A stretch of 48,603 nt of DNA from Propionivibrio sp. (lineage in GTDB: Bacteria > Pseudomonadota > Gammaproteobacteria > Burkholderiales > Rhodocyclaceae). A model generated the notes under the pieces. It worked only from the letters and a program-made list of their open reading frames with translations. It was not told the origin of the DNA and made no database searches. A program made the position numbers and the translations under genes. The stretch lies in the NCBI RefSeq assembly GCF_029255185.1, contig NZ_JAPUVO010000069.1:1-48603 (forward strand), given 5' to 3'. The stretch's first letter is position 1. Each line of letters starts with the position of its first letter. Below, one piece after another: positions 1-48,603 of the stretch.

Positions 1-57
1 CGGAATCAGGAGGACGAAGACGAGCGGTACGATCAGATGAAGCTCGAACTGGGGTAA
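1..57 (+). CDS. C-terminal end of an unidentified protein (partial)
   Basis: An open frame enters from the left edge and ends at a TAA at 55-57. The visible 18 residues are strongly charged (RNQEDEDERYDQMKLELG). They are too short to assign. The stop is followed at once by a perfect GC-rich hairpin (58-72), which would suit a real gene end, but the frame could also be chance. Confidence 0.3.
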   Translation, partial: RNQEDEDERYDQMKLELG

Positions 58-133
58 GCCGCCAAGGGCGGCTCAAGGTTTCATGGGCGCCTTTGAGGCG
101 CTCACAATCTCAAGCCACCGGCTTTGCCGGTGG
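58..133. repeat. cluster of three GC-rich hairpins
   Basis: Three inverted repeats follow one another: GCCGCC/GGCGGC at 58-63 and 67-72; GGGCGCC/GGCGCTC at 85-91 and 97-103 (one wobble pair); and CCACCGGC/GCCGGTGG at 115-122 and 126-133 with a TTT loop. None has a clear T-run. The third shares its 13-base core CCGGCTTTGCCGG (118-130) with the hairpin at the left end of the IS200-like remnant at 27786-27798. They may be a transposon end or a bidirectional terminator; the sequence alone does not decide. Confidence 0.5.
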
Positions 134-679
134 TATCTGACCGCCCTGCGCCAGGTCCGAGAGGTTTGTCGCGCTCAACTCGCTGGCCATCAGCGACAGG
201 TCGCTGTCGCCGTACAACGCCTTCGAAAACGTAAACTGGCTCGGTATGCCGTAACCCATGGACAACGTGCTGCCAACACTATTGGTGAATGACATGTAGC
301 CGGTGTTGGTCGCTGGCTGCGCATCCGCATTCCAGAAAACGCCCAGGCGGTCGACAAAGTTGGTGCTTGGCGACTGCCAGGTCGAAACTTCGCCGCCATC
401 GATCAGCTTCATGACGGCGACGCCGGTATTCCGATTTGACGGCAAGGGGTTCAAGGTGGCCGCTGTCGGCTTGGTCTGGATCAAGCCAGACAGGTTGACC
501 GTGAAGTTGCGCAGGTAGGTGTCGAGGGCTGTGTAATTGCTCAGCTTTGACTGAAGCGCTGACAAATTGCCCAAGGCGCCGCCGGCAAGCATCGATCCCG
601 ACAGGCTCGATACGGCGATATTCTTACCGTTGGCCTGAGTGATCGACAGGGCACCGACGGGCTGAAAGGCTGTTGTCAG
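110..679 (-). pseudogene. C-terminal part of the frameshifted subtilase (189 residues)
   Basis: This frame continues the peptidase gene at 676-1704 after a one-base shift. The upstream frame stops just after GTGLA; adding one A at about 679-682 would read straight on as GLANLTTAFQPVGALSITQ, the usual continuation of such subtilases. The segment holds a linker rich in Ser, Asn and Thr and a stretch (WQSPSTNFVDRLGVFWN and following) like the passenger-to-barrel region of autotransporter subtilases. It ends in PPAKPVA, encoded by the hairpin at 115-133, with no beta-barrel after it. The 3' end therefore looks cut by other DNA. Whether the shift is a real mutation, a sequencing error or programmed slippage cannot be told here. 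Confidence 0.6.
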
Positions 680-1704
680 GTTGCCAGACCTGTCCCGTAG
701 ACGGCGTCAACGCCCTTGGCCCCGAGATCAGTGGTTGTGCCAAGCAGCAGATTAGCCGCAGTGCCTTTGGTTTTCAGGATCGGCCAAGCACTCTCGAGAA
801 GCATTAGCGAACCACTGATCAACGGCGCGGACATCGAGGTGCCGGACCATATCGCCATGGCGTCCGGCCCGTATTGAATTCCGGGCGCCAGGATATTGAC
901 CCCAGGCGCCGAAATCCAGCGGCTGGCATAGGCTGTCCTGCTTCCCGTGGTGCTGACCAGTGCCCCGGTACCGGCACTGTTGCTAAATGATGCGGCCTTG
1001 GCGGCCGTTGTATCGAGCGCGCTGGCGAACACCAAATGGCTAATCGCTGTCGAGGTCAGCCCGCTGGTGTTGGCATTGGCGAGCAGCGCCTTGCCATCGT
1101 TGCCGCCGGCCCAGACGATGAAGACTCCCTTGGCAGCCGCGTTATTGATCGCGGCAATGATGTCGGGCGTCGCCATGTAGGTCAGCGAGAGGTTGATGAC
1201 GCTGACGCCGGCCGCCACTGCCTTGTTAATGCCATTGGAAACATCGGTGTTGTAGCCCGAACCGCTGCTGTTGAGTACTTTCTCGGCAACGATGTTGGCA
1301 TTGGGGGCGACGCCGATGTAACTGTTGGCCAGAACCGTGTAACCGGCATAGCGGTAGGTATAGGGACTGGGTTTGTTGGCTGCCGCAATCGAAGCGACTG
1401 CGGTGCCGTGACCGTTGTCGTCAAGCGCCCCGCTGGAGCATCTGAATGATGTCGCGGCGCATGAGCTGAGCGCGGCGGACACCTGGCCGGTGGCAAAGAC
1501 GGGGTTGCTGGCGACGATTCCCGTATCAACCACGCCAAGCACCTGACCCTTGCCCCAGTTGGCCGCCGAGAGAATGGCGCTGGTTTCCCCCATCTGGGCC
1601 AGCCAGGGCGCGAGGCCCGGATCGGCGGCATGGGCGCTCAGGCTTGCGGCGACGGAAAGGACAGCCGCAGCTGCCGGTAAAAGCATTGCGTTCGGTCGAT
1701 TCAT
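676..1704 (-). CDS. S8 family subtilisin-like serine peptidase, frameshifted at its 3' end
   Basis: A secreted serine peptidase of the subtilase (S8) family. From the chosen ATG at 1704 the protein has a Sec signal peptide (residues 1-26, ending SLSAHA-A). The catalytic set is complete: Asp60 in VVDTGI, His99 in NGHGTAVAS, oxyanion Asn202 in AGGND and Ser290 in GTSMSAP. The start at 1704 is preferred to the further upstream one at 1761 because a GAGGAAA ribosome site lies just ahead and the signal peptide begins there. The frame stops at residue 342, shortly after the peptidase domain, because of a one-base shift; the rest of the gene is at 110-679. The peptidase domain itself could still be made and exported. 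Its original form was probably a surface-anchored or autotransported protease. Confidence 0.8.
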   Translation of the reverse strand: MNRPNAMLLPAAAAVLSVAASLSAHAADPGLAPWLAQMGETSAILSAANWGKGQVLGVVDTGIVASNPVFATGQVSAALSSCAATSFRCSSGALDDNGHGTAVASIAAANKPSPYTYRYAGYTVLANSYIGVAPNANIVAEKVLNSSGSGYNTDVSNGINKAVAAGVSVINLSLTYMATPDIIAAINNAAAKGVFIVWAGGNDGKALLANANTSGLTSTAISHLVFASALDTTAAKAASFSNSAGTGALVSTTGSRTAYASRWISAPGVNILAPGIQYGPDAMAIWSGTSMSAPLISGSLMLLESAWPILKTKGTAANLLLGTTTDLGAKGVDAVYGTGLAT

Positions 1705-1761
1705 CTCGATTTCCTCAACACGTTGAAATTGGGGCGCAAGGCAGCTAACGGGTAACAACAC

Positions 1762-2068
1762 GGCATTGCGACGTTCCGGCAGATTTGCTACTCGACCGTG
1801 AATCTACTTTGTGGCCGAAAGCGTGTCAACAAGATCAAAATATGATATTAGCATATTTGTTGCGCGGTGTTTAACCCAAGCGCCTTGCTAGGAACTGAAC
1901 GGCTCTCACGGACCGGACTCCAGTGAGGTGTCATCTCAATCCCCACAGATTCCGGCGCGCGCGCAACTTCGGCTTTCATTTGTCTGTACCCGTTCTGTTT
2001 CGGCATCAGGCATCAAGCCCTCGAAAGGGGCCACTGCGCACCGGAGATTGCAATCCGGCGTAGCGTCT
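1762..2068. other. gap without a recognisable gene
   Basis: Short open frames on both strands here (for example 1936-2121 minus) have no recognisable domain and unconvincing codon use. The part next to the peptidase gene (1762-1860) is AT-rich and probably holds its promoter. A palindrome CCGGAGATTGCAATCCGG lies at 2041-2058, just ahead of the terminator hairpin. Confidence 0.4.
1838..1858. promoter_or_regulatory. 7-bp inverted repeat upstream of the subtilase gene, possible operator
   Basis: AAATATG at 1838-1844 and CATATTT at 1852-1858 are perfect inverted arms around a 7-base spacer, in an AT-rich island about 135 bases upstream of the peptidase start. The spacing suits a dimeric regulator. 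No regulator is encoded next to it. Confidence 0.35.
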
Positions 2069-2100
2069 AAGGCCCTGCCGAAAAGCGGGGCCTTTGCTTT
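2069..2100 (+). terminator. rho-independent terminator hairpin
   Basis: AAGGCCCTGC (2069-2078) pairs with GCGGGGCCTT (2085-2094) around a CGAAAA loop, followed by TGCTTT. One pair is a G-T wobble. No coding gene lies directly upstream on the plus strand; it could end a small RNA, or serve minus-strand transcription. It lies directly before the group II intron-like sequence. Confidence 0.6.
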
Positions 2101-2195
2101 GTGCGCCCAGCATGGGCGCACTCTTGCGGGAGAGAGTCCCGCCGTAAGTTGATCACAGCGAACGAAGTGAAGCGCAACTGGTGATGGCGTGGAAA
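2101..2195 (+). mobile_element. probable 5' fragment of a group II intron (class C-like)
   Basis: The segment starts GTGCGCCC, the GTGYG-type 5' boundary of bacterial group II introns. It folds as GTGCGCCC (2101-2108), loop AGCAT, GGGCGCAC (2114-2121), followed by a second hairpin GCGGGA...TCCCGC and an A/G-rich stretch that resembles domain I. It lies directly 3' of an intrinsic terminator stem, the insertion site typical of class C introns. No reverse transcriptase frame or domain V follows, so only the 5' end would remain. The right limit is a guess. Confidence 0.45.
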
Positions 2196-2254
2196 CGCGT
2201 CAAAGCCGATCCTGATCGCCATCGCTAACTTCGCCAAGCAGTTCTTCTAGGCAA

Positions 2255-2419
2255 TCACCGTCTGGCATCGACCAGAAGTTGTGACAGCAAGTAACAAAAT
2301 GGCTCGCCATTGGCCGTTACCGGATCGATGCCAGCAGTCGCAAAGACACACAGAACGACGTGCGCCATTTCGTGCGCGAGAGTTTCCGGACTGTCGGCCA
2401 CCCCAAGCAATAAGGCCAG
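2255..2419 (-). pseudogene. fragment of a phage-type HExxH metallopeptidase-like protein
   Basis: A 54-codon minus-strand frame ends at TGA 2255-2257 and is closed upstream by TAG and TAA codons. Its translation contains SPETLAHEMAHVVLCVF followed by NGEPFCYLLSQLLVDAR. A HExxH zinc motif (His-Glu-Met-Ala-His, first His codon at 2372-2374) plus a following E-P-x-CYLL segment is the pattern of small putative metallopeptidases found in tailed-phage genomes. The N-terminal half is missing or degraded. I judge it a prophage relic. Confidence 0.5.
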
Positions 2420-2690
2420 CTAGATTTATTGGGCGAAGGACGGCAAAACGCTCGGCCATTGCTGACCGGCATAGCGACGTGGCCGCGGGCCAGCGTCCCT
2501 GACAACTGTAAGGCGACGCAAGTGCGTCAGCCAACCAGGCGGCAGGATAACGACGGCCGCCCAGCATGCCGCCGCAGTTGGCAACGCGGCAATCCACGGG
2601 CAATGCCTTCGACTGCGACAGCTTTGGGTCATGATTTTGTCATGCGCGCCCAACTAGTGTTCAATTGCATAAATTAACAATTGTATTTCT
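2420..2690. other. unassigned stretch, probably decayed accessory DNA
   Basis: Open frames exist on both strands (for example 2429-2677 plus, 2426-2653 minus) but none has a recognisable motif or a good ribosome site. It lies upstream of the phage-like fragment and may contain the degraded 5' half of that gene. Confidence 0.35.
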
Positions 2691-2722
2691 GAGTTGCGAT
2701 CCCTTGACTTCGCGCTTAGTGA

Positions 2723-2751
2723 TTTACGCCGGCCAAAAATCTCGTTATACT
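2723..2751 (+). promoter_or_regulatory. sigma70-type promoter of the rimP-nusA-infB operon
   Basis: TTTACG (2723-2728) and TATACT (2746-2751) are separated by 17 bases, about 75 bases ahead of rimP. A further TTGACT at 2704-2709 is too far from this -10 to pair with it. Transcription would start near 2758 and include both downstream hairpins. Confidence 0.55.
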
Positions 2752-2768
2752 CCGACGGTTTTCCGCTC

Positions 2769-2817
2769 GCCCCTCAGGGGGCAATTTTTTCGGGGATGGG
2801 CTTTTCGCCCATTTTTT
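2769..2817 (+). promoter_or_regulatory. tandem premature-terminator hairpins in the rimP leader
   Basis: Hairpin 1 is GCCCC (2769-2773) with GGGGC (2778-2782), followed by AATTTTTT. Hairpin 2 is ATGGGC (2796-2801) with GCCCAT (2807-2812), overlapping a run of Ts to 2817. Both have the form of intrinsic terminators and lie between the promoter and the rimP start at 2828. They are most simply read as attenuators of the operon that encodes NusA, a factor acting on pausing and termination. Upstream of the promoter there is no gene for them to terminate. Confidence 0.6.
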
Positions 2818-2827
2818 ATTTGTAGCT

Positions 2828-3268
2828 ATGGATTTGCATAATCTTATCGATACCACCGTAACCGGTCTCGGTTACGAGCTCGTGGACCTCGAACAGAGTC
2901 CGCGTGGTCGTGTGCTGCGTCTTTTCATCGACAAACCGGATAAATCGGGCGGCATCGATGTCGAGGATTGTGCGTTGGTCAGCAATCAGTTGTCTCGCGT
3001 GCTGGCAGTTGAGAACGTCGATTATGATCGCCTGGAGATTTCTTCACCCGGCCTTGATCGGGTGTTGAAGAAGCCGGTGGATTTCGAGCGATTTGCGGGT
3101 TCGCAGATCAATCTGAGGTTACGACTCCCGGTGGGTGGTCGACGTAATTTTAACGGCGTCCTGCACGGTCTGCAGGACGGCAGGGTGCGCCTGACAATTG
3201 ATACGGGCGAAGTGGAACTGGATCTTGGCAATATCGACAAGGCCCGGCTGGTTCCAAAGTTCGACTAG
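2828..3268 (+). CDS. rimP: ribosome maturation factor RimP
   Basis: RimP (146 residues) helps assemble the 30S subunit. The sequence has the family pattern: N-terminal alpha/beta domain with GYELVDLEQSPRGRVLRLFID, then DVEDCALVSNQLSRVL and the conserved YDRLEISSPGLDRVL, then a C-terminal SH3-like domain (about residues 85-146). Length is normal. It is the first gene of the operon, with nusA 39 bases downstream, and sits just behind two terminator-like hairpins, so its expression probably depends on read-through. Confidence 0.95.
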   Translation: MDLHNLIDTTVTGLGYELVDLEQSPRGRVLRLFIDKPDKSGGIDVEDCALVSNQLSRVLAVENVDYDRLEISSPGLDRVLKKPVDFERFAGSQINLRLRLPVGGRRNFNGVLHGLQDGRVRLTIDTGEVELDLGNIDKARLVPKFD

Positions 3269-3307
3269 AGATGATGACCAGGCTGGATTTAAGGGGATAG
3301 TGAGAAT

Positions 3308-4780
3308 ATGAGCCGCGAAATTTTGCTGCTGGTGGATGTGCTGGCGCGCGAGAAAAACGTGACCAAAGACATCGTCTTCGGTGCACTCGAATTGGCCCTT
3401 GCGTCAGCGACCAAAAAGCGCGTCGATGACGAAGCGGACGTGCGTGTTGTGGTTGATCGCGAAAGCGGCGACTTCGAGACCTTCCGTCGCTGGGAAATTG
3501 TTGCCGACGCAGATTTCATCCACGAGGCGCAGCATATCCCGTTGTCCGAAGCCCAGAAGCAGGATCCCGAGGTTGAAATCGGCGATTACCTCGAGGAGGC
3601 GCTGGAGCCGATCGATTTCGGGCGAATTGGCGCGCAGGCGGCCAAGCAGGTGATTTTGCAGAAAATCCGCGATGCCGAACGCGATCAGATTCTCAATGAT
3701 TTCCTGGAGCGCAAGGAGCATCTTGTTACCGGAACCATCAAGCGCATGGAACGCGGTAACGCCATCATCGAGGCAGGCAAAATTGAAGCGTTGTTGCCGC
3801 GCGACCAGATGATTCCGCGTGAAAATCTGCGCGTTGGTGATCGTATCAAGGCCTTTTTGCTGCGCATCGACCGCGCTGCCCGCGGCCCGCAATTGATTCT
3901 CTCGCGCACAGCGCCCGAGTTCATCATCAAGCTCTTCGAAATGGAGGTGCCGGAAGTCGATGACGGTCTGCTCGAAATCAAGGCGGCAGCGCGCGATGCC
4001 GGCATGCGAGCGAAGATTGCCGTCAAGTCGAATGATCAGCGTGTTGATCCGATTGGCACCTGTGTTGGCATGCGGGGCATGCGGGTTACTGCGGTGACCA
4101 ATGAGTTGGCCGGTGAGCGCGTCGATATTGTGCTCTGGTCGGCTGATCCGGCGCAGTTCGTCGTTGGCGCCTTGGCACCGGCCGAGGTGCTTTCGGTCGT
4201 CGTTGATGAAGACAAGCGCAGCATGGACGTTGTTGTTGATGAAGACAATCTGGCGATTGCTATCGGTCGTGGCGGGCAAAATGTTCGCCTGGCATCCGAA
4301 ATGACCGGCTGGACAATCAATCTGATGACCGAGGAAGAGTCGCAGACACGTGTCGAAGCCGAGTCTGCGGCAATTCGCGTGCTATTCATGGAAAAGCTCG
4401 ATGTCGATGAGGAAGTCGCCAACATTCTGATCAGCGAGGGATTTTCGACGCTGGAAGAAGTGGCCTATGTGCCGATGCATGAAATGCTCGAGATTGAGGC
4501 CTTTGATGAGGCGACTGTTCAGGAATTGCGTGATCGTGCGCGAAACGTATTGTTGACCGAAGCCATCGTTACTGAAGAACAGATCGGTGAAGTGGCCGAG
4601 GACATGCTCAGCCTTGACGGGATGGACAAGTTGCTGGCGGGCAAGTTGGCGGGTAACGGTGTCAAAACGCGCGACGACTTGGCTGATCTGGCTGTCGACG
4701 AACTCACTGAAATGACCGGTATCGATGCTGATCGTGCCAAAAAACTGATCACCACGGCGCGCGCGCACTGGTTCGAGTAA
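3308..4780 (+). CDS. nusA: transcription termination/antitermination factor NusA
   Basis: NusA (490 residues) binds RNA polymerase and modulates pausing, termination and antitermination. The order of domains is visible: N-terminal polymerase-binding domain (1-125, from [16 protein letters not shown]), S1 domain (about 135-200, [16 protein letters not shown]), two KH domains (about 200-345, including [11 protein letters not shown] and [13 protein letters not shown]) and two C-terminal acidic helical repeats (about 365-490). The C-terminal repeats mark it as the long proteobacterial form. infB follows after 20 bases. In the established model NusA can act on its own operon leader, which fits the hairpins before rimP. 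Confidence 0.97.
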
Positions 4781-4800
4781 GTAGAAAAGAGGATCCCCAC

Positions 4801-7584
4801 ATGGCGCAGACAAGTGTTGCCCAATTAGCCACCGATCTTAAAATGCCGGCAAGTGCGCTGCTTGAGCAGTTGCACAAAGCTGGTGTTGGTAAGGGTACGG
4901 CTGATGACTTTCTTTCCGAACAGGACAAGTCCAGGCTGCTCGAGTACCTACGCCGTTCGCATGGTGAAGGCGAGGCCAAAACCAGGATCACCTTGACGCG
5001 CAGGGAAACCAGCGAGATCAAGTCGCAGGACTCGCACGGCAAGTCGCACACTGTGCAGGTTGAGGTTCGCAAGAAACGGGTTCTGGTCAAGCGTGATTCG
5101 CCTGAACGTGCCGATCTGCCCGTTGCACCTGAAGCGCCGGTCGTCACGCCGGAAGCGGTGATTGTTACCCCTGTCGAGCCAGTCGTTCCGCTAGTCGCAG
5201 ACCCCGTTGTTGAAGTGGCGCTGGAGCCTATCGTTGAGGCGTCACCTGAATCGGAGTCTGTGGCAGCACCGCGTGTCGATGTGAAGAGCAAGCCAGCAGG
5301 GAAGGGGAAGGCCAGGAACGCGGTCGGGGCCAAGTCTGAACCCGCTGGTGAAGCCCGGGCTGTCACCAGAAAAGTGGTGACTCGCGCTTCGATCATTGGT
5401 GAAGAACAGGAAAAACTTCGTGCCGAGGAAGAACGCCGTAACTCGGCACTGCGTGCACACCAGGAAGCGGAGTACCTGCAGAAACAGCAGCGTATCGCTG
5501 CTCTGGCACGCCTGAAAATCGAAGCCGAAGAGAAGGCGGTTGCCGCCCGCGTGGCTGAAGCGGCGAAAAAGGTTGCCGCACAGACGGCGAGCGAAAAACC
5601 GGTTGAAGACAAAACCCTGCACAAACCGGCAGCCAAGCCCGGTATGGCTGACAAGAAGGCCGCCGAGAAGAAGGGGCAGTGGAAAAACGAGGGTGCCAAC
5701 AAGCGCCAGGGATTGAAGACCCGTGGGGCAATCGGTGGTGCTGGCTGGCGTGATAACAAGCATGGCAAGCGCAGCAGTCGTGGCTCTGAGTCCGAGGAAG
5801 CGCATTCCTTCCAGGCGCCAACCGAAGCGGTGGTGCACGAAGTGCACGTACCCGAGACCATCTCGGTTGCCGATCTGGCGCACAAGATGACGGTCAAGGC
5901 CACGGAGGTGATCAAGACTCTGATGAAGATGGGTTCAATGGTGACCATCAACCAAGTGCTGGACCAGGAAACGGCGATGATTATCGTTGAGGAAATGGGC
6001 CATAAGGCATTCGCCGCCAAGCTTGATGATCCGGATGCCTTCATTGACGAGTCGGCGCACAAGGATGCGCCGCAGGAACCCCGCGCCCCGGTGGTTACCG
6101 TTATGGGCCACGTTGATCACGGCAAGACCTCGCTACTTGACTATATTCGCCGTACCCGGGTGGCCTCGGGTGAAGCGGGTGGCATTACGCAGCATATTGG
6201 CGCCTATCACGTCGAAACCGACCGTGGCATGGTGACCTTCCTCGATACGCCAGGTCACGAAGCCTTTACGGCGATGCGTGCGCGCGGCGCCAAGGCGACC
6301 GATCTGGTCATTCTGGTTGTTGCTGCCGACGACGGTGTCATGCCGCAAACTCGAGAGGCCATTCACCACGCCAAAGCAGCGGCAGTGCCGATCATTGTGG
6401 CGGTCAACAAGATCGACAAGCCGGAAGCCAACCTCGAGCGGGTCAAGCAGGAGCTGGTCGCCGAGCAGGTTATTCCGGAAGAATACGGCGGTGATGCGCC
6501 CTTTATTTCCGTTTCCGCCAAGACTGGCGTTGGCATCGACGAACTGCTCGAAAATGTTTTGCTACAGGCCGAAGTGCTTGAACTCAGAGCGCCCAAGGAT
6601 GCGCCGGCCAAGGGCCTGATTATCGAAGCGCGTCTGGACAAGGGACGCGGCCCGGTGGCCACCATGCTGGTTCAGTCCGGTACGCTGCGTCAGGGCGACG
6701 TGCTGCTGGCCGGTCAGGTGTTCGGTCGTATCCGCGCCATGCTCGATGAAAACGGCAAGATGATCAAGGAAGCCGGACCGTCGATTCCGGTCGAAATTCT
6801 CGGACTCTCGGATGTGCCATCTGCCGGTCAGGAAGCCGTGGTGCTTGGTGATGAGCGCAAGGCGCGTGAAATCGCACTCTTTCGCCAGGGTAAATTCCGT
6901 GATGTCAAACTGGCCAAGAAGCAGGCAGCCAATCTCGAAACCATCCTTGACCAGATGACTGAGGCGGAAGTCAAGATGTTGCCGCTGATCATCAAGGCCG
7001 ACGTGCAAGGTTCGCAGGAAGCGCTGGTTCAGTCCTTGCAGAAGCTTTCAACGGCCGAGGTCAAGGTCAACATCATTCACGGTGCGGTGGGCGCCATCAG
7101 CGAATCCGATGTGCATCTGGCGCAGGCGTCCAAGGCCGTCATTATCGGCTTCAACACGCGCGCCGATGCGGGGGCACGCAAGGCGGCTGAGAGTGTCGGC
7201 GTCGATATCCGTTATTACAATATCATTTACGATGCGGTGGATGAGGTGAAAGCGGCGCTCTCCGGCATGCTATCACCGGAAAAACGCGAAGAGATTACCG
7301 GTCTGGTCGAGATTCGCCAGGTGTTTCGTGCCACCAAGATCGGTACGATTGCCGGTTGTTACGTGCTCGAAGGCCTGGTCAAGCGTTCCTCACGTGCTCG
7401 TTTGTTGCGTAACCACGTGGTTATCTGGGACGGTGAGTTTGAGTCGCTGAAGCGCTTCAAGGATGACGTCAAGGAAGTCCGATCCGGCTTCGAGTGTGGT
7501 CTGTCACTGAAGAACTTCAACGCCTACGAGGAAGGTGATCAACTCGAGGTGTATGACGTGACGGAAATCGCCAGGACGCTGTAA
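4801..7584 (+). CDS. infB: translation initiation factor IF-2
   Basis: IF-2 (927 residues) is the GTPase that places initiator tRNA on the 30S subunit. It begins with an IF2_N domain ([20 protein letters not shown]), followed by a long Ala/Glu/Lys-rich linker (about 60-330) with a second IF2_N-like domain at about 350-400 ([19 protein letters not shown]). The GTPase motifs are GHVDHGKT (436-443), DTPGHEAF and NKID. Domains II to IV fill the rest. The start ATG follows an AAGAGGA ribosome site. The stop TAA is directly followed by the rbfA GTG, so the two are translationally linked. The low-complexity linker is typical of proteobacteria. Confidence 0.97.
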
Positions 7585-7986
7585 GTGACGGTCAACAAGA
7601 GTTTTTCCCGCAAGGACCGGGTCGCAGAACAGATTCGCCGGGAACTGGCGGAACTGATTCGTGCTGAGCTTAAGGACCCACGCGTCGGGATGATCAGCAT
7701 CACCGAGGTTGAAGTGACGGCTGATTATGCCCATGCCAAGGTATTTTTCAGTACCCTGGCGGGGAGTGAACACGTGCCTGAGGTGATGGCCGGCTTGCAG
7801 AAAGCCTCCGGCTTTTTACGCCGCGAACTGGGCAAGCACATTAGCATTCACATGACACCGCAATTGCATTTCGTTTTTGATCAATCGCTCGAACGCGGCG
7901 CTGACCTTTCGAAACTGATTCAGGAGGCGGTGGCGATTTCGGGAACATCTGACCCCACGCCCGAAACCGATCTTGACGGCCGGTAG
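7585..7986 (+). CDS. rbfA: 30S ribosome-binding factor RbfA
   Basis: RbfA (133 residues) binds the 5' helix of 16S rRNA during late 30S assembly and cold adaptation. The KH-like fold is recognisable from RKDRVAEQIRRELAELIR, DPRVGMISITEVEVTADY and GFLRRELGKHI, and the C-terminus LHFVFDQSLERGADL. It starts with GTG immediately after the infB stop (no spacing) and its 3' end overlaps the truB start by 14 bases, so all three are coupled. Confidence 0.95.
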   Translation: MTVNKSFSRKDRVAEQIRRELAELIRAELKDPRVGMISITEVEVTADYAHAKVFFSTLAGSEHVPEVMAGLQKASGFLRRELGKHISIHMTPQLHFVFDQSLERGADLSKLIQEAVAISGTSDPTPETDLDGR

Positions 7987-8881
7987 CAAGCGCAGTTGGC
8001 AACGTGTCGACGGCGTGCTGCTGCTCGACAAGCCCAGCGGCATGACGTCCAATTCGGCGTTGCAGAGTGCGCGCCGTCTTTTTTCAGCGGCCAAGGCCGG
8101 GCATACCGGAACCCTTGATCCGCTGGCCAGCGGATTGCTGCCGCTGTGTTTTGGCGAGGCGACCAAGTTCTCGGCCGATCTTCTTGAAGCCGACAAAACC
8201 TACGAGGCTGAACTTCTGTTCGGTGTGACGACCGATACCGGCGATGTCGAGGGCACTGTCCTGCTGCGTCGTCAGGTGCAGTTTGGGCAAGCTGAGCTGG
8301 AGGCCTCATTGCACCATTTTCTTGGTCCGATCAGCCAGATTCCGCCCATGTATTCAGCGCTCAAGCGCGACGGAAAACCCCTCTATCAGTTGGCCAGGCA
8401 GGGCATTGAAGTCGAACGTGAAGCGCGTGCGGTGACCCTGCACGAATTGCTGCTGCTCGAATTTTCGGGAGACCGATGCCGTCTGCGTGTCTGTTGCAGC
8501 AAAGGAACCTACATTCGTACGCTGGCTGAGGATATCGGCAATTTTCTCGCCTGCGGCGCCCACTTGACTGCCTTGCGACGACTTGCTGTGGGTCGCTTGC
8601 GCAGTGCTGATGCCGTAAGCCTGGATCAGCTCGTTGAACTTCCCGAAGAAGATCGAGCCCGCTTGCTGCTGGCGCCTGATGTCTTGTTGCAGAGTCTTCC
8701 GGCAGTTCATATCGATGAAAAGAGTACGCTACGGTTTTTGCACGGAAATCCGGTTAACATTCCGGACGGTGGCGTGGCGATGCCGGGAAAGTGCCGGGTC
8801 TATGGCGCCAATCGCCTGCTCGGTCTGGGTGAGGCGGATGCTTCAGGTTCGGTGAGGCCGCGCCGTTTGGTCTGTGCCTGA
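7973..8881 (+). CDS. truB: tRNA pseudouridine(55) synthase TruB
   Basis: TruB (302 residues) makes pseudouridine 55 in the T-loop of tRNAs. The catalytic Asp49 is in GHTGTLDPLASGLLPLC; DGVLLLDKPSGMTSN at the N-terminus, SALKRDGKPLYQLAR and CSKGTYIRTLAEDIG are family blocks. The start proposed is a TTG at 7973, inside rbfA, because there is no ATG before residue 24 and the conserved N-terminus begins near residue 12; a GTG at codon 15 is an alternative. It is the last gene of the rimP operon. The next 215 bases hold no gene until tRNA-Leu. Confidence 0.93.
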   Translation: MTAGSKRSWQRVDGVLLLDKPSGMTSNSALQSARRLFSAAKAGHTGTLDPLASGLLPLCFGEATKFSADLLEADKTYEAELLFGVTTDTGDVEGTVLLRRQVQFGQAELEASLHHFLGPISQIPPMYSALKRDGKPLYQLARQGIEVEREARAVTLHELLLLEFSGDRCRLRVCCSKGTYIRTLAEDIGNFLACGAHLTALRRLAVGRLRSADAVSLDQLVELPEEDRARLLLAPDVLLQSLPAVHIDEKSTLRFLHGNPVNIPDGGVAMPGKCRVYGANRLLGLGEADASGSVRPRRLVCA

Positions 8882-9027
8882 GCTCCGGTCAGACGTTAGG
8901 CTGCGGTAGCTGTGGCGCAGGCTCGAGCGGGTTTGATGCAATTGTCCTGGCTTCCCTGTTTGAGTGTCGAAGGTTTCAGATTTTCGGGTACCATTGCAGG
9001 ACACCTCGGCGTGTCAGTAAGGGCAAT

Positions 9028-9060
9028 AAAAAACCCCGAAAGCCTATGGCTGACGGGGTT
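9028..9060 (-). terminator. intrinsic terminator of tRNA-Leu
   Basis: Read on the minus strand, AACCCCG (9060-9054) pairs with CGGGGTT (9038-9032), with an inner AGCC/GGCT stem, and is followed by a run of Ts (complement of 9028-9033). It lies 37 bases downstream of the tRNA. Confidence 0.8.
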
Positions 9061-9096
9061 ATGAGGGGTGTTGCGTTATTTTGTTGTTGGTCTCGT

Positions 9097-9183
9097 TGGT
9101 GCCCAGGAAGGGACTCGAACCCCCACAGTGTTGCCACCACTAGGACCTGAACCTAGCGCGTCTACCAATTTCGCCACCTGGGC
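9097..9183 (-). tRNA. tRNA-Leu(CAG)
   Basis: On the minus strand the 87-base gene starts GCCCAGG and ends CCTGGGC-A-CCA, a perfect 7-bp acceptor stem with an encoded CCA (9097-9099). The D-arm holds TTGGTAGACGC, the anticodon stem is CTAGG/CCTAG with loop TTCAGGT (anticodon CAG at 9149-9147), a long variable arm (TGGTGGCAACACT) marks a class II tRNA, and the T-loop is TTCGAGT. It is a single-gene unit with its own promoter and terminator. Confidence 0.95.
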
Positions 9184-9201
9184 ATTTCCAGAGAAGCGCG
9201 A

Positions 9202-9229
9202 ATTCTAAAGGAACATTAGAAAATGTCAA
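9202..9229 (-). promoter_or_regulatory. promoter of tRNA-Leu overlapping the rnr start codon
   Basis: On the minus strand TTGACA (9229-9224) and TAGAAT (9207-9202) are separated by 16 bases. The start of transcription would be about 12 bases ahead of the tRNA. The -35 hexamer lies on bases 2-7 of the rnr coding sequence, which begins at 9223. Confidence 0.65.
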
Positions 9230-11523
9230 TCAAAAAACTATCTAAAACAAGAAAAAACGATCCCCACTTTCAGCGTGAAGTCGCCAAATACGAACAACCG
9301 CTACCATCGCGCGAATATGTCCTGCAGGTTCTGGAAGAGCAGGGAAAGCCGGTCAGCTTCGAGCAACTGTGTGTATTGCTGGACATTCATCAGGATGAAT
9401 GCGAGATGTTCCAGCGCCGTTTGCGCGCCATGGAGCGCGAGGCGCAACTGATGCGCAACCGCAAGGATGCGTACATTGTTCCCGAACTCGCCAGCCTGAT
9501 CGCCGGCCGCATCGAAGGGCATGCCGATGGTTACGGCTTTCTCGTTCCGGATGACGGCGGTGACGACCTGTTTCTCGATGCCAAACAGATGTCCAAGGTG
9601 CTGCATCGCGACCGCGCGCTGGCGCGGGTCATCGGTCTTGATCGCAAAGGACGGCGTGAAGGTAGCATTGTCGAGGTGCTCGAGCGCGCCAATCGGATGG
9701 TCGTTGGCCGGGTGCTGGTCGAGCATGGCATTACCGTCATCGTTCCCGAAAACCGGCGCATCAATCAGGATATTCTCGTCGCGCCGGACAAGAAAACCAA
9801 GGTCAAATCGGGACAGGTGGTGATGGTCGAAATCATCGAGCAACCCAACCGTCATTCGCAACCGATCGGGCGCATCGTCGAAGTGCTCGGCAACTATGCC
9901 GATCCGGGAATGGAAATCGAAATTGCGCTGCGCAAACATGATCTGCCTTTCGAATTCTCGACCAAGGTGGTCGAGGAAACAAAGGCCTTGCCAGACAAGG
10001 TAAAGAAATCCGAGTGGTCCGGTCGGAAAGATATACGTGATCTGCCGCTGGTAACCATCGACGGCGAGACGGCCAGGGATTTTGATGACGCCGTGTTTGC
10101 CGAGAAAAAGGGCCGCGGCTGGCGACTGGTGGTGGCGATTGCCGATGTCAGCCACTACGTGCGGCCTGGTATGGCGCTTGATCGCGAGGCGATGGAGCGT
10201 GGCAATTCGGTTTATTTCCCGCGCCGGGTGATTCCCATGCTGCCCGAGAAACTTTCCAACGGGCTGTGTTCATTAAACCCCGATGTCGAGCGCCTGGCTA
10301 TGGTGTGTGATATGGACATCAACAACAGCGGCGAAATCAAGGATTACAATTTCTACCCGGCGGTCTTCCGTTCCCGGGCGCGTTTGACCTACAACCAGGT
10401 GTGGAACTGGCTCTCTGCGGCGGCAAAACCCGAGAGTGAAATTCACTGCGCCCTGCAGCCGCAGTTGCAGGCCCTGTACGCGCTTTTCCAGGTTCTGCTC
10501 AAGGCGCGGCACAAACGCGGGGCGATCGATTTTGAGACGATTGAGACGATGATGCTTTTCAACGAGCAGGGCAAGATCGACAACATCATTCCGGTTCACC
10601 GCAACGATGCACATCGCCTGATCGAGGAGTGCATGCTGGCGGCCAATGTGTGTGCCTCGGCCTTTCTTCAGGAGCACAAGCAGACCTGTCTGTATCGGGT
10701 GCACGAAGGCCCGACACCGGAGAAGCTCGAAGGTCTGCGCAGCTTCCTTCAGGAATTCGGCCTGGGGCTTCCGGGTGGCGAGAGTCCGACGGCCAAGGAC
10801 TACGGCGTGCTGCTTGAAAAAATCAAGCCGCGCCCGGATGCCCAACTGCTGCAAACGGTGATGTTGCGCTCGCTGCGCCAGGCCATGTACAGCCCAGACA
10901 ATGTTGGCCACTTTGGCCTGTCCTACGAGCACTACACCCACTTCACGTCGCCGATTCGGCGCTACCCTGACCTGCTGGTGCATCGTTCGATCAAGTCGGT
11001 GCTCGATGGCACAAATTATAAGCCGGGCAAGTGGGACGAAATCGGCATGCATTGCTCAATGACCGAGCGGCGTGCCGACGAGGCCACACGCGATGTGAAT
11101 AACTGGCTCAAGTGCTATTACATGCGCGACCGCATTGGCGAGGAGTTTGCCGGGACGATTGCCTCGGTGGTGCCGTTTGGCGTCTTCGTGGCGCTCGATT
11201 CGGTCTATGTCGAGGGCCTGGTGCATGTCTCCGAACTGGGCGAGGATTACTTTCAATATGACAACGTCAAGCATCAGATGCTCGGCGAGCGCAGCGGCCA
11301 GCGCTATCGTCTGGGTGATCGCTTGCAGGTCAAACTGGTGCGTGCCGATCTGGAGACCGGTCGTATTGACTTTGTCCTCGCTACTCCACCAGCCTCGCTG
11401 CGAGTACCGGTGCCGAAGCTTGCGGCAATGCCGTTTCCAGGTCGTGCGGCAAAATCGGCGCCCAAGCCGGTCGCCGCTGGCAAGAAACAGCCTGCCGCGA
11501 AAAAGCGTCACAAGGCGTCGTAA
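9223..11523 (+). CDS. rnr: ribonuclease R
   Basis: RNase R (766 residues) is a 3'-5' processive exoribonuclease that degrades structured RNA. A winged-helix N-terminal domain (about 20-85), cold-shock-type OB domains (about 85-240), the RNB catalytic domain (about 265-600) with the metal-binding DFDD at 286-289, and a C-terminal S1 domain (about 640-720) are visible. A basic tail (GKKQPAAKKRHKAS) ends the protein, as in enterobacterial RNase R. The ATG is preceded by AAAGGAAC. Its 5' region is shared with the divergent tRNA-Leu. rlmB follows after 64 bases, the usual rnr-rlmB pair. Confidence 0.96.
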   Translation: MSIKKLSKTRKNDPHFQREVAKYEQPLPSREYVLQVLEEQGKPVSFEQLCVLLDIHQDECEMFQRRLRAMEREAQLMRNRKDAYIVPELASLIAGRIEGHADGYGFLVPDDGGDDLFLDAKQMSKVLHRDRALARVIGLDRKGRREGSIVEVLERANRMVVGRVLVEHGITVIVPENRRINQDILVAPDKKTKVKSGQVVMVEIIEQPNRHSQPIGRIVEVLGNYADPGMEIEIALRKHDLPFEFSTKVVEETKALPDKVKKSEWSGRKDIRDLPLVTIDGETARDFDDAVFAEKKGRGWRLVVAIADVSHYVRPGMALDREAMERGNSVYFPRRVIPMLPEKLSNGLCSLNPDVERLAMVCDMDINNSGEIKDYNFYPAVFRSRARLTYNQVWNWLSAAAKPESEIHCALQPQLQALYALFQVLLKARHKRGAIDFETIETMMLFNEQGKIDNIIPVHRNDAHRLIEECMLAANVCASAFLQEHKQTCLYRVHEGPTPEKLEGLRSFLQEFGLGLPGGESPTAKDYGVLLEKIKPRPDAQLLQTVMLRSLRQAMYSPDNVGHFGLSYEHYTHFTSPIRRYPDLLVHRSIKSVLDGTNYKPGKWDEIGMHCSMTERRADEATRDVNNWLKCYYMRDRIGEEFAGTIASVVPFGVFVALDSVYVEGLVHVSELGEDYFQYDNVKHQMLGERSGQRYRLGDRLQVKLVRADLETGRIDFVLATPPASLRVPVPKLAAMPFPGRAAKSAPKPVAAGKKQPAAKKRHKAS

Positions 11524-11587
11524 TGCCTTTGCCGGGAGGCGCTGCGGCGCTTCCCGTTCACCTCATTCCTACGTTCGAGAATAATTC

Positions 11588-12328
11588 ATGTCACAGACTC
11601 GCTTCATTCACGGTTTTCACGCCATCATCGCCAAGCTGCGTCATCAGCCCGACGCCATTCTTGAAATTTTTATCAATGCGGATCGCCACGATGCGCGGGC
11701 ACGTGATCTGATGCGTCACGCCGAACTGCATGCGGTCAAGGTTGTTCCGGTCGATGCCAAACGCCTCGCCGGAATGGCCGGTGGTGATACGCGTCATCAG
11801 GGCGTGGTGGCCAAGGTTTCCGGCGAGTCGCGTCATGTCACCCTTGACGATGTGCTCGATACTCTGGAAGAACCTGCTTTCCTTCTGGTGCTTGACGGTA
11901 TTCAGGATCCACACAATCTCGGTGCCTGCCTGAGAGTCGCTGATGCCGTTGGCGCCCATGCCGTGATCGCTCCCAAGGATAGGGCTGTCGGGCTGACGCA
12001 AACGGCCATCAAGGTGGCTAGCGGGGCTGCAGAGAGCGTGCCCTACATCACCGTGACCAATCTGGCGCGCACCCTGCGCGAGCTGAGAGAGCGCGAAATC
12101 TGGGTTGTCGGTGCCGATGCAGACGCCAAGGACGATCTTTACGCTGTGCAGTGGCCGGTGGCTACTGCCTGGGTACTCGGCGCCGAGGGTGATGGCATGC
12201 GCCGTCTGACGCGCGAAAACTGCAATCAACTGGTGACCATTCCGATGCTCGGATCGGTGCAGAGCCTGAACGTCTCGGTGGCCACCGGCGTTTGCCTGTA
12301 TGAGGCGAGGCGACGGCGCGGGAACTGA
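11588..12328 (+). CDS. rlmB: 23S rRNA (guanosine-2'-O-)-methyltransferase RlmB
   Basis: RlmB (246 residues) methylates the 2'-OH of G2251 in 23S rRNA (E. coli numbering). It has the N-terminal SpoU substrate-binding domain (about 5-80) and the SPOUT knot domain with the three motifs NLGACLRVADAVGAHAV, VLGAEGDGMRRLT and MLGSVQSLNVSVATGV. Length is normal. It lies downstream of rnr, an arrangement long conserved in proteobacteria. Confidence 0.95.
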   Translation: MSQTRFIHGFHAIIAKLRHQPDAILEIFINADRHDARARDLMRHAELHAVKVVPVDAKRLAGMAGGDTRHQGVVAKVSGESRHVTLDDVLDTLEEPAFLLVLDGIQDPHNLGACLRVADAVGAHAVIAPKDRAVGLTQTAIKVASGAAESVPYITVTNLARTLRELREREIWVVGADADAKDDLYAVQWPVATAWVLGAEGDGMRRLTRENCNQLVTIPMLGSVQSLNVSVATGVCLYEARRRRGN

Positions 12329-12355
12329 TCGGTGCTGATCTGGGAGGATGTTTTC

Positions 12356-13660
12356 ATGGCTGAGCTTGACCGGCGCCAGCGTCGCCGCCGTAACATGGCA
12401 CTGACCGTTGTGGTCGCCGCCTACGTCATCTCGTTTTTCCAGCGCTTTGCGCCGGCGGGCATTGCTCAGGATCTGGCACTCGCATTTGGCACCAACGCCT
12501 CGTCGCTCGGTGTTTTGGCATCGACCTATTTTTATGTCTACACGGTCATGCAAGTGCCGACCGGGATCTTTGTCGACACCCTGGGGCCGCGCCGCATTTT
12601 GCTTTTTGGCGGTATTGTCGGTGCTGCCGGGAGTCTCATGTTCGGCATGGCACCGACGCTGGAAATGGCATTGATCGGGCGCACCCTGGTCGGTCTTGGG
12701 GTCTCGGTCACCTTCATTGCCATGCTCAAATTTGTTGCTCTGTGGTTTGACGAGAGCCGCTTTGCAAGCGTCGTCGGCGTCAGCATGCTGGTCGGCAATC
12801 TGGGCTCGGTGCTGGCCGGTTCGCCGCTGTCGTCGCTGGCACAAGCCACCGGATGGCGCAGTGTCTTTGTCGCGCTGGCTGGCTTGTCCCTACTCCTTGG
12901 CATCGCCTGCTGGGTGCTGGTGCGTGATCGACCGGACGTTTCGGCAGAGGGGTTGATCAAAAAACCGCATTTTGATCGCACACTGGTGTTGACCGGACTG
13001 CTTCAGGTCCTCAGAAATCGTGCCACTTGGCCCGCAGCCTGCGTCAACCTGGGCATTAGCGGCAGTTTTTTTGCCTTTGGTGGTCTCTGGGCGACGCCTT
13101 TTCTTACCCAGGCGTACGGGATGACACGTGCGCTTGCAGCCAGTCACGTCAGTTTGTACTTCACCGGCTTTGCGCTGGGCTGCGTGTCTATTGGCGCGCT
13201 CTCCGATCGACTGGGAAGACGCAAACCATTGCTGATTGTGGGCTCCCATCTGTATGTGTTGGTCTGGCTGGTCTGGCTTTACAGCGTCGCGCTACCGCTG
13301 GTTATTACGTACCCCCTGTTCTTTCTGATGGGGCTGCTGACCGCTACTTTCACGCTGACCTGGGCGTGTGCCAAGGAGGTCAATCCGCCGCTGCTCTCCG
13401 GCATGTCGACCAGCGTTACCAATATGGGCGGTTTCCTTGCCGGAGCGATCCTGCAACCCACGTTTGGCTGGGTGATGGATCTGCATTGGGCAGGCGGGGT
13501 GAGCAGTTCGGGTGCGCACCTCTATACCCCTGCGGATTATCATGCCGGCCTGTTGCTGCTGGTTGCGACGGCGGCGGTCGGGGCTATTGCTTCGTGGCGT
13601 ATCCGAGAAACGAATTGTCAAAATACCTGGCAGCCACTGACTGCAGGACGCCTGAGATAG
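12356..13660 (+). CDS. MFS transporter
   Basis: A major facilitator superfamily permease of 434 residues with about 12 hydrophobic segments. The first-half loop motif appears as DTLGPRRILLFGG (after helix 2) and its second-half counterpart as DRLGRRKPLLIVG. The ATG at 12356 is chosen over a GTG at 12332 because GGGAGG lies at 12342-12347. The protein begins with a basic stretch (ELDRRQRRRRN), as expected for a cytosolic N-terminus. The substrate cannot be told; nothing in the neighbours (rlmB upstream, a zinc-ribbon gene convergent) suggests one. Confidence 0.85.
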   Translation: MAELDRRQRRRRNMALTVVVAAYVISFFQRFAPAGIAQDLALAFGTNASSLGVLASTYFYVYTVMQVPTGIFVDTLGPRRILLFGGIVGAAGSLMFGMAPTLEMALIGRTLVGLGVSVTFIAMLKFVALWFDESRFASVVGVSMLVGNLGSVLAGSPLSSLAQATGWRSVFVALAGLSLLLGIACWVLVRDRPDVSAEGLIKKPHFDRTLVLTGLLQVLRNRATWPAACVNLGISGSFFAFGGLWATPFLTQAYGMTRALAASHVSLYFTGFALGCVSIGALSDRLGRRKPLLIVGSHLYVLVWLVWLYSVALPLVITYPLFFLMGLLTATFTLTWACAKEVNPPLLSGMSTSVTNMGGFLAGAILQPTFGWVMDLHWAGGVSSSGAHLYTPADYHAGLLLLVATAAVGAIASWRIRETNCQNTWQPLTAGRLR

Positions 13661-13689
13661 ACGGGCATTTAGCAGCACACGCGCGTCGA

Positions 13690-14406
13690 TTACGGAAAAA
13701 AATCGAAAACGATCCCAACGCCTGATAGGAATAGGTCGCCAATGAGCGTTCCCTTCTCGGGGACGATTTTCTGTTGCTGGCGCTGCTTCTCGATGGCCAG
13801 CAGCGCGTCAGCCAGTGCTTCAGGGTCGCGACGGGTGTGCGTGTATTCCTTATTCTGGTAGTCCGCCAGCGCCTTTTCGACCGCGTCGGGATCAAGAATC
13901 GAGATCGGTGCAGCGCAGTGGCTGCAGGCAGCTTCCGTGCGGATGTCCACCGGAGCCCCGCAACCAGTGCAATGGATGGTTCCAATGCGAGCGGCCAGCG
14001 CCATGATCTCGGCGGGGGCGAGCTGCCGGACAAAGCCCTTTTCGATCATGAACTGGGCGAAAGCGGTGAACCGGCCGTGATCATGCGGGCAGCGATGATA
14101 GGTGAAATGACCGCTGCGTACCAGATCAAGCTGGGCCATCAGCGTTCTCTTGCAACGCGGACAGTGCAGGGTGGCTGCGTGTTGTCGGCGCGGATCATCG
14201 CGGTGCGTGTGGATCAGCTTGAACAGATCGATGATTCCACTTGGAGCGATCTGTTCGCTCTCGAAAGCGTCGAACCATATCCCCTGGCAGGGGAAGCAAA
14301 GATCAAGCGTCAGCGTGCCAAAGTTTCGTTGCGCAAGGTCCAGTCGTGTCATCTGCTGGGCGCATGATGGGCAGGCGGAGATGTCTGTTGGCGGCGTGAA
14401 ACTCAT
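13690..14406 (-). CDS. zinc-ribbon protein of unknown function
   Basis: A soluble protein of 238 residues from the ATG at 14406 (MSFTPPTDISACPSC). Three zinc-binding pairs of motifs follow one another: CPSC with CFPCQGIWFD (a zf-TFIIB-type ribbon), CPRC with a HRCPHDHGRF block, and CTGC with CSHC. The C-terminal part (about 185-225) is helical and charged, with a hydrophobic end (LSGVGIVFDFFP). It may bind nucleic acid or another protein; no function is known to me. It is convergent with the MFS gene upstream in the window. Confidence 0.7.
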   Translation of the reverse strand: MSFTPPTDISACPSCAQQMTRLDLAQRNFGTLTLDLCFPCQGIWFDAFESEQIAPSGIIDLFKLIHTHRDDPRRQHAATLHCPRCKRTLMAQLDLVRSGHFTYHRCPHDHGRFTAFAQFMIEKGFVRQLAPAEIMALAARIGTIHCTGCGAPVDIRTEAACSHCAAPISILDPDAVEKALADYQNKEYTHTRRDPEALADALLAIEKQRQQQKIVPEKGTLIGDLFLSGVGIVFDFFP

Positions 14407-14576
14407 TGCGGGCTCAAAGGTGGGCACCTTAGTCGGGTTCTGCTGTCGTATGCGAACGTTATTTCGGAAAACGAAACCATTATCCCACAAGCCGCAATTT
14501 TTCAGCCTGGGGTACCGTGCCAGGATGGCGCTTGACGCTGGCGGGCAACAGAAGTCGATACTGAATGGAGAAATTC

Positions 14577-15170
14577 ATGCACAAACCACTACCGATGTCC
14601 AAGATGAAACCAGGTGTTGTCTGGTTGCCAGCCGATGCCCATGCGCCAAAACCGACCCTGGTAAACTCTCCGGCGATCGAAGTCATGACGGATCTGCGGC
14701 AAGTATTGGCGGCCACGGTGAGTGCCGGCGAGAGCGTTGCCCGGGCCACGCAGCAAATGATTGCACGCCGAGTACGGCTGCTGCTGGTCGTCAGCGACGA
14801 TGGTTTGATCGAAGGCCTGCTTTCGGCGCGCGACACAATGGGCGAAAAACCGGTCAAGCTATTGCAGGAACGACGCGGGGCCAAGTTCAGCGATCTGGTT
14901 GTTGGCGACCTCATGGTTCCCCGGCAGTACATTGATGTGCTTGATATCGACACGGTGCTACACGCCGAGGTCGGCTCCATTCTCGCCACGCTCAAGGCGA
15001 ATGGGCGGCAACATGCGCTGGTGATCGATTACGACAAGCTGCGGGGCGGGGAGGTGGTGCGCGGTATTTTCTCGGCAACACAGATCGCCCGCCAACTTGG
15101 CGTGGCGATTCCGATCTTTGAGGTCGCTCAGACCTTTGCCGAAATTACCTCGGCGCTGGGAAGTAGCTAA
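14577..15170 (+). CDS. CBS-domain-pair protein
   Basis: A soluble protein of 197 residues with two CBS motifs (about 25-90 and 105-175), a module that binds adenine nucleotides or similar ligands. The blocks VMTDLRQVLAATVSAGESV and VVGDLMVPRQYIDVLDID are recognisable. The ATG at 14577 is chosen because GGAGAAA lies just ahead; an in-frame ATG at 14565 overlaps that site. It carries no effector domain, so it probably senses or regulates a partner. A small lipoprotein gene follows 49 bases downstream. Confidence 0.75.
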   Translation: MHKPLPMSKMKPGVVWLPADAHAPKPTLVNSPAIEVMTDLRQVLAATVSAGESVARATQQMIARRVRLLLVVSDDGLIEGLLSARDTMGEKPVKLLQERRGAKFSDLVVGDLMVPRQYIDVLDIDTVLHAEVGSILATLKANGRQHALVIDYDKLRGGEVVRGIFSATQIARQLGVAIPIFEVAQTFAEITSALGSS

Positions 15171-15219
15171 AACTTGGAATGTGGCCGAGGTGTTCCGCAA
15201 CCCAAAGAAGGGTGTTCAC

Positions 15220-15429
15220 ATGCGAAATATGTTTTTGATGACCTGTATCTTTTTTCTCTTTGGCTGTGGCCTTGAAAGTGTTGGCACGGCGGCAAGCGTT
15301 GGCAAACTTCAAGCAGACCAAGCCAAACAGGCCAAGGAAAGCATGGACAAACTGAAAACCAACATTAATGCCGCCATGACTGAGGCAGAGCAGAGCAGGA
15401 AGAAGGCCGAAGAAGCCGCCAACAATTAG
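15220..15429 (+). CDS. small lipoprotein with a coiled-coil tail
   Basis: A 69-residue protein from the ATG at 15220 (ribosome site AAAGAAGG). A lipoprotein signal sequence ends in the lipobox LFGC, giving a lipidated Cys at about residue 16. The mature part is Lys/Ala/Glu-rich and helical (KLQADQAKQAKESMDKLKTN and onwards), likely a short coiled coil. Its TAG stop overlaps the stop of cysN on the other strand. The function is unknown. Confidence 0.65.
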   Translation: MRNMFLMTCIFFLFGCGLESVGTAASVGKLQADQAKQAKESMDKLKTNINAAMTEAEQSRKKAEEAANN

Positions 15430-16706
15430 AGGATCATCCCCGCGCCAACCGTGTTATTGCTCGATTCGTCGATGACGATGAAGGCCCCGGTGCCACGGTT
15501 CTCGGCGTAGCTGTCGGCGAAAATCGGTTGCGCTAGCTTGAAGCTGACCTTGGCGATATCGTTCATCGCCAGTTTCTCGGCGGCTTGATGCTCCATGGTA
15601 TTGATGTCCATGCGGAACTCGATGCCGGCGAGCATCGCCTTGCTGTCGCGCGTCGTATGCCGGATGAGATATTTGCGGCGCGGATCGAGCGGCGATTCGG
15701 AGAGCCAGCAGAGCATGGCGTTAATCTGCTTGGTAAACTGCGGCAGTTCGCCGGTCCTGACGATCATGTCGCCGCGCGAGATGTCGATCTCGTCGTCGAG
15801 CAGGAGGGTGATCGACTGTTCGGCAAAGGCATGCGTTAACGACGTGCTATTGATCTGGATATCCTTGACGCGGGTTTCCCGACCGGAAGGTAGCACGGTG
15901 ACCGCGTCGCCAATGGCCACCACGCCCGATTCGACACGCCCCATGAAACCGCGATAGTCGTGCAGCTCGGGGTTGGCCGAGTCCTGCGGGCGGCAGACGT
16001 ACTGCACCGGGAAGCGGAAGCTTTCCTGGTGATCGGTGTGCGAGGTGCTTGCCGCTTCGAGCAGATCAATCAGCGTCGGCCCCTGATACCAGTCGAGCCG
16101 CTCGCCGCGCTCAACGACCATGTCACCGTTGAGCGCCGACATCGGGATGAAATGTACATCCTTGATGTTCAGCTTGGCGGCAAAGGCCAGATAGTCGGCC
16201 ATGATCCGGTCAAAAGCCTCCTGTGAGTAGTCGACCAGATCCATCTTGTTGATGGCTACGACCAGATGCGGAATATTGACCAGGTGGGTGAGATAGGAGT
16301 GACGTCGGGTCTGCGTCAACACGCCCTTGCGCGCATCGATGAGGATGATGGCCAGATCGGCGGTCGACGCGGCGGTGACCATGTTGCGCGTGTACTGCTC
16401 GTGGCCCGGTGCGTCGGCGATGATGTATTTGCGCGTGCCGGTGGTGAAGTAGCGGTAGGCGACATCGATGGTGATTCCCTGTTCGCGCTCGGCCTGCAGG
16501 CCGTCGGTAAGCAGCGACAGGTCAATGGCGTCCATGCCGCGCTTTTTCGAGGTGCGCTCGATGGCGTGCAGGGTATCGGCAAGAATCGTTTTGGAATCAA
16601 ACAACAGGCGACCGATTAGCGTGCTCTTGCCATCGTCGACGCTGCCGCAGGTCAGGAAGCGGAGCAGGCCATTGTCTATGGCGGGAATTTTTTCCATGGC
16701 GGACAT
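15426..16706 (-). CDS. cysN: sulfate adenylyltransferase subunit 1, CysN
   Basis: CysN (426 residues) is the GTPase subunit of ATP sulfurylase; with CysD it makes APS from ATP and sulfate. The G motifs are GSVDDGKST (21-29), DAPGHEQYTRNM and NKMDLVDY, followed by EF-Tu-like beta-barrel domains. It has no fused APS kinase (CysC), which fits an APS-reducing pathway. Its start overlaps the cysD stop by one base. Its stop codon shares bases with the stop of the convergent lipoprotein gene. Confidence 0.95.
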   Translation of the reverse strand: MSAMEKIPAIDNGLLRFLTCGSVDDGKSTLIGRLLFDSKTILADTLHAIERTSKKRGMDAIDLSLLTDGLQAEREQGITIDVAYRYFTTGTRKYIIADAPGHEQYTRNMVTAASTADLAIILIDARKGVLTQTRRHSYLTHLVNIPHLVVAINKMDLVDYSQEAFDRIMADYLAFAAKLNIKDVHFIPMSALNGDMVVERGERLDWYQGPTLIDLLEAASTSHTDHQESFRFPVQYVCRPQDSANPELHDYRGFMGRVESGVVAIGDAVTVLPSGRETRVKDIQINSTSLTHAFAEQSITLLLDDEIDISRGDMIVRTGELPQFTKQINAMLCWLSESPLDPRRKYLIRHTTRDSKAMLAGIEFRMDINTMEHQAAEKLAMNDIAKVSFKLAQPIFADSYAENRGTGAFIVIDESSNNTVGAGMIL

Positions 16707-17620
16707 CAGAAGTAACCCTCTTTCTTGCGTTGTTCCATCGACGCATCCGACGTTTGATCGTCCAGGCGCGTGGCGCCGCGTTCGGTGATGGTCGTCGTCG
16801 CCGTTTCGGCAATGATCTTGGCGATGGTGTCGGCAGCCGATTCGACGGGTGCCGTACAGGTTATGTCGCCGACGGTGCGGAAGCGTACCTGCACCTGCTC
16901 GATGGTGTCGCCGGGCCGCGCCGGTGTTACCTCGGTGACCGGCAGCATGCCACCCTGCCGACGAACGATGGGGCGCAGGTGGGCGAAGTAAATCGATGGC
17001 AGTTCGAGGTTTTCGCGCTCGATGTATTGCCAGACATCGAATTCAGTCCAGTTCGAAATCGGGAAAACGCGGATGTTTTCACCCTTGAAGCTGCGTGCGT
17101 TGTAGAGATCCCAAAGTTCGGGGCGTTGGTTCTTCGGGTCCCACTGGCCGAATTCGTCGCGGAAGGAGAAGATGCGCTCCTTGGCACGCGCTTTTTCCTC
17201 GTCACGGCGCGCGCCGCCGATACAGGCGTCGAAGCTAAATTCCTCGATCGCTTCAAGCAGGGTCACCGACTGGTGCTTGTTGCGCGATTCGTCGTCCGTT
17301 TTGAGCACGACCGTACCGCGCGCCATCGAATCTTCAACCGAACGCACGATCAGGCGCTCGCCAAGTTCGGCGGCGCGCTTGTCGCGAAAATCGGTGACTT
17401 CCTTATAGTTGTGGCCGGTGTCGATGTGCATCAGTGGAAAAGGAAACTTGCCCGGGCGAAAGGCCTTCTCGGCAATGCGCAACATGCAGATCGAATCCTT
17501 GCCGCCGGAAAAGAGCAGCACCGGATTGCTGCACTGGCCAGCCACCTCGCGCATGATGTGAATGGCCTCGGATTCGAGCCAGTCGAGGTGGGAGAGGGTT
17601 TGTTTGGTGAGAGTTGTCAT
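16706..17620 (-). CDS. cysD: sulfate adenylyltransferase subunit 2, CysD
   Basis: CysD (304 residues) is the catalytic, adenylating subunit of ATP sulfurylase. The PP-loop LLFSGGKDS is at about 35-43 and DTGHNYKEVTDFRD follows at about 70. The C-terminal GDITCTAPVESAADT and the conserved FPISNWTEFDVWQYI are typical of the family. The ATG at 17620 is preferred to a TTG one codon earlier. It is separated from cysH by about 108 bases that contain a repeat element, while it overlaps cysN directly. Confidence 0.95.
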   Translation of the reverse strand: MTTLTKQTLSHLDWLESEAIHIMREVAGQCSNPVLLFSGGKDSICMLRIAEKAFRPGKFPFPLMHIDTGHNYKEVTDFRDKRAAELGERLIVRSVEDSMARGTVVLKTDDESRNKHQSVTLLEAIEEFSFDACIGGARRDEEKARAKERIFSFRDEFGQWDPKNQRPELWDLYNARSFKGENIRVFPISNWTEFDVWQYIERENLELPSIYFAHLRPIVRRQGGMLPVTEVTPARPGDTIEQVQVRFRTVGDITCTAPVESAADTIAKIIAETATTTITERGATRLDDQTSDASMEQRKKEGYF

Positions 17621-17647
17621 CAATTACTTTCAAAAAACAACGCTTTC

Positions 17648-17728
17648 AACGCAGAGGACGCAGAGGCGCAGAGATCGCAGAGAAGATCAAGAGCTGTTTT
17701 TCTTTGCGATCTCTGCGTTGAGAGAGGT
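17648..17728. repeat. GCAGAG-rich intergenic repeat with a 13-bp inverted repeat
   Basis: Short direct units of the form (A)CGCAGAG recur four times at about 17648-17684. CGCAGAGATCGCA (17667-17679) and TGCGATCTCTGCG (17705-17717) are perfect inverted arms around a 25-base spacer. It lies between cysH and cysD inside an otherwise tight operon. It could fold in the transcript and affect mRNA stability or the ratio of the genes on each side. It looks like a dispersed chromosomal repeat rather than coding DNA. Confidence 0.7.
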
Positions 17729-18451
17729 TCAAGCCTTGTTAACATGCAATCCGCATTCTTTGGATTCCGGTGCTTCCCACCACCAGCGGCCAGAGCGGAT
17801 GTCTTCGCCGGGGGTGATGGCGCGCGTGCAGGGGGCGCAGCCGATGCTTGGGTAGAACTTGTCGTGCAGGGCGTTGTGCGGGATTTTGTTCAACCTGATA
17901 TAAGCCCACACGTCTTTTTCGCTCCAGTCGGCGAGCGGGTTGAATTTTACGAGTCTGTTGCCTTCGTCGAAAGACTGGATCGGCAAGCCTTCACGCGTTG
18001 CCGACTGCAACGCGCGCAGACCAGTGATCCACGCCTTGTTATTGGCCAGCGCGCGTTGCAGCGGTTCGACCTTGCGCACGTAGCAACAGCCTTTGCGCAG
18101 TTCAACCGACTCGTAGAAGGCGTTGATACCGTTCTCGCGGGTATAGGATTCGATGAGATCGTGGCGCGGGTAATACAGCTTGAGCGTGAGGCCGTAGTGC
18201 TTTTTGACTTCGGCAATCAGGTCGTAGGTTTCCAGCGGCAGGCGACCGGTATCGAGCGAGAAAATGTCGATATCGAGTTTGTCACTGGTGATGAGGTCGG
18301 TCAGCACCATGTCTTCGGCGCCCAGACTGTTGGCGAAAACGGCCGGCGAGTAGTTATCCACGATTTGCCGTAGCAGGGTGCGGGCCGCTGCCGTTTTTTC
18401 TGCAACCGACGCCAGCAGTGCCGGGTCCTTGAGGTCGATGTTTGTGCTCAT
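17729..18451 (-). CDS. cysH: assimilatory adenylyl-sulfate (APS) reductase CysH
   Basis: CysH (240 residues) reduces adenylyl-sulfate to sulfite. The iron-sulfur cysteines Cys122-Cys123 (KGCCYVRKVEPL) and Cys205/Cys208 (CAPCTRA) and the catalytic Cys233 (KECGLH) are all present. The paired cysteines mark the APS-reducing, [4Fe-4S] type rather than the E. coli PAPS type. The ATG at 18451 (MSTNIDLKDP) is chosen because the family's conserved sequence begins shortly after it. It follows the DUF934 gene by 4 bases. Confidence 0.93.
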   Translation of the reverse strand: MSTNIDLKDPALLASVAEKTAAARTLLRQIVDNYSPAVFANSLGAEDMVLTDLITSDKLDIDIFSLDTGRLPLETYDLIAEVKKHYGLTLKLYYPRHDLIESYTRENGINAFYESVELRKGCCYVRKVEPLQRALANNKAWITGLRALQSATREGLPIQSFDEGNRLVKFNPLADWSEKDVWAYIRLNKIPHNALHDKFYPSIGCAPCTRAITPGEDIRSGRWWWEAPESKECGLHVNKA

Positions 18452-18455
18452 GGGT

Positions 18456-18965
18456 TCAGACGGTGCGGCGGCGAAAGAGGGGTTGTGGCTGGTCGACGGC
18501 GGCCTGGTAGGTTTCGCTGAAGTCACGCAGGCTGGCCAGGGCGGCGTTGCTGTCTTTGTCCGCGCGCAAGGCATAGGCATCAATGCCACAACGCTTCATG
18601 AAGAACAGCTGGTCCTGCAGCACGTCGCCGATGGCGCGGATTTCGCCGCGATAGCCGTAGCGTTCGCGCAGCAGGCGGGCGGTCGAGTAGCTGCGGCCGT
18701 CGGTGAACTTCGGAAAATTGACGCCAATGACGGCCAGTTGTTCGAGGTCGCCGGCGATGGCTTCCGGCCCCTCGCTGCTATCCAGCCAGACACCATGCGG
18801 TACGCCGCGCGAAAGAATGTCTTCCCGGCGCGCCAGCCACACGGCGAGCGGCAGCAGGACGGGGTCTTCGGGAATGGCAATAGATTCCACCGTTTGATCG
18901 TCGGCAAGCTTGAGGACTTGCCAGCCGTCGTCGACGATTTGACCGTTCTTGATGATCTTAGGCAT
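18456..18965 (-). CDS. DUF934 family protein
   Basis: A soluble protein of 169 residues. The blocks GVWLDSSEGPEAIAGDLEQL, VNFPKFTDGRSYSTARLLRERYGYRGEIRA (in part) and GDVLQDQLFFMKRCGIDAYAL are the pattern of the DUF934 family, commonly found next to sulfite reductase in proteobacteria. Its start overlaps the cysI stop by 8 bases and cysH follows after 4 bases, so it is translated together with both. A role as accessory or electron-transfer partner of the reductase is inference from context; there are no cofactor motifs that I can recognise. Confidence 0.8.
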   Translation of the reverse strand: MPKIIKNGQIVDDGWQVLKLADDQTVESIAIPEDPVLLPLAVWLARREDILSRGVPHGVWLDSSEGPEAIAGDLEQLAVIGVNFPKFTDGRSYSTARLLRERYGYRGEIRAIGDVLQDQLFFMKRCGIDAYALRADKDSNAALASLRDFSETYQAAVDQPQPLFRRRTV

Positions 18966-20685
18966 TAGCGACTTTCGTGAGAGGGGCAGTTTCCGTTTCT
19001 GCGCTTTCGGCGGCGGCTATTTTCCGTTTGTCGCGCCCGGCATAGGCGCGCTGCTTGAAGGGTGCAAGGCCGAGGCGCAGGAAAGTGTCGATAAAGCGTT
19101 CGCTGGTTGTGCGCTGTTCGATATAGACGTCGATCAGCGCTGCAATAACCTGTGGTACTTCATCGGCATAGAAGGACGGGCCAATCACCTTGCCGATCGT
19201 CGTGCTGTTGCCCTGCTGACCGCCGACGGTGATCTGGTACCACTCTTCGCTGTTCTTGTCGACGCCGAGAATGCCGATGTTGGCGACGTGATGATGGCCG
19301 CAGGAATTCATGCAGCCCGAGATGTTAAGTGAAATGTCGCCGATATCGTAGAGGTAGTCGAGATCATCAAATTGCTTCTGCACGGCGTCGGCAATTGGCA
19401 CTGAGCGGGCATTGGCCAGCGCGCACAGGTCGCCGCCCGGGCAGCAGATCATGTCGGTGAGCAGACCGATATTCGGCGTTGCCAGCCCGTTGGCGCGAGC
19501 GATTTTCCAGACCTCGTAGAGATCGCTTTTTCTGACATCGGAAAGCACCACATTCTGCTCGTGGGTGACGCGCAATTCGCCAAAACTGAAACGGTCGGCG
19601 AGGTCGGCAACGGCTTCCATCTGCGTATCGGTGATGTCGCCGGGAGCCACGCCGGGCGCCTTGAGCGAAAGCGTGATCGCCGCGTAACCACTGACCTTGT
19701 GCGCATGCACGCAACGCTTGACCCAGGCGGCGAAAGCCTTATCGTCCTTGAGCGCAGTCGCGAAAGAGAGGTCGTCGGCAGGCAGGGTGACATAGGCGGG
19801 CGGGGTGAAGTGCCGGGCGACACGGTCAAATTCGTCATCGGTCAGCGTCGTCGGGCCATCCTTCAAGTGCGCCCATTCGGCGTCGACCTGGCGCTTGAAT
19901 TCGTCTATGCCAAGTGCATTGACAAGAATTTTGATACGTGCCTTGTACATGTTGTCGCGGCGGCCGTAGCGGTTGTAAACGCGAAGTACGGCGTCAAGAT
20001 AGGAGAGCAGATGCCGACGCGGCAAAAACTCATTGATGACCTTGCCAATCACCGGCGTGCGGCCCAGACCACCGCCGACAAAGACCTTGACGCCAATTTC
20101 GCCGGCAGCATTGCTCACGATTTCCAGCCCCACATCGTGTGCGCGGATGACCGCACGATCCTGCGCGGCAGCATTGACAGCGATCTTGAATTTGCGCGGC
20201 AGATAGGCAAACTCCGGGTGGAAGGTTGACCACTGGCGCAGGACTTCGCAGTAGGGCCTCGGGTCAGTCAGTTCGTCCGGGGCGATCCCGGCGAACTGAT
20301 CGGTGGTGATGTTGCGGATGCAGTTGCCGGAGGTTTGTACGGCGTGCATTTCGACACTCGCCAATTCGCCGAGAATTTCCGGCGTCTCTTCAAACTTCGG
20401 CCAGTTAAGTTGCATGTTTTGGCGTGTTGTGAAATGGCCAATGCTGCGGTCATAGCGGCGGGAAATTTCAGCCAGCTTGCGCAGTTGTGTGGCGCTGAGC
20501 ATGCCGTAGGGAATGGCGATGCGTAACATCGGGCCGTGGCGCTGGATGTACAGGCCATTTTGCAGGCGCAGGGGGCGTAGTTCGTCGTCGGAGAGTGCGC
20601 CGGCCAGATTACGGTCGATCTGGCCGCGATACTGCGCAACGCGTTCGTTGATCAACTGCTGGTCAATGCTGTCATAGCGATACAT
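18958..20685 (-). CDS. cysI: assimilatory sulfite (or nitrite/sulfite) reductase hemoprotein
   Basis: A 575-residue siroheme/[4Fe-4S] reductase that converts sulfite to sulfide with six electrons. The cluster-siroheme cysteines are Cys415-X5-Cys421 (CCPGGDLC) and Cys458-X3-Cys462 (CMNSCGHHH). Two ferredoxin-like half-domains precede each catalytic half (TTRQNMQLNWPKFEE at about 86-100; THEQNVVLSD at about 374). No flavoprotein CysJ gene is near. The protein resembles the ferredoxin-type group. The neighbours cysH, cysD and cysN support sulfite as substrate. The symbol is by function; the family also holds nitrite reductases. Confidence 0.88.
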   Translation of the reverse strand: MYRYDSIDQQLINERVAQYRGQIDRNLAGALSDDELRPLRLQNGLYIQRHGPMLRIAIPYGMLSATQLRKLAEISRRYDRSIGHFTTRQNMQLNWPKFEETPEILGELASVEMHAVQTSGNCIRNITTDQFAGIAPDELTDPRPYCEVLRQWSTFHPEFAYLPRKFKIAVNAAAQDRAVIRAHDVGLEIVSNAAGEIGVKVFVGGGLGRTPVIGKVINEFLPRRHLLSYLDAVLRVYNRYGRRDNMYKARIKILVNALGIDEFKRQVDAEWAHLKDGPTTLTDDEFDRVARHFTPPAYVTLPADDLSFATALKDDKAFAAWVKRCVHAHKVSGYAAITLSLKAPGVAPGDITDTQMEAVADLADRFSFGELRVTHEQNVVLSDVRKSDLYEVWKIARANGLATPNIGLLTDMICCPGGDLCALANARSVPIADAVQKQFDDLDYLYDIGDISLNISGCMNSCGHHHVANIGILGVDKNSEEWYQITVGGQQGNSTTIGKVIGPSFYADEVPQVIAALIDVYIEQRTTSERFIDTFLRLGLAPFKQRAYAGRDKRKIAAAESAETETAPLTKVANA

Positions 20686-20713
20686 GGGATGTTCCTTTAA
20701 TCTTGTACGGTCT

Positions 20714-21490
20714 TTACAAGGTAATCAGTTTGCCGCCGATCAACAGCAGCATGCTGGCCAGGAGGGGACGTAAAAAGCGGTCCGGGATACGGGCCGAGGC
20801 GTGGCTGCCCAGCCAGATCCCTGGCAATGAACCGAGCAGGAGGCTGCACAGCAGCGACCAATCAACGCTGCCGATGGCCCAGTGTCCGAGTCCGGCAATC
20901 AGCGTTAGCGGTACGGCGTGGGCGAGGTCGCTACCGACAATGCGAATGGTGGGCAGTTTGGGGTAGAGAAAGAAAAGCGCCGCCACACCCAGAGCGCCTG
21001 CGCCGACCGAAGAAACCGTGACAAGTGTACCGAGCAATACGCCGACTACCACGGTAATCGGAGCTTGAAACTTCGTATGCGCCGAATCTTCGGCGTGAGT
21101 CAGCGCGTAGCGCTGTAGTTTTTGGCGAAAAGCAATGGCACAGGCCGTCAGCAGTAGTGCAATACCAAGTGAAACCGAAATGATGTGGGTCACCGCGTCG
21201 CTCTGCTTGGGCAGGTAGGACAATGCCCAGATCGTAAGCAGCGAGGCCGGGATGCTGCCGCTGGCCAGCAGGCCGGTGATGCGCCAATCGACGTGCCCTT
21301 TTTTGGCATGAACGGTGGTGCCCCCGGCCTTGGTGAGGGCGGCATAGAGCAGGTCGGTACCGACCGCAGTTGCCGGATGAATGCCAAAAATAAGCACCAG
21401 CAAGGGGGTCATCAGCGAGCCGCCACCGACGCCCGTGAGCCCGACAATGGCGCCGACAACAAAGCCTGAGAGGGTATAGAGCCAATCCAT
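20714..21490 (-). CDS. TauE/SafE (TSUP) family permease
   Basis: A membrane protein of 258 residues with about 8 hydrophobic segments in two homologous halves. The TSUP signatures are GLTGVGGGSLMTPLL near the N-terminus and VTVSSVGAGALGVAALF in the second half. The ATG at 21490 is used. It is the first gene of the cys operon, 28 bases ahead of cysI, and faces cysB. The family carries sulfite, sulfonates or related anions. Here it may move sulfate, sulfite or another sulfur compound; the direction cannot be told. Confidence 0.82.
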   Translation of the reverse strand: MDWLYTLSGFVVGAIVGLTGVGGGSLMTPLLVLIFGIHPATAVGTDLLYAALTKAGGTTVHAKKGHVDWRITGLLASGSIPASLLTIWALSYLPKQSDAVTHIISVSLGIALLLTACAIAFRQKLQRYALTHAEDSAHTKFQAPITVVVGVLLGTLVTVSSVGAGALGVAALFFLYPKLPTIRIVGSDLAHAVPLTLIAGLGHWAIGSVDWSLLCSLLLGSLPGIWLGSHASARIPDRFLRPLLASMLLLIGGKLITL

Positions 21491-21594
21491 GATGCACCGC
21501 ACTAATCAGAGTGAGCGCATGGTATCAGTCGATGGCTTGATGGAAAAAGAATATTCGGTTAGATTGCTAGAACTATTTGTTATTACGATTGCAG
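21491..21594. promoter_or_regulatory. divergent control region between the cys operon and cysB
   Basis: This 104-base region must hold the promoters of both the cys operon and cysB. On the plus strand TTGATG (21537-21542) and TTAGAT (21559-21564) have a 16-base spacer. The stretch 21543-21590 is AT-rich, as expected for CysB or another LysR regulator's site. No clear single operator can be read. Confidence 0.45.
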
Positions 21595-22542
21595 ATGAAG
21601 TTACAGCAACTGCGTTATCTCGTCGAAGTCGGTCGCTGTGGACTCAATGTTTCGGAGGCCGCCGAGGTGCTTTATACCTCGCAGCCGGGCGTTTCCAAGC
21701 AGATCAAGCTGCTCGAAGATGAGCTCGGTGTGGTCGTCTTCGAGCGCAGTGGCAAGCGTCTGACCGCCGTTACCGAGCCGGGCAAGCGGGTGCTCGAAAT
21801 TGCCGAGCGCATCCTGCGCGAGGCCGACAACATCAAGCGCGTCGGTGAGGAATATGCCGGTGGTGATTCCGGCAGCCTGGTGATTGCGACAACCCATACC
21901 CAGGCCCGTTACGCACTGCCTCTGGTGGTCAAGAACTTCATCGAGCGTCATCCGAAGGTTCGTCTGTCGATGCATCAGGGCAGCCCGACGCAGATCGCCG
22001 AATGGACGCTCAAGGGTGAGGCGAATATCGCCATAGCCACCGAAGCACTCGACCAGTTTACGCAACTGGTCATGCTGCCGTGCTACCAGTGGGGACACAG
22101 CGTTATCGCACCGGACGGGCATCCCATTCTCGCCGAACGATCAATTTCGCTGAATACGCTGGCGAACTGGCCGCTGATCACCTACGATCCAGCCTTTACC
22201 GGCCGTTCGCTCATCAACAAGGCGTTTGAACGCGCGCAACTGACGCCGAATGTCGTTCTCGCGGCGCTTGATTCAGATGTGATCAAGACCTACGTAAATC
22301 TTGGCCTCGGGCTGGGAATCATCGCCAGCATGGCGTATGACCCGGCGCGCGATGTCGGCCTACAGGCCATGGATGTCGGTCATCTCTTTGGCTCGAACAC
22401 GACGCGCATCGGTTTGCGGCGGGGAACCTATATTCGCCAGTACGAATATGATTTCATTGAACTGTTCGCATCACAATTGTCGAAAAAGGCCGTCGACATG
22501 GCGATGGCCGGTCCAGGAGCGGGTGATGAGTATCAGCTTTGA
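21595..22542 (+). CDS. cysB: LysR-type regulator CysB
   Basis: CysB (315 residues) is the sulfur-assimilation activator that responds to O- or N-acetylserine. The N-terminal MKLQQLRYLVEV and helix-turn-helix (about 15-45, EVLYTSQPGVSKQIKLLEDE) are nearly those of enterobacterial CysB; the effector domain follows with TTHTQARYALP and GLGLGIIASMAYD. The ATG at 21595 fits the family start. It is divergent from the TSUP-cys operon, its likely target. The gene ends 32 bases from the convergent LtaS-like gene. Confidence 0.93.
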   Translation: MKLQQLRYLVEVGRCGLNVSEAAEVLYTSQPGVSKQIKLLEDELGVVVFERSGKRLTAVTEPGKRVLEIAERILREADNIKRVGEEYAGGDSGSLVIATTHTQARYALPLVVKNFIERHPKVRLSMHQGSPTQIAEWTLKGEANIAIATEALDQFTQLVMLPCYQWGHSVIAPDGHPILAERSISLNTLANWPLITYDPAFTGRSLINKAFERAQLTPNVVLAALDSDVIKTYVNLGLGLGIIASMAYDPARDVGLQAMDVGHLFGSNTTRIGLRRGTYIRQYEYDFIELFASQLSKKAVDMAMAGPGAGDEYQL

Positions 22543-22574
22543 TCCAGCCGGTCGTCACTCCAAGGGACTGAGCC

Positions 22575-24509
22575 TTACTTCTTTTTCTCACCCAGATACT
22601 TGCCGCGGCCAAAGGCCAGTGAGGCAGCTTCATACCAGGCGACGGCCTCGCGTTGCAGCGCTTTTTCATCGAGCGGATGATCAGTACGTGGTGAGCCGGC
22701 GTGTTTATTGCCGGAGATTTGCACTTTGCGCCGTGGGTAAAGCATGACCAGCCGACCGTCGCGCAGGTAGCCTAGCGACTGATAATTGGCCACGAAGGCG
22801 CGCTCCGCGCCTCGTGGCAGACGGAAGATATCCTGCCCGAAGAATTTGCTGTCATAACTGAAATTCAGTTGCCCGAGCAGCGTCGGCGAGATGTCGATTT
22901 GCGACATCAGGCGATCAATCCATTGCGGCTTGATGTGCGCCGGCGCGTAAAAGAGGACGGGGATCTGGTATTTATCGATCGGGATTTCTCCGGTACCGCG
23001 GGCACTGGCGCCATGGTCGGCGGTGATGACAAAAAGCGTGTCGGCAAACCAAGGTTTCTTTTTTGCTTCGTCGATGAAGTGGCCGATCGCCCAGTCGGTG
23101 TATTTGACTGCGCCCTCGCGGCCAGTGCCTGAAGGAATGTTTATTCTCCCGTCAGGGTAGGTATAGGGGCGGTGATTGCTGGTGGTCATCACGTGTGCAA
23201 AAACCGGCTTCTTGCCGTTCGATTTCTGCAACGAGGCATCGATCTCCGCAATGACCTGATCGAACAGGTCTTCGTCGGCGACCCCCCAGATGTTTTCGTA
23301 ATGAATCTTTTCCTTCGCGATCACCTTGCGATCGATGACACGGTAATCGTTGTTGCTGAAAAACTCCTCCATATTGTCGAAGTAGCCGTAGCCGCCGTAA
23401 ATGTAGGCCGTGTCGTAACCTTTATTTTCGAAGATGTTGCCGAGCGAGAAGAGCTGGGCGTTGTTCGGACGCTTGACGATGGATTGTCCGGGTGTTGGCG
23501 GGATGGCCAGGGTCAGCGCCTCAAGGCCGCGTACCGTCCGGTTGCCGGTGGCATAGACCTTGCCGAAGGCCAGGCTTTCACGGGTGAGCTGGTCGATTCG
23601 CGGGGTCAGGCCGTGCGGGTCGCCCCAGGCGCCGATGAATTCGGCGCCGAGACTTTCAACGCTGATCAGTATGACGTTCAGATGCTTTTCGGCGCCTTTG
23701 GCACGAATGGCATACTGCCTGTCTTCAAGGTCAGGCGAACGCCAGGAGTCGGCTGTTTGCGATTGTTTTTCGCGCATGATGGCGAACGCTTCTTGCTCTG
23801 GCAGGGAGGCATAGAGGCGCATGTAATCCATTTCGTTATTACGTGCCGCTGCGGCAAATTCGTAGAAGCCGTTGCCGGCAAGTTCGTTCAGCGAATCGTT
23901 GGAAAAACGGTTTTTGGCGGTCGATGAGACGCCGTAAAAAAGCGCAATGGGCAGCGCGATGGCCAGCAGAATCCCGGTTAATCGGCCCGTCCAGCTCAGG
24001 GGTAGAGCAGATGATGTCCAGCAACGACGGATCAACGGCCAAGACACGAGCAGCGAGACCAGCGCCAACCCAATCAGAATTTTCCCTACCGGGTAACTCT
24101 GCCAGATATTGCCAATGACTTCGTGCGTATAGACCAGATAGTCGACGGCGATAAAATTGAAACGGCTGGCGAATTCATCCCAGAAAATCCACTCGGCAAC
24201 TGCCGTGAACAGCAGCAGAAAAACCGATACGGGAATTCCCAGGCTGATCAGCAGCCGGGGCAAGCGCCAGCACGCGACCCGGTTCGGCAATAGGGCCAGA
24301 AACAGCATCAATGGGGCGAGCATAAAGGGCGCGGTGACCAGGTCGTAGGTGCTGCCGATCAAAAATGACAGGGCCAACTCCTGCCCACCACCTGAGACAT
24401 CCGGTCGCATGGATAGGACGATCCGGGTCAGAAATGAAACGAGACACAGCGCCAGCGCCAAGTACGCGGCAACGGCGTAGCGCTGGCGGAAAATCCGGGA
24501 AAAGATCAT
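22575..24509 (-). CDS. LtaS/MdoB-type membrane sulfatase-fold phosphotransferase
   Basis: A 644-residue protein with about five transmembrane helices in residues 10-195 and a large periplasmic sulfatase-fold domain (about 275-600). The metal ligand Glu285 is in ISVESLGAEF, the probable catalytic Thr325 in ATGNRTVRG, and the second metal site in ITADHGAS. This is the layout of lipoteichoic acid synthase and of OpgB/MdoB-type phosphoglycerol transferases. Gram-negative members modify periplasmic glucans or surface glycans with phosphoglycerol or phosphoethanolamine. The substrate here is unknown. No good ribosome site precedes the ATG. Confidence 0.8.
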   Translation of the reverse strand: MIFSRIFRQRYAVAAYLALALCLVSFLTRIVLSMRPDVSGGGQELALSFLIGSTYDLVTAPFMLAPLMLFLALLPNRVACWRLPRLLISLGIPVSVFLLLFTAVAEWIFWDEFASRFNFIAVDYLVYTHEVIGNIWQSYPVGKILIGLALVSLLVSWPLIRRCWTSSALPLSWTGRLTGILLAIALPIALFYGVSSTAKNRFSNDSLNELAGNGFYEFAAAARNNEMDYMRLYASLPEQEAFAIMREKQSQTADSWRSPDLEDRQYAIRAKGAEKHLNVILISVESLGAEFIGAWGDPHGLTPRIDQLTRESLAFGKVYATGNRTVRGLEALTLAIPPTPGQSIVKRPNNAQLFSLGNIFENKGYDTAYIYGGYGYFDNMEEFFSNNDYRVIDRKVIAKEKIHYENIWGVADEDLFDQVIAEIDASLQKSNGKKPVFAHVMTTSNHRPYTYPDGRINIPSGTGREGAVKYTDWAIGHFIDEAKKKPWFADTLFVITADHGASARGTGEIPIDKYQIPVLFYAPAHIKPQWIDRLMSQIDISPTLLGQLNFSYDSKFFGQDIFRLPRGAERAFVANYQSLGYLRDGRLVMLYPRRKVQISGNKHAGSPRTDHPLDEKALQREAVAWYEAASLAFGRGKYLGEKKK

Positions 24510-24542
24510 CGGGGGGTTGGCCAGTGCTAAAAAGGGTGAATG

Positions 24543-24593
24543 CTACTCGAAACGCGCCAGCTCCAGCATTATTTGTGTCACGTTTCCGAGTAG
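24543..24593 (-). promoter_or_regulatory. long imperfect hairpin upstream of the LtaS-like gene
   Basis: CTACTCGAAACG (24543-24554) pairs with CGTTTCCGAGTAG (24581-24593), 12 pairs with one bulged base, around a 26-base loop. It lies between the PP-loop gene and the LtaS-like gene. A run of Ts lies some ten bases beyond it on the minus strand, too far for a standard terminator. It may still end the upstream transcript or control the downstream gene. Confidence 0.4.
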
Positions 24594-24612
24594 TTACCCC
24601 TTCCAAGTGAAA

Positions 24613-25791
24613 TCATTCCCCGAGTCGGACCTCCTGGGGCGTCAACCCCAATTTTCTGAGAACCTTGACAATGATGGTTTCAAGAAGAAACCTTCTTTTT
24701 ACGGCGAGTTCAACAAGTTCGAAGATATTCCGCCAGTAGACCGGATCGTTTTCTCGGAAGCGGATCATTTCTGAAAATTCGGGCTCAAAGCTGCAGTAAC
24801 CGATGGTTTTTATATCAATAGCCGTCATAACCGCGAGCACTTGATTATTGGTAATAATCGGTGAAGAGTCTTTCTTGGGGAGAAGGTGCCCGATCTCGCG
24901 GTCAACTTCAACGGAGCCTTTGTCTGGCCTCCAGGCGACCAGCGGTAGAATGTAGCGGGGGATTTTGCCACGTTCTTTTCCAGTTCCGTCCCAAAACAAC
25001 TTTTGATCTTCTTCGGAGAAAATATCTTTAATCTTGAATCCCGACCGTCTTTCCATGCGATCTAGCAGAGTGCGCGAGCACATATCCTCAAATGGCATTT
25101 CATAATAGGTATGAAATTGCATAATCTGCTCTTGTGCGAAATCCACACCGGCCAGAACCAGAGGAATATCCATCAAGTAGCCGTAGTAGAACCCCAAAAA
25201 CTGGTTCAGCGTGCCGTCAAGGCGGTCAACGGTTTGATAACTCCCTTTTTGACCGACGTTACGCAAGGTATAGCGGTAAAGGGTTTTATAAACCGTCGAA
25301 CTTGGTTTGAAACGGATGTGGTCGATGTCCAGTTTTTGTGCGACTTCAAGAGAACGATCGAGGGATACTGCACTGTAAAAACCGTTGTCCCAGGTCATCA
25401 GCAATAGTCTGAGTCCAGGATAGTCGCGGCGTAGGCGATTCAACATGAAAATACTGTCGCGGCCGCCACTGAACAAGACGATGGCATCATAACGACCGCG
25501 GCCTTTGCCCTGGTAGTTCTTAAGGAGCTCGTCCAATTCTTTCACTTGGTGGGCAACATACTTTTCTCGCCACGCCTGCTCCTCTTCGTTCAGGCTTTTG
25601 TTGTAATCCGTGCACAGATTGCAAACGCCATTGGTCAGCGTGACATAGGGAACGCGGGAAGAGATCACGCATTGGGTACAGCGTGGGGCGATCATTCCTC
25701 GAAATATCCAGCGGATAAAAGGCCATATGCTTTGTGCAACAAAGTCAAAAGATCGAATTTCTTTTACGATTTGTTGATCAACCTTAGCCAT
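24613..25791 (-). CDS. PP-loop ATPase with an N-terminal zinc ribbon (N-acetyl sugar amidotransferase-like)
   Basis: A soluble protein of 392 residues. The N-terminal part carries CTQC (Cys38, Cys41) and CNLC (Cys57, Cys60), a zinc ribbon with the NGVCN pattern seen in WbpG-like N-acetyl sugar amidotransferases. A PP-loop SGGRDS (108-113) in YDAIVLFSGGRDSIF shows an ATP-pyrophosphatase domain that adenylates a substrate. The rest (about 200-390) is unlike tRNA thiolases that I know. Its ATG overlaps the stop of the RRM-like gene by one base. The substrate is unknown: a sugar or a small acid or amide are options. The base composition is lower in GC than that of the flanking core genes. Confidence 0.65.
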   Translation of the reverse strand: MAKVDQQIVKEIRSFDFVAQSIWPFIRWIFRGMIAPRCTQCVISSRVPYVTLTNGVCNLCTDYNKSLNEEEQAWREKYVAHQVKELDELLKNYQGKGRGRYDAIVLFSGGRDSIFMLNRLRRDYPGLRLLLMTWDNGFYSAVSLDRSLEVAQKLDIDHIRFKPSSTVYKTLYRYTLRNVGQKGSYQTVDRLDGTLNQFLGFYYGYLMDIPLVLAGVDFAQEQIMQFHTYYEMPFEDMCSRTLLDRMERRSGFKIKDIFSEEDQKLFWDGTGKERGKIPRYILPLVAWRPDKGSVEVDREIGHLLPKKDSSPIITNNQVLAVMTAIDIKTIGYCSFEPEFSEMIRFRENDPVYWRNIFELVELAVKRRFLLETIIVKVLRKLGLTPQEVRLGE

Positions 25792-26024
25792 TATTCGCCC
25801 CTTAAATGTACGCGCAAATGTGTTGCGCCGAATTTTCGTCCATCCAATTCGTCCACAGCCCGCTCGGCATCGTCGAGACTAACTAGTGCATAGGGCTCGA
25901 AAGTAGGATAACTCCAGTCCGCAAAGATCTCGATGGGGCCATCGGGACGATAGGGTTGGATCAGGTCGTGAATGAATTCTTCAGTGGCCCGAAAAGGGAG
26001 AGCTCCAATGAAAACTGTTTTCAT
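25791..26024 (-). CDS. small RRM-like (RNA recognition motif) protein
   Basis: A 77-residue protein that fills one RRM fold: beta1 with an RNP2-like KTVFIGALP (2-10), helix ATEEFIHDLIQPY, beta2 IEIFADW, beta3 YALVSLDD in the RNP1 position, helix AERAVDELDG, and beta4 HLRVHLRG. The RNP1 is weak, lacking the usual Gly-Phe-aromatic pattern. The ATG at 26024 is fixed by a perfect AAGGAGG ribosome site at about 26028-26034. It is translationally coupled to the PP-loop gene, one base shared. A free-standing RRM in an enzyme operon is unusual. It may bind RNA or simply be an interaction module. Confidence 0.6.
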   Translation of the reverse strand: MKTVFIGALPFRATEEFIHDLIQPYRPDGPIEIFADWSYPTFEPYALVSLDDAERAVDELDGRKFGATHLRVHLRGE

Positions 26025-26068
26025 AATCCTCCTTAGCTGCGGCGTGTTGACGGGGATGATCGGCGTGA

Positions 26069-27649
26069 TTAAGAACAAATACCATACCGACCTGGCGCGA
26101 TGATTCCTTCCGGATCCAGGGCTAATTTTAAGCGCCTGATCGTTTCCAGCCGGCCCTCTGGAATACCCGATTGTTGAAAAAGAATTCCTTTGCGATACCT
26201 TTCAACATTATTGGCGGACAACGTCAAATCGATCGCTTTGTAAGCCCGATGGGCTCTTTCAGCTTCTTCGGCGGACGATTTGTCGAAGCAAATATTTAAA
26301 ATGCAGACAAGGTGAGCATGGTCAATGAAAGTCATGGTTATCGGCATTTCAAATTTGAATTCTGCAAAAATCGGCTTCAGAATCTGAATTAGCTGCAAAG
26401 CTGATTTTTCATCTGCTTTGATGACTGGTCCAATCCAAATAAGACCCAGATCGGACTTTTTTCCTACCTTCCAGTGAATATGTTCGAGGGGGCGCTCGGT
26501 GGGAATTCCCTGGCAAAGACGGTGAACAGACTCAAGCGAGTCAATTCGTCCAATCATTTCTCTGAGTGTTTTGGGCGATCTCCAAAGCACGAATTTGGCA
26601 ACCCCTCTCATTAGCTTGAATTTTCGGTCAGAGAAAGTCTGTATTTTTCCGATTCCCTTAAGACGTGATTTTAAAATCCGAATGGACTCATTGACTTGCA
26701 CCTTGGTGCCATAAAGAGCACCGACCCCGGCCCAAAGTGGTGATTTGATCAGAGAAAATTTCATCATCGTCTGGCAATCAGCATCAGAGAGTACAACCTC
26801 CCTCGATAAATGGGGGGGGAAACGATGGGTCGACATAAATATTCGTGTCGCATTCGCGACATGCAAAAGATTTTGCATCACACCGAGCTGCCTTAGTTCC
26901 TGGATTAAGGGTATCGCAGATATAAAGCTTTCTTTACTTTTGAAATGAATGAGGAAGGTGACGATTGTTTCTGGCTTGCGCAACAAAGGAATGCGAAGGG
27001 AGGTGACGATGCCAAAATTGGACTGGATGAGCAAAGGTGCCAGGTTGGGTCCCAATCCCGGAAACCTTCCCGTACGCAGGGTATTTCCGTTGCCAAGAAC
27101 GGCCTCGGCCTCGAGAATGTGTTCTCTGTGGTTTCCCAGCGCAGTATGCCCAAAACCTCCATCGAGCGCGTTGCCAACTATGCTGGAATCGGGTGGGGCC
27201 CCGGTAACATCAGCGATCCAACGATCGCCTTGATCGAATAAAAATTTACACAGCTGTTCTTGCGAAACTCCGGGCTCCAAGGTGACCTCGCCAGCCTGTG
27301 GGTCGAACTCATGAATCCTGCTCATTCTCTCCAAGCTGACGACGACTTGTCCGTCACCGGGAGGGCTTATCTCACCATACCCGATGTTTCGTCCCCGACT
27401 GATCGCATAAAGCTTGATGCCATGCTCAGAAGCCAAGCTGACTATGGTGCTCACCTCCTGGCTGTTCTGGGGGTAAATGATTGCTGGAACAGTTTTTGAG
27501 TAAGAAAGGCTGTTTTTGGTTTTCTCCACAATGCGAAGCTGATCGGTGAGCACATGTTCTATGCCCAGGAGCGCAATAGTTTCGCCGAGAAAGTCTTTTA
27601 GCTGACCGACTTGGATTTCCGTGTCGTTTTTTGCAAATGGAGTGTTCAA
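26069..27649 (-). CDS. FAD-linked oxidase of the PCMH/VAO family (4-cresol dehydrogenase-like flavoprotein)
   Basis: A protein of 526 residues with an N-terminal FAD-binding PCMH domain (about 50-225): PAIIYPQNSQEVSTIVSLA, AISRGRNIGYGE and DSSIVGNALDGGFGHTALG. The C-terminal substrate domain ends RLKLALDPEGIIAPGRYG, the closing motif of vanillyl-alcohol oxidase/p-cresol methylhydroxylase proteins. The family oxidises phenolic or other alcohol-type substrates; the substrate here is unknown. The start is a TTG at 27649, behind GAGGTAGG, because a stop codon lies three codons upstream and no ATG occurs before residue 107. A run of eight C lies at 26819-26812. No cytochrome partner is present. 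The gene is AT-richer than its surroundings. Confidence 0.75.
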   Translation of the reverse strand: MNTPFAKNDTEIQVGQLKDFLGETIALLGIEHVLTDQLRIVEKTKNSLSYSKTVPAIIYPQNSQEVSTIVSLASEHGIKLYAISRGRNIGYGEISPPGDGQVVVSLERMSRIHEFDPQAGEVTLEPGVSQEQLCKFLFDQGDRWIADVTGAPPDSSIVGNALDGGFGHTALGNHREHILEAEAVLGNGNTLRTGRFPGLGPNLAPLLIQSNFGIVTSLRIPLLRKPETIVTFLIHFKSKESFISAIPLIQELRQLGVMQNLLHVANATRIFMSTHRFPPHLSREVVLSDADCQTMMKFSLIKSPLWAGVGALYGTKVQVNESIRILKSRLKGIGKIQTFSDRKFKLMRGVAKFVLWRSPKTLREMIGRIDSLESVHRLCQGIPTERPLEHIHWKVGKKSDLGLIWIGPVIKADEKSALQLIQILKPIFAEFKFEMPITMTFIDHAHLVCILNICFDKSSAEEAERAHRAYKAIDLTLSANNVERYRKGILFQQSGIPEGRLETIRRLKLALDPEGIIAPGRYGICS

Positions 27650-27693
27650 CTTTACCTACCTCGACGGTGACTGCAATTGGACCGATGCGACTA

Positions 27694-27722
27694 ATCCTAT
27701 CGAGTTGTTCCCGACGTTGCAA
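27694..27722 (-). promoter_or_regulatory. promoter of the FAD oxidase-RRM-PP-loop operon
   Basis: On the minus strand TTGCAA (27722-27717) and TAGGAT (27699-27694) are separated by 17 bases, about 45 bases upstream of the TTG start. A small inverted repeat AGAAC-6-GTTCT lies further upstream at about 27740-27757 and could be an operator. Confidence 0.5.
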
Positions 27723-27834
27723 GCGGCTGTCGCGGGTTTTTAGAACTGTCCGGTTCTGTAGCACATGAATAAATGAGGTAATCTCCCGGCTTTGCCGGGG
27801 GACTCCCTAGGTTTGACCGAGCGCTACGGTCGGC

Positions 27835-27872
27835 CTGATTCTTCTGACTCGATCAAAAGTTAGGAGAATCAG
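27835..27872 (+). promoter_or_regulatory. stem that covers the tnpA ribosome-binding site
   Basis: CTGATTCT (27835-27842) pairs with AGAATCAG (27865-27872), which overlaps the AGGAG site at 27862-27866 and ends one base before the tnpA ATG. IS200 is known to keep transposase low by such a structure. Confidence 0.6.
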
Positions 27873-28004
27873 ATGAGAGAGTACCAGAGTCTTTGTCATA
27901 CGAAATGGGATTGCAAATATCACATAGTTTTTATACCGAAGAGGCGAAAGAAGCTTATTTTTGGAGCCATTCCTGTCCTGTGTTCGAATCCAGTCAAAGG
28001 GTAG
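27873..28004 (+). pseudogene. tnpA: IS200-type transposase TnpA, N-terminal fragment
   Basis: Forty-three codons from ATG 27873. The first 31 residues, beginning MREYQSLCHTKWDCKYHIVF, match the start of Y1 HUH transposases of the IS200 group (LAHTRWNCKYHIVF type). After IFGAI the sequence changes to unrelated residues and stops at TAG 28002-28004. The His-hydrophobic-His and catalytic Tyr regions are absent, so it is inactive. Confidence 0.75.
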
Positions 28005-28129
28005 GCGTTTTGTTGACTATGCAACTTGGAATTTTTACGCGTCATATTTTGTCAGCGACCAAAAAAGCGTAGACTGGTGAGCCAGGCTGGGAGCAGCAAT
28101 CCCGGCGCTAGATCGATTTCCAGTGATTG

Positions 28130-29368
28130 ATGACCATGACCAACACCGCCGCTCAACTCCTGAATATAGCCCCTGCAGCTCAAATCCCCGCTCCTGATTT
28201 CAACCGCCTGTTTTCAGAAAGAGCGCGAGCGATTCAGAGTTCGGCCATTCGAGAAATTCTCAAGGTCACCGAACGTCCCGAAGTGATTTCCTTTGCTGGC
28301 GGACTGCCGGCGCCAGCGACCTTTCCTGTTGAGGAACTGCGTGCCTCCATCGACCGGGTACTTGCCGCAAACGGACGGGAGGCACTGCAGTACAGCACTA
28401 CGGAAGGCTATGCGCCGCTGCGCGAGTGGATTGCGGCGCGTGTCAGCACGCTGCAGGCGCCGGTTTCGCCCGATGAAGTGCTGATGGTTTCCGGCTCCCA
28501 GCAGGGTCTGGATCTGCTGGCTAAGGCACTGCTCGATCCGGGCGACACCGTTCTCGTCGAAACCCCGACTTACCTGGGCGCCCTGCAGGCTTTTTCGTTG
28601 TTCTCGCCGAAGTTCGTCTCGATTGCCTCCGATGAGGATGGTCTGCTGCCCGATGCGCTGACTGATTCCATGCGCGGAGCAAAATTCCTTTACTGTCTGC
28701 CGAATTTCCAGAATCCGACCGGGCGTCTATTGTCTGAAGCACGTCGCTATCGCCTGGCCGAGCGTGCGCGTGAACTCGATGTGCTAATTTTGGAAGATGA
28801 CCCTTACGGTGCACTTTCCTATGATGGCGAAACGCCTCCATCGATTCGTTCGCTGGCGCCGGAACGGACGGTCTATATGGGCTCCTTTTCGAAAGTGCTG
28901 GCGCCGGGCCTGCGCCTGGGCTATGTGATTGCGCCTCTGGCCCTGCGCAGCAAGCTGGTCCAGGCCAAGCAGGCGACCGATCTGCACACCGCAACACTTT
29001 CGCAAATGGCGGTCCATGACGTGATCAAGGACGGTTTTCTCGATACGCATATTCCGACGATTCGCAAGCTCTACCGTGAGCAGTGCAACGCCATGCTGGC
29101 AGCACTGGCCCATCACATGCCCGAAGGCGTGCGCTGGAACACGCCGCGTGGCGGCATGTTCCTGTGGGCTGAACTGCCTCGTGGAATGGATGCATCGGTC
29201 ATCCTGAACCGCGCCGTTGAGTTGAATGTGGCCTTTGTTCCGGGGGCTCCTTTCTATGCCGCCAACCCGGTTATCGAGTCGCTTCGGTTGGCCTTTGTCA
29301 CCGTGCCGCCACCGCGAATCGAAGAGGGTGTCGAGCGCCTGGCCGGAGTAATTCGCGCCAGGCTGTAG
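28130..29368 (+). CDS. PLP-dependent class I/II aminotransferase
   Basis: A 412-residue fold-type I aminotransferase. The PLP lysine is Lys255 in GSFSKVLAPGLRLGYV; the cofactor pocket also shows SGSQQGLDLL, PNFQNPTGR and EDDPYG. The whole resembles LysN/2-aminoadipate or multi-substrate aromatic aminotransferases without the GntR domain of MocR proteins. Start codons at 28127 (TTG), 28130 and 28136 (ATG) are all possible; none has a clear ribosome site. It stands alone between the IS remnant and the glycosylase gene. The substrate is not determined. Confidence 0.85.
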   Translation: MTMTNTAAQLLNIAPAAQIPAPDFNRLFSERARAIQSSAIREILKVTERPEVISFAGGLPAPATFPVEELRASIDRVLAANGREALQYSTTEGYAPLREWIAARVSTLQAPVSPDEVLMVSGSQQGLDLLAKALLDPGDTVLVETPTYLGALQAFSLFSPKFVSIASDEDGLLPDALTDSMRGAKFLYCLPNFQNPTGRLLSEARRYRLAERARELDVLILEDDPYGALSYDGETPPSIRSLAPERTVYMGSFSKVLAPGLRLGYVIAPLALRSKLVQAKQATDLHTATLSQMAVHDVIKDGFLDTHIPTIRKLYREQCNAMLAALAHHMPEGVRWNTPRGGMFLWAELPRGMDASVILNRAVELNVAFVPGAPFYAANPVIESLRLAFVTVPPPRIEEGVERLAGVIRARL

Positions 29369-29405
29369 ATGCGGTTTGCTCTCAGATTGATTTTACAATG
29401 GCGTC

Positions 29406-30023
29406 ATGATCCCAGATTACTGGCAACAAGCGTCTGCCGAACTGGCGCAGGACGATCCGGTGATGGCCGGCCTGATCAAACGTTATTCAGGGGTATCGCT
29501 GGTATCACGCGGCGACCCATTCGTCACGCTGGCGCGCTCCATCGTTGGTCAGCAAATCTCGGTGAAAGCCGCCGATAGCGTTTGGTCGCGCCTTTGCGCG
29601 GCCTTGCCGGTAATGGCTCCGGCCGTGGTACTGGCCAGCGCAGACGACACCCTGCGTAGTTGCGGCCTCTCAGCACGTAAGGTCGAGTATCTGGGCGACC
29701 TGGCTCGCCACTTTAGCGGCGGGCAGATTCATCTGAACTGCTGGTCATCAATGAGTGATGCGGAAATCACTGCCGAACTGACGGCAGTGCGCGGCATCGG
29801 CGTGTGGACTGCAGAAATGTTCCTGATCTTCAACCAGTTGCGTCCCGACGTTTTCCCGCTTGATGACATCGGTCTGCAGAAGGCCGTTGCCCTGCACTAT
29901 TTTGAGGGCACGCGCCCGCCCAGAGAAATTCTGGCCAGGTACGGTGAGCGCTGGCGGCCGTGGCGCTCGGTGGCTACCTGGTATCTCTGGCGCAGCCTTG
30001 ATCCGGTGCCGGTCGAATACTGA
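29406..30023 (+). CDS. DNA-3-methyladenine glycosylase, AlkA type
   Basis: A 205-residue HhH-GPD base-excision glycosylase that would remove alkylated bases. FVTLARSIVGQQISVKAADS, the helix-hairpin-helix LTAVRGIGVWTAEMF and the Asp-containing PLDDIGL (Asp153-Asp154) are present. It lacks the N-terminal domain of E. coli AlkA, like many short family members. An accA gene follows 79 bases downstream, a frequent pairing in betaproteobacteria. Confidence 0.88.
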   Translation: MIPDYWQQASAELAQDDPVMAGLIKRYSGVSLVSRGDPFVTLARSIVGQQISVKAADSVWSRLCAALPVMAPAVVLASADDTLRSCGLSARKVEYLGDLARHFSGGQIHLNCWSSMSDAEITAELTAVRGIGVWTAEMFLIFNQLRPDVFPLDDIGLQKAVALHYFEGTRPPREILARYGERWRPWRSVATWYLWRSLDPVPVEY

Positions 30024-30102
30024 TCTCTACGTTTATGCGCATCGTCTTTTTGGGCCGGCGTTGGGTTAAAATGAGCGCCGTTCCAGAACCGGCCTGAGCT
30101 TG

Positions 30103-31071
30103 ATGAAAATCAGTTTCCTCGACTTTGAACAGCAAATTGCTGACCTTGAAGGCAAGATCGAAACCCTACGTTTTGCGCAGGATGATTCGGCTGTCGACAT
30201 TTCCGAAGAGATTGCCCGCCTTGAAAAAAAGGGCCAGATCCTGACCAAGGACGTCTACGCCAAGCTTTCCCCATGGCAAATCTCACAGGTTGCGCGTCAT
30301 CCCCAGCGTCCTCACACTCTCGATTATCTCAACCTCGTTTTTACCGATTTTGAAGAACTGCATGGCGATCGGGTATTTGCCGACGATCACGCGATTGTTG
30401 GCGGACTGGCCCGGTTCAATGGCCAGTCGGTGATGGTTATTGGTCACCAGAAGGGTGATGACACCAAGGAGAAGCTGTACCGAAACTTCGGCATGCCGCG
30501 CCCGGAGGGCTACCGCAAGGCACTGCGTCTGATGCGTCTGGCTGAGAAATTCGCTCTGCCGATAATGACTTTCATCGACACGCCGGGCGCTTATCCCGGT
30601 ATCGATGCTGAAGAGCGCGGACAGTCCGAGGCCATCGGGCGCAATCTTTATGTGATGACCGAATTGAAGGTGCCGATTATCGTCACGGTGATTGGTGAAG
30701 GAGGGTCCGGCGGCGCGCTGGCGATCGGTGTCGGTGATGTGGTGCAGATGTTGCAATACTCGACCTACTCGGTGATTTCTCCCGAAGGCTGCGCCTCGAT
30801 TCTCTGGAAGAGCGCCGAGAAGGCCAGCGAAGCGGCTGAAATCATGGGCATCACCGCCTCCCGTCTGAAAACGCTTGGATTGATCGACAAGATCGTCAAT
30901 GAACCGCTCGGTGGCGCGCATCGCGATTACGCGGCGATGGGGCTAAATCTCAAGAAGGCGCTTCAGGAAAGCCTGAAACAGTTGAGCGCCCTGTCAACCA
31001 GCGAACTGCTTGATGCCCGCTTCGCACGTCTGATGGCCTATGGCCGCACTAAAGAGCAAGTGCTGCGCTGA
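30103..31071 (+). CDS. accA: acetyl-CoA carboxylase carboxyltransferase subunit alpha
   Basis: AccA (322 residues) with AccD transfers the carboxyl group from biotin to acetyl-CoA, the first step of fatty acid synthesis. The start [16 protein letters not shown], the coiled N-terminal part, and the blocks [38 protein letters not shown] and [15 protein letters not shown] are conserved. The ATG at 30103 is preferred to a TTG one codon earlier. A possible -10 TAAAAT lies at 30067-30072. tilS overlaps its 3' end. accD is 16 kb away in the same window. Confidence 0.96.
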
Positions 31072-32452
31072 CCGCTGCGCAGTGGGCGAAGCGAGTGCTA
31101 CAGATTCGCTCGCCACCATTCTTTCAGCATTTATTGCAGCGCAGCTGGCAGCAAATCCAGGGCGTTCGCGGCTGTGCGTCGGCCTTTCCGGCGGCCGCGA
31201 CTCGGTTGTGCTCCTGCATGCACTCAGTTGCCTGCGGTTATCCACAGGCAGTGCGTTCACGCTTTCCGCCCTCCATGTTCATCACGGCATCAGTCCAGAC
31301 GCCGATGTCTGGGCCGGGTTCTGTGCCGAGTTCTGTCAGTGCTGCACAGTGCCGCTCTCTATTGTTCGCGTTGACGTGCCGCGCGCCAGTGGCGAGGGGC
31401 TTGAATCTGCCGCCCGTCGCTTGCGCCATGCCGTGTTTGCCGACTGCGCGGCGGACTGGCTGGCGCTGGCGCATCATCGCGACGACCAGGCAGAAACGGT
31501 TCTGCTCAACCTGCTGCGTGGCGCCGGCATGGCCGGTGCGGCCGGGATGCTTGCCGAACGTCCGCAGGGCCATGGGCCGATCCTGGTGCGGCCACTGCTT
31601 GAGGTGCCGCGGGCACTTATTGAGGACTACGCCGTTGCACAGGGACTGCGCTGGATTGATGACGAGAGCAACGACGATACGCACTTTCGGCGCAATTTTC
31701 TTCGCCGAGAAGTGATGCCACGACTGGAAGAGAAATTCTCCGGAGCGCAAAAGTCGCTGGCGCGTTGCGCCGGCCACTTTGCCGAAGGCGCCCTGCTGCT
31801 CGACGATCTGGCGGCCATTGATTGCGCTGCGCTGGCGACGCCGGCAGGGCGCATCGGCCTCGCTGCTTTCAACGCGCTTAGCCCCCCCCGCGCGCGAAAC
31901 CTCTTGCGTTTTGCCTGGCTTGCCGCAGGTTTTCGTGCACCCGATACGCGCTGGATCAATGAGGCGCTGCGCCAACTGGCTACGGCCGATTCGTTTTCAG
32001 AAACCTGCGTGGCGACCGTCGATGGCGTGCTCCACGTCTATCGCGGCGAACTGCATATCCTCGGGCATGGTCCGGACGCACCCGGCACAGCCCGCCCCTG
32101 GGCTGGCGAATCTGAGTTGCCCTGGGCGGGCGGGCGGCTGCGCTTTGTGTCGGGCACGGGTTCGGGTATCCGCCGCAGTCTGTTCGTTGATGGCGAGGTC
32201 GTTGTCCGGCCCAGGCAGGGCGGGGAGCATTTGCAGCCCGATGCAAGGCGGCCGCGCAGAAGCTTGCGCAAGCTGTTTCAGGAGGCGGCAATACCGCCGT
32301 GGGAGCGGACGCGATTGCCTTTTCTGTGGATCGGTGGGCGTCTGGCCTGGGTCGGCGGACTCGGTGTCGAAGCCGCGTTCGCGTGCGCACCGGGCGAGGC
32401 GGGTATTGTGCCGGTCTGGGAGCCGGGCTATCCCTCCGCGTCTTTATGCTAG
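31040..32452 (+). CDS. tilS: tRNA(Ile)-lysidine synthase TilS
   Basis: TilS makes lysidine at C34 of tRNA-Ile(CAU). The PP-loop [33 protein letters not shown] and [20 protein letters not shown] are family signatures; the C-terminal domain follows (about 360-470, [20 protein letters not shown]). The start at 31040 overlaps accA by 32 bases; a GTG at 31082, just behind accA, is a good alternative (456 residues). A run of eight C at 31882-31889 lies within the gene. Codon use is GC-rich like the neighbours. Confidence 0.92.
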
Positions 32453-32562
32453 CGGACTGGTCGAGTAGGGAGTTTCGGTTTGATGGTCGTGGCGATCAGT
32501 AAGGCATCGGCCAGTGGGGCTATGGTAGACTTTCCGCTCACTTTATCGCTCCCGAGAAAACC

Positions 32563-33648
32563 ATGTCCGGCAACACCTTTGGCACTCTGTTCACGGTAAC
32601 TTCATTCGGCGAGTCGCATGGCCCGGCCATTGGCTGCATCGTCGATGGTTGCCCACCAGGGCTTGATATCTGCGAAGCCGACATTCAAAATGAACTTGAC
32701 CGCCGTAAACCGGGCACCTCGCGCCATGTGACGCAACGCCGCGAATCCGATACGGTCGAAATCCTGTCCGGTGTTTTTGAGGGGAAAACGACCGGCACGC
32801 CGATTGGCCTGCTCATTCGCAATGAAGATCAGCGTAGTCGCGACTACGGCAAGATTGCTCAGACGTTTCGTCCCGGCCATGCCGATTACACGTACACACA
32901 GAAGTACGGCTTTCGCGACTATCGCGGCGGCGGCCGCTCTTCGGCGCGTGAAACGGCGGTGCGCGTGGCTGCCGGTGCGATTGCCAGGAAATGGCTGAAA
33001 GCGCGTTACGGCGTCACGATTCAGGGCTGGATGAGCCAACTCGGACCGATCGAGATTCCCTTTGTTGATGCCGGGGAGATTGCTAAAAACCCGTTCTTTG
33101 CGCCGAACGCCGCACTGCTTCCGCAACTCGAGGCCTACATGGATGTGCTGCGCAAGTCAGGTGATTCGGTGGGCGCAAAAATCAGTGTGCTGGCCAGTGG
33201 TGTACCCCCAGGTTGGGGCGAGCCGGTCTATGACCGGCTTGACGCCGAAATTGCTTATGCCATGATGGGAATCAACGCCGTGAAGGGGGTCGAGATCGGC
33301 GCCGGTTTTGCCAGTATCGAGCAGAAGGGCAGCGAACATGGTGACGAGATGACACCGCAGGGGTTTCTGTCGAACAACGCTGGCGGCGTGCTCGGCGGTA
33401 TTTCCACCGGGCAGGACATTTTGGTGCACATGGCGATCAAACCAACGTCGAGCATTCGTCTGGCGCGCCGCTCGGTTGATTTGACCGGCGCAGCGGTCGT
33501 GGTCGAGACTCATGGTCGTCATGACCCTTGTGTTGGCATCCGGGCAACGCCGATTGCCGAAGCCATGCTGGCGCTGGTTCTGATTGATCATGCCTTGCGT
33601 CAGCGGGCGCAGTGCAGTGACGTGCTTTGTCTTACCCCGCGCATCTGA
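32563..33648 (+). CDS. aroC: chorismate synthase
   Basis: AroC (361 residues) makes chorismate from EPSP with reduced FMN, the last step of the common aromatic pathway. The three signatures [36 protein letters not shown] and the C-terminal [17 protein letters not shown] are present. Length is normal. It stands between tilS and a DUF465 gene, with about 110 non-coding bases ahead. A weak -10 (TAGACT) lies near 32526. Confidence 0.97.
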
Positions 33649-33766
33649 GGCGTTAAACAGTTTTGTAGTGAGGTGCTACATCATCCTGACAGGTCATCAG
33701 GACTGTCATTTTGTAACCACGCTGGCCGTGCAGTGGGTTGGCCAGGATCAGAGAGAGGGTACGATC

Positions 33767-34018
33767 ATGCAGGTAGACCATCACGAGCTTCACCGCGAGT
33801 TCCCCGAATTTCTGGATGTCATGCAAGTATTGCGAACCTCGGATAGCAGTTTCAGCCAAATGTTCGACGAGTATCACAACCTTACCAGTCAGGTTGAACG
33901 TCTGGAAGAAGAAGACGTGCCGGTGGACGATTTTACAATCGAGGAAATGAAGAAAGTGCGTGTGAGGCTCAAGGACAAGATGTACAAACTGCTGGTCGCA
34001 CACAAGAACAGCAACTGA
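33767..34018 (+). CDS. DUF465 (YdcH-like) small protein
   Basis: An 83-residue helical protein. The family pattern HREFPEF at the N-terminus, DSSFSQMFDEYHNLTSQVERLE and the C-terminal KKVRVRLKDKMYKLL is clear. It is fully helical, probably a coiled-coil dimer. The ATG at 33767 has a GAGAGAGGG ribosome site. An inverted repeat TCCTGA-7-TCAGGA (33684-33702) lies in its upstream region and may be an operator. The function is not known. Confidence 0.85.
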   Translation: MQVDHHELHREFPEFLDVMQVLRTSDSSFSQMFDEYHNLTSQVERLEEEDVPVDDFTIEEMKKVRVRLKDKMYKLLVAHKNSN

Positions 34019-34032
34019 TTTACTCGTTGCGC

Positions 34033-34066
34033 GCGATGCATCCGGTAAAATCGCCGGATGCATCGC
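34033..34066 (+). promoter_or_regulatory. 13-bp perfect inverted repeat enclosing a -10 box and the start codon
   Basis: GCGATGCATCCGG (34033-34045) and CCGGATGCATCGC (34054-34066) are perfect arms around TAAAATCG. The loop contains TAAAAT, a good -10; the right arm contains the ATG (34058-34060) of the MFS gene. Transcription from this -10 would begin at or within one or two bases of the ATG, giving a leaderless messenger. Transcription starting further upstream would make a hairpin that hides the start codon. Confidence 0.6.
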
Positions 34067-35242
34067 TTCCCCTACTGGCGGCTGTCCGCCTACTACTTCG
34101 CGTATTTCGCCTTTATCGGCGTTTTTTCCCCCTACTTCGGTCTTTACCTTCAGTCGCTTTCCTTTTCCGCCTGGGATATCGGACTGCTGATGTCGCAGAT
34201 GCAGTTGATGCGCCTGTTTGCGCCGTATCTCTGGGGGATGCTCGCTGACCGGCTCGGGCAACGGCTGCTGATTGTCCGCATGACCGGCCTGGTGGCTCTG
34301 ATTGTCTTTTCAGCTTTCTTTTTCATTAGCCGTTTTGACGGACTGCTGATGGCCATGACGGTTTTTTCCTTCTTCTGGGCCGCCGCATTGCCGTTGGTCG
34401 AGACCTTGACTTTCGATCATCTTCGGGAAAATTTGGCGCGTTACAGTCGGGTCAGGCTTTGGGGATCAGTCGGGTTTATCGTTGCCGTGATGGGTGCCGG
34501 CGCCTTGCTCGATCATCTGCCCCTGATTAGCCTGCTCTGGGTCAGTATCGTTACGCTCGTTGGCATTGTGCTTTGTTCAATGCTGATGCCCGAGACGATG
34601 CTTCACCTACCCGCCGAAGAGCATCCGCCGGTTGGTGAAATTCTGCGTCAGCCGCGGGTCCGTGCCCTGCTTGCCGCGTCCTTTGCCATGGCGGCGGCGC
34701 ACGGGGCTTTGAACATTTTTTACCCGATCTTTCTGGCCGATCACGGGTACAGAAAATCGATGGTTGGCGCCTTGTTCTCCCTCGGTGTTCTGGCCGAAAT
34801 TGCCGTATTCTTTTTCATGTCGCGCGCGATGCGGCGCTTCAGTCTGCGCACTATCCTGCTGACGAGTTTTACGGTGGCTGTCGTGCGTTTTGTGATGATC
34901 GGCTGGGGCGTGGACACGCTGGCCGTGATGGTGCTGACGCAGCTTATGCACGGACTGACTTTCGGCGCCTTTCACTCAACGGCAATTTCAGCAATCAATC
35001 GCTGGTTTCCGGGGCGGACCCGTGCGCGCGGGCAGGCGCTGTATTCCAGCCTGTCGTTCGGTGCCGGTGGCTTGGCCGGTGGTTTGATCAGCGGCTGGGC
35101 CTGGGATCATCTCGGTGGTGAATTGACCTTTGCCCTGGGTTCGCTTTATTCGCTGCTCGGGTTGATCCTGGTGGCGGCGTGGGTTCGGGAAAAGGACGTC
35201 GGCGAAACGCGGGTTTCGTGCGTTGTGAACACTGAACATTAA
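34058..35242 (+). CDS. MFS transporter, HcaT-like
   Basis: A 394-residue permease with about 12 membrane segments. The start MHRFPYWRLSAYYFAYFAFI and the block SFSAWDIGLLMSQMQLMRLF resemble the MFS_1-like family (phenylpropionate transporter HcaT, nucleoside permeases). A loop motif ADRLGQRLLIVR follows helix 2. No catabolic genes lie near, so the substrate is open. The ATG lies inside an inverted repeat and has no ribosome site upstream. An ATG further in (34147 or later) would cut the first helix and is less likely. Confidence 0.82.
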   Translation: MHRFPYWRLSAYYFAYFAFIGVFSPYFGLYLQSLSFSAWDIGLLMSQMQLMRLFAPYLWGMLADRLGQRLLIVRMTGLVALIVFSAFFFISRFDGLLMAMTVFSFFWAAALPLVETLTFDHLRENLARYSRVRLWGSVGFIVAVMGAGALLDHLPLISLLWVSIVTLVGIVLCSMLMPETMLHLPAEEHPPVGEILRQPRVRALLAASFAMAAAHGALNIFYPIFLADHGYRKSMVGALFSLGVLAEIAVFFFMSRAMRRFSLRTILLTSFTVAVVRFVMIGWGVDTLAVMVLTQLMHGLTFGAFHSTAISAINRWFPGRTRARGQALYSSLSFGAGGLAGGLISGWAWDHLGGELTFALGSLYSLLGLILVAAWVREKDVGETRVSCVVNTEH

Positions 35243-35266
35243 CCCTGCCTTCTTCTCTGGTGCATG

Positions 35267-35295
35267 CTGACAGTCAAGGCCAGCCGTGAGATAAT
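35267..35295 (+). promoter_or_regulatory. promoter of the leu operon
   Basis: CTGACA (35267-35272) and GATAAT (35290-35295) with a 17-base spacer lie 37 bases ahead of the leuC ATG. This is the clearest promoter of the region and should serve leuC to asd. Confidence 0.6.
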
Positions 35296-35331
35296 CCGTC
35301 GCTCAGCCAGACTTTTTCGGATAGCCGACCT

Positions 35332-36738
35332 ATGCTCCAAAACTTATACGACAAACTGTGGCAGAGTCATGTGGTGCATGAAGAGGCCGATGGAACTGCG
35401 CTGATTTATGTCGACCGCCACCTGGTGCACGAAGTGACCAGTCCGCAGGCCTTTGAAGGATTGAAACTCTCAGGCCGCAAACCTTGGCGCGCCAGTTCCA
35501 TCGTTGCTACGGCCGACCACAATACGCCGACTAATTTCTGGGAACGCGGCATCGAGGATCCGGTGTCGCGTCTGCAGGTTGAAACGCTTGATGCCAATAT
35601 CCGCGAAGTCGGCGCCTTGGCCTACTTTCCGTTCAAGGATTTGCGGCAAGGGGTCATTCATGTGATCGGTCCGGAAAACGGCGTGACGTTGCCCGGTATG
35701 ACCGTCGTCTGCGGCGATTCGCACACCAGCACGCACGGCGCTTTTGGCTGTATGGCGCTGGGCATTGGCACTTCCGAGGTTGAGCATGTGCTGGCGACGC
35801 AATGTCTGCTGCAGAAGAAATCGAAGACCATGCTCTGTCGTGTTGAGGGCAAGCTCGGCAAGGGCGTGACGGCAAAGGATGTCGCGCTGGCGATTATTGG
35901 TCGCATCGGCACGGCCGGTGGTACGGGTTATGCCATCGAGTTTGGCGGCAGCACGGTTCGCGCCCTGTCGATGGAGGCGCGCATGACGCTGTGCAATATG
36001 GCCATTGAAGCCGGTGCGCGCATGGGCTTCATCGCCGTCGATGACTCGACGATCGATTACTTGAAGGGCCGTCCTTTCGCACCCGAGGCCGAGCAGTGGG
36101 ATGCCGCAGTGGCTTACTGGCGTACGCTGCACAGCGACGAAGGCGCCACCTTCGATTGTGTGTTCGACATGCGCGCCGAGGATATCCAGCCGCAGGTGAC
36201 CTGGGGGACCTCTCCTGAGATGGTCGTGGCCATTGGTGACAAGGTGCCCGATCCGGCCAGCGAAAAAGACCAAGCGCGCCGTGAGGGAATGGAGCGTGCC
36301 CTGCATTACATGGGGCTTGAGGCCAATACGCCGATCACGGCGATTGCTATCGACAAGGTATTCATCGGTTCGTGCACCAACTCGCGTATCGAGGATCTGC
36401 GCGCTGCGGCCAAGGTGGTCGCAGGCCGCAAAGTATCGTCCGCTGTCAAACTGGCGCTGGTGGTTCCGGGTTCAGGTCTGGTCAAGCGACAGGCTGAGTA
36501 TGAGGGGTTGGACAAAATTTTCCGGGCTGCCGGTTTTGAGTGGCGTGAGGCAGGGTGTTCGATGTGCCTGGCGATGAACGCCGACCGTCTTGAAGCGGGG
36601 GAGCGCTGCGCCTCGACGTCAAACCGGAATTTTGAGGGTAGGCAGGGTGCCGGTGGGCGGACCCATCTCGTCAGCCCGGAAATGGCTGCCGCCGCTGCGA
36701 TTGCTGGGCATTTTTCCGATGTTCGTGACTTACTTTGA
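35332..36738 (+). CDS. leuC: 3-isopropylmalate dehydratase large subunit
   Basis: LeuC (468 residues) with LeuD isomerises 2- to 3-isopropylmalate. The [4Fe-4S] ligands lie in [12 protein letters not shown] and in CSMCLAMN, with the substrate-site block [13 protein letters not shown]. The start [15 protein letters not shown] is typical. A small entericidin gene follows after 10 bases, then leuD. It leads the leuC-ecn-leuD-leuB-asd unit. Confidence 0.97.
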
Positions 36739-36748
36739 GGAGATAAAC

Positions 36749-36877
36749 GTGAATAAATTCGCTTTCGTACTTTTTGTCATTATTTCTGCATCGTCGCTGT
36801 CCGCCTGCAATACCGTTCATGGTGTGGGCAAGGATATTGAAAAGGGTGGTCAGGCCATCGAAAGGGTTGCCAAGTAA
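36749..36877 (+). CDS. entericidin-family small lipoprotein
   Basis: A 42-residue lipoprotein with a GTG start at 36749 behind TTGAGGAGA. The signal peptide ends in the lipobox LSAC, and the mature part ([20 protein letters not shown]) is the entericidin A/B pattern. It lies between leuC and leuD, which encode the two subunits of one enzyme. This position recurs in betaproteobacteria. The family includes a toxin and antidote pair in E. coli; a single copy is present here. Which of the two roles it has, if either, cannot be told. Confidence 0.85.
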
Positions 36878-36897
36878 GGCAACTTGCAAGGGAAACT

Positions 36898-37536
36898 ATG
36901 GATAAGTTTGTTCGCCTGGAAGGGCTGGTAGCACCGCTTGATCGAGCCAACGTCGATACCGATGCGATCATTCCGAAACAGTTTTTAAAATCGATCAAGC
37001 GTTCGGGTTTCGGGCCGAACCTGTTCGATGAGTGGCGCTACATGGATATTGGCCAGCCTGGCGAGGATTGCACGAAGCGTCCACGTAATCCAGACTTCCT
37101 GCTCAATCAGTCGCGCTATCAGGGCGCGCAGATTCTGCTGACACGCAAGAACTTTGGCTGCGGAAGTTCGCGTGAGCATGCGCCCTGGGCTTTGCTTGAT
37201 TTTGGTTTCAAGGCGATTCTTGCCGAAAGCTATGCCGACATCTTTTTCAACAACTGCTTCAAGAACGGCATTCTGCCGATCGTTCTGACGGCTGAGGAGA
37301 TCGATGTGCTGTTTGCACAAGCTTTGGCGGCGCCGGGGTACACACTGATCATCGATCTGGAGAAGCAGGTGGTCGTGCGTCCAGACGGTAAGTCGCTGTC
37401 TTTTGCCGTTGATGCCTTCCGCAAGGAGTGCCTGATCAATGGCTGGGACGATATCGGCTTGACCCTGCGCCATGCCGAGAAGATCCATGCGTTTGAGGAA
37501 CAGCGGCGCGCTGAGCAGCCCTGGTTGTTTGCCTAA
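36898..37536 (+). CDS. leuD: 3-isopropylmalate dehydratase small subunit
   Basis: LeuD (212 residues) is the swivelling domain of isopropylmalate isomerase. [32 protein letters not shown] and the C-terminal block [11 protein letters not shown] are conserved. It follows the entericidin gene by 20 bases and precedes leuB by 10 bases. Confidence 0.97.
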
Positions 37537-37546
37537 GAGGATGGCT

Positions 37547-38611
37547 ATGAAGATTTGTGTCTTGCCGGGTGACGGCATAGGTCTGGAAATCATGGCCGAG
37601 GCTGTGCGCGTGTTGAAGGCTCTTGACCTGAGGTTCGAGTTGGAAAATGCGCTGCTTGGTGGTTGTGCGGTTGATGCCACGGGCAGCCCGTATCCGGAAG
37701 CGACCCAGAAGCTGGCACAGGCGGCCGATGCCGTACTGCTCGGTGCGGTGGGCGGCCCGAGGTGGGACGTGCTGCCACGTGAGCAGCGTCCGGAGCGCGG
37801 CCTGCTCGGCATCCGCAAGCAGCTCGGCCTGTTTGCCAATCTGCGGCCAGCCATTCTTTATCCGGAGCTTGCCAATGCCTCAACGCTCAAGGCCGAAGTG
37901 GTTGCCGGTCTCGACATCCTGATTGTTCGCGAACTGACTGGCGACATCTATTTTGGCCAGCCACGCGGGATCGAGATGCGCGAAGTGGATGGCATCAATC
38001 AGCGTGTCGGCTTCAATACCATGCACTACAGCGAGAGCGAGATTCGCCGCATCGGTCGCGTTGCCTTTGAAGCGGCGCGCAAGCGCAGCAGGAAGCTGTG
38101 CTCGGTCGACAAGATGAACGTCCTTGAAACGACACAGCTCTGGCGTGATGTGATGAGTGAACTGGCGTCTGAGTACCCGGATGTCGAGCTCTCGCACCTG
38201 CTGGTGGACAATGCCGCCATGCAACTGGTACGCAACCCGAAACAGTTCGACGTGATGGTCACTGGCAATATGTTTGGCGACATTCTGTCGGACGAAGCCT
38301 CAATGCTTACCGGTTCGATCGGCATGCTGCCCTCGGCTTCGCTTGACGAAAACAACAAGGGAATGTACGAACCCTGCCACGGCTCGGCGCCTGATATCGC
38401 GGGCAAGGGCATAGCCAATCCACTGGCTACGATTCTGTCGGTGGCTATGATGATGCGCTATACCTTTGCCATGGAAGACGTGGCGTTGCGTATCGAAGGC
38501 GCGGTCAAGAAAGTACTGGTCCAGGGCTACCGTACTGGCGACATCTACGAGCCAGGCACCAAGCGGGTCGGTACCAAGGAAATGGGTGACGCCGTTCTGG
38601 CGGCTTTGTAA
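37547..38611 (+). CDS. leuB: 3-isopropylmalate dehydrogenase
   Basis: LeuB (354 residues) oxidises and decarboxylates 3-isopropylmalate with NAD+. [19 protein letters not shown] begins the protein; substrate residues are in [19 protein letters not shown], and [19 protein letters not shown] and [13 protein letters not shown] bind metal and cofactor. The ATG at 37547 is chosen because AGAGG lies six bases ahead; the ATG at 37541 touches that site. Confidence 0.97.
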
Positions 38612-38644
38612 TGCATATTTGGATGATTTTTTGGGGCAATTGAA

Positions 38645-39775
38645 ATGAAGAAGGTTGGGCTGGTTGGTTGGCGTGGCATGGTCGGTTCGGTGCTCATGCA
38701 ACGCATGGTGGAAGAGGGCGATTTTGATTACGTCGATCCCGTGTATTTCTCGACGTCGGCGATTGGTGGCCAGGCGCCGACGCTGGGTGGCAAGGACGGC
38801 GGCGTCTTGCACGACGCCACGTCGATTGATGTGCTCAAGCAAATGGACGTCATCATCACCTGTCAGGGCGGCGATTACACCAAGGCGGTTTTCCCGAAGC
38901 TACGTGAGACCGGCTGGCACGGTCACTGGATTGATGCGGCTTCAACATTGCGCATGGAAAAGGATGCCGTAATCATTCTTGATCCGGTCAACCTCAACGT
39001 TATTCAGGCGGCGCTGGGCAAAGGCGGAAAGAACTGGATCGGCGGCAATTGCACGGTTTCCCTCATGCTCATGGGGCTGGGTGGTTTGTTGCAGAGCGAT
39101 CTTGTTGAATGGGTTTCGGCAATGACCTATCAGGCCGCTTCTGGCGCCGGTGCGCAAAATATGCGTGAATTGCTTGCACAGATGGGTGCGTTGCATGACG
39201 CTGTCAAATCTGATCTGGCCGATCCGGCCTCGGCCATTCTTGACATTGATCGCAAGGTTGCCGAAACAATGCGTGCGGCCAGCTTTCCGACTAAAAATTT
39301 CCGCAATACGGCGCTGGCCGGCAGTCTGATTCCCTGGATAGACGTTCCGGTTGACGGGGGGCAGTCCAGGGAAGAGTGGAAGGGTGGTGCCGAGTGCAAC
39401 AAGATACTTGGTCGCCCACCGTTCCGCACGCCTGGCAGCATTCCCATCGACGGTCTTTGTGTGCGTGTCGGTGCCATGCGTTGCCACGCGCAAGGTTTGA
39501 CCATCAAGCTCAAGAAGGATGTGCCGCTTGATGAGGTGTCCGAGATCATTGCCAAGGGCAATCAATGGGTCAAGGTGGTGCCGAACGAGCGCGAAATCAG
39601 CGAGCGCGAACTGACGCCCGCCGTTGTGACGGGTACGCTGAACGTACCTGTTGGCCGTCTGCACAAGCTGGCAATGGGTTCGGAGTATCTTGGCGCTTTT
39701 ACCGTTGGCGATCAGTTGTTGTGGGGCGCTGCCGAACCGCTGCGCCGGATGCTACGCCTGTTGCTTGACAACTGA
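38645..39775 (+). CDS. asd: aspartate-semialdehyde dehydrogenase
   Basis: Asd (376 residues) makes aspartate semialdehyde for lysine, threonine, methionine and cell-wall precursors. The catalytic Cys136 is in [30 protein letters not shown] holds the NADPH loop. This is the long Gram-negative form. It lies 33 bases after leuB and ends at a terminator, so it closes the leu unit. Confidence 0.96.
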
Positions 39776-39791
39776 TTGATTTGTTTGGAAG

Positions 39792-39820
39792 AAAACCGGA
39801 GTATGCACGCTGGTTTTTTT
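39792..39820 (+). terminator. intrinsic terminator after asd
   Basis: AAAACCGG (39792-39799) pairs with CTGGTTTT (39810-39817) with one wobble pair around a 10-base loop, followed by a T-run to 39820 and further T-rich sequence. Confidence 0.65.
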
Positions 39821-39857
39821 ATTTCTTTTATTTTCCACATCATAAGCAAGTTTAGCT

Positions 39858-39885
39858 TGCATGGCTAACCCCATGATGTTATTTT
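39858..39885 (+). promoter_or_regulatory. possible fimV promoter in an AT-rich stretch
   Basis: TTGCAT (39858-39863) and TATTTT (39880-39885) are 16 bases apart, about 35 bases before the fimV GTG. Two small inverted repeats (GCAAG/CTTGC at 39846-39860; CATGG/CCATG at 39860-39875) overlap the -35 box. The assignment is weak. Confidence 0.35.
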
Positions 39886-39918
39886 AATAATTCCGATTTC
39901 GACGCTCAGGGTGGCGCC

Positions 39919-42900
39919 GTGGCCAATAAAACAGATATGACACCAAAACATCTTGGATTGCGTACCTCCGTAATGGCGGTTGCATCCTGTCTTGTGCTTT
40001 CAGGAATTCCGCTGGCAGCGCACGCTGCGGGTCTGGGTAAAATTGCCGTGCTTTCGGCGCTGGGGCAACCCCTGCGCGCCGAGATAGAACTCTCCGCAAC
40101 GCGCGAAGAGCTCTCCGACATGAAGGCGCAGCTCGCGTCCCCGGATGCATTCAAACAGGCGGGTCTGGATTACGCGACGACTTTGCTGAGTATCCGCTTC
40201 AGCATGGACAAGCGTGCCAACGGCCAATCCGTCATCAGGCTGACATCCGACAAGCCGATCAACGATCCCTTTGTTGATATGCTGCTTGAACTTAACTGGC
40301 CGACCGGTCGTTTGGTTCGCGAATATACCTTCCTGCTTGATCCGCCGGAAGTCGCTGCCAAGGGTTTTCCACCCGTTGCTCCGGCAATAGTCAGGCCTGC
40401 GCTTTCGGTCAGCAAGCCACCGGTACCGGTAACGCGGATGCCGGCGCCGATTGACGACGAATTGCGTAGTAAGGCAATGGCCAAGGTTCGGGTGCAGGAA
40501 ACAACGCAACAACCGGTGCAACAACCGGCTGAGCGGCGGGATGTTCGTGAAGTCAAACGCGGCGATACCCTGAGAAAAATTGCCAGCGAGACCAAGCCGG
40601 AGGGCGTCTCACTGGAGCAAATGTTGGTGGGTTTGTTGCGCGCCAATCAGGAAGCTTTCGACGGTGGTAATATGAACCGCTTGAAGGCTGGCAAGATTCT
40701 TTCGCTGCCCGAGAAAGCAGCCGTCGAAGCGGTTTCCACAGGGGATGCCAGTAAAATTGTTGTTGCCCAGTCATCCGACTGGAATGCTTACCGCAGCAAG
40801 TTGGCGGGTGTTGCGGCACAGACCCCGGTGAAGGAATCGACAGCCAGGCAGGAGTCTGGCGGCAAGATAACGGCAAAAGTCGATGACAAGGCCACTCCGG
40901 CTGCAGAGCCCAAGGATCAGCTGAAGGTTTCACCGACGGAAACGGCCGCTAGCAAATCGGCTGCTGCAGCAGCAAAGCGCAGTGAAGAAGACCAGATTGC
41001 CAAGGAGAAGGCGCTCAATGAGGCCAAACAACGCTTGGTCACTCTTGAGAAAAATGTTGCTGACTTGCAGAAACTGGTTGAGCTGAAAAATCAGAGTCTT
41101 GCTGAATTGCAAAAGCAGGCTGCCGAAAAGGCCGCGCTGGCCGAAGTGAAGAAGCCGGTGGAGCAGGTCAAGCCTCCCCCAGCACCGCCAGTTCCGCCAC
41201 CCGCACCTGTCATCGTGGCGCCTCCTCCCAAGCCTGAGCCTGTGGTAGAGGCTGCTGTCGTGAAACCCGTGGAAAAGCCGGTTGAGGTGAAACCACCCGA
41301 GCCTGTTGCCAAGGCTGTGGAAGCCAAACCCGAACCTAAGCCCGAGCCCGAGCCGAAAGTTGAGCCCAAGCCGGTTGAAGCAGTTAAGCCCGTTGAAGCG
41401 CCGAAAGCCAAGCCGTTGCCCCCTTTAATGCCTGTCCCGGAGGAGCCTGGTCTGGTCGACGGATTGCTCGACAACCCGCTGGTTCTTCTGGTCGGCGGTG
41501 GCGGAATTCTGGCGATCATCGCCGCCTATTTCGTGGTTCGACGTCGGCGTGCTCGCATGGGGGAGGCACCCCTGGGGCTGGGCAGCAGCCTGTCGCAGCA
41601 ATTTAGTGGCTTGACGGCCAACTCGATTTTCCGCAGTACAGGCGGGCAGAGTGTTGATACCTCGCATGGGCCGGCACAAACCGATTTCAGTCAGGCTGGA
41701 CCGGGCAGTATCGATACGGATGAGGTTGATCCGGTAGCTGAGGCCGACGTTTACATGGCCTATGGTCGCGATGTCCAGGCCGAGGAAATCCTTGTTGAAG
41801 CCCGGCAGAAAGATCCGAAGCGCTATGCCATTCATTTGAAGTTGCTTGAGATTTATTCAAACCGGAAGGATCTCCAGCAATTCGAGACGCTGGCAACCGA
41901 TCTGTACACCGAGACCAGCGGTGTCGGCGCCGACTGGGAAAAAGCAGTCGCAATGGGCCTCAAGCTTGAACCGGGCAATCCGCTGTTTGGCGGGTCTGCG
42001 CAAGAAGCTCCAGCGGCTCCAGCGGTTCCAACGGGCACGGCGGCATTTGATGCAAATGCAACCGTGGTTGTTACGCCCCAAGCGATGAAGCAAACCGTCA
42101 GCACGCAAGGAGAATTGTCACAATCGGCCAGCGTGGCGAGCACCAGTGAGCCCGTTGCAGTTCCCGTCGCTGCACCCGATCTGACCAGTCTTGATTTTGA
42201 CCTTGGACGGGGTGACAACAAAGCCTCGGCCACGTCCCAGAGTGACAGTACCAAGGCTACGATGGCGGACACCCTTAAGCTGCCCGCACCGGTGGTTGAT
42301 GAGGCAGCTCTCGATTTTGATCTTGCGGTCGACAGCCCGTTGGTTTCAAACATTACTGCTAGTGTGCCGGCAGTTGGTCTTGACTTTGATTTTCCAGATA
42401 TTTCGACAGCGGAAACGCCTCAGGTAGAAGCCAAGAATGAGCCTGCCGATCTTGATTTTGATATCGATAACGAGCCAAGCTCGGAGGAGATAACAGAATT
42501 TCAGGTGGGTACAAGGAGTATGTCGAGTGACGTACTTGCTGCTGCGTCAGACGACGACCTTGGCGTCCGGTTTGACGTCAGTCTGACCGAGTCGACCTTT
42601 CTTGGACAATCATTGCCTGAGCCGTCGTCCTTCGATCTCTCCTCAATCGATCTGGACCTCAAAGAGCCTGAACTCATCATTCCGTCACCGCCCCCGCCGC
42701 CCGTGATTGAAGACCTTCCTGCACCGGATAGTTCATTCGAAAGAATACAGGTGTCGACCGCAGTCAATCCAAATTTTGAAATAGCGCAGGCAGAAACTCT
42801 CATCAGTCCGCGGGTTGTCGTTGAGCAGGATCTCCCACAGCATCCCGATGTCGTTGCCAGCGAAGAAGTGACGACCAAACTTGATCTGGCGAAAGCCTAT

Positions 42901-43014
42901 GAGGAAATGGGTGACTTCGAGGGTGCGCGCGAACTTCTGCAAGAAGTTCTGAAAGAGGGCGATGCTACGCAACGCACAAAAGCACAGCTTATTCTTGCCA
43001 AAATTGGCGAATAA
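39919..43014 (+). CDS. fimV: polar hub protein FimV
   Basis: FimV (1031 residues) is an inner-membrane, peptidoglycan-binding hub for type IV pili and pole organisation. A signal peptide ends near residue 36 (LAAHA); the FimV N-terminal domain follows (GLGKIAVLSALGQPLRAEIE), then a LysM-type domain (about 210-265), a coiled coil (about 345-405), a Pro/Glu/Lys/Val-rich linker (415-510), a membrane helix (about 520-541) followed by RRRRAR, and a cytosolic part with a TPR-like C-terminus (986-1031). Four LDFD repeats lie at 758, 798, 821 and 845. The GTG at 39919 has AGGGTGG upstream; an ATG at 39937 is an alternative. Confidence 0.92.
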   Translation: MANKTDMTPKHLGLRTSVMAVASCLVLSGIPLAAHAAGLGKIAVLSALGQPLRAEIELSATREELSDMKAQLASPDAFKQAGLDYATTLLSIRFSMDKRANGQSVIRLTSDKPINDPFVDMLLELNWPTGRLVREYTFLLDPPEVAAKGFPPVAPAIVRPALSVSKPPVPVTRMPAPIDDELRSKAMAKVRVQETTQQPVQQPAERRDVREVKRGDTLRKIASETKPEGVSLEQMLVGLLRANQEAFDGGNMNRLKAGKILSLPEKAAVEAVSTGDASKIVVAQSSDWNAYRSKLAGVAAQTPVKESTARQESGGKITAKVDDKATPAAEPKDQLKVSPTETAASKSAAAAAKRSEEDQIAKEKALNEAKQRLVTLEKNVADLQKLVELKNQSLAELQKQAAEKAALAEVKKPVEQVKPPPAPPVPPPAPVIVAPPPKPEPVVEAAVVKPVEKPVEVKPPEPVAKAVEAKPEPKPEPEPKVEPKPVEAVKPVEAPKAKPLPPLMPVPEEPGLVDGLLDNPLVLLVGGGGILAIIAAYFVVRRRRARMGEAPLGLGSSLSQQFSGLTANSIFRSTGGQSVDTSHGPAQTDFSQAGPGSIDTDEVDPVAEADVYMAYGRDVQAEEILVEARQKDPKRYAIHLKLLEIYSNRKDLQQFETLATDLYTETSGVGADWEKAVAMGLKLEPGNPLFGGSAQEAPAAPAVPTGTAAFDANATVVVTPQAMKQTVSTQGELSQSASVASTSEPVAVPVAAPDLTSLDFDLGRGDNKASATSQSDSTKATMADTLKLPAPVVDEAALDFDLAVDSPLVSNITASVPAVGLDFDFPDISTAETPQVEAKNEPADLDFDIDNEPSSEEITEFQVGTRSMSSDVLAAASDDDLGVRFDVSLTESTFLGQSLPEPSSFDLSSIDLDLKEPELIIPSPPPPPVIEDLPAPDSSFERIQVSTAVNPNFEIAQAETLISPRVVVEQDLPQHPDVVASEEVTTKLDLAKAYEEMGDFEGARELLQEVLKEGDATQRTKAQLILAKIGE

Positions 43015-43036
43015 TCGGCTACAAATCTAAGATCTT

Positions 43037-43070
43037 GGCCGCAGCTCCGTTCCCCGGGCTGCGGCCTTTT
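43037..43070 (+). terminator. intrinsic terminator after fimV
   Basis: GGCCGCAGC (43037-43045) and GCTGCGGCC (43058-43066) form a perfect 9-bp stem, followed by TTTT. It lies 22 bases after the fimV stop and 24 before the next gene. Confidence 0.8.
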
Positions 43071-43093
43071 ATTTCGTGCTACTGGACATCTCC

Positions 43094-43696
43094 ATGTCCC
43101 GCCTTACTGTTCATCCAACGACGCGTCTACTTGTCTGGTTATGGCTTCTCGTCGTCGTGCAATGCATGAGTGGCGTAGTGCTGGCCACTGCCATTCTGTC
43201 TCTGCCATTATGCGGATTGCATGTTTTGAAGCGTGGCTGGCGCCTTGTTTGGCGGACGCGTTGGCTGCTGATCTCGCTGCTGATCATTTTTTCCTGGGGT
43301 GTTGCCGGTGAGCCGCTCTGGCACGGCGCCCCGGCGCCGACCCACGAAGGCTTGCGCGAAGCGTTGACCCATCTCGGGCGCTTGGTGCTGGTACTGATTG
43401 CCGTTGCTGCTTTTCTGGAAACAATGCCACTTCCCGAATTGCTGGCCGCCACCCATACCTTGCTCAAGCCCTTGCAACATTTTGGGCTGGATTCGGAGCG
43501 GGGGGTGGTGCGTCTCATGCTGGTGTTGCGTTATGTTGAAACACTGCCACGTCCTCGAGATTGGCGAGACTTGCTCAACGCTCCAGTGTCAGGCGTGAGT
43601 GAACGGATTGAGATAAATCATCAGTCGCTGTGCCGGTCCGATTATCTTCTCTGCGTATTCCTCGTTGCAGCGGTGACCTTTTGTTGTTTCAGGTAA
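43094..43696 (+). CDS. CbiQ/EcfT-like membrane protein
   Basis: A 200-residue membrane protein with about four hydrophobic segments (16-35, 36-50, 60-80, 100-120) and a last one at the C-terminus (about 183-198). The region after the third segment (MPLPELLAATHTLLKPLQHF and ERGVVRLMLVLRYVETLPR) resembles the coupling-helix part of CbiQ/EcfT energy-coupling proteins. No EcfA ATPase or S-component is near. The gene sits between fimV and truA, behind the fimV terminator and 9 bases ahead of truA. The ATG at 43094 is chosen; a GTG at 43076 is possible. Confidence 0.5.
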   Translation: MSRLTVHPTTRLLVWLWLLVVVQCMSGVVLATAILSLPLCGLHVLKRGWRLVWRTRWLLISLLIIFSWGVAGEPLWHGAPAPTHEGLREALTHLGRLVLVLIAVAAFLETMPLPELLAATHTLLKPLQHFGLDSERGVVRLMLVLRYVETLPRPRDWRDLLNAPVSGVSERIEINHQSLCRSDYLLCVFLVAAVTFCCFR

Positions 43697-43705
43697 GTGT
43701 TCAGG

Positions 43706-44497
43706 ATGCGATTTGCTCTCGGTGTGGAATATGACGGAAGCGCCTTTCATGGCTGGCAGAAGCAGCCAGGGGCCCCTACGGTGCAAGACGTGCTGGAAGC
43801 CGCCTTGCAGCGGATCGCCGGGGCGCCGGTCAAAGTCGTGTGCGCCGGCCGAACCGACGCCGGTGTGCACGCAACGGGTCAGGTCGTGCATTTCGACACC
43901 TTGGTCGAACGTCCACTGAGTGCCTGGGTGCGCGGCGTCAACACCTTTCTTCCGCTCACCGTTTCAGTACGCTGGGCGCGTCCGGTCGGAGACGATTTTC
44001 ATGCGAGGTTTTCTGCCTACGGGCGTTGCTATCGATACCTGTTGCTTAATCAGCTGCAGCGTACCGGTGTCTGGCATGGGCGTGCCGGCTGGTATCATCA
44101 TCCACTGGAGGTCGGGCGTATGCAGCAGGCGGCCGCATTGCTGCTCGGAGAGCATGACTTTTCAGCCTTCCGGGCGGCGGATTGCCAGGCCAAATCACCA
44201 CTCAAGACGATGCGCTATGCTTGCGTGCGACGCTGCGGCGAAATGATTGTTTTTGATTTCGAGGCTGGTGCTTTTTTACAGCACATGGTACGTAACCTGG
44301 TGGGCAGTCTGGTCTATATTGGGCAGGGTAAACATCCTCCCGAATGGATGGCGAAGTTGCTGGCTGCGGGCGATCGCCGTCTGGCTGCGCCGACGTTTTC
44401 TGCGGCCGGGCTGTATTTGGTGGGAGTCAAGTATGAATCGCAGTGGCGGTTGCCGGTCAGCGAGGATTCCTTCTTTTCCGGCGCGTTAGGCTTTTGA
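43706..44497 (+). CDS. truA: tRNA pseudouridine(38-40) synthase TruA
   Basis: TruA (263 residues) modifies U38-U40 of the tRNA anticodon arm. The catalytic Asp51 is in CAGRTDAGVHATGQV; VEYDGSAFHGWQKQ and FLQHMVRNLVGSL are conserved. The ATG at 43706 agrees with the family start (MRFALGVEYDG); a GTG three codons earlier is less likely. It overlaps nothing and trpF follows after 20 bases, the common truA-trpF arrangement. Confidence 0.96.
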   Translation: MRFALGVEYDGSAFHGWQKQPGAPTVQDVLEAALQRIAGAPVKVVCAGRTDAGVHATGQVVHFDTLVERPLSAWVRGVNTFLPLTVSVRWARPVGDDFHARFSAYGRCYRYLLLNQLQRTGVWHGRAGWYHHPLEVGRMQQAAALLLGEHDFSAFRAADCQAKSPLKTMRYACVRRCGEMIVFDFEAGAFLQHMVRNLVGSLVYIGQGKHPPEWMAKLLAAGDRRLAAPTFSAAGLYLVGVKYESQWRLPVSEDSFFSGALGF

Positions 44498-44517
44498 GCA
44501 AGAGGAACTTGTCAACG

Positions 44518-45150
44518 ATGAAACCGCGCATCAAGATTTGCGGGCTGACCCGGATCGAGGATTTGCATGCGGCTGTGGACGCCGGTGCCGACGCCATTGG
44601 CCTGGTTTTCTACCCACCCAGCCCGCGGTTTATCGATCTGCCGCAAGCCGCCGAATTGGCGCGCGCAGTTCCGCCCCTGGTCACTATCGTCGGCCTCTTC
44701 GTTAATGCCGATCCGGTAGTGGTTGAGGAAACACTGGCCGCACTTCCCATCCACCTGCTGCAATTCCACGGCGACGAGGATGAACGCTATTGCAGGCAGT
44801 TCGATCGCCCCTACATAAAAGCGGTGCGCGTCAAGCCGGGGGTGGATTTGGTACAATGCGCTGCGGCTTATCCTTCGGCGCAGGCGATTCTTCTGGATGC
44901 CTTTGTTGACGGCTTCGGTGGTGGCGGTAAGATTTTTGACTGGGCGCTGATACCGTCGGCGTTGCGCACGCCGATTATCCTTTCCGGCGGGCTGGATGCT
45001 GGCAACGTGGCGGAAGCGATAAGCCGTGTGCGGCCGGCGGCAGTTGATGTCTCGTCGGGCGTCGAGGTGAGCAGGGGAATCAAGGACGCTGAAAAGATTC
45101 GTGCTTTTATTGCTGCCGTGCGAGCGGCTGGGTTGATGCCGACCGATTGA
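44518..45150 (+). CDS. trpF: phosphoribosylanthranilate isomerase
   Basis: TrpF (210 residues) carries out the third step of tryptophan synthesis. The TIM barrel shows KICGLTRIEDLHAAVDAGAD with the catalytic Cys, GLVFYPPSPRF, and the C-terminal phosphate loop LSGGLDAGNVAEAI and VDVSSGVE. The ATG at 44518 has an AAGAGGAAC ribosome site. trpB follows after 54 bases. Confidence 0.97.
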   Translation: MKPRIKICGLTRIEDLHAAVDAGADAIGLVFYPPSPRFIDLPQAAELARAVPPLVTIVGLFVNADPVVVEETLAALPIHLLQFHGDEDERYCRQFDRPYIKAVRVKPGVDLVQCAAAYPSAQAILLDAFVDGFGGGGKIFDWALIPSALRTPIILSGGLDAGNVAEAISRVRPAAVDVSSGVEVSRGIKDAEKIRAFIAAVRAAGLMPTD

Positions 45151-45204
45151 TCTGCATCTTGATCGTCTGTTCGTTTTTCATTGCATCTGCCTCAAGGAGA
45201 AATC

Positions 45205-46410
45205 GTGGTTGTCCCCCGTTATGACTTGCCTGACACCAGTGGTCACTTTGGCCGCTATGGCGGCACATTTGTTGCCGAAACGCTGATCCCCGCGCTTGAA
45301 GAACTGAAAGAAGCTTACGCGCTTGCCCGGTGTGATCCGCTCTTCATCGCCGAGTTCGAGTACGACCTGAAGCATTACGTCGGTCGCCCGAGCCCGCTGT
45401 ATCACGCCAAACGCTGGTCCGACCTGCTCGGCGGTGCACAGATCTACCTCAAGCGCGAAGACCTGAATCACACCGGCGCGCACAAAATCAACAACTGCAT
45501 TGGTCAGGCCATGCTGGCCCGACGCATGGGCAAGCCGCGCGTCATCGCCGAAACCGGTGCCGGTCAACACGGCGTTGCCACCGCCACTGTGGCGGCGCGT
45601 TACGGCATGGAATGCGTGGTCTACATGGGCTCCGAGGACATCAAACGGCAGTCCGCCAACGTTTACCGCATGAAACTGCTCGGCGCTTCGGTGGTAGCGG
45701 TCGAGAGCGGTTCGAAAACCCTCAAGGACGCGCTCAACGAAGCGATGCGCGACTGGGTCACCAACGTTAGCAACACGTTCTACATCATCGGCACGGTCGC
45801 CGGTCCGCATCCCTATCCGATGATGGTTCGCGACTTTCAGTCAGTAATCGGCCAGGAGTCGATTGTCCAGATGCAGGCTCAGTGCGAGCGACAGCCTGAT
45901 GCCGTGATTGCCTGCGTAGGCGGTGGTTCGAATGCCATGGGTATTTTCCATCCCTACATTCCGCTCCATGATGTGCGTCTGATCGGCGTCGAGGCTGCTG
46001 GTGATGGCATAGAAACCGGTCGTCATGCGGCGTCGTTGACTGCTGGTCGCCCCGGCGTACTGCACGGTAACCGCACCTACCTTTTGCAGGACGAGAATGG
46101 CCAGATCATCGAGACGCACTCGATTTCAGCCGGTCTCGATTATCCAGGCGTTGGTCCGGAACACGCCTGGCTCAAGGATTCAGGACGTGCAGAATACGTC
46201 ACTATCACCGATGCCGAGGCGCTGCAGGCGTTTCACAACCTGTGCCGACTGGAAGGCATCATTCCGGCGCTCGAATCGAGCCATGCCATGGCCTACGCCG
46301 CCAAACTCGCGCCGACCTTGTCGAAAGATAAGATCCTGCTGGTCAATCTCTCCGGTCGCGGTGACAAGGATATGCACACCGTCGCCGAAAAATCGGGAAT
46401 CACCCTCTAA
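45205..46410 (+). CDS. trpB: tryptophan synthase beta chain
   Basis: TrpB (401 residues) joins indole and serine. The PLP lysine is Lys94 in [39 protein letters not shown] and the phosphate loop [10 protein letters not shown] are present. The start is a GTG at 45205, chosen for its AAGGAGAAATC ribosome site; an in-frame TTG at 45181 would place that site inside the gene. trpA starts two bases after its stop. Confidence 0.97.
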
Positions 46411-46412
46411 TC

Positions 46413-47246
46413 ATGTCAAAAATACAAGCCACATTCGAGCGCCTGCGGACGCAGGGGCGCAAGGCGCTGATCCCGTTCATCACCGCTGGCGATCCCGACC
46501 CGGCACTGACCGTGACCCTGATGCATACGATGGTCGAGGCCGGCGCCGACATCATCGAACTTGGTGTGCCGTTTTCCGACCCGATGGCCGACGGACCGAC
46601 CATCCAGCGCGCTTCCGAGCGCGCCTTGCAGAAAGGCGTCAGCCTGCGCCAGGTGCTGACCATGGTGGCCAATTTCCGGGCCGACGATAACCAGACGCCG
46701 GTGGTCCTTATGGGCTACGCCAATCCGATCGAGGCCATGGGCGTCGATGACTTTGCGACGACTGCCTTTGCTGCCGGTGTCGATGGCGTCCTGGTTGTCG
46801 ATTATCCGCCGGAAGAAAGTATCGAGTTTGCATGCGCGATGCGTGCCAATGCCCTTGATCCGATCTTCCTTCTGGCGCCAACTTCGACGCCTGAACGCAT
46901 CTCGCAGGTCGCGGCGCTGGCCAGCGGCTACGTCTATTACGTCTCGCTCAAGGGGGTAACCGGTTCGGCCCAGCTTGACGTTGCCGCCGTTGCCGCGCGC
47001 ATCCCGGAGATTCAAGCCCAAACGGGTATTCCGGTCGGTGTCGGTTTCGGCATTCGCGATGCGGTCACGGCCGGATCGGTGGCCAGAATCGCCGATGCCG
47101 TCGTCGTCGGCAGCCGGATCATCGAGGAAATTGAACAATCCGACAAGGACAGCGTATGCGCTCGGGTTCGCGCGCTGGTCGCCACACTACGATGCGGGAT
47201 CGACGATGCAAGCGCTGCGCCTTCTCTGGCTGGAGGAAGGCCGTGA
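46413..47246 (+). CDS. trpA: tryptophan synthase alpha chain
   Basis: TrpA (277 residues) splits indole-3-glycerol phosphate. [19 protein letters not shown], the catalytic Glu in [16 protein letters not shown], the catalytic Asp in [10 protein letters not shown] and GVGFGIRD are clear. Its stop TGA overlaps the accD GTG (GTGA at 47243-47246), so accD is translated in tandem. Confidence 0.97.
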
Positions 47247-48115
47247 GCTGGTTGAACAAACTCCTGCCGCCAAAGATCAAGCGCAATGACACCGGCGTTG
47301 CACGGAAGTCCTCGTTACCCGAGGGGTTGTGGAGCAAGTGCCCGTCATGCGAGGCCGTGTTGTACGCGACCGATCTGGAAAAAAACGCCGATGTCTGCCC
47401 CAAGTGTGGGCACCATAACCGCATCGACGCGCGGGCGCGCATCGAACTGCTGCTCGATCCTGATGGACGCTTTGAAATCGGCAGCGAAGTCCTGCCGGTC
47501 GATTCGCTGAAGTTCAAGGACAGTCGCCGCTATGCCGAGCGATTGCTCGACGCTGCCGAAAGCACCGGCGAAACCGACTCGCTGGTGGTTGTCCAGGGCG
47601 CACTGAAAACCTTGCCGGTGGTCATTGCCGTTTTTGAATTCGACTTCATGGGCGGGTCGATGGGGTCGGTGCTCGGTGAGCGCTTCGTGCGCGGCGTGCA
47701 GGCTGCGGTCGAGCAGAGCCTGCCCTTCATCTGCATCACCGCTTCCGGCGGCGCGCGCATGCAGGAAGGACTGTTCTCGCTGATGCAGATGGCTAAGACC
47801 TCCGCCGTCCTGACCAAGCTCTCCGAGGCCAGGCTACCCTTCATTTCGATTCTCACCGATCCGACGATGGGCGGCGTTTCGGCGTCCTTCGCCTTCATCG
47901 GCGACGTGGTGATCGCCGAGCCCGGCGCGCTGATCGGTTTTGCCGGGCCGCGTGTCATCGAACAGACGGTGCATCAGACCTTGCCCGAGGGTTTCCAGCG
48001 TGCCGAGTTCCTGCTCGACAAGGGCGCCATCGACATGATCGTCGACCGTCGCGAAATGAAAGACAAGCTGGCGCAACTGCTGACCATGCTGCAGAAACTC
48101 CCGGCTGCGGCGTGA
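47243..48115 (+). CDS. accD: acetyl-CoA carboxylase carboxyltransferase subunit beta
   Basis: AccD (290 residues) pairs with AccA as the carboxyltransferase. An N-terminal zinc ribbon has Cys33, Cys36, Cys52 and Cys55 (CPSC and CPKC). The crotonase-fold body shows [13 protein letters not shown] and [18 protein letters not shown]. The GTG at 47243 follows GGAGGAAGG and overlaps the trpA stop. In most relatives the next gene is folC; here the plus-strand operon ends and a minus-strand fragment lies 7 bases on, with no clear terminator between. Confidence 0.96.
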
Positions 48116-48122
48116 AGCGTTT

Positions 48123-48488
48123 TCAACTCGTCACCCCCTCCAGCTTCACCACCAACCCCGTCAATTCCGCCAGACTCTTGGCCGCCGGGCGCACACCAAG
48201 ATAGTCGACCAGCCACTCCTCATCGGCCGGCTTGCCTAGAACCGGCGCGCTGCCCTGCCAATCGACCTTGAACGTCGCGTTCGTCGGCAACGGTGTGCCG
48301 AGCCCTGTTCCGGTGTTTGCAGCAAGGCCTGACTGTACGGTAATGCTGTTGTTTGGGGTGGACAGCGTGATGACGCTCAAGCCAAAGCTGCTACTGGCAC
48401 TCAGGCCATAGCGGTCGGTAGCAATGACCGTGAGGCGCAGCGTGCCGGCGACGCTGGCCGGTAACCGGTAACTATCGGGCGTTATTGG
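48123..48488 (-). pseudogene. C-terminal fragment of a repeat-type surface protein
   Basis: Minus-strand frame of 121 codons with no proper start codon, closed upstream by a TAG at 48491-48489. It reads PITPDSYRLPASVAGTLRL and then TVIATDRYGLSASSSFGLSV, the pattern of a cadherin- or Ig-like repeat, followed by a tail ending KLEGVTS. It looks like the 3' end of a large secreted or surface protein whose 5' part is missing, cut at about 48490. There is no evidence that it is translated. Confidence 0.5.
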
Positions 48489-48603
48489 CTAGGCGCGCAG
48501 ACTGTGCAAAGGCGAGCGAAGCGGGTTGTCGGCGAAGAGTTGTTTCCAGACTCGGGGCGTAAGTTCGTTGGCACGGCTGGCCGGATGTTGCCCGACGCGC
48601 TGC
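48489..48603 (-). mobile_element. end of a probable IS66-type transposase (partial)
   Basis: A minus-strand frame entering from the window edge ends at TAG 48491-48489. Its visible 37 residues include RVGQHPASRANELTPRVWKQ and FADNPLRSPLH, which I take as the C-terminus of an IS66-family DDE transposase. It directly abuts the surface-protein fragment, in the same frame but with a stop between. No terminal inverted repeat is identified. Confidence 0.45.

Follow-up and report, generated by a model that had tools for sequence, protein, structure and literature searches.

What could a flavoprotein oxidoreductase, a free-standing RRM protein and a PP-loop ATPase accomplish together in a Propionivibrio genome? 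The three are encoded side by side within the window, the whole 48,603-nucleotide stretch of DNA that was analyzed (contig NZ_JAPUVO010000069.1). The original prediction described them as one cassette of three genes in the same direction, and three minus-strand genes were confirmed at this position (Table 1). The perfect AAGGAGG claimed for the RRM gene is present, and the claimed one-base stop/start overlap between the RRM and PP-loop genes reads TAATG, with base 25791 common to both. Translation of the RRM gene probably begins with the ATG at 26024 rather than at 26078, the open reading frame start picked mechanically. The cassette is AT-richer than its surroundings, as had been proposed (G+C content, 0.481, versus 0.580 for the window without positions 24001 to 28000). 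The proposed IS200 remnant at its border stood in part: a fragment of 43 codons followed by a stop is there, but its Y1_Tnp match (20.9 bits; E value, 4e-4) falls just below the cut-off of 23. The proposed promoter, TTGCAA-17-TAGGAT, did not hold up; the hexamers exist (minus strand, 27722 to 27694), but 8 of their 12 bases agree with the consensus (counted by hand), a signal not above chance, and a scan with a threshold of 9 of 12 left them unlisted. That scan found 2 promoter-like sites in positions 22400 to 28300, with 4.4 expected from shuffles, and so no excess.

Table 1. Positions of the cassette genes and neighboring features in the window
Feature	Position	Strand	Remarks
VAO/PCMH-type flavoprotein oxidoreductase	26069..27649	-	526 aa, TTG start picked mechanically
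Free-standing RRM protein	25791..26024	-	77 aa
PP-loop ATPase with four-Cys zinc-ribbon pattern	24613..25791	-	392 aa; distant to WbuX N-acetyl sugar amidotransferase
Shine-Dalgarno-like AAGGAGG of RRM gene	26028..26034	-	
IS200-like transposase remnant at cassette border, not counted as a functional part	27873..28001	+	Y1_Tnp match

Homologues of all three genes lie together elsewhere. A PP-loop orthologue (70 to 71% identical) was found in four genomes of the genus Candidatus Accumulibacter, and in all four loci its immediate upstream neighbor is an RRM gene of the same subfamily as that in the window (52 to 57% identity to the window RRM). Each locus also has a VAO/PCMH flavoprotein (32 to 34%) at most 5 kb from the orthologue and, inside the unit, two LolC/E-like permeases between the PP-loop and flavoprotein genes; no such permeases adjoin the cassette in the window. 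Because the four loci are close kin, this conservation counts as one comparison of two lineages. The orthologue occurs in 4 of 28 genomes of the Accumulibacter genus; for the genus of the window genome, the figure is 1 of 28. The genome scan relied on two short peptide patterns and may miss relatives. At the level of the order, the PP-loop protein had matches at an E value of 0.001 in 37 of 300 genomes, with neighborhoods viewed for the window genome and five others. The window and Accumulibacter PP-loop proteins form one clade (clade A; support, 100/100), which comprises five genomes, including the window's, once loci from the same genome are grouped (L051/L062/L112, L065/L072, L066/L074/L113 and L067/L073). 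The Accumulibacter cassette copies are under purifying selection, with dN/dS values of 0.02 to 0.08 for the PP-loop gene and 0.09 to 0.21 for the RRM gene (six pairs each) and of 0.12 for the flavoprotein gene (three pairs, L067 left out). The FAD oxidase, RRM and PP-loop genes are an accessory unit common to the window genome and part of Accumulibacter, and the RRM and PP-loop genes are a conserved pair.

The flavoprotein carries a PCMH-type FAD-binding domain (FAD_binding_4, PF01565; 83.9 bits; E value, 1.1e-23; gathering threshold, 26.4), in common with the VAO/PCMH 4-phenol oxidoreductases (p-cresol methylhydroxylase, vanillyl-alcohol oxidase, eugenol oxidase). The PDB entry it matches best is a “FAD-binding oxidoreductase” (9fge; 3.5e-40), with p-cresol methylhydroxylase (2.2e-36) ranking next and then eugenol/vanillyl-alcohol oxidases (eugenol oxidase, 1.1e-31), and it also matches carbohydrate oxidases (7e-8 to 5e-7); 8s7p, one of the 4-phenol oxidoreductases, aligns with residues 56 to 524 at 5.4e-37. 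A Tyr-Arg pair near the C terminus, which we take to be phenolate-binding in these enzymes, is retained in 10 of 10 aligned flavoprotein rows. A His or Tyr links the flavin in those VAO/PCMH 4-phenol oxidoreductases that bind it covalently; unlike them, the window protein has neither at the expected flavin-linking position in an alignment by eye (stretch KVGKKSDLGLIWIGPV), and the same holds for the corresponding segment in the Accumulibacter and C140-type rows. Opposite the His of 8s7p stands Asp or Leu, depending on the gap, and an extra segment precedes the flavin-linking site, missing in row G063 (both by eye). In the tree, the window flavoprotein groups with that of the Accumulibacter cassette (support, 88/92), on long branches; between window and Accumulibacter, dN is 0.75 to 0.82 for the flavoprotein and 0.21 to 0.22 for the PP-loop protein. 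The window flavoprotein may be a replacement, since it and the Accumulibacter one share only 32 to 34% identity and differ in position (its gene abuts the RRM gene in the window and lies beyond the permeases in Accumulibacter). A role as an N-acyl tyrosine desaturase was also considered and was weakened by PMC12479983, where the proposal is that known producers of N-acyl dehydrotyrosine work with an adenylyltransferase/cyclase and a nitroreductase rather than a VAO.

The PP-loop protein has an SGGRDS loop (S108-G-G-x-D-S113) and a four-Cys zinc-ribbon pattern (C38, C41, C57, C60; a predicted metal site), both invariant in 20 of 20 aligned homologues and both in common with the WbuX/WbpG N-acetyl sugar amidotransferases (TIGR03573). 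In a sugar amidotransferase variant of the pathway, the PP-loop enzyme would add an amidine or amide to an envelope sugar that the flavoenzyme oxidizes, with the RRM protein as passenger or regulator. WbuX is indeed the nearest curated family (91.5 bits), the sole PDB sequence match is the N-acetyl sugar amidotransferase 8wex (E value, 0.0012), and the carbohydrate oxidase matches of the flavoprotein point the same way. Against this, the window protein and the four relatives scanned, five of five members, score below the TIGR03573 cut-off of 203.2 (89.7 to 111.6 bits for the relatives), a three-row profile ranks GMP synthase (1.1e-4) above 8wex (0.0059), and the flavoprotein is far closer to p-cresol methylhydroxylase and eugenol oxidase. 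WbuX-type enzymes have HisH/HisF-like ammonia-supplying partners nearby; none was seen adjacent to the window enzyme, and neither such partners nor O-antigen or nucleotide-sugar genes were recognized by eye in the open reading frame lists (mostly partial sequences) of the window and loci L044-L050, L062-L063, L065-L067 and L069-L070. We judge the sugar variant unlikely, and an ordinary sugar amidotransferase in an O-antigen cluster, the alternative raised alongside the original prediction, is not favored. Weak matches of the PP-loop protein to the LarE sulfur transferase (0.0066) and QueC, like the GMP synthase match of its profile, were counted against the best explanation, set out below.

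The window RRM matches PF00076 at 24.2 bits (E value, 3e-5; gathering threshold, 20.7) and its Accumulibacter orthologue at 42.6 bits (5.5e-11). RNA-binding RRMs have RNP1 and RNP2 motifs with stacking aromatics. At the motif positions assigned here, RNP2 is retained (VFIGAL/IFISSL) with its Phe, and RNP1 reads E-P-Y-A-L-V in the window, which deviates from the usual pattern, and E-P-Y-A-Y-V in Accumulibacter, which would keep both RNP1 aromatics; RNA binding may or may not persist. The protein has the RRM_1 profile and RNP2 in common with free-standing bacterial RRMs of the Rbp type (NF058537), but cassette RRMs, at 18 and 36 bits, fall short of the Rbp cut-off of 100, and RNP1 is altered. 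They form a subfamily of their own, at 139 to 185 bits versus at most 54 elsewhere in the class sample (369 genomes; own RRM, 139 bits; next best, 54). The subfamily occurs in 3 of 297 family genomes (E value of 1e-6 or better), each with the PP-loop gene, and in 4 of 30 neighborhood loci, which are the clade-A loci (the 30 include two overlapping pairs, L045/L068 and L066/L100).

An RRM that is an operon-specific RNA-binding regulator, acting by autoregulation or mRNA placement without enzyme contact, would suit a small free-standing bacterial RRM with RNP2 kept and, in Accumulibacter, both RNP1 aromatics, and it is compatible with the pathway proposed below. We hold it to be somewhat unlikely, as no conserved leader RNA was found upstream of the RRM gene in four loci (by eye, only about the last 40 to 50 bases align clearly) and an Rfam search of positions 22000 to 29000 gave no match at gathering and no structured RNA, though the target could lie elsewhere. 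Quite improbable is an RNA-linked enzyme, for which the RRM protein would bring tRNA or another RNA to the PP-loop enzyme, which would then modify the RNA or use an aminoacyl group: the PP-loop superfamily includes tRNA-modifying enzymes, the RRM profile score exceeds gathering and the two genes are closely paired, but profile searches reported no TilS, TtcA or MnmA type match for the PP-loop protein, RNP1 is altered in the window, and the neighbors in the conserved loci are permeases and a flavoenzyme.

Paralogous PP-loop genes (about 30% identity) have an acyl-AMP ligase and an NAD_binding_4 (thioester-reductase-like) enzyme adjacent in 17 of 18 loci. A LolC/E-like permease (best match, 49 to 57%) is present in 13 of these loci, 26 to 29% matches in 3 and none in 2; FeeM or exosort_acyl relatives occur in 7 and a VAO in 2. 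The 18 are the loci fetched, with two G427 fragments left out, several cut at contig ends and many from one family, and the LolC/E and thioester-reductase names score below the cut-offs of those families. In the loci of relatives at 31 to 34% (overlapping L045/L068, L069 and L070), the queries for RRM, permease and VAO gave no match.

FeeM-type N-acyl amino acid synthase clusters have been tied to PEP-CTERM/exosortase (Craig, Cherry and Brady 2011, as cited in PMC7293339, PMC4897644 and PMC11072679). Resemblance to such clusters extends from the paralogous loci, with their recurring PP-loop and LolC/E-like permease genes, to clade-A locus L066, where a TIGR03694 member (239 bits; cut-off, 112) lies nearby, as does a protein that shares 67% identity with a FeeM member. 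Locus L067, also in clade A, encodes the PEP-CTERM protein EDSAP-1 (261 bits; cut-off, 100), L065 gave a weak PEP-CTERM match (18.4 bits; E value, 0.0027), and L062 showed no exosortase-system marker in the DNA fetched. The window cassette differs in having an RRM gene and in having no synthase, ligase, PEP-CTERM or exosortase marker seen beside it; no reductase, FeeM gene or permease pair is adjacent either, and ligase, reductase, FeeM and permease genes occur elsewhere in the genome. The exosortase link is not general, because the window genome has no exosortase match and five of five other genomes searched have one.

An LtaS-like gene lies 103 bases past the PP-loop gene on the same strand, and the original prediction had it perhaps following in the route. 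It is not part of the unit: the four Accumulibacter loci have no LtaS-like match, and five other genomes of the genus carry an LtaS-like relative (E value of 1e-60 or better) but lack the PP-loop orthologue. A phosphoglycerol or lipoteichoic-acid-like pathway built on the cassette and this gene is accordingly extremely improbable. Other settings were considered and rejected. PADLOC gave no defense-system match at 0.01, and no relative of the PP-loop or RRM protein was confirmed in viral contigs. Among plasmid records, 7 match the PP-loop protein (none over 80% of its length, all below 60% identity) and none the RRM; 258 match the flavoprotein (all below 60% identity, 22 over at least 80% of it), as expected of a large family.

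From its context, we tentatively propose that the cassette serves to tailor and export an envelope molecule of an acyl-amide or lipid-like kind, and that the RRM protein most likely assists the PP-loop enzyme as its dedicated partner. Points that weigh against this reading are the two-lineage basis of the conservation, the low flavoprotein identity, the lack of ligase, reductase, FeeM and permease genes beside the window cassette, the missing exosortase match and the altered RNP1. The small-molecule modification route of the original prediction gains support from the recurring LolC/E-like permeases, to which the paralogous loci add an acyl-AMP ligase, a thioester-reductase-like enzyme and, in some, a FeeM-type synthase. 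WbpG/WbuX-type enzymes adenylate their substrate and then replace the leaving group by a nucleophile. In the proposed module, substrate oxidation would fall to the VAO-type flavoenzyme; the PP-loop enzyme would activate a carboxyl or amide by adenylation, after which an amine or some other nucleophile would displace the leaving group; and the LolC/E-like pair would remove the product from the inner membrane. As no permeases adjoin the window cassette, this last step would depend there on homologues encoded elsewhere in the genome. A predicted amphipathic N-terminal segment may place the PP-loop enzyme at the membrane (hydrophobic moment, 0.63, the protein maximum; 0.52 in the vicinus copy, the second highest there). 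The RRM protein would be a dedicated small partner, since the same subfamily stands directly upstream of the PP-loop gene in five genomes and the samples searched showed no case of it without that gene. The idea in the original prediction that the RRM protein guides or docks the PP-loop enzyme would agree with this co-occurrence. Very improbable is a bolder form, with the RRM as an obligate PP-loop subunit that delivers RNA (e.g., aminoacyl-tRNA) as the amine donor for an exported acyl-amide lipid; if true, a new pair of enzymes would carry out an RNA-dependent step of lipid biosynthesis.

The literature searched, which covered few subscription papers, did not describe this three-gene association. 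It is unusual for a free-standing RRM to be found with a single metabolic enzyme and not apart from it, and the pair would offer a simple two-protein system for testing whether RRMs act as partners of bacterial enzymes. Beyond it, the cassette draws attention to a broader set of betaproteobacterial loci that combine a PP-loop protein, an acyl-AMP ligase, a thioester-reductase-like enzyme and Lol-type permeases. These loci resemble pathways for envelope lipids, and some lie in Accumulibacter, which removes phosphorus from wastewater.

The flavoprotein, RRM, and PP-loop genes were predicted to run in one direction, and they do so in the window (table), with the RRM stop and the PP-loop start overlapping by one base and the RRM ATG preceded by AAGGAGG. 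As also expected from the original prediction, the cassette is AT-richer than its surroundings (G+C content, 0.481, versus 0.580 in the window outside positions 24001 to 28000) and is adjoined by an IS200-like fragment; the promoter proposed for it was no better than chance.

Cassette genes and the insertion sequence fragment at their border
Feature	Positions	Strand	Basis or location
VAO/PCMH-type flavoprotein	26069-27649	minus	family matches
RRM protein	25791-26024	minus	family match
PP-loop ATPase, four-Cys zinc-ribbon pattern	24613-25791	minus	family matches and pattern
IS200-like fragment, truncated transposase start	27873-28001		between the cassette and an aminotransferase-like gene at 28127

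The combination of flavoprotein, RRM, and PP-loop genes is real and is shared between the window genome and Accumulibacter; no description of it was found in the literature library searched. In a family search of 121 genomes, 10 matched the PP-loop protein (E value of 1e-10 or better), and one genome besides the window genome, G317 (Accumulibacter), did so at 71% identity. A scan of a genome collection (84,980 genomes, according to its description) yielded seven confirmed PP-loop loci, namely, three in Candidatus Accumulibacter at 70 to 71% (assigned through their contig coordinates to G437, G420, and G416, of the same genus as G317), three at 31 to 34%, and one short match at 32%. The orthologue was located in 4/28 Accumulibacter genomes and in 1/28 genomes of the window's own genus, the window genome only. 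Homologues of all three genes, anticipated to recur together, were found together in 4/4 Accumulibacter orthologue loci. These loci are closely related to one another, which effectively leaves two lineages to compare. Each of the four has the order RRM, PP-loop, two permeases, and VAO flavoprotein, with the permeases on the opposite strand and the flavoprotein on the same strand as the RRM and PP-loop genes. Identity to the window copies was 52 to 57% for the RRM and 32 to 34% for the flavoprotein, and the cassette genes are under purifying selection among the Accumulibacter copies. G+C content of the Accumulibacter cassettes (0.595 to 0.610) was about equal to that of their surroundings (0.591 to 0.626), so the low G+C content of the window cassette fits its acquisition from elsewhere.

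A profile of the cassette RRM matched 3/297 family genomes (E value of 1e-6 or better), each of which also carries the PP-loop gene. In a class-level sample, 29/369 genomes matched the profile (E value of 1e-10 or better); the cassette's own copy scored 139 bits and the next 54 bits, with a gap between, and matches at 54 bits and below are read from these scores as probable other RRMs. The cassette RRM was found in none of 18 fetched loci of a paralogous PP-loop (~30% identical), nor in L098, a fetched locus that holds VAO, ligase, reductase, and permease genes together without a PP-loop gene.

In the PP-loop tree, the window and Accumulibacter clade was separated at 100/100. The flavoprotein tree also grouped the two (88/92); because of long branches, this grouping is likely, not secure. 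The window flavoprotein is far more diverged from the Accumulibacter copy than the neighboring cassette genes are, and it may be a replacement of the original. VAO flavoproteins of three fetched loci (L086, L094, and L098) were 46 to 83% identical to a copy on contig C140 of the window genome, are encoded in or adjoining ligase/reductase/permease loci, and have in common an extra segment that alignment row G063 lacks. Separately, PP-loop relatives at 31 to 34% identity occur in Betaproteobacteria (L045/L068, L069, and L070); no RRM, permease, or VAO match was found in the DNA fetched for these loci, and the L070 neighborhood is, by eye, transport and catabolic in look.

The window genome itself carries the paralogous PP-loop (~30% identical); the gene is on contig C53, where a FeeM-type synthase and a LolC/E-like permease adjoin it. 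At the end of contig C94, reductase and ligase genes are arranged and oriented as they are beside the paralogue elsewhere, so the two contigs may be neighbors in the genome. An acyl-AMP ligase and an NAD_binding_4 reductase adjoin the PP-loop gene in 17/18 paralogue loci fetched, the remaining one (L044) ending at a contig edge. Among the same 18 loci, the best LolC/E-like permease hit was 49 to 57% in 13, hits were 26 to 29% only in 3, and none was found in 2; relatives of the FeeM or exosort_acyl queries occurred in 7, a PEP-CTERM-like protein (text pattern) in 8, and a VAO flavoprotein in 2. The one permease scanned scored over the Pfam FtsX cutoff and under that of LolC/E, and the one NAD_binding_4 reductase scanned scored under the thioester reductase cutoff; the names LolC/E and thioester reductase therefore mean "like" only. 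N-acyl amino acid synthases have been linked to PEP-CTERM/exosortase systems (PMC7293339, PMC4897644, and PMC11072679, citing Craig et al. 2011).

For this cassette, with its observed co-occurrence, gene order, purifying selection, and family matches, we propose that the flavoenzyme would oxidize a substrate, the PP-loop enzyme would carry out adenylation and substitution, the permeases would export the product, and the RRM protein would serve the PP-loop enzyme. Several points speak against a firm reading of this mechanism. Exosortase had no match in the window genome and had matches in 5/5 other genomes searched; the flavoprotein is divergent; the PP-loop profile matched GMP synthase better than the N-acetyl sugar amidotransferase 8wex (both weakly), and the protein weakly matched LarE; and other enzymes have been proposed for known N-acyl dehydrotyrosine producers (PMC12479983 and PMC7293339). 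Each part of the cassette, taken singly, is of a known kind.
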